Origin: Pirellulales bacterium
GTDB lineage: Bacteria; Planctomycetota; Planctomycetia; Pirellulales; Thermoguttaceae
Assembly (NCBI GenBank): GCA_016931075.1
Contig: JAFGFF010000118.1
Location: 1 to 64,000, forward strand
Reading direction: 5' to 3'
Length of the DNA stretch: 64,000 nt
How positions within the stretch are numbered: the first letter of the stretch is position 1; each line of letters opens with the position of its first letter. A model generated the notes under the pieces. That model saw only the letters and a list, made by a program, of their open reading frames with translations. It did no database searches and had not been told where the DNA came from. The position numbers were made by a program, and so were the translations under genes. This document shows positions 1 through 64,000 of this stretch, one piece after another.

Positions 1-81
1 CTCTGGAAAGCAGACCGGTTCGCGCCTGGACGTGAACCAGTAGCTTTTCTACCTAGAGACGCCTAGACCGGCTTTCTCGCC

Positions 82-110
82 GCTCCGGGCCGGGATTTCC
101 GACCCGGAGC
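82..110 (-). terminator. possible hairpin terminator after the C25 peptidase gene
   Basis: An 8-bp inverted repeat (GCTCCGGG / CCCGGAGC) encloses a smaller CGG/CCG-rich stem. It lies about 20 nt beyond the stop codon of the large peptidase gene, which reads leftwards. There is no T-run after the stem, so this may be a Rho-dependent end or a simple 3' hairpin. The first 81 bases of the window show no gene. Confidence 0.3.
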
Positions 111-131
111 TGGCAAGAGGCCGTGTTCCGC

Positions 132-3100
132 TTATTGCCAGTAGCCTTGCAGGGCCAGGTCGACGATCCGGGTGTTGCGGCGAGGCAGGTTCTCGAGTGT
201 CGGTCGGCTCATGCGAAGCTGCTGCATCTCGACAGCCTGAGCCAACGGTCCGTAAAGCCGGGCGGGCTCGGCGACCGACTCGGCCAGCGCCACGTCATGG
301 GCAGCCGCTTGATCGACCGGGTTTTCAGGCGAGATGGTGCAAGCAAGTCCTTCCACGGGCAAGGCCTGTCGGACATAGGCGACTCGTTCCACCGCCCCGG
401 GGTAGACAAGCGTCGATAGCGGTTGGACCAAGGCCGGCGGCGCCAGCAAAGAAGCACCCAGTCGCCGCGGGCCGATTGGCATCGACTGGCGAACGGCCAC
501 TTCCAACGGAACCACTGGGGAAGCGTCCTCGGGCAGGGCCGGAGTATCAACCGGAGTCTGTTCCGGTAGATCGGGTGTCCAGTTGGCCGCCAGGATCGAG
601 GCATCCAGATCGTTAACCTTTCCGTCGTCGTTGAAATCGCCCATCCACCAGGTCGCATCCTCTTGAGTCAGCCAGTATTGGGCCAGAACGCGCACGTCGT
701 CCGCATTGACCAGGCCGTCGCCGGTGGCGTCGCCGGGAGGTGGCTGAGTATCGGCCAGCAGGGTGATGAAATAGTCCTCCACCTCACCGTCGGAGGCGGA
801 ACCGTCGGGGCCAAGGCCTCCCACCGTGCTCAACCGGAATCGGGCATAGGTCTCGTCCGCCTTGACGTTGTTACCGGTGTCCTGCGGGATCGTGAAGGTT
901 AAAACCTGCGTGCCGTCGGCCGTGCCCAGGTTGTAGCTGGTGAAGATCTGCTCGCCCGGATCGTTCCAGTCGCCATCCAAGTTGAAGTCGATCCAGGCGT
1001 CCAGATAGTTTTCATAAGGATCGGCGTTGGTCAGCGTGACTTCGACCTTGGCCGCATGGTTGGCATGGAAAGGCGAGGCGAGCAGTGTGGCCGGGTCGAA
1101 CGCAATCCCGTCTTCGTCACCCCCATCGCCGACGGCCCCAGCACTTGGTTGGCCGTTGGATTCGACGTCGCGGCTGGCGCCCAGCATGGGACCTTCGGCC
1201 ATATGTCGGGCGCCGCCCTCCAAGACCGACGTCGGATAGGTCAGGCCGGCCGTGTAGTGAATCCGACCGTTGAAGATACGGGGCGAATAAACATCGCCGA
1301 AGATTCCCTTGTTGCCGGTTCCTTCCTTGATCTGGAGGTTCTCATCCGAGGCGCAAACTGCGCCGGCTTCCGTCCCGTTGGTGTACCAGATGCCGCCGCT
1401 GGACGCTGCCACGTAGAACGAATACGTCTCGCCGGCGGGGATAGCCACGTCGATTGGCAACGGCAGTGGCACGAGTACTCCCGATCCCCCCGCTTCAACG
1501 CTGGCGACACCGATGAGCGTCCACGCGGCCGGGTCGTGCTCGAACCCGACGTAGGATCCGGCCTTGTAGTAGACCTGGAAGTCGGAGTTCCACCGTGGGT
1601 AGACGTCGATAGTATTAATCACAAGCGTGTTCAGGGCCGTCACGTCGAACATGTTGCCCTCCGCGCTGTTTCCGCCCGTGACCGTCGTCGTCAACGACGA
1701 GCCGACCGTCGAGCTGGGCGCGTCGCCGTAATCGCGGATCGTGCCGGGCACGACGTCGAACACATTGCTCTTGGCGGTGAGCCCCTTGCCGTCATCGGCC
1801 ATGAGGCAAACCCCGTCGGCCGTCTCCATAACGGTGACTTCCTCACTCCAGACGCCGTTGACGAAATGAGCAGCTGTTTCCGGGACGAGAGAGACCTCTA
1901 TTGCCTCAACCCCCTCGATCGTGATGTCGTCAACATACCAGCCGGGATCCTCCATTAACCAGTTGGCATAGAATTCAAACGAGATCTCAACACTGCTCAT
2001 GTTGTCATAGGGAGACAGGTCGACCGTGATCTGTTCATAGGCTGTAGGTGCATCGGCCGTGTCTCGTTCGTAGACAAGATCGCCGTTGACGAACACTTCG
2101 GCAGCGTCCAAGAGACCTCGCAGATCACACCATTGCCACCAAGTCAATTCAAGATCGGTGTAGCCGGTGAAATCGAACGTTTGTGAAAGAAAGCTGGTCC
2201 CGGAGGCGTTGGTGTAATTGCCGTCTAGATTTGTGGCCCAGACCTTTTGACCCGAGTGAGCCGCGCCAGGACCCGAGGTTGGGATACCCCATTCCCAATC
2301 GCCGGGGCTCCACGTCGCCGTGGCGATCCAGCCGCCGTCATCGGTTTCGAAATCGGTGGAATGGAGTGTTCCCACGCCGGTCCAGGCGGAAAGATCAACA
2401 GTGCCTTCGTAGTCGAGGACCGGCACTCCCCCGCGATCCATGGCTGATAGGGTAACCGGGATTGGCTCGCCGAACATCTGGGGCGAGTCGATGGGAGCCC
2501 ACTCGAAGTGGTCCAGGATGCCGGCCACACTGTAGAGACGGATGTTGTCCAGGGCCATGCCGTCGGTGTCGGTCGAGCCGTTGATCGAGCTGTTGTCGTA
2601 TTGCTGGAATCGGATCAAGGTCTCTTCGGAGTAGGTCAGGCCCAGGTCGTCCAGGAAGTAGGAGCGCTCGATGTACTCGGCCGTACTATTGGCGCCGGTT
2701 AGTGCAACAACATCGTGCCAGGACTGTCCACCATCGACACTCACCGAGACGGAATCTTGCGAGTGGTCCTCGTCGCTCCATTCCCGGTTGGCGAAACTCA
2801 AGACGACGGCCCGCTCGTTGGCCAGATTGACGTGCAGGATCAATTGGTTCAACGAATAGGTCGAATCGTCGACGGAGTCGTCCAGCGTCAGATGGCGGCT
2901 GCCTTCAAAAGGTCCATTGCTGGACGTAATCTGAACACGTCCCTGGGTTCCCTCGTGGACCTCCCACCAAGGCCGCGGGGTGGTGCTGTCTTCCCATGTT
3001 TCCGTGAACGGGAGGGTCACGATCGGGTCGGTGTATTCAACCGTGACGCGATCGACTCCGTTTCCGCGATTGGCGTTATTCCCTTCGTCTACTTCCTCGA

Positions 3101-5714
3101 TGGCATCTGCGACGTCAATCACCATACCGATGAAGTAGACGTTGTCCGTGCCGAAGGGATCTTCGGTTGGGACATTCAACGTGACGGAGGCGGTGTGGGT
3201 TGCCTGGGCATCCAGGCTGCCGACATGGTAGCTTTCGCCGGACGAGACCAAGGACAGAGGAGTGTCCGTGGCCGGATTGATAATGGCATCGTCCGAGAGG
3301 AAGAACTGGATGTCAAATCCGCCCGCAGGCGTGTCTCCGGCGTTATAGATCAAGAAATCAACAGCAGCCGTGCCGTCATTGCCGAACAAGTTGTACGGAT
3401 CGATGGCCATGGCCGTACCCAGCAAATCGATGCCGTTGATCCGGGACTCGACAGTCACCTGGAAGGGAATCGAGTTGTGTTCGGTCACGACGAGGTCGTA
3501 AGTGCCGACTTCCGTCGGGGAGAGTCCGGCAAAAGTGACGTTTCCGTTGGCATTGGTCGTGCCGACCCAGTAATCGTCGCCGTTTTCCGTGGAGATGCAG
3601 ACCATTGCGTCCGGCACAGCCACCCCGTCGCGAGTCACTTGGACGACGTAGTCGCTGGCCGTGCCCACGAAGATGTTCGGCACGTAGGCAACATCGAGCG
3701 TTTGCGGCACCGCGGTGCGCATCATCATGGACGGATCGCCGAATCCGTTGAACATCCGGGCGACCAGCAGGGCCGACGAACTCGAATAGCCCAGCCCGGA
3801 GAACGTCCGGTCCTTGGCGTAGTTCAGCACGTCGCCGAACCGCCAGGTGTTCGAGAAGTTCGAGCTGGACCAGCCCGTATCGTAATTGGGCCACATTGCG
3901 TCGAATACGCCGACGTGGAACGTATCGTTCGGGCCGGAATAGCTGACTCGCATCGCACCGGTGAAAGCGACGGCTCCGCCGTTAGCGTTGCGCATCCATG
4001 ACTCACCGAAATAGTCTCCATCATCAAACCACCCGGTGGCGCAGTTGATGCTGAAGACCACCGGCAGCCGATCTCCGTTGTTGAGTGAATTAACGTTGCT
4101 CGTGCGGAACGAGGGCGATCCCCAGCCGCTGGTTGATCCATGGTCTCGGTGCAGCACGAGCGCCACGCCGTTGTTGATGACCGTGGAAATCGATTCGTTT
4201 GCCTTGAACTTCCACGCGTCGGGAACAGGGCTCGGATGGGTGATCCCGCCTGTGTAATTGGAACTCTTATAGTAAAGGGTGTTTTGATTGTAGGTTCCGC
4301 CAGATCCCCAAACCAGATTCGTATGAACCGTGTAGCCCTGGTTATAGGGATCGGTGCTGCTCCAAAAATCGTAGTCGCCACCCAAGAAGTCGGTAACTCG
4401 GTGGATGTCCTCCATGAACCACCGGTCTTCGATGAAGTTCGGATCGTCTTCACCTTCCGAGTCCTGGAACTGGCCGGCGCCGAGGAAGTCGTCGTACCAG
4501 TTGCCCAGATCCGGATTGATCTCGTAGGTCAAGATCTTGTTGACCATCGTAATGATCTGGGCTTCCGTGTCGCCCGGCAAACGACAGAGTGCCACGTCGG
4601 CTACGACATCCGAACCGCCCAGACGCGTGTATTCGTAGTCGGTGTGCCAGACGTGTTCATCGCCGTGGTAGGGATGGCCGACGATCTCGAAAGAGGGTAC
4701 GTTTTCATGGTCACCAACCAGCAGGACGTACTCCGGTCGGTTCGTGTCGGCCAGATAGGCACTGCGCAAGAAGTTATAGATGTCGGTCTGAGTCGTGCCG
4801 ACTTCCGACATCTTGGCCACGTACGTCTTGAAGCCCATCTTGTGCTTCCACTGGGCCAGCGGTAGTACTTCTTCGTAGAACGCGTCGGCCGTAATGATGA
4901 TGTAGTCGGCCGCGCCCGCCGAGGAGACAAACTCCGACGCCCCTTCAGTGAATGCCGCCGCTTCTGTCGGCTCGAACGTCAGGTCGAACGTCACCTCGGT
5001 CACCAGCGCGATTTCGCCCGTGATCGGGTCGTATTGGAACGGGCTGAACTCCAACGCGACGCTGCTGCGCTGGCCTGCCTCCATCGGGTTGCTTACCCAC
5101 AGGATCTCTGCATCGGTTGACGTGCCTTCGGTGTACTGGGTGTAGTAGTCGGTGTCGATGACGAACTCGAACGCCTCGGGCGGCAAATCGATCTCCGGCT
5201 GCTCCGGCTGTTTGGGAAAGACCCATGATTGGGTGCCAAACAGTGACACTTGTCCCAGTTCGAAACTCGTGGACACGTCAACGTTCTGTGGGATCTGGAT
5301 CGACGCCCGATAGATGGGCAGTTCGGGTCGACCCACTTCCTGCGTCAGGCCCCAGCCTGGCACGTCCAACTGGATAAAATCGGCGCCGTCGGCTTGGACG
5401 ACTTCCCAGACAAGGCCGGGCACGGACAGCCGGCCTTGAACCCCATTGTCCGTATAGTCCAACTGCAGTGACAAACTGGCCAGATCGGCCGGGTCGACTG
5501 TTGGTTCCGACTCTTCAAGCCAGAGAGACTGAACGGCCGTGTCGGCGGCAAGCGGAAAGACATCTCCGACCGGATTATTGATGCTCAGCAGGCGTCGATC
5601 TTCCAGCCCCTCGACCCGCAATGATCGTGTCCGAGAATTGGACAAACGCTCCAGTCCACGACGTAGTGTCGAGGCGTGCCGCATGTGGCACAGAGTCTCA
5701 ATGAGTGTGCGCAA
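132..5714 (-). CDS. secreted gingipain-like C25 cysteine peptidase with CARDB, GEVED and dockerin regions
   Basis: The protein has about 1,860 residues and is probably exported and surface-attached. An N-terminal LEDRRLLS motif (about residues 37-44) matches the planctomycete LEPR-XLL export region. Residues about 268-665 resemble peptidase C25 (gingipain): a caspase-like fold with an apparent catalytic His in RDHGS (about 525) and Cys in INCATG (about 556). Then follow a CARDB-like Ig domain (about 765-875), a MAM/jelly-roll-like stretch (about 900-1060), a GEVED domain with DFNLDGDW and DGEVEDYF (about 1490-1655), and a dockerin with two DxNxDG calcium loops (about 1660-1712). A tail of about 148 residues follows the dockerin, which is unusual. 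The start is inferred as TTG at 5714, because AAGGAG lies 6 nt upstream; the ATG at 5684 has no such site. Substrate unknown. Confidence 0.85.
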   Translation of the reverse strand: MRTLIETLCHMRHASTLRRGLERLSNSRTRSLRVEGLEDRRLLSINNPVGDVFPLAADTAVQSLWLEESEPTVDPADLASLSLQLDYTDNGVQGRLSVPGLVWEVVQADGADFIQLDVPGWGLTQEVGRPELPIYRASIQIPQNVDVSTSFELGQVSLFGTQSWVFPKQPEQPEIDLPPEAFEFVIDTDYYTQYTEGTSTDAEILWVSNPMEAGQRSSVALEFSPFQYDPITGEIALVTEVTFDLTFEPTEAAAFTEGASEFVSSAGAADYIIITADAFYEEVLPLAQWKHKMGFKTYVAKMSEVGTTQTDIYNFLRSAYLADTNRPEYVLLVGDHENVPSFEIVGHPYHGDEHVWHTDYEYTRLGGSDVVADVALCRLPGDTEAQIITMVNKILTYEINPDLGNWYDDFLGAGQFQDSEGEDDPNFIEDRWFMEDIHRVTDFLGGDYDFWSSTDPYNQGYTVHTNLVWGSGGTYNQNTLYYKSSNYTGGITHPSPVPDAWKFKANESISTVINNGVALVLHRDHGSTSGWGSPSFRTSNVNSLNNGDRLPVVFSINCATGWFDDGDYFGESWMRNANGGAVAFTGAMRVSYSGPNDTFHVGVFDAMWPNYDTGWSSSNFSNTWRFGDVLNYAKDRTFSGLGYSSSSALLVARMFNGFGDPSMMMRTAVPQTLDVAYVPNIFVGTASDYVVQVTRDGVAVPDAMVCISTENGDDYWVGTTNANGNVTFAGLSPTEVGTYDLVVTEHNSIPFQVTVESRINGIDLLGTAMAIDPYNLFGNDGTAAVDFLIYNAGDTPAGGFDIQFFLSDDAIINPATDTPLSLVSSGESYHVGSLDAQATHTASVTLNVPTEDPFGTDNVYFIGMVIDVADAIEEVDEGNNANRGNGVDRVTVEYTDPIVTLPFTETWEDSTTPRPWWEVHEGTQGRVQITSSNGPFEGSRHLTLDDSVDDSTYSLNQLILHVNLANERAVVLSFANREWSDEDHSQDSVSVSVDGGQSWHDVVALTGANSTAEYIERSYFLDDLGLTYSEETLIRFQQYDNSSINGSTDTDGMALDNIRLYSVAGILDHFEWAPIDSPQMFGEPIPVTLSAMDRGGVPVLDYEGTVDLSAWTGVGTLHSTDFETDDGGWIATATWSPGDWEWGIPTSGPGAAHSGQKVWATNLDGNYTNASGTSFLSQTFDFTGYTDLELTWWQWCDLRGLLDAAEVFVNGDLVYERDTADAPTAYEQITVDLSPYDNMSSVEISFEFYANWLMEDPGWYVDDITIEGVEAIEVSLVPETAAHFVNGVWSEEVTVMETADGVCLMADDGKGLTAKSNVFDVVPGTIRDYGDAPSSTVGSSLTTTVTGGNSAEGNMFDVTALNTLVINTIDVYPRWNSDFQVYYKAGSYVGFEHDPAAWTLIGVASVEAGGSGVLVPLPLPIDVAIPAGETYSFYVAASSGGIWYTNGTEAGAVCASDENLQIKEGTGNKGIFGDVYSPRIFNGRIHYTAGLTYPTSVLEGGARHMAEGPMLGASRDVESNGQPSAGAVGDGGDEDGIAFDPATLLASPFHANHAAKVEVTLTNADPYENYLDAWIDFNLDGDWNDPGEQIFTSYNLGTADGTQVLTFTIPQDTGNNVKADETYARFRLSTVGGLGPDGSASDGEVEDYFITLLADTQPPPGDATGDGLVNADDVRVLAQYWLTQEDATWWMGDFNDDGKVNDLDASILAANWTPDLPEQTPVDTPALPEDASPVVPLEVAVRQSMPIGPRRLGASLLAPPALVQPLSTLVYPGAVERVAYVRQALPVEGLACTISPENPVDQAAAHDVALAESVAEPARLYGPLAQAVEMQQLRMSRPTLENLPRRNTRIVDLALQGYWQ

Positions 5715-6281
5715 GGCTCTCTCCTTCCCTGTATGGCTATACCACCGTTCCGAACATTGGCTGCAATGGGAATCCAGCGCGCAAAAACCCCTCGGAATTT
5801 CTCCGGACTGAGCGCGCAGCAACCAATCACTCGGCCGTCCAATCAAGAATGGCCCGACTCCACCTACGCCGGGAAAACGTCCACCCTCGGATTAATCAGG
5901 CGTCACGGTTGCCTTGCCCAACCGTGCCCTTCGCCACTGCTGGCCTGAACAGTGGCGACACCCCACTTGCCATTCTAATCGGGATGGACCGCGCGCGATA
6001 CGAAATCACCTCATTCTCGTCGAAACACGCGCGTCCGGCGGCCTTGCGGAAAACGGCCGTACCCTATTTGATAACGATTCTTGACGTGCATTTCAACAGA
6101 AGAGTTCGACATTTTCGTCCTTCTTGGCCAGCCTTCCCCTCGGAGACATCACCCCCCTGGGGACTAGTCGCTATGCTTAACCGGGAGATGGACACATAAT
6201 TGGTCGGATGCACCCCCATGCGAGAGGGGTTTTTAAGCAGGTTCGCCTGTACTGGGGCTCAAGTTGCGTGCCGTCGCAGGC
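5715..6281. other. intergenic region without a recognisable gene
   Basis: About 570 bp separate the C25 peptidase start from the stop of the next minus-strand gene, so the peptidase promoter should lie here. Open frames on both strands show no family resemblance and no good ribosome binding site. A GC hairpin followed by TTTTT on the plus strand (about 6208-6233) looks like a terminator, but no plus-strand gene precedes it. Confidence 0.5.
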
Positions 6282-7448
6282 TTAGCCCAAGATCCGCTTC
6301 CAACGCTGCAGGTTCCACTGCGCCTTTTCGGCGGGCGACATCTTCGAGAAATCGGGGTCAGCCGCTTCAGCCGGCAGGGAGACCGTTTGATAGGGGCGTC
6401 GGCCGACGGGCGTGGAAGTGCCCGTGTAGCTGCTGGCCGTGCTGGTCTGCTGCAGATCGTCTTGCAGCGTGCGGTAGGGTTGGATGCCCAGCTTGCCCAG
6501 ATCGGCGTGGTAGGCCCGAACTGCTTCGGCTGGCTCGATCTGGCCGTCGGCCAACGTGCGGAGGTACTTGACGAACGTGAGCTGGTGCTCGGCGTGATTG
6601 ATCTTCCGACCGTAAAGCGCCACGCGGGCACCGTGCTTCTTCGCTTCCCAGAGCATCTGGAAGGCGTCGAACGTCGTGCCCGACGAACCGCCCAGAATGC
6701 CCACGACCAGCGACCGGTCGTAGCCGGCCAGGGCCTCCATTGCTGCCGGTCCGTGATAGGGGATTTTCAAGAACAAGGGCCGGCCCCGCTTGGTCACGCC
6801 GGCCAGCGTGCGGACGATGTTGTCGGCGACGAATCGGCCCAAATCGGCCGGCGGATGGTCGCCTGGGCAGTTGGGGTCGAAAACCTCGAGAAAGTGTCGA
6901 AAACCCTTCGTCTCGGCCTCGACGCGGAACTGCTTGTACTGCTCCAGGGCGTGTCGGTCGGCCGGGGCGTCGTTGTTGAAGGTGACCGAGTAGAGCCCCA
7001 GGTCGGCCCCGCGGGACCGTTCGGCCGGCTCGCACTCGGCCTTGCCGCACATGATGTGGTCGATCGTGGCCGTGCGGAAAGGCAGCGACGGCTGGGCGCC
7101 GTAGCGGCCCGTGCCGGCGGCCAGCCAGATGTCCGTCGTGTCGTTCGCCCGAACGGCCGGCGTGACGTGGCTGGCGTCGAAGATCCGCTCCTCGATCGTG
7201 AGAACCTCGTTGGTGCTGGCCGACATGAGCATGATGTCGACCATCCCCTGGGCGACGATCTCGCGCATCAGTTGGCGGTATTCTTCGAGCGTGCGGAATC
7301 GGGCCTCGTGGGCATGGTGCTCGGGGCTCTTGCCCGGCGCGGACAAGCCGAACGCCATGTCGGCGTCCTTGGCGTCGGCGATAATGAAGTCGCCGCAATT
7401 CGGATCGTCGAGAATTCGGGTGAGCTTGGCGTCTAGCGATTTTTGCAT
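6282..7448 (-). CDS. class I aldolase-like TIM-barrel protein (DhnA/LacD-like)
   Basis: The protein has 388 residues when started at ATG 7448; the longer open frame upstream looks non-coding. The C-terminal half carries aldolase-barrel signatures: LFLKIPYHGP, with a lysine placed like the Schiff-base lysine of DhnA/LacD aldolases, then GILGGSSGTTFDAF and an alanine-rich helix ending in ALYGRKIN, which resembles the phosphate-binding end of those barrels. The N-terminal part contains DFIIADAKDADMAFG. The final 40 residues after TLQDDLQQ are low-complexity and may be a flexible tail. The closest assignment is to the tagatose-bisphosphate/fructose-bisphosphate class I aldolases. Substrate unknown. 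A sulfatase gene follows upstream on the same strand after 219 bp, so sugar catabolism is a reasonable context. Confidence 0.6.
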   Translation of the reverse strand: MQKSLDAKLTRILDDPNCGDFIIADAKDADMAFGLSAPGKSPEHHAHEARFRTLEEYRQLMREIVAQGMVDIMLMSASTNEVLTIEERIFDASHVTPAVRANDTTDIWLAAGTGRYGAQPSLPFRTATIDHIMCGKAECEPAERSRGADLGLYSVTFNNDAPADRHALEQYKQFRVEAETKGFRHFLEVFDPNCPGDHPPADLGRFVADNIVRTLAGVTKRGRPLFLKIPYHGPAAMEALAGYDRSLVVGILGGSSGTTFDAFQMLWEAKKHGARVALYGRKINHAEHQLTFVKYLRTLADGQIEPAEAVRAYHADLGKLGIQPYRTLQDDLQQTSTASSYTGTSTPVGRRPYQTVSLPAEAADPDFSKMSPAEKAQWNLQRWKRILG

Positions 7449-7667
7449 GGGGAGGGCTCTCGGGGCAAATCGGTGGCAGCAATCTCCCAAGTATACCCCA
7501 TCCGACGCCCACGGGGGAGTCAGGACAACAGGGATCCCTGATCGCAACTCGCTCTGGAGGGCCACGCTCTGAGCGTTGCCGAGGATGCTACTTGAAGGAC
7601 GCAATTCCGTTCAATCGTCCTTTTCACGTGTGAGATTGCCCGCGAGGACGTTCTTTGATCGTCCGGA

Positions 7668-9182
7668 TCAATTCTCGCCGCTGTCCCCAGACCTTTTCTC
7701 GAAGAAATAGTCGGGATAGGTCAGCTTCAGCCGGCGTCGGTCGGGCTTTCCGTCCTTGAACGACGCGTCGATCTCCGCCTTCAGTCGGGCAACGTTCTCC
7801 GGGACCAACAGCGGATCGCCCGTCTGGCGACGCCAATCGGCCAAGGCCTGCTTCAGTTCGCCCAACACGGTGGCGCGCTCGGGATCCGCGCTCAGATCGC
7901 GGAACTCGTAAGGGTCGTTGGCCAGATCATAAAGTTGATACTCCGGCGGACGCTGCATTAGAGCGTAGGCGTTTCGAATCCGCTCAGGAGCGTTGGCAAT
8001 CACTTTGTCATCCCCCGGGTAGCGGCTGTCGAGTGTGAAGCGGTAGTCGGGGTTTTCCTGGCCCGGCAGGAGGCTGTGAATCAGCTTAAACCGGTCGGTT
8101 CGGACCGCGCGTTGCGGATAGAAATCGTGAGCCGAGTGGAAGTGGTACTCGGTGAAGAGATGCTCTCGCCACGGTGCGTCACCGGCGCCAAACAGTGGTT
8201 CGAGCGAACGGCCCGGCAGACCGGGGATCGGCTTGGCCCCAGCCACGCTTAAGAACGTGGGCGCGAGGTCGACCGTCGACACCAACTCACTCCGAACCTG
8301 GCCGGGCGCGACGTGACCGGTCCAGTGGACGATCAGCGGGACGCGGACGCCGCCTTCGTAGCACGTCCGTTTGCCTCGCAGAAGGTCGGCGCCGTGGTCG
8401 CCCAGATAGACAATCAGGGTATCGTCAAACTTGCCGGACCGGCGGAGCACTGTCAAGAGCCGCCCGACGAGCGTGTCGAGCCGGTTCATGCTGTTGTAGT
8501 AATTGGCCGTGTCTTTTCGCAGAGCAGGGCTGTCGAGCCCGATGTAGGCCAGTGGCTTGACATCGGCGGTCGAAAGGGGCTTTTGGGGCATCCCGGCCAC
8601 TTGTCGCAGAAACGGCCGGTGGGCGTCGGGGTAGTTCACATACAGGAAGAACGGTTTTTCGGAGGCGTTGATGAACTTCTCGGCCTCGGCGGCGTAACGC
8701 TTGAGGCCCTTGCGTCGGAAATTCGAGTCGGGGATCTTGGCGAAATCGAACGGGAAGTTCGACTCCGGGTTGACGTGCAGCTTTCCAATGATGCCCGTGC
8801 GATAGCCGGCCGCCTTCAGGCTCCGGACGATGTTGGGCGTCCGGTCGCGATAGAGCCGGCTGTTCCAAGTGGCCAGTCCGATCTGGCCGTGTTGGTGCGG
8901 ATACAAACCGGTCAGGATCGACGCCCGCGACTGGCTGCATCCGGCCTGGGTGACATAAGCCCGGTTGAACCGGATTCCTCCTTCCGCCAAACGGTCCAGC
9001 ACAGGGGTTTTCACGTAAGGTTCGCCGTAACAACTCAACTCCGGGCCGTTGTCTTCGGAAACGATCAGCAAGATGTTGGGCCGCGCCGTCGACTCGGCTT
9101 CCACGTCGCCGACCGCAACGACCAGGAAAAAGCCCGCCAACAACGCGGTTGCAGACAACAAGAGGCCTCGCATCGGGAACAT
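7668..9182 (-). CDS. sulfatase, N-sulfoglucosamine sulfohydrolase (sulfamidase)-like
   Basis: The protein has 504 residues with an N-terminal signal segment (about 5-29), so it is exported. The alkaline-phosphatase-like sulfatase core starts at RPNILLIVSEDNG, where the acidic residues bind Ca2+. The formylglycine motif is C82-S-Q-S-R86, so the usual proline of CxPSR is glutamine here. Other family features are IGKLHVNPES and FFLYVNYPDAHRPF, which resemble heparan N-sulfatases, and LGDHGAD for the second metal-binding aspartate. Such enzymes hydrolyse sulfate or sulfamate from polysaccharides. An anaerobic sulfatase-maturating enzyme or FGE would be needed and is not in this window. GAGGAATACTCCCC precedes the ATG; a second ATG three codons in is possible. 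Confidence 0.85.
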   Translation of the reverse strand: MFPMRGLLLSATALLAGFFLVVAVGDVEAESTARPNILLIVSEDNGPELSCYGEPYVKTPVLDRLAEGGIRFNRAYVTQAGCSQSRASILTGLYPHQHGQIGLATWNSRLYRDRTPNIVRSLKAAGYRTGIIGKLHVNPESNFPFDFAKIPDSNFRRKGLKRYAAEAEKFINASEKPFFLYVNYPDAHRPFLRQVAGMPQKPLSTADVKPLAYIGLDSPALRKDTANYYNSMNRLDTLVGRLLTVLRRSGKFDDTLIVYLGDHGADLLRGKRTCYEGGVRVPLIVHWTGHVAPGQVRSELVSTVDLAPTFLSVAGAKPIPGLPGRSLEPLFGAGDAPWREHLFTEYHFHSAHDFYPQRAVRTDRFKLIHSLLPGQENPDYRFTLDSRYPGDDKVIANAPERIRNAYALMQRPPEYQLYDLANDPYEFRDLSADPERATVLGELKQALADWRRQTGDPLLVPENVARLKAEIDASFKDGKPDRRRLKLTYPDYFFEKRSGDSGEN

Positions 9183-9262
9183 GGGGAGTATTCCTCATTG
9201 GATCAACAAGTGGCACCCAGGACATGACTCTAATTATGATCCCTCGGTAGCGAGAAACAACA

Positions 9263-9685
9263 CTAGGCCTCCTCTTCCCGCGTAAAATTGCTCACCAGCA
9301 CGTCCTTGAGCAGTGCCAGCGTCTCGGCGGTCCGCTCGGTGCCGACGGCGACGATGCTCTTGCCCGTCTCCGGATCGCGGCGGATTATCCGGACGCTGTG
9401 GAGGTTGATGTTCGCCTCCTTGAAGCGGCGCATGATCCGGGCCAGTTCGCCTGGCCGGTCGTCGAGTTGCACGACGATGGCTTCCTCGCTGATCGCGTGA
9501 AAGGGCGTCTGGGCCAGGGCGCGAAGGCCCTCGTCGTACTTGTCGACCGTCATGATCGCGATGGCTGAGCCGGCCACCGTCTCGGCGGCCAGCGTTTCGA
9601 TGTTCACACCCGCCGCGGCCATGGCCTCGGCAATTTCGGCCCCCACGCCGGGCCGGTCCTCGCTGACAATGATGATCTGTTTCAT
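9263..9685 (-). CDS. tandem ACT-domain protein coupled to the decarboxylase gene
   Basis: The protein has 140 residues made of two ACT domains. The first begins MKQIIIVSEDRPGVGAEIAEAM (about 1-65) and the second VVQLDDRPGELARIMRRFKE (about 70-135). ACT domains usually bind small molecules such as amino acids and regulate enzymes. The start ATG overlaps the stop of the upstream decarboxylase gene as ATGA, so the two are translationally coupled, with AGGAG inside the end of the upstream gene. This suggests that the ACT protein senses the substrate or product of the decarboxylase, which is inference. It has no catalytic domain, unlike GlnD or aspartokinase. Confidence 0.85.
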   Translation of the reverse strand: MKQIIIVSEDRPGVGAEIAEAMAAAGVNIETLAAETVAGSAIAIMTVDKYDEGLRALAQTPFHAISEEAIVVQLDDRPGELARIMRRFKEANINLHSVRIIRRDPETGKSIVAVGTERTAETLALLKDVLVSNFTREEEA

Positions 9686-10851
9686 GACGGGAGCACTCCT
9701 GAGGAAGCAGGGGTCGTTTGGGCAACGTCCTCGATGAACCGGTCGATCCGCTCGCGTGTGACGTGGGGCATGACCATGACGTGCGCGAGCTTGTGCTGGA
9801 CGGCCAGTTGCCACTTGCTGACTGTCTCGGGCGTCGGCCGGTCGAAGACGACGGTGACCGAATTGCGGTGTCGCCAGGCATGGCAGCCGATCTTGTTGAG
9901 CTGTTCGACCGCGTAGTCGGCCGTGTCGAAACAGTGCTCGATCCGCCGCTTGAAACCGTCCAGCCCGACCGTGCGGAAGGCGTACCACAGGAACAACGGC
10001 GTGATCGCGTTACGCGAGCCGAGAATCGTCGTGTCGAGCGTGACAATGTATTCGATGTTTCGGGCGATCCGGTCGACGTGCTCTTTCTTGGCCAGGCAGA
10101 CGCCGCAGGGGATCGGCGAGCCGATCATCTTGTGGCCGCTGATCGAGATGCTGTCGATGCCCGAGGCGAAGTTCCACGGCGGCGGATCGTCGACGAACGG
10201 CAGGATCATGCCGCTCAGGGCCGCGTCGGCGTGAATATAGTGCCGGGGGATGGCCAGATCGTCGAGAATCTGGCGGATGCCGTCCAGGTCGTCGACGGCT
10301 CCTTTCATCGTGGTGCCGATGTTGGCGAAAATGATCGGAGGCACGTCGCGGTGGATCCGGATCGTCTCGCGCAGGTCCTCCAGGTCGATCCGCCCGTCCG
10401 AATCACTTTTGATCATGACGTTGCGGACTCGCAGGCAGCGGAGGATTTTGCTGACCGAGTAGTGGGTGTCCTCGCTGTAGTAAACCAACCCGTCGGGCAA
10501 CAGCTCGCGGCCCAGGAAGATGCCGTACAAGTTCCCTTCGGTCCCGCCGCTGGTGATGTATCCCCAGATCGAATCCTCCGGCGCGGCGGTCAGCTTCTGG
10601 AAGATGCCCAGAACCTCCAATTCGAACTTGTGGGTGTTCAGATGGAAGTTGCCAGGCACGAACGGATCGCCCACGTTGTTCAGCGGGTAGCCTAAAAACG
10701 GATAGAGAGGGCTGTAGTCGAAAACGGTCGAACAGGGATAGCCAATAAACACCTTGGCTTCCCGCTCGATCACCGCGTACAGGTCGTCCAGCCGCTTCTG
10801 GTCCTCCGCCGAAAGCGGAGACGCTTTTAATATCTTGTGCATCATGCTCAT
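9682..10851 (-). CDS. PLP-dependent group II decarboxylase, histidine-decarboxylase-like
   Basis: The protein has about 389 residues. It matches the bacterial histidine decarboxylase / plant serine decarboxylase branch almost throughout: IGYP, FDYSPLYPFLGYPLNNVGDP, WGYITSGGTEGN, YYSEDTHYSVSKI, and the PLP lysine in SGHKMIG. It should decarboxylate an amino acid to its amine; histidine to histamine is the first guess, serine to ethanolamine an alternative. The start is uncertain. Family resemblance begins at LSAEDQKRLDDL, so ATG 10851 is used; ATGs at 10917 and 11046 would add a segment without family resemblance. The 4-nt overlap with the downstream ACT gene points to a two-gene operon. Confidence 0.85.
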   Translation of the reverse strand: MSMMHKILKASPLSAEDQKRLDDLYAVIEREAKVFIGYPCSTVFDYSPLYPFLGYPLNNVGDPFVPGNFHLNTHKFELEVLGIFQKLTAAPEDSIWGYITSGGTEGNLYGIFLGRELLPDGLVYYSEDTHYSVSKILRCLRVRNVMIKSDSDGRIDLEDLRETIRIHRDVPPIIFANIGTTMKGAVDDLDGIRQILDDLAIPRHYIHADAALSGMILPFVDDPPPWNFASGIDSISISGHKMIGSPIPCGVCLAKKEHVDRIARNIEYIVTLDTTILGSRNAITPLFLWYAFRTVGLDGFKRRIEHCFDTADYAVEQLNKIGCHAWRHRNSVTVVFDRPTPETVSKWQLAVQHKLAHVMVMPHVTRERIDRFIEDVAQTTPASSGVLPS

Positions 10852-11112
10852 CACGTGGGCCGGCGTTGTGGTTGGAATCTCCGTGGGAACGGGCCTCCAG
10901 CCCTGGATTGTATTCATCCACCCCAACTGGGCAACGGCCGTGGGAAACGGGGATTGGAGGGCATAACCTGACCTACACACAACTAGACGGGGGGGCTCTA
11001 GGCCCCACCTTGTGTTCGCATTGACACCGACGGGGCGAATCTCCATAATCCGCCCCCTTCGAGTGTACTGGTCCAGGCCCACGCATTCCTCGTCTCAAAT
11101 CTCGGCCGGCCC

Positions 11113-12246
11113 GTGATGACTCAGGCCTATCGATCTTGCGCTGCTGATCGCGCCCGCATGGGCTGGCGATCGGTTTGCGCGTTGGGCGCCTGGGCAATGA
11201 TCTTGCTTGTGTGTTCGGTCGGGGCGACGGGCGCAAACGGAGCTGGGCTGCGGTTCTTGGATCCACTCGATCTGGAACCGCCCGTGTCGTTCGAGCCGCT
11301 TCTGGCCGACGACCCGGTGGAGGCCGAATCGACGCCGTTTCGGCCGCCGGCGGAAGACGCCCGATACACGCGGTGGTCGGCGCTGCTCGAAGCCGAAGAA
11401 CCCCTGACGACAACACCCAGTTCGGTCGTGCGGACGTTGCCCGCCGCACCGACCGTGGCTGATCCGATGTGGCAGACGCCGGGCCCGGCCGGTCCGATCT
11501 GGGCCAACCCGCAACCGTTGCTCGGCGGGCCCATGCCGCCACGGCGAAGGGGCCTGGCCAGTTTCTTCGGACCGCGCGGCGACGGCCGGAATCAAGGGGT
11601 CGGGCAGCCGCTTCTATGCGAAAGCTGGCGGTACCGGCCGTTTGGGATCGGTTGGTTCATGGGCATGATGCACGGCAGCACGCTGGTCAACCACTGGACA
11701 GGCACCGATACAGGGTATTTTGGCGGCTACCGGCTCACGTGGGACTACGACCACTACTGGGGCTGCGAATTCCGCTACGGGTTCGGCTCGCTGCCGCAGT
11801 GGGACAGCGCCGGGGCCAAGGCGGCCCAAGAGGCGGCCGACACGGCGCGCGGCCTGACGCCGGCCGACCCCGAGTGGCACCGCTACGACCACCGGCGCGA
11901 CGCGTCCGTGGCCGTCTGGGACGTCAGTCTCGTCTATTACCCCTGGGGCGACGCGGCCTGGCGGCCCTACGCCCTGATGGGTTTTGGCGGCGCTCGGGTG
12001 TCTTTCGACGATCGCCTGGCCGAGCACTACGTCCGCCGAACCTTCGCCATGCCGATGGGCTTTGGCGTGAAATACCGCTGGAACGAGCGACTGGCCCTGC
12101 GGATCGAAGTGCTGGACAACATCATCTTCGGCCACCGGAACGTCGAGACCCAGCACAACCTTTCGTTGGTGGCCGGCGTCGAGATCCGGTTTGGTGGCAC
12201 CCGCAAAGCCTACTGGCCCTGGAACCCGGGCCGCCACTACTGGTAG
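11113..12246 (+). CDS. predicted outer-membrane beta-barrel protein
   Basis: The protein has 377 residues. An uncleaved start gives a signal segment from about residue 16 to 44 (GWRSVCALGAWAMILLVCSV). A proline-rich linker to about 165 follows. The C-terminal 200 residues alternate aromatic and small residues in beta-strand fashion (FGGYRLTWDYDHYWGCEFRYGF, VSLVYYPWGDAAWRPYALMGFGG, FGVKYRWNERLALRIEVLDN, LSLVAGVEIRFGG), typical of small OmpA-like or OmpW-like barrels. The first codon may be GTG 11113 or ATG 11116; ATG 11158 would place the signal peptide directly at the N-terminus. No function can be assigned beyond an envelope location. It is divergent from the decarboxylase gene. Confidence 0.7.
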   Translation: MMTQAYRSCAADRARMGWRSVCALGAWAMILLVCSVGATGANGAGLRFLDPLDLEPPVSFEPLLADDPVEAESTPFRPPAEDARYTRWSALLEAEEPLTTTPSSVVRTLPAAPTVADPMWQTPGPAGPIWANPQPLLGGPMPPRRRGLASFFGPRGDGRNQGVGQPLLCESWRYRPFGIGWFMGMMHGSTLVNHWTGTDTGYFGGYRLTWDYDHYWGCEFRYGFGSLPQWDSAGAKAAQEAADTARGLTPADPEWHRYDHRRDASVAVWDVSLVYYPWGDAAWRPYALMGFGGARVSFDDRLAEHYVRRTFAMPMGFGVKYRWNERLALRIEVLDNIIFGHRNVETQHNLSLVAGVEIRFGGTRKAYWPWNPGRHYW

Positions 12247-12460
12247 GCCGCCTGCCGAATTGGCAGCCGTTGCCAGAAGAGGTCAAAGAGCTCGATTTGG
12301 CGCTCAGGCTGGATTCCGTAACGTAAACTCTTTTGCACAAGAGGTTTACTGCCAGCCGGCAAGCCGCGGCCCACGGATCGAGGCCGTTGGCACTCGAATT
12401 GCAGCCTCTTTTTCTAGCAAAGGCCCAACCGACGACAGCGTGCCCCTCGGGGTGGAACCG

Positions 12461-12856
12461 ATGAATGCAATCTGTCCTTCTGTCCTGATCACCGACGACG
12501 ACCTGGCGTTTCGCGAAACGCTGCAGGGCGTGTTGGAACCGATGGGATTCCGGATCCTGTTGGCTGGCGACGGGGAGGAGGCCCTGCGGATCGTCCGGAC
12601 CGAGGAAGTCCACGTGATGCTGTTGGACATGCACATGCCCCGGCTGACCGGCCTGGAGACGATCCGGCTGGTCAAGCAATTCCGGGCACTCCTGCCCTGC
12701 ATCCTTCTTTCCGCCCGACTCGACGACCAGATCGTCGAACAGGCCCGGCGTGCCCAGGTCTTCTCCGTCCTGCCCAAGCCCGTCACCCGGCGTCAAATCA
12801 CGGGAACCGTCACCCTGGCCCTGAAGCGGACCTACAACTGGCCCCGTCGGTTGTAG
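12461..12856 (+). CDS. single-domain response regulator
   Basis: The protein is a 131-residue receiver domain with no output domain. The acidic pocket is TDDD (about 11-14), the phospho-acceptor is D56 in MLLDMHMP, the conserved Ser is in LLSAR (84) and the conserved Lys is K106 in LPKPV. Such CheY-like proteins act through protein contacts downstream of a histidine kinase; none is encoded nearby. The open frame extends further upstream, but the receiver fold starts at this ATG, which has GGGGTGG a few bases before it. Confidence 0.85.
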   Translation: MNAICPSVLITDDDLAFRETLQGVLEPMGFRILLAGDGEEALRIVRTEEVHVMLLDMHMPRLTGLETIRLVKQFRALLPCILLSARLDDQIVEQARRAQVFSVLPKPVTRRQITGTVTLALKRTYNWPRRL

Positions 12857-12886
12857 CGGACACCCGAACAGCCTAGGCTCGACCAC

Positions 12887-14128
12887 TCACTTCTTTGGTT
12901 CGTGACGCCTGAGCCATTGTTGGTACTGGGCCGATTTGACGTAGTCGGCGTACTCGGGAGTTTTGAGGACGTCAGTGAGGTCAGCTTGAAATCGTTGTTC
13001 GTAGTCTATGAGCAGACGAGTGAGTTCGTCAAAGTCTTTCTCGGCCAGCGAGAGGTTGACGAGCATCCAGTGTCCGTCAATGAGCGTCGGACCTTCTTTC
13101 ACGGCCTCTTCAGCCAGCCGTTTCGCGTTCTTGGCGTCGCCTTTGGCGCTGTGGATATATGCTCGCATGATATTCAGATAGGGATCGCCTCCAACGGCCT
13201 TGTCTAGTTGGTCGACGCAGGCCAGAGCCTTGTCATACTCCTTTCGAAGGATGTAGAAGTCAAGGGACACCATCGCCATGCAGGGATCGTTGGGGTGAAA
13301 TCGTTTCAAATCGACAATTGCATTGAAATGTTGCTGTTCATCACCAAGTTGGCTGGCCGCGTTCATGCGGAAGAGCAGTACAGTTTTGTCCTTCTGCAAC
13401 AAGGCAGGAAGGCGTGAGTAGATGGCCAACACCTGTTGGTATTGTCCATCTCTAATCGCTAAGCCCATCGCCAGGATGTCTTGCGAATGTTTTACATAAT
13501 CATGCTCCTCCTGAGTCAATCGTGCCAGAACCGATTTCGAGGCTTCGGCAGCGACAATCAAGAAACCGCGGCGTATTGACTTTGCAGACGATTCGCCCAC
13601 GTTGTGAGAGAATAGGTCAATTGCCCTGACATTGCCATTGGGCTCCTTCACGACAGTCCAGTCGTGGTAGTTTACGCCGCCCTCGGGAAGCAAAATGCGA
13701 AAACGCACCCGTTTCTGCCCATCGACCGTGACAATCTTGAGCAGATCATAGCTGCCACCTTTTTCGAGTGCTCCAACAAGCATTGAACCATATGAGAATC
13801 CCAGTCTTGCCATATCTCTAGCTTCTCGGATGAACTGGCGACGAGCACTCTCGACCCCCGGGATTCCGCCCGTGGCCGACTCGAGGATGGCGTCTAAATC
13901 AATAAGTCGATCAAGCGCCGCGTTGTCGCCAGTGCGGATAGCCTCTTTGATCTTGGCCGCGAATTGCCGGCACTCCTCATCACTTGGCATCGTGCCGGTC
14001 TTTGCAGCCGTCGACTGAACAGGTTTCGTACTCGGCTTACTACTGGCTGAATCGCGACAACCGCACGCCAGGACAACGCTAATCGCGAGCAATGGCCAAT
14101 AGGCCCCGATTTCTCGCTGCCATCTCAT
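12887..14128 (-). CDS. lipoprotein with TPR-like repeats, function unknown
   Basis: The protein has 413 residues. It starts MRWQREIGAYWPLLAISVVLACGC, a signal peptide with a lipobox (LACGC, Cys at about 24), so it should be lipid-anchored in the cytoplasmic or outer membrane. The start is clear: AGGAGG lies 7 nt before ATG 14128, whereas a longer frame has no such site. Residues about 50-220 have no recognised family. Residues about 230-390 are helical and TPR-like (AMGLAIRDGQYQQVLAIYSRLP, RAYIHSAKGDAKNAKRLAEEAVKEGP). It may be a scaffold or stress-response lipoprotein; this is inference. Confidence 0.65.
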   Translation of the reverse strand: MRWQREIGAYWPLLAISVVLACGCRDSASSKPSTKPVQSTAAKTGTMPSDEECRQFAAKIKEAIRTGDNAALDRLIDLDAILESATGGIPGVESARRQFIREARDMARLGFSYGSMLVGALEKGGSYDLLKIVTVDGQKRVRFRILLPEGGVNYHDWTVVKEPNGNVRAIDLFSHNVGESSAKSIRRGFLIVAAEASKSVLARLTQEEHDYVKHSQDILAMGLAIRDGQYQQVLAIYSRLPALLQKDKTVLLFRMNAASQLGDEQQHFNAIVDLKRFHPNDPCMAMVSLDFYILRKEYDKALACVDQLDKAVGGDPYLNIMRAYIHSAKGDAKNAKRLAEEAVKEGPTLIDGHWMLVNLSLAEKDFDELTRLLIDYEQRFQADLTDVLKTPEYADYVKSAQYQQWLRRHEPKK

Positions 14129-14213
14129 GAGAATGCCTCCTGGTTCATTCACTTGTGAGAATTCAACGACAACCCGCGAGGCGAACAAGTTGCAGCAAGG
14201 AAGTCGTGGGCGG

Positions 14214-14768
14214 CTACTTCGTCTGTTTCGCCTGTTGAAGGGCCTTGAGCATGGTCTCGATGGCCGGGTCGTTCTTGTCGCGGCAGAGGAGGGTGACGTG
14301 CAGCAGCAGGTCGCCCACGCCGAGGCCGGCGCTGACGGCGTAGGGGAATTCGCCCGGCTTGGGCGCTTTGTCCGTTACGAGGAAGTAGTAGCCCGAGCTG
14401 GTGGCGCCTTTGATTTCTTTAAGCTCGACCTGCTTCTCGACCGCTTTGGGAAGCATCTGGGTGCGCATCGCTCCGACAAGGCGTTTGACGTTCTCGGCGT
14501 TGTTGAACGTCGGGTCGTTCTTCGGGCTCCAGAAGGGCGTGACGAGAATCTCGAATGCGTTTCCCTGGGCTGGCGCGAGCATGATCAGCGGGACGGGCAG
14601 CCCGGGCGCGTTCTTGATCGACTGCTTCCAATCGGCCGGCAGGTTCAAGACAAGATTTCCGTGTTGGGGTACGGCGAACGTGCGTTCCTTCATCTCGGTG
14701 GCGGTGGCCGTCATGGCGGTCGTGGTCAGAATGGTCATGGCGAGAGAGATTTGGCGAACAGTCCGCAT
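14214..14768 (-). CDS. secreted protein of unknown function
   Basis: The protein has 184 residues with an N-terminal signal peptide (RTVRQISLAMTILTTTAMTATA, about 2-23). The mature part has a mixed alpha/beta pattern (LVLNLPADWKQSIKN, FEILVTPFWSP, GYYFLVTDKAPKPGEFPYAVSAGLGVGDLLLHVTLLCRD), suggesting a small secreted or periplasmic globular protein. The much longer open frame that continues upstream on this strand runs antisense through the M23 peptidase gene and is not coding. The ATG at 14768 is the only start directly before a signal peptide. No family recognised. Confidence 0.7.
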   Translation of the reverse strand: MRTVRQISLAMTILTTTAMTATATEMKERTFAVPQHGNLVLNLPADWKQSIKNAPGLPVPLIMLAPAQGNAFEILVTPFWSPKNDPTFNNAENVKRLVGAMRTQMLPKAVEKQVELKEIKGATSSGYYFLVTDKAPKPGEFPYAVSAGLGVGDLLLHVTLLCRDKNDPAIETMLKALQQAKQTK

Positions 14769-14842
14769 GTTGATGACTCCGTAGGCTGAATGGTCGTTGG
14801 TTGGGCAGTGGAGATGTAATTTCGACGTCGCACGCTTGTCCC

Positions 14843-14901
14843 GGACGCGACGGAGCGCGTCCCTCCAGAGATGTGTTGGAGGGCCACGCTCCGTCGTGGC
14901 C
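14843..14901. repeat. REP pair (CTCCGT-loop group), tetranucleotides facing inwards
   Basis: Two hairpins lie in opposite orientation. The minus unit (14843-14866) reads GGAG then stem GGACGCG / CGCGTCC; the plus unit (14878-14901) reads GGAG then stem GGCCACG / CGTGGCC. Both loops are exactly CTCCGT. Here the GGAG tags face each other, unlike most pairs in this window. The pair lies in the 372-bp divergent gap between 14768 and 15141, which otherwise shows no gene. Confidence 0.8.
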
Positions 14902-15140
14902 GAGGGCTGGCGCTTGGGCAGATTGTACCACCCTTCCTCATGCGCGGAAGGGGATAGGTCCGTGTTTTCAGTCGTCCCTTTGCATGCAAGATACGTCTTC
15001 CCGCCGAAAAACGGGCCAGTTTCCGGCCGGCCTGTGAAGGATTGCAGATAGCCTTCCCGGTCCGCCGCGTGGCCTAGACTTTGGAAGAGCGAAACCTGCA
15101 ACCGGCGGGCTCTTTTCGGTTCCCTCGGAGGTCCACGTCC

Positions 15141-16100
15141 ATGCGTTCTCGAAACCTGATTATCACGGTCCTTGCCGGCGTCTTGTTTGCGTTTTCCTCG
15201 ACGTCTCTTTTGGCGCAGAACGGCATGAGGCCGTCGAACGTCCAGCCGGTGGGGCCTGTCTACTCGCTGCCGTATGAACCGGGCGCCACGTTCCTGGTCG
15301 GCCAAGGCTATTTGGAGTTTCCTACCCACGAAGGCATCTATGCCATCGATTGGCTCATGCCGGAGGAAACGCCCATCGTCGCCGCGCGAGCCGGCGTCAT
15401 CGTCGAAGTTGTCGATTCGTTTTCCCAGTCGGGCATGACGGAAGACATGAAGCAGAAGGGCAACTTCGTCCGCATCCAACACGACGACGGCAGCCGCGCC
15501 CTCTACTATCACCTTGCCCAAAACGGCGCGAAGGTGAAGGTCGGCCAACGAGTCGAAGAGGGTCAGAGGATCGCGCTGTCGGGCAACACGGGCTTCTCGG
15601 CCACGCCCCATCTCCACTTCGAGGTCGATCGGCCCGAGAACGGGAAGTACGCCTCCGTGCCGACGCTGTTCAAGTCGGGCACGGACGAGCCGTTCGACGT
15701 TGTGCGCGGTGGAAAGTATACCGCCCCGGGTGGAAAAGACCCGAGCGAAAGAACTCTGGCCGACAAAGGACCTCTGCAAGGCGTGAAAGGGACGGGCGAG
15801 CTCTCGTCGATACGTCCGCGCATGATCGCGATGGTCCGGGCGGAAAAGGATCCCCAAAAGGCCGCGACGCTGCTCAAACGGCACTTGCTCGACCACCGAG
15901 CGGAGTATCACAAGAAGTACAAAGACACGTTCGCGAAGAGCCGGACGGGCGACAAACCGTCGATGAAGGAGTTGGGGCTGTTCCTCGACGACATGGACCT
16001 TCAATCGCAACCCGACGTCGCCCGACTGCTCGTCGATCCGGCCTCCGCCAACACGGCCAACGAGGCCCTGATGATCTGGTGGGAACTGTACTCGCCGTGA
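15141..16100 (+). CDS. secreted M23 (LytM-type) peptidase
   Basis: The protein has 319 residues with a signal peptide (MRSRNLIITVLAGVLFAFSSTSLLAQ). The M23 domain spans about 45-190: THEGIYAID carries the first zinc His and Asp of HxGxxxxD, and HLHFEV carries the last His. Typical features between are AARAGVIVEVVD, FVRIQHDDGS, LYYHL and GQRIALSGNTGFSATP. These enzymes cut peptide cross-links or act as regulators at the cell wall. The C-terminal 120 residues are charged, helical and unassigned. GGAGG lies 10 nt before the ATG. Planctomycetes have peptidoglycan, so a cell-wall role is plausible, but lysis of other cells is possible too. Confidence 0.85.
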   Translation: MRSRNLIITVLAGVLFAFSSTSLLAQNGMRPSNVQPVGPVYSLPYEPGATFLVGQGYLEFPTHEGIYAIDWLMPEETPIVAARAGVIVEVVDSFSQSGMTEDMKQKGNFVRIQHDDGSRALYYHLAQNGAKVKVGQRVEEGQRIALSGNTGFSATPHLHFEVDRPENGKYASVPTLFKSGTDEPFDVVRGGKYTAPGGKDPSERTLADKGPLQGVKGTGELSSIRPRMIAMVRAEKDPQKAATLLKRHLLDHRAEYHKKYKDTFAKSRTGDKPSMKELGLFLDDMDLQSQPDVARLLVDPASANTANEALMIWWELYSP

Positions 16101-16110
16101 GCCGGCGGCG

Positions 16111-17052
16111 TTACCCTCGCGGATGAAACTGCTGGTGGACCGCCTTGAGCCGGGTGGGGTCGACGTGGGTGTAAATCTGGGTGGTGGCGATGCTGGCGTG
16201 GCCCAGCATCTCTTGCACTTGGCGAAGATCGGCCCCACCGGCCAGCATGTGCGTGGCGAAACTGTGGCGGAGTGTGTGGGGGCTGACGTCCTCGGGCACT
16301 TCGGCACGCCGGGCGTAACGTTTTAATAACTCCCACACCCGTTCGCGACGCAGACGCCGGCCACGATAGGACAAAAGCAGCCAAGGCGGATCGCTTGGCC
16401 ATCGCGCGGCCAGCTTGGGACGTTCGTTTTGCAGATAGGCCTCGACGGCCTGAACGGCCCGATCGCCCAAGAGGACGAGCCGCTGCTTGTCGCCCTTGCC
16501 TTTGCACAGGCAGTAGCCCTGGTCGAGATGGACGTCGGCCTGCTTTAGTGAGGTCAGTTCCGACGCGCGGCAGCCGGTGGCGTAGAGCAGTTCGAGCAGG
16601 GCCCGATCGCGTTGCCAGCATGCGTCCCGGGCGGTCGGCGCGGCCAGGAGCCGGTCGACCTGCTGAGGGCTCAAGACGTGGGGGATCCGCTCCCACAGTT
16701 TCTGGCTGCCCAACAGCTCGGCCAGGTTCTCGTCGAGCTGGCCTTCGAGCTGCAGATAGCGGAAGAAGACCTTCAGCGACACGAGGTGCCGGGCGATCGA
16801 CGCCGGGGCCAATTTCTGACCGTGCAGCCAGGCCGGATAATCGGCCAGGTCCTGGACGGTCAGCCCGGTGATGGGTCGGCCCGCCAGCCAGGTGGTGAAC
16901 CGCGTCAGGTCCCGCCGGTACGCGGCCACCGTGTTTTCGGACAAGTGGCATTCGCCGGCCGAATAGGCCACGAACGCATCGACCCAGGCCCCACTCTGGT
17001 TGCGGGGGGCCGGGCGTTGCGGGCGAACACGTTTTCGTCGAGAAACGGCCAT
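16111..17052 (-). CDS. xerD: tyrosine recombinase, XerD/XerC type
   Basis: The protein has 313 residues. An N-terminal SAM-like domain (about 20-105; SENTVAAYRRDLTRFTTWL) is followed by the catalytic domain. Catalytic residues are visible: Arg in TGCRASELTSL, Lys in GKGDKQR, His and Arg in SPHTLRHSFATHML, His in LGHASIATTQIYTHV and the nucleophilic Tyr in the same motif. Length and motifs fit the chromosome-dimer recombinases XerC/XerD rather than phage integrases; XerD is the better match, but the two cannot be separated safely here. No att sites, phage genes or tRNA are adjacent. Starting at ATG 17052 removes an unrelated 36-residue extension. Confidence 0.88.
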   Translation of the reverse strand: MAVSRRKRVRPQRPAPRNQSGAWVDAFVAYSAGECHLSENTVAAYRRDLTRFTTWLAGRPITGLTVQDLADYPAWLHGQKLAPASIARHLVSLKVFFRYLQLEGQLDENLAELLGSQKLWERIPHVLSPQQVDRLLAAPTARDACWQRDRALLELLYATGCRASELTSLKQADVHLDQGYCLCKGKGDKQRLVLLGDRAVQAVEAYLQNERPKLAARWPSDPPWLLLSYRGRRLRRERVWELLKRYARRAEVPEDVSPHTLRHSFATHMLAGGADLRQVQEMLGHASIATTQIYTHVDPTRLKAVHQQFHPRG

Positions 17053-17207
17053 ATTCCTGGTGTCGGACACCCAGCCCGGCCGTCTGAAGCCGAACCCCAC
17101 CACTGCCCGCCCCGCCGCCCGTCCGGTACAATCGGTCCATGGCCGGAAGGAGGGGGGCACCCGAGCCTTCGCCGCGAAGAGTAAAACAAGAGACTTAGGA
17201 GACGCTC

Positions 17208-18215
17208 ATGGCTGCCCGAGCGATGCCGGTGGTTGCGTTGTCGGAGATGGCGCATGGGGACGAGGCCGATCTGTTCGTTCTGCTGACGGCCAAGGAGGAG
17301 TTGACCACGCGGGACGGGAAGCCGTATTTCAAGGTCACGTTTCGCGACGCGCGGCGGGAGGTGAGCTTTCCGATCTGGGACAATTCGCCTTGGGCGGCCG
17401 ACTGCCGTGACCGGTGGACGCCGGGGGCGTTCTACAAGCTTCGGGCCGTCTATCGCGAGACGAACTACGGGCCGCAGTTGGACATCCGCAAGATCCGCGA
17501 GACGATCGACGACGACGCGGCCGACGGATTCGATCCGGCCATGTGCGTTGCCCGATCGCGATTCGAGCCCGAGGACATGTTCGCCGACCTGCTCGGTCTG
17601 ATCCGCGAGCGGATCGGCAACGGGGCCCTTCGGGCACTGGTCGAGTCAGTTTTGGTCGACCACCGCGAAGCCTGGCTAACCCAACCGGCCGCCCGGCACA
17701 ACCACCACGCCTATGCGGCCGGGTTGTTGGAACACACGTTGAGCGTCACGCAAACGTGCGTCTACCTGGCCGACAAGTACGCCGAGTATTACCCGGAGAT
17801 GACTCCGCCGCTGGACCCCGATCTGGTCGTCGCCGGGGGCGTGCTCCACGACGTGGGCAAGATCCGCGAGCTTCGCCAGGACCCGACCGGCACGACCTAC
17901 ACGCCCGAGGGCGAGCTGATTGGCCATCTGCTGCAAGGCCGCGACATGCTCCGCGAGGCGGCGGCCGCCCATCCGATCGACAACGAAACGCTCCTGCGTC
18001 TGGAGCATCTCTTGCTCGCCCATCAACGTCTGCCCGAGTGGGGCTCGCCCAAACCGCCCATGACGCCCGAGGCCCTGCTAGTCCACTACGCCGACGACGT
18101 TGACGCGAAGTTCCACATGATGGCCGCCATCCTCCGCGACGACACGACCCCGGGCCCCGTCACGTCGCGGAAGAACGCCTTGGGGCACAAGGTGTTCCGG
18201 GGGTCAAGGGGATAA
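17208..18215 (+). CDS. YhaM-like OB-fold/HD-domain 3'-5' exoribonuclease
   Basis: The protein has 335 residues. An N-terminal OB-fold (about 20-105; FVLLTAKEELTTRDGKPYFKVTFRDARREVSFPIWD) is followed by an HD domain. HD motifs are HNHHAYAAGLLEHTLSV, VAGGVLHDVGKIREL, LIGHLLQG, and a C-terminal HQRLPEWGSPK and LVHYADDVDAKF, as in the YhaM/CbfI family of 3'-5' exonucleases. It should act on RNA or single-stranded DNA in the cytoplasm. TTAGGAGACGCTC directly before the ATG fixes the start. It is divergent from the recombinase gene. Confidence 0.82.
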   Translation: MAARAMPVVALSEMAHGDEADLFVLLTAKEELTTRDGKPYFKVTFRDARREVSFPIWDNSPWAADCRDRWTPGAFYKLRAVYRETNYGPQLDIRKIRETIDDDAADGFDPAMCVARSRFEPEDMFADLLGLIRERIGNGALRALVESVLVDHREAWLTQPAARHNHHAYAAGLLEHTLSVTQTCVYLADKYAEYYPEMTPPLDPDLVVAGGVLHDVGKIRELRQDPTGTTYTPEGELIGHLLQGRDMLREAAAAHPIDNETLLRLEHLLLAHQRLPEWGSPKPPMTPEALLVHYADDVDAKFHMMAAILRDDTTPGPVTSRKNALGHKVFRGSRG

Positions 18216-18361
18216 GGGGCTGGGAAATAGGGTGTAGGAGGCGACTTCTGCCGCCGATTGCCCAGCTTAGGAACTTTCCAGCAGAAAATAGAGTCTCATC
18301 TCCACTACCTGCTAACAGCGGGCGAATCCGCGTCAAAACGCCAGGGAGAAGGAGCGCGCAG

Positions 18362-18934
18362 ATGGCCTTTCGATATTTCTGGATTGCGGCAATCGCCTTA
18401 GTGCTGATCTCGACAGCCTGTCAGAAGAGTGGGAATACGGAATCCGGTGAGAAGAAAGCCGTCGTGAAGCCGCTTCAGGGGCTCGAATCGGTCCACCGCG
18501 TCCGACTCGACGTGGTTCTTCCCGTTCTCCTTTTTCCCACTCTTTCGGACAACGAAACGGAGGCCCAACGGAAGGCTCTGCTCGACCACGCGGAAGCACT
18601 ACTCCACGAACAGCTCCCCCAACTGCACACTGACGGTGAGCCGGATGACTGGACGCTCGAATTCCGGCTGGAACGCCAATACGAGAACCTTCCGCCGATG
18701 TCAGCCAAGGTTCGCAACCATTGGACCGTGTGTCGCGTCCGTTTGACCAAGCCTTGCGAGGTCGATGGGCGTAAGGCGATCGCGGTGGCCTACGCCGGTC
18801 CGGTTCTTCGGCCTGAAAACAGAAGCCTCTGGCTTCACCAGGAACGCTGGCCTCGTGACATTGATGGCTCGATAGACCAAGCGATGCCCTCGTTTATCGA
18901 GAACTGGAAAGCGGCGAATCCTGACGCACCTTAG
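18362..18934 (+). CDS. small lipoprotein, function unknown
   Basis: The protein has 190 residues. It starts MAFRYFWIAAIALVLISTAC with the lipobox STAC (Cys 20), so it is a lipoprotein. AAGGAG is 8 nt before the ATG. The mature part (VRLDVVLPVLLFPTLSDNETEAQRKA, WTLEFRLERQYEN, WTVCRVRLTKPCEVDG) has two further cysteines. No family recognised. It lies alone between the YhaM-like gene and a convergent gene. Confidence 0.7.
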   Translation: MAFRYFWIAAIALVLISTACQKSGNTESGEKKAVVKPLQGLESVHRVRLDVVLPVLLFPTLSDNETEAQRKALLDHAEALLHEQLPQLHTDGEPDDWTLEFRLERQYENLPPMSAKVRNHWTVCRVRLTKPCEVDGRKAIAVAYAGPVLRPENRSLWLHQERWPRDIDGSIDQAMPSFIENWKAANPDAP

Positions 18935-18987
18935 GCAGAGAAAACGGTCCGTTCTATTTTTACCGGAAGCAGGACGTCCTCTTCGGT

Positions 18988-19551
18988 TCACTCCTTCGCA
19001 CCCGGATCCGGCATTTCTTGTCCGAGGATGCGATGGGAGCCCAGGGTGACGCCTTGCCAGACGACCTCGAAGGCGTAGACGCCTTCCTCGGTGATCGGCA
19101 GGGGGGGTAGCGGCGCGACAATCTCGATGGTCTTGAGGCGATCCTCGCTGCGGACAATCAGGTCGGTCTGAAAGAGCACGACGTTCTTGTTGAGATTGAC
19201 GAATTGCAGCGTCAGCTCCGTGCCATCCACGACGTCCGTCAGGCTGATGTAGGCGTATGGCGAGCCGCTGTGCATGCCGCCCGGCACGCGGTGCCCTTTC
19301 CGGTCGCGAGAGTCGCTGTCGCCCGTGCCTCTGTCGTCAGAGCTTCCATTGCCAGTTCCTTTGTCGTCGGATCCTCTGTCACTGGGACCTTCATTGCCGG
19401 GACCTCTGTCGCTGGGATCCTCCGGTCTTTTTCCGCGGGGTTCGTTCTTCTTAAAGAGAATGCGGTTGAAGGTTCCGGCGATGATTTTCTTGCCGGTCAC
19501 GTCCTGGTAGACGTGATCCGCGACAACCAAGGCTTGCAGGATGGGTTTCAT
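18988..19551 (-). CDS. two-part hypothetical protein with a Gly/Asp/Ser/Arg repeat linker (DUF6941-like)
   Basis: The protein has 187 residues. An N-terminal piece (PILQALVVADHVYQDVTGKKIIAGTFNRILF) and a C-terminal piece (YAYISLTDVVDGTELTLQFVNLNKNVVLF to QGVTLGSHRILGQ) look like one beta-rich domain of the kind described as DUF6941. They are interrupted at about residues 38-85 by imperfect repeats of SDRG, DDKGTGN and SDDRGTGD. The repeats probably expanded by slippage and form a disordered loop. GAGGTG precedes the ATG. Function unknown. Confidence 0.65.
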   Translation of the reverse strand: MKPILQALVVADHVYQDVTGKKIIAGTFNRILFKKNEPRGKRPEDPSDRGPGNEGPSDRGSDDKGTGNGSSDDRGTGDSDSRDRKGHRVPGGMHSGSPYAYISLTDVVDGTELTLQFVNLNKNVVLFQTDLIVRSEDRLKTIEIVAPLPPLPITEEGVYAFEVVWQGVTLGSHRILGQEMPDPGAKE

Positions 19552-19651
19552 GAGTCTGTCACCTCAGGGGTGTTTTAGCTGCAACGTTACTCTCATTCGA
19601 GCAACGCCTGCGTTCGCATTATGACGTGTAAAAAGCTCGGATCAAGCAGGC

Positions 19652-20434
19652 TTATCCCAACCACTGCCACACCAACACCGCCGGGCCCAGGATGAGTAGC
19701 CACCAGGCAAAGTAGTAGAGCCGGCCGTGTTGGAGCCAGCGGACCAACCAGGCCAGGGCGGCCAGGCCGACGACGAAGCTGACCACAGCGCCCAGGACCA
19801 GGTTGGCAATCGGGACAGCGTGGGTTGGTTCCTTCATAAGCTTGAGGATGTCCAACAGTCCGGCTCCGCCGATGGCCGGGATGGCCAGGAGGAACGAGAA
19901 GGCGGCCGCCTCGTCGCGCCGCAGCCCGACGCCCAGGCCGGCGACGATGGTCGACCCGCTGCGGGAGACGCCCGGCAAGATGGCGAACGCCTGGAACACG
20001 CCGATCAGCAGGGCTTGCTTATAGGTCATCTCGCGGCAGGTCATCTCGCCTGACTGGTGACGCCGGGTCCACAAGAGCAGTCCGGCCGTGACGAAGAACA
20101 TCAAGCCGGCGACGACCGGGTTCTCCAGGGCGTCGATGCCGTATTTCTTCAAGAGCGGCCCGACCACGGCGGCCGGCAGGGTGCCTACTATCAACAGTCC
20201 GATCACTCGCCGGTCCTCGCCCAGCAGTTGCCAGATCCGTCGCCAGTAGAAGACGAGCACCGCGCCGAGCGTGCCCAGGTGGAGGATGATCTCGACGGTC
20301 AACGACTCCGGGATGGGGTGGCCGTACTGATTGAACAAGGATGTCAGGACAACCAGATGGCCGGATGAGCTAACGGGCAGAAATTCAGTGATGCCCTGGA
20401 CGACAGCCAGGAAAAGGATTTCGAGGAGCATCAT
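19652..20434 (-). CDS. uppP: undecaprenyl-diphosphatase
   Basis: The protein has 260 residues and about eight membrane helices. It has both BacA/UppP signatures: QGITEFLPVSSSGHLV near the N-terminus (Glu and Ser-rich active-site motif) and LPGVSRSGST at about 150-160 (catalytic Arg/Ser). It dephosphorylates undecaprenyl diphosphate to recycle the lipid carrier for peptidoglycan and other surface polysaccharides. The length is normal. The first two codons are both ATG, so the exact start is ambiguous by one residue. Confidence 0.95.
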   Translation of the reverse strand: MMLLEILFLAVVQGITEFLPVSSSGHLVVLTSLFNQYGHPIPESLTVEIILHLGTLGAVLVFYWRRIWQLLGEDRRVIGLLIVGTLPAAVVGPLLKKYGIDALENPVVAGLMFFVTAGLLLWTRRHQSGEMTCREMTYKQALLIGVFQAFAILPGVSRSGSTIVAGLGVGLRRDEAAAFSFLLAIPAIGGAGLLDILKLMKEPTHAVPIANLVLGAVVSFVVGLAALAWLVRWLQHGRLYYFAWWLLILGPAVLVWQWLG

Positions 20435-20766
20435 GGGACGATCGTTCTTAAAACAGCAAACAGAAGGGGCCAGACCGGGATTACCCGGGTCGAACAGTAC
20501 GGATCAACCGAGGACGGAAGGACGCGCGTAGCCGCCCAGTATAGCCGCGCCGCTAGGCCCTGTCGTTGCTCCCCCCATTTGGTGTTTGACTAGGGCGTAT
20601 ACGGTCCCCCTTGGAGGACCGAGGCGACTCTGCCATACTATAAGTTTGCAGCCAGCAGGAGCACACTCCCCAAAGGGACGGTCCCGGCGGGACTGGACCG
20701 GGATGAGCCCTCGCGCTTTGCACGGCTGCCTTGTTGTCGCGGAAAACTGATTCGTAGGAGGATCCC
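20435..20766 (+). promoter_or_regulatory. divergent upstream region with a weak promoter for the isomerase gene
   Basis: This 332-bp gap separates uppP (leftward) from the isomerase/glycosyltransferase pair (rightward). A possible promoter reads TTGGAG at 20611-20616 and TACTAT at 20636-20641, with a 19-nt spacer; both boxes are imperfect. The gene itself has AGGAGG 6 nt before its ATG. No small gene seen. Confidence 0.3.
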
Positions 20767-21690
20767 ATGTATAAAAATCTCAGCACCTCGGCCTTACGCA
20801 TCTCCGGAAGCCAAAGCGAGATCATCGAGTTGGTCTTGACGTACGGGTTTCGGGCGATGGACCTGAAGGTCGTGGAGTTTGCCCAACGGGCGAAGACACG
20901 TGGGATGCCCTACGCTAAGCGGCTGATCGAGAGCGCGAAGATTCTCGTTTCCTCGTTCGACCTGCCCATCGACTTGGAAGCAGGCGAGGACGCGTTCAAA
21001 AAAGGCCTGGAATCGCTCCCCGGTTTGGCCGAGGTCGCGGCCGAAGTGGGCTGCACGCGGTGCCTGACGATGGTGGCTCCGGCCGGCGACCAGTTGCCCT
21101 ATCATGAGAACTTCGAGCGTCATCGTGTCCGCCTGGGCGAGATTTGCCAGGCGTTGGCCCCCTCGGGCGTACGGCTGGGAGTCGGTTTCCGCGCGGCACC
21201 CGAGCTTCGCAAGGACAAGGCGTTCCAGTTTATCCACGAGAACGACGCCCTGGGACTGCTGCTGAGCATGGTCAACGCGCCGAACCTGGGAATGGTCTTG
21301 GACGTGTGGGATCTGTGCGTGTCGGGTGGGTCGATCGAGCAGATCGGCGGGATGGACCTCAGCAAGATCGTCTCGGTCCGCGTGGCCGACGCCCCGGAAG
21401 AGACGCCCCTGGCCGAGTTGACCGAGGAAGCCCGGCTGTTGCCCGGTCAGACGGGCCGGCTCAAGATTCCGACCGTCTTGCGGACACTGGCCGAGCGAGG
21501 ATATGACGGGCCGATCACGCCCGCGCCCCATCGCAAGGTCCTGGGCACGTCGCGTCGCGATCCGATCGTGCGGAAGCTGGGCGAGGCGATGAAGGCTGTC
21601 TGGAAAACGGCCGGTCTGAACGCCCAGGGCAAGGTGGCTGGGCCAATGGAGGTGGCCGAGCCGACCAATCCAGCGACTGCCGTTTCGTAG
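20767..21690 (+). CDS. TIM-barrel sugar phosphate isomerase/epimerase family protein
   Basis: The protein has 307 residues and resembles the AP-endonuclease-2-like isomerase superfamily (xylose isomerase-like barrel). Seen: GFRAMDLKVVEFAQRAK, FDLPIDLEAGEDAFKKGLESLPGLAEVAAEVGCTRCLTMV, GVRLGVGFRAAPELRK, LGMVLDVWDLCVSGGS, VSVRVADAPEE and ERGYDGPITPAPH. The second part follows the usual Asp/His metal-ligand layout only loosely, so catalytic activity is uncertain. A perfect AGGAGG lies 6 nt upstream. The glycosyltransferase gene follows after 44 nt on the same strand, suggesting a joint transcript. The substrate cannot be named. Confidence 0.7.
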   Translation: MYKNLSTSALRISGSQSEIIELVLTYGFRAMDLKVVEFAQRAKTRGMPYAKRLIESAKILVSSFDLPIDLEAGEDAFKKGLESLPGLAEVAAEVGCTRCLTMVAPAGDQLPYHENFERHRVRLGEICQALAPSGVRLGVGFRAAPELRKDKAFQFIHENDALGLLLSMVNAPNLGMVLDVWDLCVSGGSIEQIGGMDLSKIVSVRVADAPEETPLAELTEEARLLPGQTGRLKIPTVLRTLAERGYDGPITPAPHRKVLGTSRRDPIVRKLGEAMKAVWKTAGLNAQGKVAGPMEVAEPTNPATAVS

Positions 21691-21734
21691 TTCGCCCCAC
21701 GATCTGCCCGGCTGGCGGCACGGGAGGGCATTCG

Positions 21735-23063
21735 GTGAAAATCGTCCATCTGGTCGCCGGCGCGGGGGAGATGTACTGCGGGAGCTGCCTGCACGGCAGC
21801 ACGCTGGCCGCGGCGCTGCACCAGGCCGGCCAGGACGTCGTGCTGGCGCCGGTCTACACGCCCCTGCGAACCGACGGCCCGAACCTCAGCCGGCCGCGTG
21901 TCCTCTTTGGCGGGATCAACGCCTATTTGCAGCAGCAGTCGGCCCTGTTCCGCCTCACGCCCTGGTTTTTCGACCGGCTGTTGGACAACCCCCGGCTATT
22001 GCGCTGGCTGGGCCGCAGGGCAGGCAGCACGAATCCACGGCGACTCGGTCCGCTGACCGTCTCGATGCTTCGCGGCGAGCAAGGGCGGCAACGCAAGGAA
22101 CTCGACAAGCTGACTGCGTGGCTCGAGCGGGAGGTCCGGCCGGATGTCGTGCATCTTTCCAACGCGATGCTCGTGGGCATTGCCCGGCAACTTGGGCAGC
22201 GGCTGGGAGCGGCGATTGTCTGCACCCTTTCGGGCGAGGACGGATTCCTCGACGAGCTGATCGAGCCCCATCGAACCGAAGCCCGGGCCGAACTGCGGGC
22301 CCGATGCGCCGAACTGGACGGGCTAGTGGCTGTGAGCGACTACTACGCCCGGTTCATGGCCGAGTACCTTGCTTTGCCCCAGGAACGGATCGACGTCATT
22401 CCGCCTGGTCTGGATCTTCAAGGGTACGAACTCGAACAAGACCAGCAGTCCCAACCGGGGCCGGCCGACACGGATGCGTCCGCCCGCGGCCCGGTGACAA
22501 TCGGCTTCTTCTCGCGGATCTGCCCCGAGAAGGGCTTGCACTTGCTGGCCGAGGCCTTTCGGCTGTTGGTCGAGAGGGCCGACCTCCCGCCGGTCCGTTT
22601 GCGGGCGGCCGGCTACTTGGGCCCCAGTGATCGGGCCTATTTACAGCAGATTCGTGAGCGGTTCGTCCAGTGGGGACTGGACGACCGTTTCGAGTATGTT
22701 GGCGAATTAGATCGGAGGCAGAAGATCGCGTTCTTGAAATCGCTCGACGTGTTGAGCATTCCGACCGTCCGCCCGGAGAGCAAGGGTCTGGCCGCGCTCG
22801 AGGCCTTGGCGGCGGGCGTGCCCGTGGTGTTGCCCGAGCACGGCGCGTTTTGCGAATGGGTCACCCAGACGGGCGGCGGTCTGCTTTGCGCGCCGAACGA
22901 TCCGGCCGCGCTGGCCGAGGCGTTGGGGCGGTTGATTCTCGATCCGAAAACGGCTACCCATCATGGCCGCCAGGCGGCGACCGCGGTGCATGCGAATCAC
23001 TCGTCGCAGCGGATGGCCGAACGGACCATCGAGCTTTACCAAAGACTGCGACCAGCGCGATGA
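21735..23063 (+). CDS. GT4-family glycosyltransferase (GT-B fold)
   Basis: The protein has 442 residues with a GTG start; GGGAGG is about 7 nt before it. The N-terminal Rossmann half begins KIVHLVAGAGEMYCGSCLHGSTLAAALHQAGQDV, with a cysteine-containing acceptor loop, and the C-terminal half holds the donor site: FFSRICPEKGLHLLAEAF, RFEYVGELDRRQKIAFLKSLDVLSIPT, then RPESKGLAALEALAAGVPVVLPEHGAF, the E-x7-E region of GT4. It transfers a nucleotide-sugar residue to an unknown acceptor in the cytoplasm, probably for a glycolipid or polysaccharide. Confidence 0.85.
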   Translation: MKIVHLVAGAGEMYCGSCLHGSTLAAALHQAGQDVVLAPVYTPLRTDGPNLSRPRVLFGGINAYLQQQSALFRLTPWFFDRLLDNPRLLRWLGRRAGSTNPRRLGPLTVSMLRGEQGRQRKELDKLTAWLEREVRPDVVHLSNAMLVGIARQLGQRLGAAIVCTLSGEDGFLDELIEPHRTEARAELRARCAELDGLVAVSDYYARFMAEYLALPQERIDVIPPGLDLQGYELEQDQQSQPGPADTDASARGPVTIGFFSRICPEKGLHLLAEAFRLLVERADLPPVRLRAAGYLGPSDRAYLQQIRERFVQWGLDDRFEYVGELDRRQKIAFLKSLDVLSIPTVRPESKGLAALEALAAGVPVVLPEHGAFCEWVTQTGGGLLCAPNDPAALAEALGRLILDPKTATHHGRQAATAVHANHSSQRMAERTIELYQRLRPAR

Positions 23064-23075
23064 GAAAGAACTGAT

Positions 23076-23441
23076 CTACTCGGTCTCGACCGACTTGTGG
23101 ACCAGAGCAATTAGATCGGCCGGGGCGAACGGCTTGGCCAGGAATCGCGTGGCCGGCTCCTGGTTCACTTGGCTCTCCAGGTCGAGCGACGGATAGCCGG
23201 TGATGAGAATGGTCTGAAGGGTCGGATGCTGGGACCGGAGTTCACGGGCGATCCGGAGTCCATCTTCCGCGCCGTCGAGCATCCAGTCGACAATCAAGAC
23301 GTCGGCCGCGAATCGACCGCCTACCTCCAGCGCCTCGGCGCCCGAAGCGGCCGTCCGAACCTCGAATCCTTCTTTGGACAGGATGATGTCCAGAAGTCGA
23401 GGGTAATCAGGCTCGTCGTCAACGACTAAGACGCGGACCAC
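23076..23441 (-). CDS. single-domain response regulator
   Basis: The protein is a 121-residue receiver domain with a GTG start after GGGCGGGATT. The acidic pocket is VVDDE (8-9), the phospho-acceptor is D52 in LIVDWML, the Thr is in ILITGYP and the Lys is in FLAKPFAPADL. There is no output domain. It is convergent with the glycosyltransferase gene with 12 nt between their stops. The cognate kinase is not in this window. Confidence 0.88.
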   Translation of the reverse strand: MVRVLVVDDEPDYPRLLDIILSKEGFEVRTAASGAEALEVGGRFAADVLIVDWMLDGAEDGLRIARELRSQHPTLQTILITGYPSLDLESQVNQEPATRFLAKPFAPADLIALVHKSVETE

Positions 23442-23562
23442 AATCCCGCCCCTTCATCTCAATGCCTAAGAAGACATACAACTACCGATACTCTACTCCC
23501 TCGGCCATTCTGGGGCAATCACCCAGGACGCCTAATGCCTAGAAAAGGGGTGTGGTATCTGG

Positions 23563-23611
23563 GAGACACTTGCGTTCTTACCGGGTGGGGGTTCGATTCT
23601 TCCGTGTCTTC
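23563..23611 (+). other. tRNA-like T-arm plus acceptor stem, possible tRNA remnant
   Basis: This lies inside the 464-bp gap 23442-23905, which has no convincing gene. GGGGG, the loop TTCGATT and CTTCC (23587-23603) form a T-arm with the canonical loop. It is followed directly by GTGTCTT (23604-23610), which can pair over 7 bp with GAGACAC at 23563-23569. Only 17 nt separate the 5' stem half from the T-arm, so no D-arm or anticodon arm fits and there is no encoded CCA. It could be a deleted tRNA (a Leu-type D-arm resemblance, CTGGGAGACAC, lies at its left end) or chance. Confidence 0.25.
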
Positions 23612-23905
23612 GGCATGACTGGTGTACGCGGCTACCCGCATGGATCCTGGCCCGGTAGGCTTAGCCGTGCTGGCACGATACCGATGTGAGAGAGTCGGAG
23701 GGTGGAAACCGGCCGGTCGTCTGTCGAAGCAACCCCCGTGGCCGGCGGTTTGGATGCGAAACACGTATTCCCACTAAAGTACTAATCAATCTCCAGCCAG
23801 CCTATCAGTCGCCATAGTTCGACGGCCACGATAAGGCACAAGCCAAACGAACCTCATGAATTGTGGCTTGTTTGGCTTGCGTTTGCGTATCACCGAAGGC
23901 AATGT

Positions 23906-24964
23906 CTACGGCGTGAAATCGGTCTGTTCGGTGAGGCCCTCGACGAACCGGGCCAGCAAACTGGCCGCGTGGTCGATGTCGTCCAGGCAGATCGTTTCGA
24001 CCGGGCTGTGCATGTAGCGGTTCGGCACGCTCACCAGGCCCGTGGCCACGCCCGCTCGGTTGAGTTGGATCGCATTGGCGTCGGTGCCTGGCGGTCGGCC
24101 GGCGGCGCCCAACTGGTACGGGATATCGTTGGCCTCGGCGGTCGAAATGAGTAGTTCGACCACCTTGGGATTGAAGTTGGGACCCCGGAAAATGACCGGG
24201 CCCTTGCCGAGCCGGATGTCGCCTTCCTCCTTCTTTTCGATGGTCGGGCAATCGGAGGAGAAGGTCACGTCCACGGCGATGCCGACGTGCGGATCGACGC
24301 CGAACGCGCTGGTCCGCGCGCCGCGCAGACCAACTTCCTCTTGGACGGTCGAGACGGCGAACAGGCCGCACTTGAGCTTGCTCTTCTCGGCCCGACGTAA
24401 CGCCTCGATGACCACCCACATGCCGCACTTGTCGTCCATGCCGGGCGCGACGACGCGTTTGTTGAGCATCTCGTGATAGCTCAATTCGACCGTGATGGGG
24501 TCGCCGATGCGGATTCGCTTGGCGGCCTCTTCCTTGTTGGCCGCCCCGATGTCGACCCACATGTCCTTGAGCTTGGGGGCTTTGGCCTTTTCGTCGTCGG
24601 AAAGCAAGTGGATCGGCTTTCGGGCAATAACCCCGAAAATCGGGCCGTCGGTTGTCCAGACGTTCATCCGCTGGCCCAGGAGGACCTGGGGATCCCAGCC
24701 GCCGAGCTGCTGGACGTAGAGATATCCGTCGTCGTCGATGTGCTGCACGATCAGGCCGATCTGATCGCAATGGCCGGCCAACATCACTCGAAACGGGGCG
24801 TCCGGATTCTTGGCGGCGATCACATTGCCGTGCACGTCGGTCGTCACCCGATCGGCAAATTTGCCCGCGTACTCACGGATCCGAGTCTGAATCGGCGTCT
24901 CATAGCCGGAAGGGCTGGGCGTCTGGAGGACCTGTTTGAACAGGTTTAGCGCGTCGGGGTCCAT
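23906..24964 (-). CDS. M42-family metallo-aminopeptidase
   Basis: The protein has 352 residues. It shows the dinuclear zinc sites of M42 (deblocking/glutamyl aminopeptidase, often labelled endoglucanase): AGHCDQIG (His and Asp), APGMDDKCGMW (bridging Asp), STVQEEVGLRGA (catalytic Glu pair), AVDVTFSSD (Asp) and RYMHSPVE (His). A small insert domain (about 70-160) is present as usual. These are cytoplasmic TET-shaped dodecamers that trim peptides. AAGGAG sits 5 nt before the ATG at 24964; the GTG one codon upstream is too close to it. Confidence 0.92.
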   Translation of the reverse strand: MDPDALNLFKQVLQTPSPSGYETPIQTRIREYAGKFADRVTTDVHGNVIAAKNPDAPFRVMLAGHCDQIGLIVQHIDDDGYLYVQQLGGWDPQVLLGQRMNVWTTDGPIFGVIARKPIHLLSDDEKAKAPKLKDMWVDIGAANKEEAAKRIRIGDPITVELSYHEMLNKRVVAPGMDDKCGMWVVIEALRRAEKSKLKCGLFAVSTVQEEVGLRGARTSAFGVDPHVGIAVDVTFSSDCPTIEKKEEGDIRLGKGPVIFRGPNFNPKVVELLISTAEANDIPYQLGAAGRPPGTDANAIQLNRAGVATGLVSVPNRYMHSPVETICLDDIDHAASLLARFVEGLTEQTDFTP

Positions 24965-25071
24965 CACGACTCCTTTTTCTTGTTTCTGCTTCTATCTCTT
25001 CTAACTTTTCAGCACAATCGGAAACGCGATTCAAACCCAACCGGCTGCGAAACGAGGGCTTTCACGGTGGT

Positions 25072-25111
25072 GAACAAAACACGGATCACGCGCGGTTGCC
25101 CGTGATCCGTG
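25072..25111 (-). terminator. Rho-independent terminator of the DUF3467 gene
   Basis: A perfect 11-bp stem (CACGGATCACG / CGTGATCCGTG, 25080-25111) with a 10-nt loop is followed on the minus strand by TTTTGTTC. It lies about 100 nt past the stop of the DUF3467 gene and before the M42 peptidase gene, so the two minus-strand genes are separate transcripts. Confidence 0.75.
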
Positions 25112-25210
25112 AAGGGAAGTCCGTTATGGGACTATGCCTGGGGCAGAGAACGCGGGAGTTCGCGACGTCCGCGGACCAGGCAATCGTCTTCTGCCTTCTC
25201 GCCGTAAGCC

Positions 25211-25636
25211 TCAGGCCCCGGACTGGGGTTGGGGTTGCGGCCGGGCCGGAGCGGGACGTCCGCCGCCGGGCATGACGCGCTTCTGAACGTCCGTTTCCAA
25301 TACGCCGAACGTAGCCTCCTGGCGATGGATCGTCAACTGCAACGCCTGCAACAACCGTTTGGCCGTATAGAAATTGACGATCAAACGCTGATTGATCGGG
25401 ATCGGCTCGGTCGGAACCCCAAACGGCTGGGGATTAAGCCCGAAATCGAGAATAAGCTCTTCCGGCGTTCCCGTCACCCGACAGAAGTTCGCATACAGGG
25501 CCTGGGCGTTCGAGTCGTCCACCTGAACCTGAGGACGCTGCTGTGCTTGCCGCTGCGGAGCAGCCGCTTCGGGGGCCGCCGCTTGGGGGGCTTCGTTCTC
25601 GGGTGCCTTTGTCTCTTTGTCCTTGGAATCAGCCAC
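25211..25636 (-). CDS. DUF3467-containing protein
   Basis: The protein has 141 residues. An Ala/Pro/Glu/Gln-rich head (about 1-40) is followed by a DUF3467 domain: [58 protein letters not shown] Pro-rich tail ends it. DUF3467 proteins are small and of unknown role. The start is read as GTG 25636, because AAGGAG lies exactly 6 nt upstream; the frame's first GTG at 25651 overlaps that site. Confidence 0.82.
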
Positions 25637-25891
25637 GCGTAACTCCTTCACTGCAAAATAATACCAATTTTCTCGGCGAGGCGGTCACACCCGCGTCGCG
25701 CCTTCCTCAAATCTAGCTCCTGAAACCGTATTGAACTGGGGATTTGACAGGAAGAAAACCAATGCCCAGAGGGGGGGTGTGGTTCGCGAGAAGAGCAACG
25801 CGGCTGGTTGTTCCGAACACGATGAACCGCAAGGGCGCGGTGTCGCGCGCCGTGTTAGAATGGCGGTCGCGGGGAACCTATCTGCGACGGC

Positions 25892-27379
25892 CTAGGCGCT
25901 TTTCTTGACCCGGCCAAAATGCAGGAACAGACTGGCCAACGTCAAGGAGAGAAGCAGACCAAGCGTGGTCGGTTCGGGCACGGTGCCAGCGGATTCGGTG
26001 ACAATGGACCAGTTTGCGGCCAGGATCGACGCATCAAGGTCGTTGACGATTCCATCTTCGTTGAAATCACCGTCGTGAGCTCCACCCGAGACCGACTGAA
26101 GCCAGTTCTGTGCCAACACGGCTGCATCGTTGGCATTGACCTTGCCGTCCTCGGTGGCATCGCCCGGAGGGAATGTCTGACCCGGGGCGAAGAAGTACGC
26201 AGTGCCCACAGAACCTCGTCCCGATCCGGCGACGAGCCAGCTCCCGTCCTCGATGGCGACCACCTCGCCGAACCATTGTCCGGCGGCGCCCCCGTCGGCG
26301 AGGATCTTGCCGCCGGAGAGGCTCCAGTGCGAACCACTACGTTGATAGCGATACGCCGCACCCGCATTGAAACCAAGTTCGTCATCGCCCGGAACACCGA
26401 TCAACAACTGGTTACCGTCGATGGCCACAGAGTAACCAAACTCGTCTCCCGCTTGAGGGTCAGGATTGGCGATAGTGTCCTCCAAATCCCATTCTGTGCC
26501 GTCAAAACGGTAGGTGTAGACGACACCCGCCGCAAGATGGACTTCCTTGCCTGGGCCGAAACCGGTCGTGACCGCTTCCTGCCTGGCTGCTACAACCAGC
26601 GTGTCGCCCGACAACGCGATTGACGCGGCAAAAAGATTGTCACTGGGACCGGGATTGGCAATTTGGGCCACGTGGTTCCATGTGCTGTCTTCTTGCCAAA
26701 GGTCCACGTGTCCCGTGCCGGAGAAGGTTCCCACGGCAGCCAGCGATCCGTCAAGGGAAGCGGCGATGGGCGAATCGATGTTACCACCGGCAAGAGCGAT
26801 ACCGTCGTCCCAGTTCGAGCCGGTGCGAGTGAAGAGATAAGCGGCGTCCGTCCCGCTGGAAATCAGCAGTGCATGTTGGCCGTCCAGATCACCACTAATC
26901 GCGAATCGGGCATTAGCGACTGGTCCACCTGGCGCCCTGAGTGTAGCTTGGCGCGACCAAGTGTCGCCATTGCGGATGAAGACATAGGCCCGGCCAGCCT
27001 GGTAGATAGCCTGATCTCCCACGTATTCCGTGTTTCGCGGCGCACCAACCAGAGCAATGTCTCCCTCCAGCGCAAGCGCGCCGCCGCCGAACTCGGCTCC
27101 GGTGTGAATGCCTGGGTTTCCCAGGATGACGTTTGCAAGGCTGCTCTGTTGTTCCCAAGTATTCTCCACGACGTTGGTTTGATCATAAACCCCAACGTCT
27201 CCAAATCCCCCTGGTCCAAGAAGACGTTGCCCGAGCAAAGCGGTGTTGCCGCTGATGGCGCCGCGATAACCGGCCCAGCTTCCTACTTCAAGAGACACCG
27301 CCGCGTGGGCCGTGCTGACAAAGGCCGTCGTGAAGGTGAGCAAGACGAGACTCAAGGGGCGCACGACTGGCGTGGTCAT
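25892..27379 (-). CDS. PEP-CTERM protein with integrin-like repeats and a dockerin
   Basis: The protein has 495 residues with a signal peptide (VRPLSLVLLTFTTAFVSTAHA). Seven-bladed FG-GAP/propeller-like repeats (about 35-390) recur as ALEGDIALVGAPRN, ISGDLDGQHALLI, ALSGDTLVVAA and AIDGNQLLIGVPGDDE. A dockerin with two DxNxDG loops follows (about 400-455). The C-terminus is VPEPTTLGLLLSLTLASLFLHFGRVKKS, a PEP-CTERM motif, hydrophobic helix and basic tail cut by exosortase in known systems. No exosortase is in this window. GGAGGAGAAG precedes the ATG. It was probably exported to the surface or matrix. Confidence 0.88.
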   Translation of the reverse strand: MTTPVVRPLSLVLLTFTTAFVSTAHAAVSLEVGSWAGYRGAISGNTALLGQRLLGPGGFGDVGVYDQTNVVENTWEQQSSLANVILGNPGIHTGAEFGGGALALEGDIALVGAPRNTEYVGDQAIYQAGRAYVFIRNGDTWSRQATLRAPGGPVANARFAISGDLDGQHALLISSGTDAAYLFTRTGSNWDDGIALAGGNIDSPIAASLDGSLAAVGTFSGTGHVDLWQEDSTWNHVAQIANPGPSDNLFAASIALSGDTLVVAARQEAVTTGFGPGKEVHLAAGVVYTYRFDGTEWDLEDTIANPDPQAGDEFGYSVAIDGNQLLIGVPGDDELGFNAGAAYRYQRSGSHWSLSGGKILADGGAAGQWFGEVVAIEDGSWLVAGSGRGSVGTAYFFAPGQTFPPGDATEDGKVNANDAAVLAQNWLQSVSGGAHDGDFNEDGIVNDLDASILAANWSIVTESAGTVPEPTTLGLLLSLTLASLFLHFGRVKKSA

Positions 27380-27829
27380 CTTCTCCTCCGGGTTCGTGGT
27401 AGCCGTCCAGTGGGAGGTCCACGAGGGTTGTGTCGGGTCAGGTACCCGCCGGAACTACTTCCGCGACTCTGCTCTGTGTAGAAGGCGGTCAATCTGGGGA
27501 ATACGCGCAAGAACAAACGGTACAGTTGTTACTATCAACCCAAATCCCGTCTATGTCAAGCTTTTTGCCTCTAACATTGGCCTTGGAAGGTGCTATGAGT
27601 GCCGGCCTGGGCTCCGCCACGGCCATGAATTGCGGCCGGCAGGGTTGTCGAGGGCATTGTCTTGGCAACGATCGACGCCAGTGCCATAATCAAACGGAGT
27701 ATGCCGGAATCGATGCTGTACGTTTTTGCAGTACTTTGGGCTCCATAGTATCTGCCACTATTGGCTAGTACTCGCATCAGCTTTAGCGGGGCCATCCTAT
27801 TTCGCGGGTTCTTCAGGTCGGACGCAATC
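27380..27829. other. 450-bp divergent intergenic region
   Basis: This lies between the leftward PEP-CTERM gene and the rightward TPR gene and should hold both promoters. An inverted repeat TGCCGGCC ... GGCCGGCA (about 27600-27645) could form a long hairpin. No gene seen. The TPR gene's frame runs upstream to 27761, but its membrane anchor begins at ATG 27830. Confidence 0.5.
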
Positions 27830-30800
27830 ATGCCAAACTTTTCTGTGAACGTTCGATTGCTGACAACGCTGGTAATTGTTATGGCGGTGGCGGCGGTGGG
27901 AGTCTTCCTTCTCCACCGGTATCAGGTTGGGCGGCACAGCGATGAGTATCTGGAACAGGCCCAAGAGTGCAAGAAGAAGTTGGCCGAGGCCACAACACCC
28001 GAGCAGAAGATCGAGCTTTTTGGCGAGGCTGCCCAGAGCTATCGTCAGTACCTGAGCATCAAGCCCAATGACTTGGACGCGGCAACCGAGTTGGCCCAGA
28101 TGCAGGTTGACGTCGGTCTCGAATTGACACGAAAGGGATATGTATCCGACGGAGGGATGTTATTGCGCGACGGATGCGAGCAGATGGAAGGCATTTTGCG
28201 GCGAAGGCCCGATGACCGGAAGCTGCGGCGAGCACTCGTGGAAGCCCTGGTTATGGGTGGCCAGTATCGCAGTGCTCTGGAGCACCTCGAGTTGTTGTGT
28301 GAGGTTCCGAAGACAGCCGAGGAATTGCGGGCTCTTTTTGACAAGGAGGATCTTTGGCATCGGCTGGAAGGGACGGGCATCAGCTCGCCAGAACAGCGCG
28401 ACGTGCGGGCCCTATCAGGCCTGTTGAAGATCGACGGTGATACTGTCGATCGGCAGAAACTAATGACCCTGCTGGGGAACGATTTCTGGGTTTTACTGTC
28501 AGATCCTGCGTTGTTGCGGATGTGTGGACTGTCCTGGGCGATGCGGCAGAAGCCTGAAGCGGCGGTTGCTCCTTTGGAGAGATCAATTTTGATCGCGCCC
28601 GCCCGGTTGGAGACGTATTCCGAGTTGGTGTCGCTATTGCAGCATCTGAAGAGGTTCAGCGATGCCGACTACTACATGGATCTTGTCGTGCGTGCGAATT
28701 CGGATTCGTATCTCGCCTATTTGAAGCGGAGTGCATATCGGCAATCGATGGTTGGTCGTGTGCCTCAGGAGAAGGCGACTCAGCTTGCCTTGGGCGCCGT
28801 CAGCGATGCAGTTGCCGCGGTTCGCACCGTCTCGGAACAGATTCTGGAGAAGGCCCAGCGCGAGGCAAGCACGTCACCCACCACGGCCGACCTGTCCAAG
28901 GCATTCCGACGGTTGCCCGAGGAAGGAACGCCCCTAACGCCCGACTACCGCTCCGAACTGCTGGAAGTCGCTCGCCGGGCAAAGGCGTTGGACCAGGTGC
29001 TCAAGGGTATTGACGAGGAAATGGATGGACTTCGCAAGGGCTTGATTTTGACGGCGCAAGCCGCTATCCGAACCCAAAGCTTTGCCAAGAACGATCCAGC
29101 CGGACAGCCCGAAGTCGCAAGCGAGTTTGCTCAGGCCGCCGTCGAGTTGTTTCCTGACGACGCGTCTGCCTATCTCGTCTTGGCGGAGGTCGAAGAGCGC
29201 GCGAGGAACCAGCAAAAGGCAATCGAGTGGCTCCGGCGAGGACGAGAGAGAACCCACAACAACAAGACGGTGCTGTGGCAGTTGAGCGGCTTGTTGATCG
29301 ACGCGAACCGGCCTGACGAAGCCGAAGAGATACTGGCAATCCTAAAACAGGATAAGTCGAAAGCAGTTCAGACTCTCGTCGCGCATCGCGCGGCTCAAAT
29401 CGAATTCACCCGGAAGAATTGGCTTGCGGCGGCCAAGGGATTCGAGGAAGTGCTGCCCGTATTGGCCGATTGGCCCGATGAAGCCCGGAAGGCTTATTGG
29501 TATTTGGGAGAATGCTATGGGCATTTGGGTCGGTTTGAAGACCAACGCAATGCCTATAACGAGGCCGCGAAGAGCGATCAGAGTTGGTTGCCCGCTCTCA
29601 TAGGCATCGCGCAGGCGAAGGCCGATACGGGACGTCTGGATGAGGCCATCGAGGATTATCGACTCATTCTCAAGCACGGAAATGCACCCCGTTCCTGCTG
29701 GTTGAAACTAGCTGAACTGCTCCTCGTGAAGAACCTCCAGCGTCCCAAAGCAGAACGGGAATGGAGCCCCTTCGAAGAAGCCATCCAACAAGCCGAGAAG
29801 GCGCTTCCTGGAAGCACGGGTGTCGTGGTGCTCCGCGCGAAAGCCTTGGCTGCGCGGGATTCCCTCCAAAAGGCCGTGATGCTTCTGAATGACTCACGAG
29901 AAGCCCTGATCAAGGAAGTCCGGCAACTCCACGATCAGCAGGCCGCTTTGTTGGAAGAGGCAAAAGGCTACTCGGGCCAAGCCAAACAGGCTCGGCTGGA
30001 TAAGGCGAAACATCTCGCAACCGAAGCCCGGAACAAAAAAGCTGATCTACCGCTCCTTTGGAATGCCTTGGTCCAACTCTTGCAACGAGAAGGCAACACG
30101 GACGCTGTCCAGCGAGCCATGACCATGGCGGAAGGCGAGTTGGGCGATTCTCCCCTGCTTCGCGTCATGAAGGCTCAAAACCTCGTCGTGCAGGGCGGTG
30201 AGGGAACCGCCGAACAACTTCGCCAGCTCGCGGAAAAGACCGAAGCATTTTCTCCTTTGCAGAAGAACTGGTTGTGGCGCAGGCTGGCAAGCCTCTCATT
30301 GCAGGTCGATGACGAAGAGCAAACGGAGATTCTTTGCCGACGGGTGCTCAAGGATCAGCCCGGCAGCGTCGACGTGCAGCAATTGCGATTCCAGGTCGCC
30401 GCGCGTCAAGGGGACGATGCGGCGATGGAACGGATTCTCCAAGAACTTCGGGACCAGGAAGAATCCCCCAGCGCGTTCAGGCATTTTGCCGATGCCTATT
30501 GGCGTTTCCACCGGGCCGGCCAAAACCACTCTTCCGAGTTGCTCGACGAGGCGCGAAAATCCATCAATAGCGCACTTAGCATGCAGCCGCGATCGGCCAG
30601 CTATTGCCTGCTGGCAGCACAGATCTATTCCGCCTTGGGTGATCAGGATGCGGCTTTGGAAAACTACCTTCGAGCCGTCGACCTGGGCATCCGGGATCCC
30701 AAAACGATTCGTCGCGTGGCAAGACTCCTCTCGCAGCGCAATCGCTTCGCCGAAGCGGACCGGATGTTCCGATTGCTCGGTGAGAGCCAGACCGACCTGA

Positions 30801-32728
30801 GTGATCAAACGGAACGCGAACTTGGACAAGTCAAATTCCGGCTCGGTGAATATCAAGAGGCGCTTAAACTGGCGAGGAAAGTAGCCGCGAATTCGAATGA
30901 TTTCCACGATCAAATCTGGCTCGGCCGCCTTCTGAGCATTATCGGCAAGCAGGCTGAAGTGCGAGAACAGAAAGAAGAGGCACAAAAGCTCTTCAGCGAG
31001 GCCGAGGGAGCCTTCCGGCAGGCGGTTATCTATGCCATGGACAAGCCGGAAACTTGGGTGGCGCTGATTCAGTTCTACGGAATGATCGGCCGGAACGACG
31101 ACGCGGAGAAAACCATCGATTGGGCACGACGCAAGCTCGTTCCTGACAACGCGGCCGGCGCGCTGGCCCAGTGCTATGAGGCGATCGGACGATTTGCCGA
31201 GGCGGCCCAACAGTATGACCTCGCGGTCAGCAGGGCCCCGGACGATCCGGATATCGTGCGTCGGGCAGCCACATTTTATTTCGGTACGAACCAACCGGCC
31301 AAGGGAGAGGCCCTATTGAAGCGGATTCTCTCGGGCAATGCGAATGCCAACCCAGGGCAAATGGCACTTGCCCGGCAAATGATGGCCCGGGCCCTGCTCG
31401 ACCGCGGAGGAAAGGAGAACCTCGACACGGCCAGTCGGTACGTCGAGAATAATCTCAAGGCTGATCCCAATTCGGTTGCTGACAAGCTGCTTTGGTCGGT
31501 CATCACGATCTCTCGCGGCGGCGACCGGGACCGAGACAATACAATCCAGTCCCTCGAAGAGTATCTCCAGACCCAGCGGACCTCGCCACCGGAAATCCAG
31601 TTCTTCCTCGCCGGGTTGTACCTGGAGAAAGGGGAATGGCACAAATACAAGCCGCTGATGCGCTCGCTCCTGCAAACCAACGCCAGAAACGTTCACTACC
31701 TCGCGCCGTTCATACAGCAACTCTTGCACCGACAGGAGCTCAATGAAGCCAAGGTATGGCTCGACAAATTGGACAACTTGGCGCCCGACTCGGCGGTCAC
31801 CGCCAGGCTTCGCGCGGAGTACGCGTTTCGCACCCAACGCCACGACGTCGCCGTGCAGATCCTCCGCGACTGGGTCGAGAATCCTCGGGCAGATGTTTCC
31901 GATCGGGCGGAGCGACTTCGGCTAATGGCCGAAATACTGGCGGTTTTCGCCAAACAATTGCAGGACACCGGCCAGACCGCCGCGATCCGGCTTTACGCCA
32001 GTCAGGCGGAACAGGTCTACGAGGATTACCTCGAAACCAAACCAGGCCAGAAGCTGATGATGGCCAACTTCCTCGCCCAACAAGGACGAATCGAGGACGC
32101 CCTGGCCCGAATCGAACGCGATTGGACGGACTCCGACCCCTCGCTGGTGGCCGTCTCCTGTTTCAACGTGATCAATGGAACCGAGATTTCGCCTCAACAG
32201 ATGGGGCGCATTGACCAGGTCCTCGAAGAGGCCATACGCCGACACCCCGACGCGACCGTCCTGCGGATCGTCCTGGCAACCGTCCGGGATCGCGAGGGCA
32301 AGTTCGCCGACGCCGAGCGTATCTTCCGACGCATTCTCCAAACCGATCCCGATAACCTGGATGCAATGAACAACCTGGCGCTGCTTCTGGCACTCAACCG
32401 CACACAATTGGACGAAGCCAACCTGTTGATCGATCGTGCGTTGAAGAAGGCCGGGCCCAAATCCAGTCTCGGCTTCCTCGACACCCGGGCGATCATCCGA
32501 ATGGCGATGGGCAAGTCGAAAGAGGCCCTCGAAGACTTGGCGCGCGTGGTGCGACTGGAGCCGACCCCCACCCGCTACTTCCATCAAGCCCAGGCCTTCT
32601 ACCAGGCCGGCCAGAAGAAGTCGGCCGTTGACGCGCTGAAAAAGGCCCACGAAATGGGCCTCAACGAAAATCGCCTCTCCCCGGTCGAACGTGGCGAGTA
32701 TCGCCGGCTCGAGCACGCCCTGAAATAG
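27830..32728 (+). CDS. large membrane-anchored TPR protein
   Basis: The protein has 1,632 residues. It starts MPNFSVNVRLLTTLVIVMAVAAVGVFLLHRY, one membrane helix (about 8-27) without a lipobox. The remainder is almost entirely TPR and TPR-like helix pairs, for example NDLDAATELAQMQVDVGLELTR, QNRDDAEKTIDWARRKLVPDNA, LAQCYEAIGRFAEAAQQYDLAV and NNLALLLALNRTQLDEANLLIDRAL near the C-terminus. A coiled-coil-like stretch lies at about 690-740. Such proteins are scaffolds for export or polysaccharide machinery. It resembles in layout the TPR protein (PrsT) of PEP-CTERM systems, and a PEP-CTERM gene lies divergently upstream; a connection is inference. Only a weak ribosome binding site is seen. Confidence 0.8.
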   Translation: MPNFSVNVRLLTTLVIVMAVAAVGVFLLHRYQVGRHSDEYLEQAQECKKKLAEATTPEQKIELFGEAAQSYRQYLSIKPNDLDAATELAQMQVDVGLELTRKGYVSDGGMLLRDGCEQMEGILRRRPDDRKLRRALVEALVMGGQYRSALEHLELLCEVPKTAEELRALFDKEDLWHRLEGTGISSPEQRDVRALSGLLKIDGDTVDRQKLMTLLGNDFWVLLSDPALLRMCGLSWAMRQKPEAAVAPLERSILIAPARLETYSELVSLLQHLKRFSDADYYMDLVVRANSDSYLAYLKRSAYRQSMVGRVPQEKATQLALGAVSDAVAAVRTVSEQILEKAQREASTSPTTADLSKAFRRLPEEGTPLTPDYRSELLEVARRAKALDQVLKGIDEEMDGLRKGLILTAQAAIRTQSFAKNDPAGQPEVASEFAQAAVELFPDDASAYLVLAEVEERARNQQKAIEWLRRGRERTHNNKTVLWQLSGLLIDANRPDEAEEILAILKQDKSKAVQTLVAHRAAQIEFTRKNWLAAAKGFEEVLPVLADWPDEARKAYWYLGECYGHLGRFEDQRNAYNEAAKSDQSWLPALIGIAQAKADTGRLDEAIEDYRLILKHGNAPRSCWLKLAELLLVKNLQRPKAEREWSPFEEAIQQAEKALPGSTGVVVLRAKALAARDSLQKAVMLLNDSREALIKEVRQLHDQQAALLEEAKGYSGQAKQARLDKAKHLATEARNKKADLPLLWNALVQLLQREGNTDAVQRAMTMAEGELGDSPLLRVMKAQNLVVQGGEGTAEQLRQLAEKTEAFSPLQKNWLWRRLASLSLQVDDEEQTEILCRRVLKDQPGSVDVQQLRFQVAARQGDDAAMERILQELRDQEESPSAFRHFADAYWRFHRAGQNHSSELLDEARKSINSALSMQPRSASYCLLAAQIYSALGDQDAALENYLRAVDLGIRDPKTIRRVARLLSQRNRFAEADRMFRLLGESQTDLSDQTERELGQVKFRLGEYQEALKLARKVAANSNDFHDQIWLGRLLSIIGKQAEVREQKEEAQKLFSEAEGAFRQAVIYAMDKPETWVALIQFYGMIGRNDDAEKTIDWARRKLVPDNAAGALAQCYEAIGRFAEAAQQYDLAVSRAPDDPDIVRRAATFYFGTNQPAKGEALLKRILSGNANANPGQMALARQMMARALLDRGGKENLDTASRYVENNLKADPNSVADKLLWSVITISRGGDRDRDNTIQSLEEYLQTQRTSPPEIQFFLAGLYLEKGEWHKYKPLMRSLLQTNARNVHYLAPFIQQLLHRQELNEAKVWLDKLDNLAPDSAVTARLRAEYAFRTQRHDVAVQILRDWVENPRADVSDRAERLRLMAEILAVFAKQLQDTGQTAAIRLYASQAEQVYEDYLETKPGQKLMMANFLAQQGRIEDALARIERDWTDSDPSLVAVSCFNVINGTEISPQQMGRIDQVLEEAIRRHPDATVLRIVLATVRDREGKFADAERIFRRILQTDPDNLDAMNNLALLLALNRTQLDEANLLIDRALKKAGPKSSLGFLDTRAIIRMAMGKSKEALEDLARVVRLEPTPTRYFHQAQAFYQAGQKKSAVDALKKAHEMGLNENRLSPVERGEYRRLEHALK

Positions 32729-32783
32729 ACAGCCGAGCGTTTGCTCCTATTGAGCTTTGCAGAAGTAGTGACACCCTGTAAAT

Positions 32784-32849
32784 GGAGGGCCACGCTCCGT
32801 CGTGGCCGCTTCATCCGGTGCGCCCGGCCACGACGGAGCGTGGCCCTCC
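32784..32849. repeat. REP pair, GGAG tag and CTCCGT loop
   Basis: The plus unit (32784-32807) and minus unit (32826-32849) each read GGAG, stem GGCCACG / CGTGGCC, loop CTCCGT. The GGAG tags lie at the outer ends. The pair is between the convergent TPR gene and pdxA and may serve as a bidirectional 3' end. Confidence 0.85.
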
Positions 32850-32890
32850 AGGTCAACTTTATCGGCCTAGTGTCACTAGGAATGCGAAGA

Positions 32891-33919
32891 TCACGGGGAT
32901 ACTTCCGACGTCGACGCCAGGCGGGCGGCCAGGCGGACGGCTTCGAACAGGCTGGACGGGCTGGCCGTGCCTTGCCAGGCGATGTCCATCGCCGTGCCGT
33001 GGTCGACCGACGTCCGGACGATCGGCAGGCCAAGCGTCACGTTCACGCCCCGGTCGAAAGCCAGCATCTTCAGCGGGATCAGGCCCTGGTCGTGGTACAT
33101 GCAGACGTAGGCGTCCGTCCGCTCTCGCCGTGAAGGGACAAACGCCGTGTCGGGCGGCAAGGGGCCCTCGACGTTAAGGCCCGACCGCTGGGCCCGTTCC
33201 ACCGCCGGAGCAATGATCTCCTCTTCCTCCCGGTTGCCGAACAGCCCGTGCTCGCCGGCATGAGGATTGAGCCCACAAACCACCAGCCGGACCGGCCGCT
33301 CGCGCAGCCGACGCATGACGTCCTCGGTCAGTTCGATCACCTCGAGCACCCGCACGGTGGTCAACTCCTTCGGCACGCTGCCGTAGCCCAGGTGGGTTGT
33401 GACCAGGCTCACCGTGATCTCGTCCGAGGTGAGCATCATGCAGATCCGCGCGGCGCCGCATCGTTGGGCGAAGATCTCGGTATGGCCCGGGTAGTCGATG
33501 CCCGCGGCGTGCAGGGCCTCCTTGTGAATGGGCCCGGTCGCCACGGCGTCCACCTGGCCGGCCCGAGCCGCGTCGATCGCCCGTTGGATGTAATCGAACG
33601 CCGCCCGGCCGCACGCCGCCGCCACCTCGCCCGGCCGGACCTTAGCCGCGTCGATCGCCTGACAGTCCAGCACGGCCGGCCCGTCAAGTGTTTGGCAGGC
33701 CGCCAGCCACTGGTCCAGCGAAATCACCCGCCCAGGCACGGCCAGCCCACACGCTTGCCCCACCCGCCGCAACACCCCGGCGTCCCCGAACACGACCGGC
33801 ACGCACGACTCGGCCATCTCCGCCTCGCCCAACAGCCTCAGACACAACTCTGGCCCCACCCCCGCCGGGTCCCCCATCGTCACGGCGATTTTTGGTTTGG
33901 GACCGGTTGGTATGGCCAT
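32891..33919 (-). CDS. pdxA: 4-hydroxythreonine-4-phosphate dehydrogenase
   Basis: The protein has 342 residues. It carries the PdxA signatures TMGDPAGVGPE (N-terminus), ATGPIHKEALHAAG, YPGHTEIFAQRCG (metal/substrate His), VVCGLNPHAGEHGLFG (His) and YHDQGLIPLKMLAF (His). PdxA oxidises 4-phosphohydroxy-L-threonine with NAD and feeds pyridoxal phosphate synthesis with PdxJ. The motif TTHLGYGSVPKEL is less typical, and PdxA-like enzymes in DeoR-controlled clusters can instead oxidise 4-phosphothreonates, so the exact substrate is open. It sits downstream of two PLP-dependent aminotransferases. The start is ATG 33919; the frame upstream runs through a repeat. Confidence 0.85.
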   Translation of the reverse strand: MAIPTGPKPKIAVTMGDPAGVGPELCLRLLGEAEMAESCVPVVFGDAGVLRRVGQACGLAVPGRVISLDQWLAACQTLDGPAVLDCQAIDAAKVRPGEVAAACGRAAFDYIQRAIDAARAGQVDAVATGPIHKEALHAAGIDYPGHTEIFAQRCGAARICMMLTSDEITVSLVTTHLGYGSVPKELTTVRVLEVIELTEDVMRRLRERPVRLVVCGLNPHAGEHGLFGNREEEEIIAPAVERAQRSGLNVEGPLPPDTAFVPSRRERTDAYVCMYHDQGLIPLKMLAFDRGVNVTLGLPIVRTSVDHGTAMDIAWQGTASPSSLFEAVRLAARLASTSEVSP

Positions 33920-33956
33920 GATTGAGCGATTCCTGCCTGTCAGACTCAGATGTTGG

Positions 33957-34017
33957 GTGGCACTGGCGCGAGCGCCAGTGTCTTGGGCGTCAACACTGGC
34001 GCTCGCGCCAGTGCCAC
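33957..34017. repeat. REP pair, GTGG tag with CACTGGCGC stem
   Basis: The plus unit (33957-33980) reads GTGG, stem CACTGGCGC / GCGCCAGTG, loop GA; the minus unit (33994-34017) is its mirror with loop TC. The tags are outside. It fills the 117-bp space between pdxA and the oxidoreductase gene, so it is probably transcribed within the operon. Confidence 0.85.
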
Positions 34018-34036
34018 CCAAGCTCAACAACATCAA

Positions 34037-35209
34037 CTATACAACTTCCGTTGTCCCCTGGGCGTGGCTCCGCAGCGCGGCCGTGAACAGCCGATGCGAA
34101 TAGGCGACTTCCTCGGGCGTGACGCAACCTGAAAAGAGGCTTCGGCGGCGGCCTTCGTGCAGTTCGGACAAGAAGGCGGCCCAAAGTTGCTGGATGGCGT
34201 CGGGGAAGCCGAACTCGAAGATCCCGCCCGTGATGCCGGCGAAGGCGGGCGTCCAACCCGTGTCGATCCGTTGCCAGGCCTGCTCGCCGCCTGTGTATTC
34301 TAACAGTTCAAGCCGTCGAGGGTTGGTCGTCGACCATCGGGCGGCGGCCCGGGTGCCCTTGACCTCGAAATACCACGTATCGTTCTCGCCCGGCGCGATC
34401 CGCTGCATCTTCAGGATCATGGGGAACGGCTCGCCGGCGCCCGGGTCGACCGCGTCGCACAGCACCGCGTCGCACAGCACCGCGTCGCACAGCAAGGTCG
34501 CGTTGTCCCACGTTTCGCACGGCACGCGGTTACCTTGGGCGTCGGGACGCTGCTTGACGATGTTCGACAGCACGGCCCGGACCGAGCGAGGATACCAGCC
34601 GGCCCGAAACGGAACGTGGCAGACGTGCATCCCGAGGTCACCCATGCAGCCGTACTCGCCGTTGAACTGGACGATTCGCTTCCAGTTGATCGGCTTGTTC
34701 GGGTCGAGGTCGGAGGAGTGCAGGAACCCGGCGTTGACCTCGATGATTTGCCCAAAAGCCTGCTCCTCAATCATCCGGCCGATCCGCTGCATGGCCGGGA
34801 AGAACGGGAATTGGGACGTGCATCGCACGAAGACGTCCGGGTGTTGGGCCAAGCACGCCATGATGGCGTCGTTGGCCGCCCGATCGATCCCAAAAGGCTT
34901 TTCGCCCAAAAGGTGCTTGCCGGCCGAGACGATGTCGGTATAAAGCGGCTCGTGCAAGTTGTGCGGCACGGCGCAGTAGACGGCCTCGACGTCGTCCCGC
35001 ATGAGCAACGCGCGATAGTCGGTCGTGGCCAGGGCGATCGTCGGGAAGTTGTCCTTGAACCAACCAAACCGCGATTCGTTCGTGTCGCAGATGGCCGTGA
35101 TCTCGGGCCGGACATTCACGTCGGTCAGGTGACACCACCGCGCGGCTGCGCTGCCGAACTCCTTGCCCATCAACCCCAGACCGATCACTCCGAACTTCAC
35201 CGTTCTCAT
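34037..35209 (-). CDS. Gfo/Idh/MocA-family NAD(P)-dependent oxidoreductase
   Basis: The protein has 390 residues. The N-terminal Rossmann domain has KFGVIGLGLMGKEFG (dinucleotide GxGxxG), then EAVYCAVPHNLH and the diagnostic GKHLLGEKPFGID (EKP, catalytic Lys). The C-terminal domain has the family's open beta-sheet. It oxidises or reduces a sugar, cyclitol or related alcohol; the substrate is not evident. The start ATG overlaps the stop of the upstream aminotransferase gene (ATGA), so they are translationally coupled. A threefold LCDAV repeat at about residues 238-253 is unusual and may have been inserted by slippage. Confidence 0.85.
   Translation of the reverse strand: MRTVKFGVIGLGLMGKEFGSAAARWCHLTDVNVRPEITAICDTNESRFGWFKDNFPTIALATTDYRALLMRDDVEAVYCAVPHNLHEPLYTDIVSAGKHLLGEKPFGIDRAANDAIMACLAQHPDVFVRCTSQFPFFPAMQRIGRMIEEQAFGQIIEVNAGFLHSSDLDPNKPINWKRIVQFNGEYGCMGDLGMHVCHVPFRAGWYPRSVRAVLSNIVKQRPDAQGNRVPCETWDNATLLCDAVLCDAVLCDAVDPGAGEPFPMILKMQRIAPGENDTWYFEVKGTRAAARWSTTNPRRLELLEYTGGEQAWQRIDTGWTPAFAGITGGIFEFGFPDAIQQLWAAFLSELHEGRRRSLFSGCVTPEEVAYSHRLFTAALRSHAQGTTEVV
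34451..34495. repeat. three tandem copies of a 15-bp unit inside the oxidoreductase gene
   Basis: The unit CGCGTCGCACAGCAC occurs three times head to tail (the last copy differs at its final base). It stays in frame and encodes LCDAV three times on the minus strand. It lies on a surface-loop-like stretch of the C-terminal domain. Confidence 0.95.
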
Positions 35210-36147
35210 GCGTCTTGCCTGCTTGTGGAAGTGCTCCGTTGGGTGATTTGACCGACGATGTCCAGTCCGACTTGTTCGCTCCAGGCCTCGATCAGCCGCC
35301 GGAACACGGGCCCGGGCTGGCCGTCGCCCACGGTCGCGTCGTTGATCCGCGTGACCGGCATGAGGCAGAAGGGCGTGCTGGCCAACAGGGCCTCGTCGGC
35401 GTCCGTCGCGCGCGTAACGGAAAGGTCGGCTTCCTGGAACGCAATGCCCAGCTTGCCGGCCAACTCGACGATCGTCTTGCGCGAGATGCCCGGCAGGATC
35501 CCGTCCAGCCGGGGCGAAACGATCGTTCCCCGTTCGACGATCAGGAAGTTGGCCGTCGTGGTTTCGGCCACGTTGCCCTCGAGATCCAGAAGCAGCGGCA
35601 CGGCGTCGGGATCGACGCGACGCGCTTCCTGCTCGGCCAAATAATAGTGCATCCGGCTGCGGCACTTCATGTCGGCCGGAAGACACCGCGACGGGATCTG
35701 CCGGATCGAGGGCGTCACGACACGCGCGCCTCGGGCCATCTGCTCGGCCCAACGGTCGAACGGCAGCGGGAACGTGTGCGAGCAGACGGTCGGCGTTGTT
35801 CTTGCCGTCATACCCGAACCGCCCGCGTAGATCGGACTTTCCCCCGCCGTGATGAAAATAGCGATGCTAAGTTCGTCCTCGGGCCTGATCAGCGTCGCGT
35901 TGTGCTCGACCATCTCCTCGACCGCCGAGGACAGTTCGTCGATCGTCATGCCCGGATCGAATCCGGCATGTTCCAACGAATGGGCCAGCCGGGCCAGGTG
36001 ATCGGCCAGCCGGTAGGGGCGGTGGTGAAACGTCCGGGCCATCTCCGTCACCGTGGCGGCCTGCACGACGCCCAGGTCGAAAATGTTCAGATGGGCCTCG
36101 GAAGCAGAAACCATTCGACCGTTGAGAAATACCTTGGGGTTGTTCAT
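35206..36147 (-). CDS. class IV PLP aminotransferase (branched-chain/D-amino-acid aminotransferase-like)
   Basis: The protein has 313 residues. The fold type IV features are VFLNGRMVSASEAHLNIFDLGVVQAATVTEM at the N-terminus, KCRSRMHYYLAEQEAR, with lysine placed like the PLP lysine of this family, then LLDLEGNVAETTTANFLIV (Glu and the TxAN phosphate-binding segment) and DGILPGISRKTIVELA. It transfers amino groups from branched-chain or D-amino acids, or lyses aminodeoxychorismate; the exact role is not clear. ATG 36147 is chosen because VFLNG follows directly. It is coupled by a 4-nt overlap to the oxidoreductase gene downstream. Confidence 0.85.
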   Translation of the reverse strand: MNNPKVFLNGRMVSASEAHLNIFDLGVVQAATVTEMARTFHHRPYRLADHLARLAHSLEHAGFDPGMTIDELSSAVEEMVEHNATLIRPEDELSIAIFITAGESPIYAGGSGMTARTTPTVCSHTFPLPFDRWAEQMARGARVVTPSIRQIPSRCLPADMKCRSRMHYYLAEQEARRVDPDAVPLLLDLEGNVAETTTANFLIVERGTIVSPRLDGILPGISRKTIVELAGKLGIAFQEADLSVTRATDADEALLASTPFCLMPVTRINDATVGDGQPGPVFRRLIEAWSEQVGLDIVGQITQRSTSTSRQDA

Positions 36148-36267
36148 GTCTGGTAGCACACGCTGGTGGATCATCGCTGGAAGTGGCACGGTTTACCCCG
36201 CAATCCACCAAGCATACCCCTACGCCCCCCCGGCGGAAAGGCCGTCCGTGTTTCCGGGTGCCATGCC

Positions 36268-36352
36268 GGGTGCCATGCTCCACGCTTGCGTGGGCATGTT
36301 TTCGTGGCGCCTGGAATCCCCACATGCCCACGCAAGCGTGGAGCATGGCACC
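36268..36352. repeat. REP pair, CATGCTCCACGC stem with a bulged T
   Basis: The plus unit (36268-36298) has CATGC-T-CCACGC paired with GCGTGGGCATG around loop TT: 11 bp with one bulged T. The minus unit (36323-36352) is its mirror. GGTGC precedes the stem at the outer ends. A partial copy (GGGTGCCATGCC) starts at about 36256. It lies between two aminotransferase genes in the same orientation. Confidence 0.85.
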
Positions 36353-36385
36353 CACCACTTGTCTTGGGAAAAAGGGGCCGTCCCG

Positions 36386-37798
36386 TTACGACCCGTAGCC
36401 TAGCTCGCGCTGGACTTCATCGAGTGATTCCTCGATGAGGTCCATGGCCTTGTGGGCGACGTCGTCGGGCATGACGATCGGGGGGCTCATGCGAAGGATG
36501 TGTCCGGCGGGGATCCAGGCCAGTCCCTTGCTGAACGCCCGTTGGTAGATTCGCCGGCCCGCCTCGTCGAACGGTTCCTTGGTTTGTTTGTCCTTGACCA
36601 GTTCGACGCCCATCAGGCAGCCCTTCACCCGGGTGTCGCCGACGATATTGAACCGCTGGGTCCAGCCGGCCATTCGCTTATCAAAAAGCGTTTCGAGATG
36701 GGCTGCGTGTTCCAGGAGCCCTTCTTCTTCGATCACTTCGATCGACGCCAGGGCCGCCGCGCAGGCCATGGGGTTGCCGCCGTAGCTGGTTGACGCGCTG
36801 ATCTTGTCGACCGCGTCGGCGTAGGGTTCGCGGACGACCATGGCCGTGACCGGAAATCCATTGCCAAACCCCTTGCCGATCGTCACAACGTCGGGCAGCG
36901 TGTCCCAATGCTCGGTGCAGAGCCACCGGCCGGTGCGGCCCATCCCGGTGAGCACTTCGTCGGCCACGAGCAGGATCTCTCGCTCATCGCAGAATGCCCG
37001 GAGCTTGGGGAAGAAGTCGTCCGGCGGCATGATGCTGCCGGCCCAACCCTGGATCGGTTCGAGCACGAACGCGGCCACCGAGCCCGTCGTGCTTTCGGTC
37101 AGAAACGTGTCGTAGTACTCCAGGTATCGTTCGGTGTCGAGCGAGCCGTCCGACCGGGTCCACCAAGGGCGATAGGTGTCGGGCCGCGGGACCATGTAGA
37201 ACCCGGAAGTCCGCGTCGCGCCGCTGAACCGGTTCATCCGCGCGAGGCTGACCGCGTGGCCCGACTTGCCGTGGAAGTCGCCGAAGCAGCTAACGAACTC
37301 GTGTTTGCCCGTGGCGGCCCGGCAGGTCCGCAAGGCGGCCTCGACCGCCGTGGTCCCGCTGTCGTAGAGCTGCACGCCCGCCAGATCGCCCGGCAGAACG
37401 GAGACGAGCCGTTCGAGCAGTTCGACCTTCACCCGCGTGGTGAAGTCGTGGGCGTTCATCAGCGTCCGCGCGGCCTGGGCGACCGCCTCGGAAATTTTCG
37501 GGTGGCAATGACCCAGGTTCGTGACGTAGATGCCGCTTGAAAAATCGATGTATTGGTTGCCGTCGACGTCCCGCAGCGTGCAGCCGTTGCCACTTTCGAA
37601 CGCCACGGGGAAGAGGCGGACCTGGCCCGAAAGACCGCGGATGATCTTGGTCGCCCGGTCGTGCAGGGCCACGCTCTTCGGGCCGGGCAACCGTTCGGTT
37701 TGGATCGAGGGGACCGAATCCAGGTCCACGGCGTAGGGCGTGGGATCGTACTTGCCGGAAGATGAACTTGTCGAGGGGGGGATTTCACTTACCGCCAT
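36386..37798 (-). CDS. class III PLP aminotransferase (omega/GABA-type)
   Basis: The protein has 470 residues. Seen: DVDGNQYIDFSSGIYVTNLGHCHP (typical N-terminal signature), LYDSGTTAVEAALRTCRAATG, EPIQGWAGSIMPP, LLVADEVLTGMGRTG (the Asp that holds PLP), and TIGKGFGNGFPVTAMVV with the PLP lysine. Class III enzymes transfer terminal amino groups of GABA, ornithine or other omega-amino compounds. It is the first structural gene after the DeoR-type regulator (33 nt gap), so it is probably regulated with it. AGGAGCAACCGTTC precedes the ATG. Confidence 0.9.
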   Translation of the reverse strand: MAVSEIPPSTSSSSGKYDPTPYAVDLDSVPSIQTERLPGPKSVALHDRATKIIRGLSGQVRLFPVAFESGNGCTLRDVDGNQYIDFSSGIYVTNLGHCHPKISEAVAQAARTLMNAHDFTTRVKVELLERLVSVLPGDLAGVQLYDSGTTAVEAALRTCRAATGKHEFVSCFGDFHGKSGHAVSLARMNRFSGATRTSGFYMVPRPDTYRPWWTRSDGSLDTERYLEYYDTFLTESTTGSVAAFVLEPIQGWAGSIMPPDDFFPKLRAFCDEREILLVADEVLTGMGRTGRWLCTEHWDTLPDVVTIGKGFGNGFPVTAMVVREPYADAVDKISASTSYGGNPMACAAALASIEVIEEEGLLEHAAHLETLFDKRMAGWTQRFNIVGDTRVKGCLMGVELVKDKQTKEPFDEAGRRIYQRAFSKGLAWIPAGHILRMSPPIVMPDDVAHKAMDLIEESLDEVQRELGYGS

Positions 37799-37831
37799 GA
37801 ACGGTTGCTCCTGGGAGATGTGTCTGCTGGT

Positions 37832-38620
37832 CTATTCTTCTTGAATCCCATTGACGGCGACGAGCACCTCGGCGCCGGTTGCCCGAAGATGTGCCAAATC
37901 CTCGGGCGTGGCCTCCCAGTCGGTCACGAGCGTGGCACTCTCGCCCAATCGACCGACGACGTCGAGGCTGTGTCGGCCGAACTTCGAGCTGTCGGCCAAG
38001 AGAATCGTCCGGTCGGCCTGGCTGCGGACAGCCCGCGAGAGCAGAGCCGTGCCTAAATCGGCGCTGTAGATCTCGCCGCGGACAGGATCGACCGCATCGG
38101 CGCCCATCAGGGCGACGTCGATGCGGGACTCGGTGATGTGGGTGAGAGCCAGTTCGCCGACCAGATCGGGACTCTGTCCGGCCAACCGCCCACCGTAGAC
38201 GATGACCTCGATTCCCTTGCGCCCGAACAGCTCGGTCGCCACGCGGAGATTGTTGGTCAGGACGCTCAACTCCAAATCGCCGGGCAGCACCCGGGCGACG
38301 TGGACGGCCGTCGTGCCCGTGTCGAGGTAGACCCGCTGGCCGTGCGTCAGCAGCTTTGCCGCCTCCCGGGCGATTGCCAGCTTCTGCGGCTGGCGCTGCT
38401 GGTCCTTCTCGGTAAAGGGCAACTCGTTGACGAAGGGGGACTGAAGAACACACCCACCGTGCGTCCGGGTGAGCATCCCGTCCTGCTCCATCGCGGCCAG
38501 GTCCCGCCGGATGGTCATCGTCGTGACCTGGAGCGTCTCGGCCAGTTCCTCGACGCTCAGCCGCCCCCGCTGGGTCAGCAGGTCGCGGATCTCTTCTTGC
38601 CGATCGTTTCTGGAGGACAT
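37832..38620 (-). CDS. DeoR/GlpR-family transcriptional regulator
   Basis: The protein has 262 residues. The N-terminal winged helix (about 4-57) contains RQEEIRDLLTQRGRLSVEELAETLQVTTMTIRRDL, the DeoR signature. The C-terminal sugar-phosphate sensor domain shows YLDTGTTAVHVARVLPGDLELSVLTNNLRVA, VIVYGGRLAGQSPDLVG and TILLADSSKFGR. It should respond to a phosphorylated sugar or similar metabolite and repress the adjoining genes. The ATG at 38659 would lie at or before the predicted transcription start, so 38620 is used. Confidence 0.9.
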   Translation of the reverse strand: MSSRNDRQEEIRDLLTQRGRLSVEELAETLQVTTMTIRRDLAAMEQDGMLTRTHGGCVLQSPFVNELPFTEKDQQRQPQKLAIAREAAKLLTHGQRVYLDTGTTAVHVARVLPGDLELSVLTNNLRVATELFGRKGIEVIVYGGRLAGQSPDLVGELALTHITESRIDVALMGADAVDPVRGEIYSADLGTALLSRAVRSQADRTILLADSSKFGRHSLDVVGRLGESATLVTDWEATPEDLAHLRATGAEVLVAVNGIQEE

Positions 38621-38642
38621 AGACAACTCGCACAGAAAGGGG

Positions 38643-38684
38643 ATGTTTGAATCAAACATAATCCCTGTTCGGTTTGGCTGTCAA
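38643..38684 (-). promoter_or_regulatory. predicted promoter and palindromic operator of the DeoR-type gene
   Basis: On the minus strand, TTGACA (38679-38684) is a perfect -35 box. TATGTT (38655-38660) follows after 18 nt as -10. The perfect palindrome ATGTTTGA-A-TCAAACAT (38643-38659) overlaps the -10 box and the expected start site. This is the layout of autoregulation by a DeoR-family repressor. The operator assignment is inferred from position. Confidence 0.65.
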
Positions 38685-38772
38685 TACCCTCCAGTCAAGA
38701 TCACGCGTTTTTCCTGTGCCCCCCAAACCATGACAGAACAGGGGACTTACGTCCCCCGCTCGGTTTCGAGTT

Positions 38773-38807
38773 CCCAATCCCCAATCCCTAATCCCTAATC
38801 CCCAATC
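38773..38807. repeat. telomere-like heptamer repeat crossing the stop codon
   Basis: Five imperfect copies of a 7-nt unit, CCCAATC or CCCTAAT, run from about 38773 to 38807. On the minus strand they give GGGATTGGGGATTAGGG and so on, which includes the TAG stop of the uroporphyrinogen-decarboxylase-like gene and its last codons (GGIGD). Confidence 0.85.
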
Positions 38808-39913
38808 CCCCCCTTAAATATCTCCCGCGCCCTGCCCAGCATCCACGTGTATCGCTCGAAACTTACGTCCGGCGGGACTGAGTGGTCGGAGTGGAAGATA
38901 TACCCCCCCTCTCGGGCAACGGGGACTTTGCGGCAGAGTTCTTCTTCCAGAGCGTCGATCGGGCCGGTCATCTTCCGAACGTCGATGTTCCCGTGGAAGG
39001 CCAGCCGCCGGCCGTAGCGTTTTCGCAGCGGGCCAACCTCCAGGCCCGCATCGGCCTGTAGCGGGTTGAGCACCCGCAGCCCGCAGTCGATCAGCCCGTC
39101 AATCACCGGCTGGATGGCCCCACACGAGTGCATCCAGAAGTCGATTCCCCGTGTCTGCACAAATTGCCCCAGCCGGAGCATGGTCGGCTTGAGAACCGAC
39201 TGCCACGTGACCGGCGACATGAGCATCGACCGCGTGGAGCCCAGGTCTTCGATCAGGAAGATCCCGTCAGGCTTCATGCCTAGCTCCATACATCGCGACA
39301 GAATCGAAATCACCAGATCGACGTACGTGCCCGCCATGTCGGCGACCCAGTCGGGCTCCAACGCGACGTCCATCAGCAGCTTTTCCATACCCCGGTGACG
39401 CCAGGTGGCCTCCCAAGGGCCGTAGAAAGTGAACAGGACGTAACGCTCGGTCGCCCTGACTCGCTCGAACTTGGTCACCGCTTCTTCCCACGTCGGATAG
39501 GGCTCTAGGTGGGCAAAATAGCTGGCGTCGTCGAGTCGGGCTGGCTCGGCCGGGTCGTCCGAAAGCGTGAAACGGGGTTTGAGCCGCTCCCAGGCGGCCT
39601 GATCGGTCGTAACGTGGTCTGAAAACTCCATCGAGCTAGAGATCCCGTCCCGCTTGGTCACTGTGTAGCCGAACCGGTCGCGGAACGTGATCATCCCGTC
39701 GCCCCGGTGAAGGACCTTTTGTTCGAGACGGGGTGACGCGTCGACGTACATCGAAACCACGTCGAACCCGAAGTGATCGGCCGCGTCGACGCCGGCCGGC
39801 ATCCCCTCGCGGCGCCACTGGTCAAGCGTGCCGTCCCAAAAAGACTCGTGACAAGGAAGCCGGTCGGGCGGCTCGAACGCCAGGGCTGCCTGGATGCGTT
39901 GGAGAGAGTTCAT
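38795..39913 (-). CDS. uroporphyrinogen-decarboxylase-like (URO-D superfamily) protein
   Basis: The protein has 372 residues. It shows the URO-D/MtaA-CmuA barrel: NSLQRIQAALAFEPPDRLP at the N-terminus, GMKPDGIFLIEDLGSTRSMLMSP in the middle, FWMHSCGAIQPVIDGLIDCGLRVLNPLQ (His-x-Cys metal-ligand-like pair) and GRRLAFHGNID. Members of this branch are not heme enzymes: they include methylcorrinoid methyltransferases for demethylation. The substrate is unknown. No corrinoid protein gene lies nearby. Its C-terminus is formed by a heptamer repeat. Confidence 0.75.
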   Translation of the reverse strand: MNSLQRIQAALAFEPPDRLPCHESFWDGTLDQWRREGMPAGVDAADHFGFDVVSMYVDASPRLEQKVLHRGDGMITFRDRFGYTVTKRDGISSSMEFSDHVTTDQAAWERLKPRFTLSDDPAEPARLDDASYFAHLEPYPTWEEAVTKFERVRATERYVLFTFYGPWEATWRHRGMEKLLMDVALEPDWVADMAGTYVDLVISILSRCMELGMKPDGIFLIEDLGSTRSMLMSPVTWQSVLKPTMLRLGQFVQTRGIDFWMHSCGAIQPVIDGLIDCGLRVLNPLQADAGLEVGPLRKRYGRRLAFHGNIDVRKMTGPIDALEEELCRKVPVAREGGYIFHSDHSVPPDVSFERYTWMLGRAREIFKGGIGD

Positions 39914-39976
39914 GGACTGTCCATAGAGAGTGCGAATGAACGGAAATGACTTCTAATCTGTTGAAAAAGAAGAACG

Positions 39977-39996
39977 GGTACCATGCTCCACGCTTG
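39977..39996 (+). repeat. decayed half copy of the CATGCTCCACGC repeat
   Basis: GGTACCATGCTCCACGCTTG matches the left arm and loop of the pairs at 36268 and 61528, but the right arm is missing. It lies in the 281-bp gap between two divergent URO-D-like genes; no gene or clear promoter was seen in the rest of that gap. Confidence 0.7.
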
Positions 39997-40194
39997 ATCT
40001 CTCAACAACACATACCTGGATGAACTTCGTCCATACCGGGTGAAAATCATCCAGGCGAGGATGGTTCCATCGTAGAACGGTCGGAGCATGTCGGCAAGGA
40101 GCACGTCCGTTGACAATCCCGCGGCCAAGCCCGAAAATCAGTGGTTTCGGGCATGCCCGATCATCCGTGCCGTCGACCAACAGAAGGGCCTCGC

Positions 40195-41415
40195 ATGACC
40201 CCCCGAGAGCGTGTTCTGGCGTCCCTGAACCACGAGCAACCCGACCGGGTTGCGATCGATTTCGGCGGTCATCGTTCTTCGGGCGTCGCCGCGATGGTCT
40301 ACCCGAAGCTCCGCGAGGCCCTGGGGCTGGAACCGCGACCAGTTCGTATCTACGACCCGATCCAACAGTTGGCCGTGATCGACGAGGACGTGCTGGACCG
40401 GTTCGGGGTGGACGTGATCGAGTTGGGTCGCGGGTTCGCCACGCGGGACGAGGACTGGGCCGACTGGCCGCTGCCCGACGGCACGCCCGCCCAAATGCCC
40501 GTTTGGGCGCTACCCCGACGCGAAGAGGGCCAATGGGTCCTGCCGGACCGGACGGGACGGGCCATCGCCAAAATGCCCGACGGGGCCATCTACTTCGAGC
40601 AATGCCACTGGCCTTATCTCGAGGACGACGATCTCGATCGACTCGAAGAAGCCATCGGCGAAACGATGTGGGCGGGCATCGCCTCACCGCCCGGCCCGCT
40701 GGTCGAGGGTGAAGGGGGCGACGCCGCGTTTGTCGAGGGAGCCAAGCGGCTGCGCGAGAGCACCGATCGGGCGATCGTCGGGCTGTTCGGCGGCAATCTG
40801 TTCGAGTGCAGCCAGTGGCTCTACCGGATGGACCGGTTCCTCATGCTCATGGCGGCCGATCCGAAGCGGACCCACGAGCTGCTCGACCGGCTGGTCGAAA
40901 TCCACCTCCGCAACCTCGAACGCTATCTCGGCCTGGTCGGTCCGTACATCGACGTGATCGTCTTCGGCGACGACCTGGGCATGCAGAACGGACCGCAGAT
41001 GTCCCGGGCTATGTATCAGGAATACTTCAAACCGCGACACGCCCTGATGTGGCGCCGGGTGAAGGAACTGGCCGACGTCAAGATCCTGCTCCACTCGTGC
41101 GGCGGCATCCGGCCCTTGATCCCCGATCTGATCGACGCGGGCCTCGACGCGTTCAACCCGGTGCAGATTTCCTGCCGCGGCATGGAACCGAGGCAACTGA
41201 AGGACGATTTCGGCGACCGGATCACCTTCTGGGGCGGCGGCTGCGACACCCGCTCGATGCTCTCCAAGGGCACGCCCGACCAGATCCGGGAGCACGTCCG
41301 CCAGCTCGTCTCAATCTTCAGCCCTGGCGGCGGATTCGTCTTCCAACAAGTCCACAACGTCCTGGCCGACGTCCCGCCCGAGAACCTGATCGCCATGTTC
41401 GACGCGATTCAATAA
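40195..41415 (+). CDS. uroporphyrinogen-decarboxylase-like (URO-D superfamily) protein
   Basis: The protein has 406 residues. It starts MTPRERVLASLNHEQPDRVAIDFGG, the standard N-terminus of this superfamily, and has FGDDLGMQNGPQMSRAMYQEYFKP, ILLHSCGGIRPLIPDLIDAGLDAFNPVQ (His-x-Cys metal-ligand-like pair) and FWGGGCDTRSMLSKGTP towards the C-terminus. It belongs to the same non-heme methyltransferase-like branch as the divergent gene on its left, with which it shares layout but not close identity. AAGGG is 7 nt before the ATG. The start at 40141 is less likely because the family match begins at 40195. Confidence 0.78.
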   Translation: MTPRERVLASLNHEQPDRVAIDFGGHRSSGVAAMVYPKLREALGLEPRPVRIYDPIQQLAVIDEDVLDRFGVDVIELGRGFATRDEDWADWPLPDGTPAQMPVWALPRREEGQWVLPDRTGRAIAKMPDGAIYFEQCHWPYLEDDDLDRLEEAIGETMWAGIASPPGPLVEGEGGDAAFVEGAKRLRESTDRAIVGLFGGNLFECSQWLYRMDRFLMLMAADPKRTHELLDRLVEIHLRNLERYLGLVGPYIDVIVFGDDLGMQNGPQMSRAMYQEYFKPRHALMWRRVKELADVKILLHSCGGIRPLIPDLIDAGLDAFNPVQISCRGMEPRQLKDDFGDRITFWGGGCDTRSMLSKGTPDQIREHVRQLVSIFSPGGGFVFQQVHNVLADVPPENLIAMFDAIQ

Positions 41416-41652
41416 GGTCGCGGGCCGTTCGCTCCGTACCGTTTAAGACCTTACACGGGGACATCGACCATTCTGCCACCCGGTGGATAGTCTTCGGCCT
41501 AGGAACGGCCATTTCGTCGGAGTGGCCCAAAAACTCCGGTTGAAATCCGTTGCCGGGAGTCCGTAGGATGGTGGGAAAGGGCCGGTAGTCGTGGACATCC
41601 CTCCTGGTGAGATTCTTCTTGGCGGACTCGCCGCGGAGAGAAAGGGGGAAAC

Positions 41653-42393
41653 ATGGTTGAGCCGACCGCGTTCGTCTACCCCTATCTGGCGGCCGAGGCG
41701 GCGGGGGAGGAGCTGAGGTATTCGATCCGGAGCGTGGCGAAACACTTTGTGGGCGAGGTCCGGTTCTGGGTGGTCGGCGATCGGCCCGGCTGGTACGAGG
41801 GCGATTTTCTGGACGCGCCGCGCCGGTCGGCGACGGTCCGCGCGTGCGCCGACCTGGCGGCAAAGATGCTCAGGGTGTTTGACGAACCGGCCATTCCCGA
41901 AACGTTCGTCTGGATGATGGACGACGTGTACCTCTTGGGACCGATGACGCTCGACGCGTTGCGGCAGCCCCGGGCGCGCGGCCGGATGACGGTCGAACAA
42001 CTGGCGGTGTGGCGGCCACGTCGGCTGTGGCTGCAAGACAAGCGTCGGGCGTGGGAACTGTTGGCCGCGAGAGGTCGACCACTTCACGATTACTGCGTGC
42101 ACTTGCCCTACGTGTATGAAAAAACTCGGATGCGTCGGCTGTTCGAGTGGTATCCGCTGGGCCGCGAGTCGCTGCCCCTGAGCCTGCTCTACTTCAACGA
42201 ATTCGCCGAGGGCCCGCCACTGCCGGTCGAGCCGGTCCTTCATCGCGAGTGCAGACGGCCCTCGCTCACTACGCTCCGTCGCCGTGTGCAAGAGAGCCTG
42301 ATCCTCAACCACGGCCACGACGCCTACACCCCGGCCATGGCCCGCCTGCTGGCCGAACGATTCCCCGAGCCCTCCCCGGTCGAACACACGTAG
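41653..42393 (+). CDS. hypothetical protein, possibly a GT-A-like or Stealth-like glycosyltransferase
   Basis: The protein has 246 residues with AAAGGGGGAAAC just before the ATG. No clear family. It has GEELRYSIRSVAKHF, EVRFWVVGDRPG and FVWMMDDVYLLGPM, which resembles the acidic nucleotide-sugar motif (an Asp pair after a hydrophobic strand) of GT-A and Stealth enzymes, and later LNHGHDAYTPAMARLLAERFPEP. This fits a small sugar transferase. A GT4 gene lies convergent downstream, past a REP pair. The assignment is tentative. Confidence 0.5.
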   Translation: MVEPTAFVYPYLAAEAAGEELRYSIRSVAKHFVGEVRFWVVGDRPGWYEGDFLDAPRRSATVRACADLAAKMLRVFDEPAIPETFVWMMDDVYLLGPMTLDALRQPRARGRMTVEQLAVWRPRRLWLQDKRRAWELLAARGRPLHDYCVHLPYVYEKTRMRRLFEWYPLGRESLPLSLLYFNEFAEGPPLPVEPVLHRECRRPSLTTLRRRVQESLILNHGHDAYTPAMARLLAERFPEPSPVEHT

Positions 42394-42421
42394 CAGCCTG
42401 TTGGAAAAGGGGACAGTAATC

Positions 42422-42494
42422 GTAGGGTGGGGCACACTTGCCCCACCAAGATCGTGTCGTGGGGCATTTGTGGGGCAAGTGTGCCCCACCCTAC
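42422..42494. repeat. REP pair, GTAG tag with GGTGGGGCA stem
   Basis: The plus unit (42422-42447) reads GTAG, stem GGTGGGGCA / TGCCCCACC, loop CACT. The minus unit (about 42470-42494) is its mirror with the outermost base pair lost. An extra GTGGGGCA copy sits between them (42460-42466). The pair separates two convergent genes. Confidence 0.88.
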
Positions 42495-42526
42495 GGTTGA
42501 ATTATCGGTGTACGGGCGTCAATCGT

Positions 42527-43630
42527 TCAGGCAAGAAGCTCTTGGTAGAGCGCGGCATACTTCTCGATCATGACCGGAACGCTGAACTCGGCGACCATCC
42601 GCGTTTGAGCAGCACGGGCCAGACGGGCGGCCAAGGCCGGGTCGTCGAGCAGCTTCTGTGTGAGGCTGGCCAGGCCGGCCCGATCGCCGATTGGAAAGAG
42701 GAGGCCTGTCTTGTCGTGTTCGATCAGGTCACGGGTGCCCGGGATGTCGGTCGCTACGATGGGCACGCCGGCGGCCATCGCTTCCATCACCGCGTTGGAT
42801 TGACCTTCGTAGCCGCTGGTGGACCAGAGGCAATCGAGGTGGGGAAGCATGTCGGCCAGGTCGGCCCTTTGGCCGAGGAAATGGACCCGATCGGCGATTT
42901 CGACCTGATCGCGATACCGGATCAACCGGTCGCGTTGTGGGCCGTCGCCGACGATCAGCAGATGCGTGTCCGGCCGAACGACCTTCAGCAGGTCGGCTGC
43001 CCAGATCGCGTCCTTGACTCGCTTCTGCGGCCAGAGCCGGCCGACCAGGCCCAACAGTCGGGCGCCCTCGGGCAAGCCCAACTCGTCAAGCAGTTGGCGC
43101 CGGGTCAAGCCCGAACCGGGAGCCGGAGCGACGCCGTTGAAAATGACGTCGATCTTCTCGGCCGGTAGCCCTTTGGAGACGTAGAACGCCTTCACGCCCG
43201 GGCTGTTGGCCACGAGCCGGTCGGTCCGCTGGGCGAACCAGCGGTCCAGGGCCAACTCGTGCCATCCTTTCCACGGATCGACACACCGCAGGCCCGAGAC
43301 CAATCGCTTCACCCCGCAGGACAGGGCGGCCGCCCGACCGTATGCGTCGGCCGCGAAGATCCATGTATGGATCAGCTCGGGCCGCAGTCGCGCGACGTGT
43401 CGTCGGAGTATCCAGAATGCCCGAGGATCGAGCTTCCACCGCTTGCCGATGATCGTCGTCGGAACACCCGCCCCGCGCAAGGTCGCTTCGAGGGGTCCGC
43501 CTCGCGTCAGCGCACAAACGTGGACGTCGAACTCCTCCCTCTGCAGCCCGGCCGCCAGCAGGCACATCTGCTTCTCGGCCCCGGCCTGGTCCAATGTCGG
43601 GATGATTTGGAGAATGCGTTTCTTCGTCAC
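42527..43630 (-). CDS. GT4-family glycosyltransferase
   Basis: The protein has 367 residues with a GTG start and a weak AGGA site upstream. The N-terminal domain has RILQIIPTLDQAGAEKQMCLLAAGLQ (glycine loop of GT-B), and the C-terminal domain has LLGLVGRLWPQKRVKDAIWAADLL, VHFLGQRADLADMLPHLDCLWSTSGYEGQSNAVMEAMAAGVPIVATD (E-x7-E region), GLLFPIGD. It transfers a sugar from a nucleotide donor in polysaccharide or glycolipid synthesis. The acceptor is unknown. Confidence 0.88.
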   Translation of the reverse strand: MTKKRILQIIPTLDQAGAEKQMCLLAAGLQREEFDVHVCALTRGGPLEATLRGAGVPTTIIGKRWKLDPRAFWILRRHVARLRPELIHTWIFAADAYGRAAALSCGVKRLVSGLRCVDPWKGWHELALDRWFAQRTDRLVANSPGVKAFYVSKGLPAEKIDVIFNGVAPAPGSGLTRRQLLDELGLPEGARLLGLVGRLWPQKRVKDAIWAADLLKVVRPDTHLLIVGDGPQRDRLIRYRDQVEIADRVHFLGQRADLADMLPHLDCLWSTSGYEGQSNAVMEAMAAGVPIVATDIPGTRDLIEHDKTGLLFPIGDRAGLASLTQKLLDDPALAARLARAAQTRMVAEFSVPVMIEKYAALYQELLA

Positions 43631-43828
43631 GGTCGCCGTCCTGACTCTCCGTTCATTTGAAGTGGACCTCGTCCGAAGAACGGAGCCCCTCGCCGTCTCT
43701 GGTCGTCACCCCAGTGTAGCGCGATCTGCCCGGATGCGAAAGACCTTTTCGGCGGACTTCTTAATGGACTGCTACCAGAAAAGGGAGCATGGCGCCCATG
43801 TCGAGCAAAATGCTACTTCGGGAGGCAG

Positions 43829-45463
43829 CTAGAACGGGTCTTCCTTACCCGGTTCTTCCTTACCCGGCTCTTCCCCAAAGGGATTCAGCTTGCCGGGCTG
43901 ACCCTTGGGTTCTTCGTCGAAGGGATTCAGCTTGCCGGGTGGGGCCTCGGGAACTTCTTCCTTGAAAGGATTCGGTTTGGTGGGTGAACCTTCGGGTGCT
44001 TCCTTAAAGGGATCCGGCTTCTTTCCCGAGTCGTCGGGCGTCTGGGCTGCCGGGTGGCGATAGTCCAGCGGTTTTTCCAATCCGATTTCGTGCAGACACT
44101 GGATCAGTCCGGTCGGGGTGACGAGGTAGAGCCGGTCGTTCCAGATGTTGCGGAGTTTCAAGGGCAGTTTCTCGGTGGCGAGCGTGTCGACGTGGTCGCC
44201 CGTTTTGGCGTCCAGAACCAGGATCCGCCCGTCGGCGTCGGCCGCGTAAACATGATCCTTGCTGGCGGCGACGAACTCGGTCGGTCCACGCGTGAACCAG
44301 ACCTTGCTGCCGTTCTTCAGTTCCAGGGCATACATCCCGCCGAACTGCATCGCGACGTAAACGCGTTGGCCGATGGGCACCGGCGGTTGATCGACCGGCG
44401 AGCCCAACGGCTGTTTCCAAATCGGCACGCCGTTTCGCGCCGGGACGGCGAAGACCTTGCCGGCGGTCGAAACAGTCAGCAGCGTTCCTTCCGCCTTCGG
44501 GTCGGACGAGTTCGATGGCACGAACATCGGGTGTGCGACGATGCCGCCGACGGCGCTCAGATGAAACCGAACGACAAATTCCCGCTCTCGCTTGATATCA
44601 ATGAAGCCGACGAAGAGCCCTCGGGAGGTCGTCCAGGCAACATACTCGCCCAGCTTATCCTCACGTGTGATGACCGGCTGCGAAGTCACCCGTCCAAACG
44701 AGACACACGTCAGCGGCGCGAATTCCCACGCGGGAATTTCCGAGAGCAATCTCTCCTTCGGTGGGGCGTCGCCCTCCGGCTTCGGTTTGTCGGCAGCTAG
44801 CGGCACGATGGTCGACTTTTCTGGTTCACCACCGGGCGGCTCGGCCAGGCCCATCGGTCCGCCGGCCGGGCCCCGTTTCGGTGTGGCTGCCACGGCTTCC
44901 TTGGCTCGCTCGGACAAATCCTTCTCCTGGTCAAGGCGGAAAGCCATGACGCGCCCGTCGGCCATCGGGACGAACAGGCGGTGTGAATTGAGGGCTGGGC
45001 CGGCGACAGGCACACTCAGGGCACTGTCGCGGGCGCTGTCGCGCCGCACGGTCCGGCCGGTGCCCCGGTCGAGAAGGTACAGCACGCCTCCGTTGAACAC
45101 GGCCACCAACTCCTGGTTGGCGCCGATAAGTGTGTTGGGCTGTTGAGGCTTGCCCACCGTTCGGACCCAGAGGGTCTGCCCGGTCTCGGCGTCAAATGCA
45201 TGGACGGTCGCGGCGTCCGTCTGCACGAACAGCGTGTCGGGATACTTCCCGCTCTTCTCGACAAACTGGACGTGGGTGACTCGCGATCGTGAGGGATCCA
45301 GGCGTACCTGGGCAAACCAGGCCCGTTTCAAACCGTGCCGACCGGCTTCGGTGTGGGTTATGAGCGGGCTGCCCAGCGCGATTGACCCCAGGCCGCACAA
45401 AAGAGAAAGGGCAAAGAGCACGGAAGCCCGGAACACGGGCAGCGGATAACGGTGTCGCCTCAT
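43829..45463 (-). CDS. exported PQQ-like beta-propeller protein with NPF-repeat tail
   Basis: The protein has 544 residues. A signal peptide (about 1-31; VLFALSLLCGLGSIALG) precedes PQQ/BamB-like propeller blades such as [47 protein letters not shown] and RILVLDAKTGDHVDTL. A Pro/Gly/Lys insert lies at about 185-235. The C-terminal 60 residues repeat a motif: KPDPFKE, KPNPFKE, KLNPFDE, KLNPFGE, KEDPF. GGAGAG precedes the ATG. Propellers of this type scaffold outer-membrane assembly or bind quinone cofactors; enzyme residues were not recognised. The NPF tail is the unusual part. Confidence 0.8.
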   Translation of the reverse strand: MRRHRYPLPVFRASVLFALSLLCGLGSIALGSPLITHTEAGRHGLKRAWFAQVRLDPSRSRVTHVQFVEKSGKYPDTLFVQTDAATVHAFDAETGQTLWVRTVGKPQQPNTLIGANQELVAVFNGGVLYLLDRGTGRTVRRDSARDSALSVPVAGPALNSHRLFVPMADGRVMAFRLDQEKDLSERAKEAVAATPKRGPAGGPMGLAEPPGGEPEKSTIVPLAADKPKPEGDAPPKERLLSEIPAWEFAPLTCVSFGRVTSQPVITREDKLGEYVAWTTSRGLFVGFIDIKREREFVVRFHLSAVGGIVAHPMFVPSNSSDPKAEGTLLTVSTAGKVFAVPARNGVPIWKQPLGSPVDQPPVPIGQRVYVAMQFGGMYALELKNGSKVWFTRGPTEFVAASKDHVYAADADGRILVLDAKTGDHVDTLATEKLPLKLRNIWNDRLYLVTPTGLIQCLHEIGLEKPLDYRHPAAQTPDDSGKKPDPFKEAPEGSPTKPNPFKEEVPEAPPGKLNPFDEEPKGQPGKLNPFGEEPGKEEPGKEDPF

Positions 45464-46120
45464 GGAGCACTCTCCGGTGGGGTAGAACTGGGGCAGCGGT
45501 CTGTGGGACCAATGGATCCATCAACCGGCGTGACCGTGGCATGAACCGACGGGGGCCGACAGCCTACCAGGAATCCTCTTCTTCTTACGTTCTCGTGGCC
45601 TATCGACCCTTGTCTGCTCAAACAACGAGCGGCGCCTCGCGGGAACCCCGACCTCAGGTATTTCACGACGCCCGACTGTTCGGGAACTCTGCAATGGCCG
45701 ACAAACGCCGGCGGCATGGCCGGTTCTATGATAACCGCCCAGAGCCTGAAAAGCACGCCAAAAACCACAATCCGGCTGGCCTGGCACCAGATACCACGGG
45801 GAGGTGCGGTGCCGGGTAATGCGGGGATTCCACCCTGGCAGGGCCCATGGTGTGTGGCCAATCGAGTCCCAATCTGGTGGGAATGTCGCACGAAGCGGCA
45901 TGCCGATTCAAGGAGCACTCTTATCGGGGGGGGTCTGCCCATGATCATGCTTGCCTCATTATGCGACTGTGGCGACCCTCCCGCCCCCCGGTTGGCACTT
46001 CCGCAATCCGGCGGATTCACTTAGGATAAGCAGTTTTGCCACGTGGCCCGTGCGTACCGAAGGAAGGGCGTTCTGCTCGGTCCCGCGCGCTGAAGATTCG
46101 CGCCGCGTCTGGAGGAGTCA
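45464..46120. other. 657-bp divergent intergenic region, no gene recognised
   Basis: It separates the leftward propeller gene from the rightward 1,311-residue protein. Open frames on either strand lack family resemblance or ribosome binding sites. The end of the region holds the strong GGAGGAG site for the TTG start at 46121. Confidence 0.55.
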
Positions 46121-49100
46121 TTGAAGAAATCGCCTCGCCGCAGACCGTCCAATGACCAGGACCTGAAGGACATCCTGGGCTACCTGAACTTCTCGTCCGG
46201 AGCCGAGGATGTCAACTTCCTTGGGGCCGTGAATCGGTTGTTCGGTTCGGGGTGGTCTGTCCGCGCGCGCTCGGCCGGCGGGGCCAAACCGGCCTGGCGG
46301 GCGTTTCACGAAAAGCTTGTCGATGGCGCAAAGCAGCTACGGGGAGACTCCCAGGCGTTCGCTCAACTCGATCAGGCCGAAGCGGTGATCGGCCTGGTCT
46401 TCGAGCGGTTCCTGCCGGCTTACCGGGAGCATCACCGGGACTTGCTGTTCCACCAGACGGACGAGTCGCTCTATCGCGCGTTGTTTTTCGGCCGGGTGTT
46501 CGAGGCCGTGTTGGCTGAGGGCAAACCGTGGGACGAGCCCGAGCGGATCGTGCCCGGCGCGTTGCACCGATTGAACGACTTCGTTGGGCATCGGCCCGTC
46601 GCGGCGTTGGAAGGCCGCCAGACCATGCGGCCGTTCGACCACGAGGCGGTCCGGCCGGTTCCCCTGTGGATCCGTGGCGTCGGCGCAGAGTCGGGCGCCT
46701 ATGGCCAACTGATCGACAAGGCACTCGAGACGCTTCAAGAGACGACCCCCGAGTTGCTGCGTCAGGCCTACTTCGATTTTGACTTATTGGAAGAGTTGGC
46801 CTTCGATCCCCGGGCGTACGATTTCGACCATCCGGCCCACCGGCGTCCGAACTACCAGTTCGGCCAATGGGATCCCCACCGGATCGACAACCGGGGGTTC
46901 TACCGGCGTTTCGTCATTCCGCAACTCACGCTGGACGCGGTCCTCGATCGGATCGAGCATCGTGGGCGGTTGGCCAAACGCGAGGTCCTGGAAGAGGCGG
47001 CGACTGTCCTGGCCGGGATCATCCTGATGGGCTCGGGCATCAGCGGCCAAGGGCCGGAGACCCACGACTCGACCGTCACGCTGGCATCACTCTTGCCGCG
47101 GATCGCCGGATATCGCGACCGGTTTTATGAAGAACAGATCGGGCGGCTCACCGGGCGTCACGCCCAGCGGCTGCGGACCGAGGCCCAACGGCTGCACCAG
47201 CCTTTCGCCGGCGCGCGGCAGCATCTGAACCAGTTCCTCGGCCTGCAACGGGCCAGCCAGTTGCAACACGTCCATATCGCGCTGCTTTTCGCCCGGATGG
47301 GCTACCCCGATTCGGCCGCCCGGCACGCCGCCGTGGTCCCAGCCGCGTCGGCGCGGATGCTCTGCGAGATCGAATGCCGGCTGACGGCCGCTCATCGCCA
47401 TCTCGACGGCAACCAACTCGACGGCGCCGCGTCAGCCATCGCGCAAATTGAGGACCTGCTCCATCGGGCTATCGAGTGCGGGGCCATGATCGACCCGCGA
47501 AACATCCTCGGTCTGGACTGCCACTACCCGCTGTTCAACGCCATCGAGGACAGTTGTCACGACAGCCGGGCCGACGAGTTGATCGAACTGATGGAGGATC
47601 TGTTCGCCCTCTACGCACGGCTCGAGACCGAGGCGGCTGCCACGGGCGACGACGCTCTGAAACAGCGGCTCTCCGATTCGCTTCGGGCACTGGCCCAGTG
47701 GTGGGACCAGTTCGCCACCACCGAAGTCAGCGCGGTCGAAGGCATCTCCGGCCAGGAGGCCTGGGAGTCGGCCGAGCACGTCGCCGGATCGCTCGGCGCG
47801 TGGCGCAAGGCTGGTACGGCCGCCGGCGACGTCGCTTTCTGGCGACAGCACGTCGGGACGTTCACCTCGCCCAAGGCCTACGCCGTCGTGGTCGAAGCTC
47901 TGTTGAGCCAGCAGGACCTGGTGGCCGCGATGGCCCTTCTGATGCAGTGGCTCAGCGAGGCCGATTCGATCCCGCTGGTGCAAGGCCACTACTCCTTCCA
48001 CCGGCTGGCCATGCAGTGGCTCGACCGCCTGTGGCAGCCGGCCGGCGACGTGTCGACCGCCCGAGCGGTCCACCCCGAAGACCGTTGGACAATGACCCGG
48101 AAGTTCATGGACTACCTCGAGGCCGGCGGCGAGACGTACTGGGAGGTTCCGCGACTCGAACTGGCCGGGGCGACCGACAATGTAGCGTCGGAAACACCCG
48201 TTGAGCCGGAGACGGCCGACGACGATCTTTTCGAGGCGGCCTACGAAAGCGTCGTCTATCGCGACACGACCGACGACGGTTTCGAGGGAGAGGTGTTCGA
48301 GTCGGGTGACCCGACAACCGATTTCGAGCTGACTTCCGAAGCCGAGCGGATCAGCAAGCGTCTGGCTTTCCTGCGAATGTTGGCCCGGTTGTGGCGCCGC
48401 GCCGCGGCTGCGCTGGCCGCTGCCGACGGGAGCCAGGAGGACCGCGACGTTCTCGCGGCCTGGCTTGCGCAGGCCCGGTCCATTCGCTCGGGATTGCTCG
48501 CGCTGCTCGATTCGGTCCACCGCTATCCCATATCACCTCCCAGCGTCTCCGATCGATCGATGGTCGAGTTCGACCAGTGTCAGGCGATCAAGGAGATGCT
48601 TTTAGAGCGGATCAGCGCCGTGATCGTCGAGACGAGCGATGCCGCGAGATGGATCGCCGCCCGGGTCGACGACACGTCCGAAGACGGCAGACAAAAATGG
48701 GAGATGCTGGTTGGACGCGTCTTTCGGGCTCTCCATCAAGGAAACAAGAAGGCCGTTGGTGCGGACTGGTCGAAGATGCTCTCGGCCCTGAAAAGCCAGC
48801 CGCTGATCTATCTGCCCTTGGTCCGGGGAGGGCATCCGCGACGCATGACCGAATCTCGCGTGCTGCAGAACGCCTTGGGCGATCTGTTGGTCGGCCTCCC
48901 GCGGCTGGGGTTGCTCGTGGAGACCGGCCAGCTTCTGGAGACGATCCTGCAGATGGAGCGGCGGCATCCGATTGGCAGCGGCGGCGTCACCGAGTTCGAC
49001 CGCATGTTCGAGTTCGGCTTCAAGGCCATCATGCGGTGTCTCGTGGCGGCGGCTGGTCCCGGGGATACGGAAGATCTGATCGAGTCGATCCAAACGGTGG

Positions 49101-50056
49101 CCGATCCTCTAGTGCGGCTTTGGATTTCGCACAGCCGTGGCATTCGCTTTTCGCCATTGGAAATGGTCGACGACGAGGACGAATGGGAAGGCCTGCAGTG
49201 GTTCATTGCCGAGTACGGGGGCGATCTGTTCACCCAGCCGTTCATGACCTACGGCAACCTCCGGGCGATCATGCACCAGGGCCCCGAGGTTTTTCTCGAG
49301 TGGCTGGCCGAGAAACCTGACGCCGAGGAGGCGTTTCGCCTGGTAGCCGACTTGGACGGCCGGTTGCCCCGCGACCGGGCGGCCGCCTGGTTGGGCGTGA
49401 TTATCGAGACCGTGCTGGACAACTACAACGAGTACATGGACTATAACAGCTCGACCACGCAGTCCGATCATGGCGAGATGCTTTACACCCTGTTGGATTT
49501 CCTGCGACTGACAGGCAGCTACGACCGGGCGGCCTGGCACCTGCGCCCCATGGTCTGGGCCCACGAAGTCCTCACGCGTGAAGGCCACAGTGAAGCGGCC
49601 GCTCTGTGGCAAGAGGAATTCGTCGCCAACACGTCCGAACTGGCTGAGGAACACCTCCGCGAGATGCGTCATCTCGAGCGAACACATGGGATGCGGCTGC
49701 GGAGCGTCGAAGAGCGTCTGGGCCAGCGGTTCGTCCACCCATTGGAGATCGACCAGCTTCAGGCCCTGGTCAAGCCGGCAGTCGACGACGCCCAAGCTCA
49801 ACAACCATCCGAGGCATTCGCTCGACTCGAGGCGAATCTCGATGAACTGACCGCCGAGCCGGTGGGTGTCGGCTTCCTCGTGCCCGGCTGGCTTGAAGCA
49901 CTGGAGGACGAGGCCGATCGTTGCCACAATCGTTCGTTACAGGACGAAGAGCCCCCCGTGCCCGAGCCGCCTGTGCCCCAAGCCCGCATCTCTCTCTCCG
50001 AAGCCCGCCGCCTCATGCGCCGCTGGGACGACGAGATGCACGACATGTACCTCTGA
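46121..50056 (+). CDS. large unrecognised protein with TTG start
   Basis: The protein has 1,311 residues and no signal peptide or membrane helix, so it is probably cytoplasmic. TTG 46121 is preceded by CTGGAGGAGTCA, a strong site, and no later ATG has one. The sequence is almost all helical and rich in Ala, Leu, Arg, Glu. Recurrent amphipathic helices (for example DELIELMEDLFALYARLETEAAAT, SEADSIPLVQGHYSFHRLAMQWL, DYLEAGGETYWEVPRLELAG) suggest an alpha-solenoid. An acidic stretch lies at about 685-745. No catalytic motif was found. It may be a planctomycete-specific family; nothing in the neighbourhood indicates a role. Confidence 0.75.
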   Translation: MKKSPRRRPSNDQDLKDILGYLNFSSGAEDVNFLGAVNRLFGSGWSVRARSAGGAKPAWRAFHEKLVDGAKQLRGDSQAFAQLDQAEAVIGLVFERFLPAYREHHRDLLFHQTDESLYRALFFGRVFEAVLAEGKPWDEPERIVPGALHRLNDFVGHRPVAALEGRQTMRPFDHEAVRPVPLWIRGVGAESGAYGQLIDKALETLQETTPELLRQAYFDFDLLEELAFDPRAYDFDHPAHRRPNYQFGQWDPHRIDNRGFYRRFVIPQLTLDAVLDRIEHRGRLAKREVLEEAATVLAGIILMGSGISGQGPETHDSTVTLASLLPRIAGYRDRFYEEQIGRLTGRHAQRLRTEAQRLHQPFAGARQHLNQFLGLQRASQLQHVHIALLFARMGYPDSAARHAAVVPAASARMLCEIECRLTAAHRHLDGNQLDGAASAIAQIEDLLHRAIECGAMIDPRNILGLDCHYPLFNAIEDSCHDSRADELIELMEDLFALYARLETEAAATGDDALKQRLSDSLRALAQWWDQFATTEVSAVEGISGQEAWESAEHVAGSLGAWRKAGTAAGDVAFWRQHVGTFTSPKAYAVVVEALLSQQDLVAAMALLMQWLSEADSIPLVQGHYSFHRLAMQWLDRLWQPAGDVSTARAVHPEDRWTMTRKFMDYLEAGGETYWEVPRLELAGATDNVASETPVEPETADDDLFEAAYESVVYRDTTDDGFEGEVFESGDPTTDFELTSEAERISKRLAFLRMLARLWRRAAAALAAADGSQEDRDVLAAWLAQARSIRSGLLALLDSVHRYPISPPSVSDRSMVEFDQCQAIKEMLLERISAVIVETSDAARWIAARVDDTSEDGRQKWEMLVGRVFRALHQGNKKAVGADWSKMLSALKSQPLIYLPLVRGGHPRRMTESRVLQNALGDLLVGLPRLGLLVETGQLLETILQMERRHPIGSGGVTEFDRMFEFGFKAIMRCLVAAAGPGDTEDLIESIQTVADPLVRLWISHSRGIRFSPLEMVDDEDEWEGLQWFIAEYGGDLFTQPFMTYGNLRAIMHQGPEVFLEWLAEKPDAEEAFRLVADLDGRLPRDRAAAWLGVIIETVLDNYNEYMDYNSSTTQSDHGEMLYTLLDFLRLTGSYDRAAWHLRPMVWAHEVLTREGHSEAAALWQEEFVANTSELAEEHLREMRHLERTHGMRLRSVEERLGQRFVHPLEIDQLQALVKPAVDDAQAQQPSEAFARLEANLDELTAEPVGVGFLVPGWLEALEDEADRCHNRSLQDEEPPVPEPPVPQARISLSEARRLMRRWDDEMHDMYL

Positions 50057-50076
50057 ACCGCTGCAACACCGATGGT

Positions 50077-50883
50077 TCAAACCCGAGCCGAAATCCACGT
50101 TACGATCTCGGCAATGATTTGCTCTCTCTCCGGCTCGCCCAACAGGTCGTGATAGAGCCCGTTGTGGAGTTTCAGTGTTTTGTCCATCGAACCGGCTCGA
50201 TCGGCCAGGGCGCGGCTCCCCCCGCAATCGACGATCGCGTCGCCCGTGCCGTGCAGGATCAACAGCGGAACGCGGACCGACTCCATGTCCTGCTCGACGG
50301 CCGCGGCTGCGTCGAGAATCTCGGCCCCGATGCGGACCGGGAACGCTCCGTGATGGACCAACGGGTCGTCGCGGAACCGCTGCACGTTGTCCGGATCGCG
50401 AGAGAGCCTGCCCGTGCCCAGCCGCAGCACTCGCAGCCGCGGAAACCACCGGCTCATCAGCCCCGCAATCCGCCGCAGCAGCGGGAACAGATTCGGCGCG
50501 ATCCGCAACGCCGCCGCGCTAAGCACCAGCCCTCGCACTGGCAGCCGGTTTTCGATTGCCAGTTGCACCAGAATCGTCCCGCCCATGCTATGCCCCAGCG
50601 CGAACACCGGCCTGCCCGGCTCCCGCCCAATCACACTCTCGAAATACCCGGCCACGTCGTCCAGATATTCCTCAAACCGTTCCACCCACACCCTCTCGCC
50701 CGGGCTGCGCCCATGTCCTTTCAAATCCGGCGCGTACACGGCCCACCCCGCCCTCACAAACGCCTCCGCTACATGTCCAAACCGCCCCCCATGTTCCGTG
50801 AACCCGTGCACAATTACCACAACCGCACTCGCTTCCCCTTGCGGCCGCCACTCCCGCTCGACCATCGTGATCGGTTCAGTCAT
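50077..50883 (-). CDS. alpha/beta hydrolase, monoacylglycerol-lipase-like
   Basis: The protein has 268 residues. The oxyanion region is VVVIVHGFTEHGGRF, the nucleophile elbow GHSMGG (Ser), the acid in LHGTGDAIVD and the His in GLYHDLLGE. YAPDLKGHGRS is typical of MGLL/lysophospholipase-type (PldB-like) enzymes, which hydrolyse monoacylglycerols or lysophospholipids. The start at ATG 50883 is the first with family resemblance; the frame extends 27 residues further upstream through less plausible sequence. It is convergent with the 1,311-residue protein gene. Confidence 0.88.
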   Translation of the reverse strand: MTEPITMVEREWRPQGEASAVVVIVHGFTEHGGRFGHVAEAFVRAGWAVYAPDLKGHGRSPGERVWVERFEEYLDDVAGYFESVIGREPGRPVFALGHSMGGTILVQLAIENRLPVRGLVLSAAALRIAPNLFPLLRRIAGLMSRWFPRLRVLRLGTGRLSRDPDNVQRFRDDPLVHHGAFPVRIGAEILDAAAAVEQDMESVRVPLLILHGTGDAIVDCGGSRALADRAGSMDKTLKLHNGLYHDLLGEPEREQIIAEIVTWISARV

Positions 50884-51013
50884 TACCAACGCCTCGAATC
50901 TATCGTCATCCCAAAAATCCCCCCTCTCCTTCCCCCTTCTCCACCCGACCGTGAATATTACCAAAAAATGGGGGGTAATGACGTCTTCCCACCCGAATCC
51001 TGAGTCCCGAGTC

Positions 51014-51268
51014 CTACCACCTTTCCTCGATCCAGCCGAGGGTCTGACCGACCGAGACGGGCTGATCGGTCTCGACGAGTTTCTCGACCAGGGCTCCGTC
51101 GACGGGCGAGGGGAGATCGACCACCAGCGGACCGGCGGTTACTTCGGCGACCGGTTGGCCCCGGTCGATCCGGCAGCCCGGCTTGACCAGCCAGAGACTC
51201 AGCCGGGCGGGCGTCTGGTCCAGACCCAATTCGGGCACGCGCAGCGGGTGGCGAGGCGGGGCATCCAT
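51014..51268 (-). CDS. small biotinyl/lipoyl-like domain without the modifiable lysine
   Basis: The protein has 84 residues and starts 16 nt after fabF on the same strand. It has the biotinyl/lipoyl-domain layout: VPELGLDQ, WLVKPGCRIDRGQPVAEV, LPSPVDGALVEKLVETDQPVSVGQTLGWIE. In the usual position of the hairpin lysine (ETDKA) it reads EVTAGPL, so the lysine is replaced by proline. It could be a degenerate carrier domain or a docking module near fatty-acid synthesis; it cannot carry lipoate or biotin at that position. Context suggests cotranscription with fabF. Confidence 0.75.
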   Translation of the reverse strand: MDAPPRHPLRVPELGLDQTPARLSLWLVKPGCRIDRGQPVAEVTAGPLVVDLPSPVDGALVEKLVETDQPVSVGQTLGWIEERW

Positions 51269-51284
51269 GGGACGAGGCGATGCG

Positions 51285-52532
51285 TCAGTCGCCGTTGCGA
51301 AGGGTCCCGGCGACCAGCGAGGCGTTGTGGCCGCCGAAGCCGAAACTGTTGGACATGACGACCGACATCTTGCGTTGGCGAGCTTCGTTGGGCGTGTAGT
51401 CCAAGTCGCACTCAGGGTCGGGCGTCTCGTAGTTGATCGTCGGCGGGACGATTCCGTTGCGCAAAGCCATGATCGACAGGACCAGTTCGACGCCGCCGCT
51501 GGCGCCCAGCAGGTGGCCCAACTGACTCTTCGTGCTCGAGATGGCGACCTCGTGCGCGTGAGGGCCGAAGATCGTCTTGATGGCTTTTGTCTCCGCCTTA
51601 TCGCCCAAGGGCGTGCTCGTGCCGTGGGTGTTGATGTAGTCGATGTCCCGTGGATTGAGCTTGGCGTCGGCCAGGGCCAGTTCCATGGCCTTGGCGGCGC
51701 CGACGCCGTTTTCGTCGGGTTGGGTGATGTGGCTGCCGTCGGCGCTGGCCCCGCAGCCGAGCATCTCGGCCAGGATCGTGGCCCCGCGATTTCGGGCGTG
51801 CTCGTATTCCTCGAGAACCACTGCCCCGGCGCCTTCGGCCATGACAAACCCGTCACGATCCAAGTCGAACGGCCGGCTTCCTCGCTGCGGGTCGTCGTTG
51901 CGTTCCGACAGGGCCCTCATCTTGGCGAATCCGGCGATGGCCATGGGCGTCAGGGCGGCCTCGCTGCCGCCGGTGATCATGACGTCGGCCGTGCCGTAGC
52001 GGATGGCCGTCACGGCGTCGGCGATCGCGTTGGCCGCGCTGGCGCAGGCGGTCGAAACGGCCGTGTTGAGCCCCTTCAGGCCGAACCAGATCGAAATCTG
52101 GCCGCTGGCCGCGTTGACCATGAGCTTGGGGATCGTGAACGGGGAGACCTTTTCCGGCCCCCGCTCGAGAAGCTTGCCGTGCTGGGTTTCGATCTCGTTG
52201 AGGCCCCCGATGCCCGAGCCGACGATCACGCCGCACCGGAACGGGTCCTCCTTGGCGAAATCCAACCCGGCCTCTTGGACCGCGTCGACGGCGGCCACCA
52301 GGGCGAACTGACTGAACCGATCGAGCCGCTTGGCGTCCTTGGGAGACATGTAAGCGTCGATCGACCAGTCGGGAATCTCCCCGCCGAATCGAGCACGGAA
52401 CCGCGAGGCGTCGAACTGGGAAAACAGACGCACTCCGCTGTGACCTTCGCAAATGCGACGCCACAGCTCGTCCACCTTGCAGCCCAAGGCCGTGACCACA
52501 CCCATTCCGGTTACGACAACACGCCGTTTCAT
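51285..52532 (-). CDS. fabF: 3-oxoacyl-ACP synthase II
   Basis: The protein has 415 residues with the complete KAS II layout: KRRVVVTGMGVVTALG, catalytic Cys in STACASAANAI, the first His in INTHGTSTPLGD, the Lys in SSTKSQLGHLLGASGGVE with the second His, and the C-terminal NSFGFGGHNA. It condenses malonyl-ACP with acyl-ACP in fatty-acid elongation. It ends the rpmF-fabD-fabG-acpP-fabF run on the minus strand. The start is ATG 52532, which directly precedes the conserved KRRVVVTG. Confidence 0.95.
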   Translation of the reverse strand: MKRRVVVTGMGVVTALGCKVDELWRRICEGHSGVRLFSQFDASRFRARFGGEIPDWSIDAYMSPKDAKRLDRFSQFALVAAVDAVQEAGLDFAKEDPFRCGVIVGSGIGGLNEIETQHGKLLERGPEKVSPFTIPKLMVNAASGQISIWFGLKGLNTAVSTACASAANAIADAVTAIRYGTADVMITGGSEAALTPMAIAGFAKMRALSERNDDPQRGSRPFDLDRDGFVMAEGAGAVVLEEYEHARNRGATILAEMLGCGASADGSHITQPDENGVGAAKAMELALADAKLNPRDIDYINTHGTSTPLGDKAETKAIKTIFGPHAHEVAISSTKSQLGHLLGASGGVELVLSIMALRNGIVPPTINYETPDPECDLDYTPNEARQRKMSVVMSNSFGFGGHNASLVAGTLRNGD

Positions 52533-52924
52533 TCCAGTTCGCCGCAAACAGGGGTTTTATACCGATTCTAACGTGATCCTGCACTCGACCGCCTGTTTAC
52601 CCTGCGGGAAAACAGACTATTCTTTGCTCCGTGCCGCGCTATTTCAGATTAGAAAGCGTATGGTTCCGAGTTGATTCCACCGATCCTTCGGGCCGGCAGT
52701 GGCCGTGGTGCGGGTTGCCCGTCCGATCGCCGGGTGAAGACAACAAAGTCGACTGCCGAAGAGACAGCCAACCCAAATGCCTACGGCACTGCCCGTGGAC
52801 ATGGGACCGCGATCGACACGACCGGGGGGGACTGGCGGGCGAGGCGGCCTTGCCTTGATACCATGCACCGCGCAGAAAGACCCGGCGCGACGCGGCCCGG
52901 ACGGGTCGAGTCGCCGTGGGCCTG
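52533..52924. other. 392-bp gap between acpP and fabF with a hairpin
   Basis: No gene was seen. A hairpin at 52593-52615 has CTGTTT / AAACAG and CCC / GGG around TGC with one A-A mismatch; it lies about 60 nt before fabF and may be a leader or terminator element. The length is large for genes of one pathway, so fabF may have its own promoter here. Confidence 0.4.
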
Positions 52925-53179
52925 CTAGGCCTCCTGCTCCTTCGCCTGGACGGTCTGTTCAATATGCTCGATCGCCTGGCCGACGGTCTGGATCTTCTCC
53001 GCCGCGTCGTCCGGGATATTGATGTCGAACTCTTCCTCGAGCTCCATGACCAACTCGACCGTGTCGAGCGAGTCGGCGCCCAGGTCGTTGACAAACGACG
53101 TCTCTCGGGTGATCTGATCCTTGCTGACGCCCAACTGCTCGGCGACGATGTTGGTTACTTTCTCTTCAACTGAGGCCAC
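52925..53179 (-). CDS. acpP: acyl carrier protein
   Basis: The protein has 84 residues and is acidic, four-helix ACP. The phosphopantetheine serine is S37 in GADSLD, followed by the typical [23 protein letters not shown]. It carries acyl chains for fatty-acid synthesis. The start is GTG 53179, since AGGAGG lies 8 nt upstream; the longer frame from 53221 adds 14 residues without family support. Confidence 0.95.
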
Positions 53180-53316
53180 CTGACGGTCCTCCTGATAGTC
53201 CCATTCATAACGGAGGGGCAACCATCACCCCCCACCACATTATTTCACCGAATTGCCCGAAGAGGATGCAAATCCTACAACTTGCCTCGCCTTCTTGCAA
53301 CCCCACGAACCCTGAC

Positions 53317-53345
53317 TCTATAGCCGCTTTAAGCCCTCTTGTCCA
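53317..53345 (-). promoter_or_regulatory. predicted promoter for acpP
   Basis: Read on the minus strand, TGGACA (53340-53345) and TATAGA (53317-53322) are separated by exactly 17 nt, close to the housekeeping consensus. It lies in the 244-bp gap between fabG and acpP, about 135 nt before the acpP start, so acpP can be transcribed apart from fabG. Confidence 0.5.
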
Positions 53346-53423
53346 GATCGCCGGCCCACCCCGAAAACCGGCTATTTTCTATCGCTTTCCCACTCTCCCA
53401 AAACCCACTAAAACTTCCCCCGG

Positions 53424-54194
53424 CTAGGCGATCAGCCCTCCGTCCACGACGAGGACTTGCCCCGTGATAAATGCGGCGGCTGGGCTGGCTAGGAAAAGAA
53501 CCGCATCGGCCACGTCCAGGGGCTGACCCAAGCGGCCCAGGGGGGTCCGCTGCTTGATCCCGTCGATGATCTCCGGGTCGAGCTTGGCCGTCATGTCAGT
53601 CTCAATGAAGCCGGGGGCCACGGCGTTGACCGTGATGGACCGGCTGGCCAGTTCCATGGCCACGGTTCGGGTCAGGCCAATCACGCCCGCCTTCGAGGCC
53701 GAATAGTTCGCCTGGCCCGGGTTGCCGATCATGCCCGAGATGCTGGCGATGTTCACAATTCGTCCCTGGCGACCCTTAATCATCGGCTTGGCCACCGCCC
53801 TGGTGAACAGAAACGTCCCTCGGAGGTTGATGGCCAGGACGCTGTCCCACTGGTCGTCCTTCATCCGCATCAACATGCCGTCGCGGGTGATGCCGGCGTT
53901 GTTGACCAGGATCTGGAGCCCGTCGTGGGCCTTGACCACCTGGTCGACCGTGTCGTTGACGGCCTGGCTGTCGGTCACGTCGCAAGTGAACGCTCGGGCC
54001 TGGCCGCCGACCGACTTGATCGACCCGACCGTCTCTTCGAGCAGTTCGGCGTTCACGTCGACACACGCCACGCCCGCGCCGCAGGCGGCCAGCGATTGGG
54101 CGATCAGTCGCCCGAGCCCCCGGGCAGCGCCGGTCACGATGGCCGTTTGGCCTTCCAGGTTGGTCGTTATCCGGGTCTTCGTTTGGTCCGTCAT
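53424..54194 (-). CDS. fabG: 3-oxoacyl-ACP reductase
   Basis: The protein has 256 residues, a classical short-chain dehydrogenase. The cofactor site is [14 protein letters not shown] follows at [12 protein letters not shown], and the catalytic Ser, Tyr and Lys are in SISGM and YSASKAG. It reduces 3-oxoacyl-ACP with NADPH. It starts 10 nt after fabD with AGGACGCCC as ribosome binding site. Position within the fab cluster supports this over other SDR functions. Confidence 0.93.
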
Positions 54195-54204
54195 GGGCGT
54201 CCTC

Positions 54205-55113
54205 TCACACTTCCACGGATTGGCAGGAAACAGACCGGTCGATCCGTCGCAGCAGTCCTCGCAGGACGCGACCGGGCCCGACTTCATAGAATTGGCTGAA
54301 CCCCTGAGCGAGCATCGCGCGGATCGAGTCCTCCCAAAGAACCGGGTGGACCACCTGGCGCACGAGAAGCTGGCGGATCTCTTCCGGGTCGTCGTGCGAC
54401 TGGGCGTCGACGTTGGAGATGACCGGGAGCTTGGGTTGCGACATGGGCACGTCGGCCAGGGCCGCGGCCAGACGCTCGACGGCAGGCTGCATGATCGACG
54501 TGTGAAACGCGCCGGCCACGGCCAGGGGGATCGCCTTCATCGCGCCCATCTTCGGGGCCAACTCGGCCGCCCGCTCGCAGGCGTCGTTCGTGCCCGAGAC
54601 GACGATATTGCCTGGGCAGAGCAGGTTGGCGATCTCCAGCGTGTCGTCGCCCCGGACCTGTTCGCAGAGGCGTTCGACCTCGACGCGTTCCAGGCCGAGG
54701 ATGCTGACCATGCCGCTGGGCTGGGCGTCGGCCGCCTCTTGCATGGCGGCGCCGCGGCGCTGCACCAGCATCAGGCCGTCCTCGAACTCCATCACCCCGG
54801 CGAAGACCAGGGCCGTGTACTCGCCCAGGCTCAACCCGGCGGCCGCCTCGCACGAAAGGACCACGTCGGGCGATGTCTGGCGGAGCGACTCGAGCGCGGC
54901 CAGGCTGGTCACAAACAGGGCCGGTTGGCTGCAGACGGTCGAATCGAGCTCGTCGGCCGGGCCCTCGAAGCAGAGCTTGGCCAGGTCGTAGCCCAGCACG
55001 TCGGCCGCCCGGTCGTAGAGCTTCCGGACGCTGGGCAGCGACTCGGCCAGCCGCTGGCCCATCCCGACTGCCTGCGCTCCCTGCCCGGGAAACAAGAACG
55101 CGATCCTGCTCAC
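54205..55113 (-). CDS. fabD: malonyl-CoA:ACP transacylase
   Basis: The protein has 302 residues with a GTG start. It has [17 protein letters not shown], nucleophile S95 in [13 protein letters not shown] (Leu instead of His before it, as in plant-type enzymes), and GAFHTSIM with the catalytic His. It transfers malonyl from CoA to ACP. GAGGCGGACGACA precedes GTG 55113; the upstream 26 residues look unrelated. fabG follows after 10 nt. Confidence 0.93.
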
Positions 55114-55280
55114 TGTCGTCCGCCTCGTGCGATGGGTCGGATCACGGGCACGCGCCCGACTCGATATGGAAAACCGGCTCCCCGATTCCATTACTTCCCC
55201 GGCCGGCGCCGGTGGAAGATAGAAGACTCACTGCGGTCGGCCCGAACGGGTGGGCCTCCGCGCGACGGTGGGCCGCGCGA

Positions 55281-55460
55281 TCAGGACTCGACCTCGACGA
55301 TCTTTCGGCCCATGTAATGGCCGCAATTCGGGCAGACCACGTGGGCCGGCTTGGCCGTGCTGCACTTCGTGCAATAGGTCAACTCGCTCGCCTTGAGCGC
55401 GTCTTGCGACCGGCGGATTCCCGTCCGGTGGTTCGAATGTTTTCGCTTCGGAACGGCCAT
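55281..55460 (-). CDS. rpmF: 50S ribosomal protein L32 (zinc-binding form)
   Basis: The protein has 59 residues. MAVPKRKHSNHRTGIRRSQ matches the L32 N-terminus. Four cysteines in two CxxC pairs (C30/C33, C43/C46) make the zinc ribbon form. It starts the minus-strand fab run; fabD follows after 167 nt. Presence of the four cysteines means it is the zinc-containing, not the zinc-independent, paralogue. Confidence 0.95.
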   Translation of the reverse strand: MAVPKRKHSNHRTGIRRSQDALKASELTYCTKCSTAKPAHVVCPNCGHYMGRKIVEVES

Positions 55461-55724
55461 CGTCTCGTACTCTGCCTGCAGGCGGGATCGTTGCCTCGGC
55501 CCCCAACCGGAGCCTCGGGGTCAAATACGCGAATCCTCCAGGATACGGGCTCCCCTCATCCCTGTCAACGGGACCGGGAGGGCTGCAACCCGATGATCTG
55601 CAGCGGCTCCGACTGACCTGAGTCAAAACAGAATCCCCCGTCAAAGAGGGGTTCCTTGAAGGGCTGCCTCCCGGCGCGCAATCTGACCTGCTTCGCCCGC
55701 ATTACAGCCCGGATTGCCCTGAAG

Positions 55725-56333
55725 TTAGACGACTTTTCGCACCACGCCGACGACGACGCCGAGGATGTTAGCGTTTTTGACGTAGATGGGCTTCATCGTG
55801 GAGTTGGCCGGTTCGAGGCGGATGCGGCCTTTTTCGGGGAACCAGCGTTTCAGCGTGGCTTCGTTCTCGTCGGTCAGAGCGACGACGATCTGACCCTTCC
55901 GGGCGGTCGCTTGTTTGCGGATGACAACGTAGTCGCCATCGGCGATCTGGTCTTCGATCATCGAGTCGCCGGAGACTTCCAGGGCGAACAGGTCGCGGTC
56001 CGAGGCGTCGAACATCTCGCCGAAATCGATCTGCTCGTTTTGCTCGACCGCTTCGTGCAGCACGCCGGCGGCGATTCGCCCGGCTAGGGGGAGCCCCCGC
56101 TCGCCCAGGGGTTCGGCCGCCAACTGGATCGCCCGAGACCGGTTTGCCTCGCGGGTGATCAGGCCCTTTTTCTCGAGGGCCTTGAGGTGGCAGACCACGC
56201 CGTTGGGGGAGCGAATCCGGAACTTGTCGCCGATCTCACGGACCGTGGGCCCGTAGCCCCGGTGGTGGATCAGCTCGCGGATGAAATCGTACACCTCTCG
56301 CTGGCGATCGGTCAGACGCTCTAGGGCTTCCAT
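55725..56333 (-). CDS. lexA: LexA repressor
   Basis: The protein has 202 residues. The winged helix (about 1-65; LTDRQREVYDFIRELI, GPTVREIGDKFRIRSPNGVVCHLKALEKKGLI) is followed by the S24 peptidase part: cleavage between A89 and G90 in GRIAAGV, Ser S124 in GDSMIED and Lys K162 in ATLKRW. RecA-triggered self-cleavage derepresses SOS genes. AAGGGG sits about 7 nt before ATG 56333; the TTG 21 nt upstream overlaps that site. An autoregulatory promoter is predicted upstream. Confidence 0.95.
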   Translation of the reverse strand: MEALERLTDRQREVYDFIRELIHHRGYGPTVREIGDKFRIRSPNGVVCHLKALEKKGLITREANRSRAIQLAAEPLGERGLPLAGRIAAGVLHEAVEQNEQIDFGEMFDASDRDLFALEVSGDSMIEDQIADGDYVVIRKQATARKGQIVVALTDENEATLKRWFPEKGRIRLEPANSTMKPIYVKNANILGVVVGVVRKVV

Positions 56334-56410
56334 GAAACGTTCCCCTTTGTCCAAGTGGACGACCCACGAAACGGATAATCCTGAGATGGGCCGCGGAAAC
56401 TCGAGGCTAT

Positions 56411-56445
56411 GGACAATTGTACAATATACGGACGTACATGGTCAA
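56411..56445 (-). promoter_or_regulatory. predicted lexA promoter with GTAC-containing operator
   Basis: On the minus strand, TTGACC (56440-56445) and TACAAT (56416-56421) are separated by 18 nt. The palindrome ATTGTACAAT (56416-56425) overlaps the -10 box and a second GTAC stands 11 nt away (56434-56437). GTAC-N4-GTAT and GTAC-N4-GTCC arrangements resemble cyanobacterial-type LexA sites (GTAC-N4-GTWC). The operator role is inferred from position. Confidence 0.5.
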
Positions 56446-56507
56446 GGGGGGCTAAGAAAGAATCGGCCGCCAGACGGGCCGGGATGAGGGCACCCGGTGC
56501 AGGAAGG

Positions 56508-57851
56508 TCAGTTTTTCAACGGGCTGTTCGTGAGGAGGGATTTCCCTTTGCCCTGGGCTTTGGTCTTGACTTTGAGTGTGCCTGAGTTGTCGTCAAGCTG
56601 GCACCAGTCGTCGTGACAGCGGAAGTAGAGGTCGCCATCGGCCGGGGCCTTAAAAGTGCCTTGGTTGCCCAGATTGAACGGTTTACCCAGCTTGAGGTCA
56701 CTGCTCAGGACGACCGCTTCGAGGCGGCCGGCGCCCTTGGTGTCACCCTCGGGGACCCCGTCGGCGTCGACGGGCTGCGGTTTCCGGTCGGTCTTCCATT
56801 TGCCGGTGGCGGCGTACTCGTACTCGGTATCGGCCGTGACGCGGACTCCGCTGGGCTGCCAGCCCCGGTCGGCGCGGACGGTCGAGGTAACGATTCGGGC
56901 GGAGCCCTTCAGGGACGCGAAGCGTTTGGACCAGTCCCACGCGCACAGGTCGACGCGAAAGCCCTGGTCCATGTGGGCGAGGAAGAAGCGGTACTCGAAC
57001 TCGATTTGCGGGGCCATTCGCCCGTAGACCTGTTGGAAGTTGACGTTTCGGCCCGTGAGCATCCCGAGCCCCAGCGGCCGGAACTGTTTTCCGTAGTTCG
57101 GGTTGTTGGCCAGCATGTGGCACAAGGCCCACCACCAGCAATAGTCTTTCCAATCGCCCGAGTGCTTGGTTTCGTTGATCAGTTCGGCCAGGGACCTTGG
57201 CGGCGAATTCTTCAGATAGGCGATGGTTTCTCGATGCGCGTTGACGGCCCGTTCGCCTCCTTTTTTCCAATACTGGCCCATTTCGGCCATGCCTTCGGCG
57301 TACCAGACGGGTCCCACGTCTCCGAAGGCCTGGCGGCAATAGGCATGGACCGATTCGTGCTGCGGGACGCCCTGTCGCGAGACGGCGTAGACGGTCGCCT
57401 TGACGAAACGCTGCCGCCCCATCGTTGCCGTTTGCGAGATGCAGATCCCGGCCTGATGTTGGAGCCGTTCGAGTGCGCGTTCAGGAAAGAGCTTCGCGTC
57501 CCAATTGGCCAGGTCCTTGACCACGTAGCACTCGATGATTCCCTGGGGCGGCCGTCCCCAATAGGTGGAGATCAGCGTGAGCATCGTCTCGAGGCGTTCG
57601 AGCAGCTCTTGTGCCTCCTTGGCCGGCAGATCGGTGTGGATAAGAAACCGCCGGGAGCGGAAATCTTGCGGCGCGGCGGCCGTCTTGGTTTCTTGTTTTG
57701 GCTCCGACGACTTCTTCCGAGGAGCCGCGTGCACCGTCGCGCAACACATCAAGAGGACCAGCACGACCAGGACGCCGATTCGTGCTGCTCGATGCGAAAG
57801 AATGCCGTGTTGAGTGTCGTTTTGCCTCATCCCGTTGCCAGTGTCGAGCAT
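56508..57851 (-). CDS. exported HExxH protein with a C-terminal PA-IL-like domain
   Basis: The protein has 447 residues. A signal peptide (ARIGVLVVLVLLMCCATVHA) is present. Residues about 70-320 resemble gluzincin peptidases: PQHESVHAYC is the HExxH zinc-binding helix and VWYAEGMAEMG provides a downstream Glu ligand. The C-terminal 115 residues (GWQPSGVRVTADTEYEYAATGKW, KPFNLGNQGTFKAPADGDLYF, DDNSGTLKVK) resemble the PA-IL/LecA lectin-like fold that binds galactosides. Together this suggests a secreted, glycan-targeted peptidase. ATG 57851 follows GAGGAG, 10 nt apart; a nearer ATG at 57830 is possible. Confidence 0.7.
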   Translation of the reverse strand: MLDTGNGMRQNDTQHGILSHRAARIGVLVVLVLLMCCATVHAAPRKKSSEPKQETKTAAAPQDFRSRRFLIHTDLPAKEAQELLERLETMLTLISTYWGRPPQGIIECYVVKDLANWDAKLFPERALERLQHQAGICISQTATMGRQRFVKATVYAVSRQGVPQHESVHAYCRQAFGDVGPVWYAEGMAEMGQYWKKGGERAVNAHRETIAYLKNSPPRSLAELINETKHSGDWKDYCWWWALCHMLANNPNYGKQFRPLGLGMLTGRNVNFQQVYGRMAPQIEFEYRFFLAHMDQGFRVDLCAWDWSKRFASLKGSARIVTSTVRADRGWQPSGVRVTADTEYEYAATGKWKTDRKPQPVDADGVPEGDTKGAGRLEAVVLSSDLKLGKPFNLGNQGTFKAPADGDLYFRCHDDWCQLDDNSGTLKVKTKAQGKGKSLLTNSPLKN

Positions 57852-57928
57852 TATAGAGGACTCCTCGCGGGACAATCGTTCCGAGTCGATTTAGGCGCTG
57901 TCAAGGAATAACTTGCCGAATTTGTTCT

Positions 57929-58016
57929 GTAGGGAACGCCCTCCGTGGCGTTCCGCGGGCCGCGGATAATGGGCCAAACTCGCGGTTCACGGAACGCCAC
58001 GGAGGGCGTTCCCTAC
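57929..58016. repeat. REP pair, GTAG tag, GGAACGCC stem and CTCCGT loop
   Basis: The plus unit (57929-57954) and minus unit (57991-58016) each read GTAG, stem GGAACGCC / GGCGTTCC, loop CTCCGT. The stems are perfect and 8 bp long. The GTAG tags lie outside. It lies between the HExxH protein gene and nagB, both minus strand. Confidence 0.9.
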
Positions 58017-58067
58017 AGTCACGGCGATGATCTCAATTCGGAAAGTTGTTCTTTAACGGATCCCTTA

Positions 58068-58091
58068 GGACGCGACGGAGCGCGTCCCTCC
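58068..58091 (-). repeat. single REP unit, GGAG tag and CTCCGT loop
   Basis: The minus-strand unit reads GGAG, stem GGACGCG / CGCGTCC, loop CTCCGT, identical to the left unit at 14843. Its end is only a few bases from the stop codon of the nagB-type gene, so it will be in that gene's 3' untranslated end. Confidence 0.85.
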
Positions 58092-58095
58092 AGGA

Positions 58096-59979
58096 TCAAA
58101 TCGGCTGGCCGTTCCAGTGGACGAAGGCTTCCAGGGCGTAGTATTCGGGCAGACCAATTTGATTATACACGTCGGCCGTCCGGCGGTTGCGGTCTTCAGC
58201 CCGTTGCCAGAACTCCCGGGGGTCGTCCGGGCCAGGGAACAGGGCCGAGTCTTTTTGCGATTCGTGCCGGAAAATGGCCTGTTTCTTGACTTCCAGGTCT
58301 TTCGGGCTCAGGGGCACGGCCACCTCGATCACGTGGGGGGCCCATTCCTGCCAGGCTCCCCGGTAAAGGAGCACGTCGGGCAGGGAACCGCCGGACTGTT
58401 CGATTTGGGCCAGGGCAGCGAAGATGACCTGGGCACAGACACGGTGGGTGCCGTGCGGATCGGTCAGGTCGCCAGCCACGTAGAGCTGACCCGGCTGGAC
58501 CTGCTCGATCAGTTCGCGCACCCGGCGGATGTCCTCTTCGGTCGGCGGCTTTTTGGCGACCGTGCCCGTCTGATAGAAGGGCAGCGACAGGAAGTGCAGG
58601 TTCTCTTCCGGGATGCCGCACACGCCGGCGGCCGATTTGGCCTCGCTCCAGCGGATGAGTTCCTTGATCTTCATGACCGCGTCGCTGTCCGGCTCGCCCG
58701 GCTTCTTGCGGTCGAGCACTTGCAGGACGTGCGTCTCCAGGTCGGGCGTCTTCTGTTCGTCGATGCCGAAGCGGCGGTTCAGCTCGGTCATCAGGTCGGC
58801 CAGTTGCCGCGCGTCGTGGTCGAACACGGCGATGTTGCCGCTGGTCATGTAGGCGACGTGGACGTCGTGCCGGTCCTCGACCAGCCGGATGAGCGTCCCG
58901 CCCATGCTGATGACGTCGTCGTCCGGGTGAGGGCTGAAGCAGAGCACGCGCTGCGGTTCGATGCCGGCCGGGTGGTATTCGATCGTCTCCATCAGCCGGC
59001 GGAAAACGCGATGGGCCACGCGAGAGGCCGGGCCGTGGTTCCGCACGAGTTGGTGCAGCCCATGCCGGCGGAAGTCGTCGGCGTCGAGCTTCAGCAGGGC
59101 CTTGCCCGTCTGCTCGCAGAGCCACAGCACGGCCCGCTTGGTCAGGGCGTCGTTCCACTCGACCGCGCCCAACAGCCAGGGGGTTGCCCGGCCGGTCAGC
59201 TCGTCGGCCGAGGCCGCGTCGAGCAGGAACGAGACGTCGGAGTGCTCACGGAGGAAACTGGCGGGAACCCGCTCGCTGACGGGATCCTCGACGGCCGCGC
59301 GGATGATCCGCGACTTGTGCTCGCCGAAAGCCAGCAGGAAGATCTTCCTGGCTTCGAGGATCGTGGCCACGCCCATCGACAGGGCCTGGCTGGGGACGTT
59401 TTCCAGGTGGAAGAAATCGCTGGCGGCGTCCTTGCGGGTGACCGGATCGAGCGTGACCACGCGGGTGCGGCTGGCGCGCATGGCGGGCGGTTCGTTGAAT
59501 CCGATGTGGCCGTTGCGGCCGATGCCCAGGAGTTGGATGTCGATCCCGCCCGCCCGGCGAATGGCCTCTTCGTACCGCCGACAGTGTTCGTCGACCTCGT
59601 CGGGGCCGATCGTGCCGTCGGGGATGTGGATGTTCTCCGGCGGGATGTTGACGTGGTCGAAGAACGACTCGTACATCCAGCGGTGATAGCTCTGCAATTG
59701 GGCCGGTTCGAGGCCGTAGTACTCGTCCAGATTGAACGTGACCACGCTGGACAAATCGAGCCCTTCCTCGCGGTGCATGCGGATCAGTTCGCGGTAGACG
59801 CCCACGGGCGTCGAGCCGGTGGCCAGCCCGAGCACGGCCGAACGGCCGAACGCGTTCCGCTCGCGGATCGTGTTGGCGATCGTCTGGGCGACGTGCCGGG
59901 CCGCTTCGAGGTTCGATTCAAAGACGTAGCAGGGGATGTGGGTGGCGGGAACGGGGTTGGCGGTGGGTTTGGGTTTCAT
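58096..59979 (-). CDS. nagB: glucosamine-6-phosphate deaminase fused to a PIG-L/LmbE deacetylase-like domain
   Basis: The protein has 627 residues. The N-terminal NagB domain (about 15-270) has LGLATGSTPVGVYREL, VTFNLDEYYGL, GIGRNGHIGFNEP and HKSRIIRA, the active-site segments of isomerising glucosamine-6-phosphate deaminase. A linker leads to an LmbE-like domain (about 340-600) with FSPHPDDDVISMGG (zinc-binding PHPDD) and DPHGTHRV. LmbE-like enzymes deacetylate N-acetylglucosaminyl compounds, so the fusion may couple deacetylation and deamination of amino sugars; this is inference. Fusions of this kind are known from Bacteroidetes. Confidence 0.88.
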   Translation of the reverse strand: MKPKPTANPVPATHIPCYVFESNLEAARHVAQTIANTIRERNAFGRSAVLGLATGSTPVGVYRELIRMHREEGLDLSSVVTFNLDEYYGLEPAQLQSYHRWMYESFFDHVNIPPENIHIPDGTIGPDEVDEHCRRYEEAIRRAGGIDIQLLGIGRNGHIGFNEPPAMRASRTRVVTLDPVTRKDAASDFFHLENVPSQALSMGVATILEARKIFLLAFGEHKSRIIRAAVEDPVSERVPASFLREHSDVSFLLDAASADELTGRATPWLLGAVEWNDALTKRAVLWLCEQTGKALLKLDADDFRRHGLHQLVRNHGPASRVAHRVFRRLMETIEYHPAGIEPQRVLCFSPHPDDDVISMGGTLIRLVEDRHDVHVAYMTSGNIAVFDHDARQLADLMTELNRRFGIDEQKTPDLETHVLQVLDRKKPGEPDSDAVMKIKELIRWSEAKSAAGVCGIPEENLHFLSLPFYQTGTVAKKPPTEEDIRRVRELIEQVQPGQLYVAGDLTDPHGTHRVCAQVIFAALAQIEQSGGSLPDVLLYRGAWQEWAPHVIEVAVPLSPKDLEVKKQAIFRHESQKDSALFPGPDDPREFWQRAEDRNRRTADVYNQIGLPEYYALEAFVHWNGQPI

Positions 59980-60011
59980 CTCTGTTCACGGGGTAGAATA
60001 GGACTCAAGAC

Positions 60012-60070
60012 GTAGGCCGGGTCGTGACCCGGCAGTTCAATGGGTTGTGCCGGGTCACGACCCGGCCTAC
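60012..60070. repeat. REP pair, GTAG tag with GCCGGGTC stem
   Basis: The plus unit (60012-60033) and minus unit (60049-60070) each read GTAG, stem GCCGGGTC / GACCCGGC, with a 2-nt loop (GT or AC). Stems are perfect. The pair sits between nagB and proB, both on the minus strand. Confidence 0.9.
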
Positions 60071-60099
60071 GAGGTGGTTGGTGTGGGATGATCTTTTCC

Positions 60100-61239
60100 T
60101 CATCGGGTGACGACCATGTTGTCGCGGTGGATGATCTCGTCGTAGGGATGGTGGCCCAGGGCGCCGGCGATCTGGTCGGTCCGGAGGCCCTTGATTCGGG
60201 CGATGTTGGCCGCGCTGTAGTTGGTTAGTCCGCGTGCGAATTCGACTCGGTCGGCGTCGCGCAGGGCGACGACGTCTCCCTTGTCGAACTGGCCGACGAC
60301 GTTGACCACGCCGATCGGCAGAAGGCTTTTCCCGGCTTGTTCGACGGCCCGGCGGGCGCCGGCGTCGACGATCAGGTGCCCTCGGGGCTGAACGGTGAAC
60401 CCAATCCATCGTTTTCGGGCGGCGACCGTCTGGCCCTGGGCGACCAGCAGCGTGCCGACGGGCTCGCCCGCCACGATGCGGGTCAGGACGTCGGGCGTCC
60501 GGCCGCCGGCGATGATGGCGTTTTCCCCGCCGCCGGTGACCAGTCGGGCGGCTTCGAGCTTGCTGGCCATCCCGCCCCGGCTCAGCTCGCCGCTCCGGTC
60601 GCGGACCAGCCCGAGCACCGTGTCGTCCAGCCGCGTGACCGTCGCGATCGGCTTGGCCCCGGGCGCGTGGGGTTCGCCGTCGAAGAGCCCTTCGACGTCG
60701 GAGAGCAGGACAAGCAGCGGCGCTCGGATCAGGTTGGTGACCATGGCGGCCAGCCGGTCGTTGTCGCCGAACGTGGTCTGAAGCTCGTCGACGCTGACGG
60801 TGTCGTTTTCATTGATGATCGGCAACGCGCCGAACTCGAGGAGCGTCAGGATCGTGTTTCGCGCGTTGAGGTATCGGGTCCGCTGATCGAGATCCTCGGC
60901 CGTCAGGAGGATTTGGGCGACGTGCCGGCCGTGAGGCCGCATCGCGCTCTCGTAGGCCTCGATCAGGGCGCTTTGCCCGATGGCGGCCACGGCCTGAAGC
61001 CGGGCCAGGTCGGTGGGCCGCCGGCTCATTTCGAGCCGCCCCATGCCGGCCCCGACCGCTCCAGAACTGACCAAAACCACCCGCCGGCCCATGCCCATCA
61101 CCCGATGGATCTGCTCGGCCAACCGGCCGATTTGCCCCGGATCGAGCCGTCCGTCGGGCTGGGTCAGCACCCGGGTGCCCACCTTCACGACCATCGTGGT
61201 CGCACTGGTGGCAATCTCTTGACGCAACAAATCGGTCAT
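60100..61239 (-). CDS. proB: glutamate 5-kinase
   Basis: The protein has 379 residues. The amino acid kinase domain (about 12-260) shows MVVKVGTRVLTQPDGRL, VVLVSSGAVGAGMGRL, PIINENDTVSV and GDNDRLAAMVTNL. A PUA domain (about 280-365) follows, as in most long ProB proteins. It phosphorylates glutamate to glutamyl-5-phosphate, the first step of proline synthesis, and is usually feedback-inhibited by proline. proA is not in this window. No good ribosome binding site was seen before the ATG. Confidence 0.95.
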   Translation of the reverse strand: MTDLLRQEIATSATTMVVKVGTRVLTQPDGRLDPGQIGRLAEQIHRVMGMGRRVVLVSSGAVGAGMGRLEMSRRPTDLARLQAVAAIGQSALIEAYESAMRPHGRHVAQILLTAEDLDQRTRYLNARNTILTLLEFGALPIINENDTVSVDELQTTFGDNDRLAAMVTNLIRAPLLVLLSDVEGLFDGEPHAPGAKPIATVTRLDDTVLGLVRDRSGELSRGGMASKLEAARLVTGGGENAIIAGGRTPDVLTRIVAGEPVGTLLVAQGQTVAARKRWIGFTVQPRGHLIVDAGARRAVEQAGKSLLPIGVVNVVGQFDKGDVVALRDADRVEFARGLTNYSAANIARIKGLRTDQIAGALGHHPYDEIIHRDNMVVTR

Positions 61240-61303
61240 GGTGAAAGCGACTCAGTCGTGGGACGTTAAGCCGAAGGGCACGGGTGGTGGGTTGAAGCGA
61301 TGG

Positions 61304-61377
61304 GTGGCACTGGCGTCTCGCCAGTGGGCGTCTTGCCAGTGATGGAATCTTGGACACTGGCGAGACGCCAGTGCCAC
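61304..61377. repeat. REP pair, GTGG tag with CACTGGCG stem
   Basis: The plus unit (61304-61326) reads GTGG, stem CACTGGCG / CGCCAGTG, loop TCT; the minus unit (61355-61377) is its mirror with loop AGA. A further partial copy (CTTGCCAGTG) lies between them. It is the same family as the pair at 33957, with a stem one base shorter. Confidence 0.85.
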
Positions 61378-61527
61378 CCAAGGCAGTCAATGCGGCCGGC
61401 CGATCTACCCCGGGGCCACGAGCCACACCCTCGGAGGGCAGGAACCGGTCAACCCTTCAGCATACCCGCCTGGCCCCGCGACCGGAAGATGCTACGGATC
61501 GGCTAACCCTTGAACCAACATTTGTTG

Positions 61528-61612
61528 GGTGCCATGCTCCACGCTTGCGTGGGCATGTTTTCCCGGCATTTTCGAGGTCCCACATGCCCACGCAAGCGTG
61601 GAGCATGGCACC
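61528..61612. repeat. REP pair, CATGCTCCACGC stem with a bulged T
   Basis: The plus unit (61528-61557) and minus unit (61583-61612) have the same arms, bulge and loop as the pair at 36268. The spacers begin alike (TTTTC) but then differ. It lies in the 557-bp gap between proB and purF; no gene was seen there apart from the repeats. Confidence 0.88.
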
Positions 61613-61796
61613 CGGTCCCCTCATAGGGCAGGCGGCCGGAAGTTGGTCCATACAGTTAGCCGGTTGTGAAAAAGGCCGTGGAGCCTACAATACGGGAGAG
61701 CAGGCGGCCCGTCGCGGCGTTCCGAGGGATCGTATGCCTGCTTCCCATGCCTCCCAGTCGCGAGTCGGCCGTAGGGATACGGTCGTTTCCACTCCC

Positions 61797-63386
61797 ATGA
61801 GCGATATGCACGAAGAATGCGGCATCGCGGCTCTCTACCACCTGCCCAGCGAGACGGATAGCCCTCTGTGCCCCGAGGCGGGCGCCGACGCGATCTCTCG
61901 TCTGATGCCCCGGATGCTGCTGGATATCCAGAACCGGGGCCAACTGGCCGCCGGGATGACCACATACAACCCAATACGGAACCAGTTGATCGACACCCAC
62001 AAAGAGGTGGGCACGGTCGCCGAGGTCTTCCGGACGAATCATCGGGCCAAGTTCGAGAGCCTGATGCGGGAGTACGCCGGCCGGGCCGCCATCGGGCACG
62101 TCCGCTATGCCACCTGCGGCCGGTCCGACCGGAGCTACGCCCAGCCCTTCGAGCGGCACCACATCCGCAAGCACAAGTGGTTCAGTTTCGCCTTCAACGG
62201 GCAGTTGGCCAATTTCGAGCATCTCCGCGACGACCTCCTGTCCGACGACGACAACTACCTGGCCCGGGACACGGACACCGAAATCATCATGCACGCCCTG
62301 TGCAAGGCCCTGTCGCACGACACCAGCCCGCCGCTGATCGACATCTGCCGCAAACTGGCCGAACAGTTCGACGGGGCCTACAGCCTCGTGTTTCTCGACG
62401 CCCTGGGCGACATGATCGTCGCCCGGGATCCGCTGGGCATCAAACCGCTGAGCTACGCGATCGAAGGGCCTCTGTTCGCCGCGGCCAGCGAGAGCGTCGC
62501 CCTGGTCAACCTGGGTTTCGCGCCGGAAAATATCCAGACGCTTCTGCCGGGCCAGGCGGTCACTATCTCGGACGGCGAGTTGGAGATCCAGCGGTTCGCC
62601 CCCAGCCCCCGGCAGGCGCACTGCTTCTTCGAATGGGTCTATTTCTCGAACGTGGCCAGCACGATGGACTCGCGGAGCGTCTATCTCGCCCGCAAGGCGT
62701 TGGGTGAGGAGTTGGCCCGGCTCGAAACGCTCACGCTGGACGAGGACACGATCATCGTGCCCGTGCCCGACACGAGCAAGGCGTCGGCCGACGCGATGGC
62801 CTACGCCCTGAAAGTGCCGAGCCTCGAAGGGCTCATCCGCAACCGCTACAGCGGCCGGACGTTCATCGAAGGGGGAGACACCCGGCGGCGCAAGGCCCAA
62901 ACGAAGTACACCCCGCTGCCCCAGGTGCTCGAAGACAAGCGGGTGCTGCTGGTCGAAGACTCGATCGTCCGGTCGACCACGATGCGGGTGTTGATCGAGC
63001 GGATCCGCAAGCTGGGCGGGGCGCGGGAGATCCACGTCCGCGTGGCCTGCCCGCCGATCATTTCGCCCTGCTTCTACGGGATCGACATGTCGACGATCAA
63101 GGAGCTTTTCGCGCCCGCCTTCCTGCAAGGTCAGCCCTTGAATGCGCAAGTCGAAGCGGAGATGGCCCGGGAGATCGGGGCCGATTCGCTCCGCTACCTG
63201 CCCGTCGAATCGGTCGCCCGGGCGATCGGCCTGGACGCCGACCAACTCTGCCGCGCCTGCATCACGGGCGAGTATCCCACCCCCTGGGGCCAGAAGCTGG
63301 CCCAACGTGCCCACGAAAACTCCGCCAACGGCATCGACGGCCGCACCTACGAATCGGCCCGGCCGTGTGCGCGGAGTGAGAAGTAG
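61797..63386 (+). CDS. purF: amidophosphoribosyltransferase (PurF-like)
   Basis: The protein has 529 residues. A glutamine amidotransferase class II domain starts after a short propeptide: Cys 8 in HEECGIAAL would be the N-terminal nucleophile after cleavage. It has [19 protein letters not shown] and [12 protein letters not shown]. The PRTase half has [31 protein letters not shown] and the PRPP loop [14 protein letters not shown]. It makes phosphoribosylamine in purine synthesis. [16 protein letters not shown] differs from the common ARPDS form, so this may be a divergent branch. ATG 61806 is an alternative start. The stop codon lies within a REP unit. Confidence 0.9.
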
Positions 63387-63408
63387 GGTGGGGCACACTT
63401 GCCCCACC
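63383..63408 (+). repeat. REP unit supplying the purF stop codon
   Basis: The unit reads GTAG, stem GGTGGGGCA / TGCCCCACC, loop CACT. The TAG of GTAG (63384-63386) is the purF stop, directly after AAG. The stem follows immediately, so it forms the start of the 3' untranslated region. Confidence 0.88.
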
Positions 63409-63435
63409 GCTGCAAACTACATCGGCACTCGTATC

Positions 63436-63834
63436 CTAATAATCAACGCGGCCGAAAGCCACGTCTGGCAAAGCTGTTTGCAGTCGTTTCAAAGCATCCG
63501 GCGAGATTTTCGTCCGGCGAATATCCACGCTGTTAAGCCCCGATAGCTCTCGCAAGTACGGAATCAGGTCGTCAACCTGTTCATCTGTCAGCGTGCCATG
63601 AGGTAAATAGATGATGTTAACGTACTCTAGTCCGGGCGGTCCCATTGTCGTAATACGTGTGCAAGCCACCGGCGCTTTCACTACGCGTGAAATGCCTTCC
63701 AGTGTCTTTTCCTCTGCCCGATACATAGGCAGATAAGACGCATACCAGCCGAGAAGCAGGGAAATCACGGCTACCGCTATAAGCAGGCCGCGAAGGCTGA
63801 ATTGCCATCTGCGTCGGTCGGTAGAGGTGTGCAT
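63436..63834 (-). CDS. small membrane-anchored protein of planctomycete type
   Basis: The protein has about 132 residues. It starts MHTSTDRRRWQFSLRGLLIAVAVISLLLGW, one membrane helix preceded by a basic FSLRGLLIAV segment common in planctomycete membrane proteins. The C-terminal part (LTDEQVDDLIPYLRELSGLNSVDIRRTKISPDALKRL) resembles short leucine-rich repeats seen in such proteins. The 24 residues before this start (from 63906) run through a REP unit and are unlikely to be coding. It is flanked by inverted REP units. Function unknown. Confidence 0.65.
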   Translation of the reverse strand: MHTSTDRRRWQFSLRGLLIAVAVISLLLGWYASYLPMYRAEEKTLEGISRVVKAPVACTRITTMGPPGLEYVNIIYLPHGTLTDEQVDDLIPYLRELSGLNSVDIRRTKISPDALKRLQTALPDVAFGRVDY

Positions 63835-63885
63835 CGTCGAGACCCTGCCCGCCGGAATCCCGAACATAGTCTTCCGAAAAGTAGT

Positions 63886-63911
63886 GGTGGGGCAAGTGTG
63901 CCCCACCCTAC
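63886..63911 (-). repeat. REP unit, GTAG tag with GGTGGGGCA stem
   Basis: The minus-strand unit reads GTAG, stem GGTGGGGCA / TGCCCCACC, loop CACT on its own strand. It is inverted relative to the unit at 63383. The two enclose the gene at 63436-63834. Confidence 0.88.
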
Positions 63912-63924
63912 GAAAAACTGATTT

Positions 63925-63953
63925 GGAGGGCCACGCTCCGAGTGTGGCCCTCC
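63925..63953. repeat. variant REP unit, GGAG/GGCCAC
   Basis: GGAGGGCCAC and GTGGCCCTCC form a perfect 10-bp stem around a 9-nt loop GCTCCGAGT. It resembles the GGAG/CTCCGT group with the loop rearranged. Nothing else was recognised between it and the end of the window. Confidence 0.75.
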
Positions 63954-64000
63954 ATGTGTAGGTTATACCGAGAACTCTCTTAACCGGCCGGTTGGGCGGC

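Follow-up and report, generated by a model that had tools for sequence, protein, structure and literature searches.

A putative amino-acid-responsive PLP decarboxylase formed with a separate tandem ACT-domain protein in Pirellulales-type planctomycetes

The window, by which we mean the whole 64,000-nucleotide stretch of DNA analysed, carries on its minus strand two overlapping genes. The upstream one (9682..10851) encodes a group II PLP decarboxylase of 389 amino acids, the proposed catalytic subunit, and runs from an ATG at 10851 to a TGA at 9684-9682, the ATGs at 10845 and 10842 being possible alternative starts. The downstream one (9263..9685) extends from an ATG at 9685-9683 to a TAG at 9265-9263 and encodes a tandem (double) ACT-domain protein of 140 amino acids, the proposed regulatory subunit. 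The stop TGA of the decarboxylase gene and the start ATG of the ACT gene share the tetranucleotide ATGA (9682..9685), and an AGGAG at 9696..9700, within the end of the decarboxylase gene and 10 nt 5' of the ACT ATG, may function as a Shine-Dalgarno-like element. Both reading frames and the shared ATGA lie where the first-pass annotation had placed them, and no second copy of either gene was found at a comparable score in the genome from which the window comes.

The assignment of the enzyme to the group II PLP decarboxylases is based on its match to the Pfam Pyridoxal_deC profile (PF00282, 2.9e-22), on the PLP lysine and on the catalytic residues. K241, which is the PLP lysine and lies in SGHKM, is invariant in 13 aligned members, as are D209, H130 and Y268, and the SGHK lysine, the HADAA aspartate and the catalytic-loop tyrosine align with those of the solved enzymes. 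The Gram-negative PLP histidine decarboxylase (HDC; PDB 7eru/7erv) belongs to the same family and has these PLP and catalytic residues in common with the window enzyme. The latter reaches 480 bits with the NCBIfam model NF002748 (histidine decarboxylase), above the curated cut-off of 305; the same model gives 597 bits to the Photobacterium-type HDC (7erv), 460 to the aligned part of a plant serine decarboxylase (SerDC) and 455 to the tea alanine decarboxylase. Since the plant serine decarboxylase passes too, NF002748 does not identify the substrate, and reading a substrate from the family score was rejected as non-discriminating (480 versus 460 bits). The window enzyme is 48% identical to HDC over 366 aligned residues, 43% to AtSerDC and 42% to the tea enzyme.

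Mutation has placed the control of substrate choice at Tyr111 of AtSerDC and Phe106 of CsAlaDC, as described in the study of these enzymes (PDB 8jg7, 8jik; PMC11407765). This specificity position is occupied by Glu in the Photobacterium HDC and by Cys in every ACT-linked member (C40 in the window, within the codons for Y38-P39-C40 at 10732..10740 on the minus strand, counted from the frame start at 10851). The window and its ACT-linked relatives display YPC together with GDPF (as in the window) or GDPY, whereas the HDC pocket combines YPE with a GDW loop. The window enzyme shares with the plant serine and tea alanine decarboxylases a GDP loop and a WQLA...MP..V segment, both of which follow SerDC and not HDC; where AtSerDC has Tyr111, it has Cys40. 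The designation as a histidine decarboxylase in the first-pass annotation is not supported, in that the family model fails to separate HDC from SerDC and the pocket residue is unlike that of both. Among the alignment columns in which HDC and SerDC differ, the window enzyme agrees with HDC in 65, with SerDC in 46 and with neither in 97, so that overall sequence likeness does not discriminate between the two. The decarboxylase tree has weak support and long branches, so that no substrate claim was drawn from it.

Many enzymes in amino acid metabolism are controlled by ACT domains, which in some cases form a subunit of their own. The second protein of the window matches the Pfam ACT family over two stretches (1e-13, 51 bits), as well as ACT_4 and ACT_AHAS_ss, and its AlphaFold model (pLDDT 82) consists of two successive beta-alpha-beta-beta-alpha-beta units. 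It is an ACT-domain protein by virtue of these two units with their DxPG ligand loops, both of which are canonical (DRPG). Its top matches among solved structures are BT0572 (PDB 2f06; best by Foldseek) and YdjB, and its other fold matches include the regulatory ACT domains of the acetolactate synthase small subunit, of the aspartate kinase regulatory subunit and of phosphoglycerate dehydrogenase (PGDH). In G064, the nearest relative, the pair is followed by serC, encoding a phosphoserine transaminase (479 bits to serC_1; L041 6977-8074, minus strand). This gene, seen beside the pair only there, and the PGDH-like match of the ACT protein are faint hints towards serine. As judged from sequence, the substrate may be serine, histidine or another amino acid.

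The association of the two genes was surveyed across planctomycetes. A contig scan with the ACT protein returned five loci, three from Pirellulales and the others from Planctomycetaceae and Planctomycetia, with the decarboxylase directly upstream in all five. Across the order, the ACT protein was detected in 6 of 296 genomes, and the decarboxylase was again directly upstream in 6/6. In the family of the window (119 genomes), the decarboxylase occurs in 12 genomes and the ACT protein in 11, every one of which also has the decarboxylase; Fisher's test for this co-occurrence, which ignores shared descent, gives 1.1e-14 by genome and 1.2e-7 by genus. The family and order searches combined yield 12 genomes with a split pair, one of them from another family. 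The genes are directly adjacent in 11 of these 12, and in the twelfth (G677) they are divided by a contig break: the stop codon of the decarboxylase is 14 bp away from the end of its contig, while a different contig carries the ACT gene from base 80 onwards, which is consistent with an assembly break between the two genes. The 4-nt overlap is found in 8 of the 11 contiguous pairs (G000, G064, G072 as GTGA, G162, G221, G685, G687 and G708); it is not universal, the other junctions measuring -23 nt in G173, +15 in G709 and +133 in G676. The 133-nt spacer of G676 (L084) contains short TTCAATGTTCAAGG-like repeats, and the assembly of its sister genome G677 is broken at the same place.

The ACT gene is, in genetic terms, dedicated to one catalytic gene, and the opposite arrangement, an ACT gene beside unrelated genes in most relatives, was looked for and not found. 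In an all-against-all comparison of the neighbourhoods, only the decarboxylase and the ACT protein recur widely. The pairing is beyond chance, because the two proteins, and the 4-nt overlap as well, are found again at loci where the ACT proteins are as little as 38% and up to 88% identical. Chance adjacency and general synteny were rejected by this survey, the two genes alone being widely recurrent. An ordinary histidine decarboxylase lying by accident beside an unrelated ACT gene, for which the annotation label alone would speak, is scarcely credible in view of the strict co-occurrence, the conserved overlap and the fusions described below. The distance matrices of both proteins correlate (r = 0.90), as is expected for any two co-inherited genes, and this was not counted as evidence.

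The decarboxylase of G213 (56% identity) has no visible ACT gene on a contig that ends 30 bp past the decarboxylase frame. Nor was an ACT match found near the more distant relatives examined, whether at 42% identity or in a second decarboxylase group of about 30-35% identity, which exists in other genera of the window's family (L030-L040). No ACT partner was present near the sampled HDC-like relatives. In a phylum-wide search, the genome of the window alone passed E 1e-60. Phyla other than Planctomycetota were sampled via plasmid records only, of which 59 contain a decarboxylase relative and none of these a match to the ACT protein, in agreement with the earlier suggestion that the pairing is unusual for such decarboxylases.

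Natural fusions of the two proteins exist as well. In G087, G040 and G136, which belong to a different family of the order, a single frame of 583-645 amino acids encodes the decarboxylase followed by two C-terminal ACT domains; these fusions are the only decarboxylase members found among the 72 genomes of that family. Their decarboxylase part is 61-62% identical to the window enzyme. Their ACT part aligns with the split ACT proteins over both domains (hhalign E 3.6e-16), with Pfam ACT scores below the cut-off. In the structure model of the fusion, strands and helices follow one another as in the split form, at moderate confidence. Since the two products are fused in some genomes and separate in relatives, they can be expected to act together, the evidence being strong though indirect. 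Co-occurrence, adjacency, conserved overlap and fusions together bear out the dedicated decarboxylase and double ACT unit that had been suspected from the window.

It could also be considered that the ACT protein has a structural or stabilising role as a decarboxylase subunit and does not sense amino acids. The first ACT loop is indeed degenerate in the fusions, which have no DRPG there, and in G162, and Pfam scores the fused ACT domains weakly. This explanation is nonetheless unlikely, given that D76 and G79 of the DxPG loop in the second ACT domain are invariant in all aligned members, fusions included, and that both loops of the window protein are canonical. R99 and R103 are likewise invariant in split and fused forms and represent candidate contacts. 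Ligand binding in the fusions may differ, owing to the loss of the first-loop DRPG and to the sub-threshold Pfam scores. Alternatively, the two proteins could belong to a common pathway or operon without binding each other, the ACT protein regulating another target such as transcription or a transporter. In favour of such an arrangement, free-standing double ACT proteins are found beside other genes elsewhere in the phylum. We regard it as quite improbable: natural fusions exist, no further gene recurs with the pair, and no DNA-binding domain was detected in the ACT protein. Several of these free proteins, from distant phylum members (L053, L055 and L058), lie beside putative phenylacetate-CoA ligases, as read from their sequences.

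We propose, with considerable confidence, that the pair encodes one amino-acid-responsive decarboxylase, in which a catalytic PLP subunit is joined by a distinct, translationally coupled regulatory subunit with two ACT domains. The ACT protein is best read as a dedicated regulatory subunit, which would bind the enzyme and exert feedback on it. The conserved 4-nt overlap suggests that translation of the second gene would be coupled to that of the first through the stop/start junction; near-equal synthesis of the two proteins, as put forward in the first-pass annotation, may be supposed as well. Binding of the ACT protein to the decarboxylase is suggested by the natural fusions, the co-occurrence and the adjacency. 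By analogy with the ACT family, the activity of the decarboxylase would change when an amino acid, which is probably either the substrate or one related to it, binds at the DxPG loop of the two ACT domains. It can be hypothesised further, and more tentatively, that these proteins constitute a new class of two-subunit, amino-acid-regulated PLP decarboxylases of Pirellulales-type planctomycetes, existing in split and fused forms and acting on a substrate that is neither histidine nor serine; this broader proposition may well prove wrong.

A close precedent is acetolactate synthase, whose catalytic subunit is regulated by a separate ACT protein (IlvN/IlvH) from an adjacent gene. The likeness extends to the ACT_AHAS_ss profile (1.1e-7) and the fold match of the window ACT protein, whereas the catalytic subunit is an unrelated ThDP enzyme and the ACT sequence identity is low. 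BT0572, at about 19-20% identity, has the size and two-ACT layout of the window protein, but the stand-alone double ACT proteins have a partner enzyme other than a decarboxylase. The accessible part of the study of the plant serine and tea alanine decarboxylases mentions no ACT partner (PMC11407765). Our literature search, from which subscription journals were mostly absent, returned no ACT-regulated PLP decarboxylase and no pairing of a histidine decarboxylase with an ACT domain. To our knowledge, control of group II PLP decarboxylases by amino acids through a separate ACT subunit is not generally recognised. If the proposal is correct, a new class of enzymes has recruited the ACT module, and comparing its split with its fused forms would readily show how such regulation arises. 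Histamine production should then not be deduced from the name 'histidine decarboxylase' that this protein family bears.

The surrounding genes were rejected as a clue to the pathway, given that G687 alone has a 440-aa protein in common with the window and serC was seen only at G064, the rest being variable. The 440-aa protein (6282-7604, minus strand), which has no Pfam family, is separated from the ACT gene in the window by a sulfatase gene (7668-9182), and its relative in G687 lies directly 3' of the ACT gene (L013 2743-3915). Further along, the minus strand encodes at 132-5846 a 1904-aa protein with Peptidase C25, CARDB, GEVED and dockerin domains.
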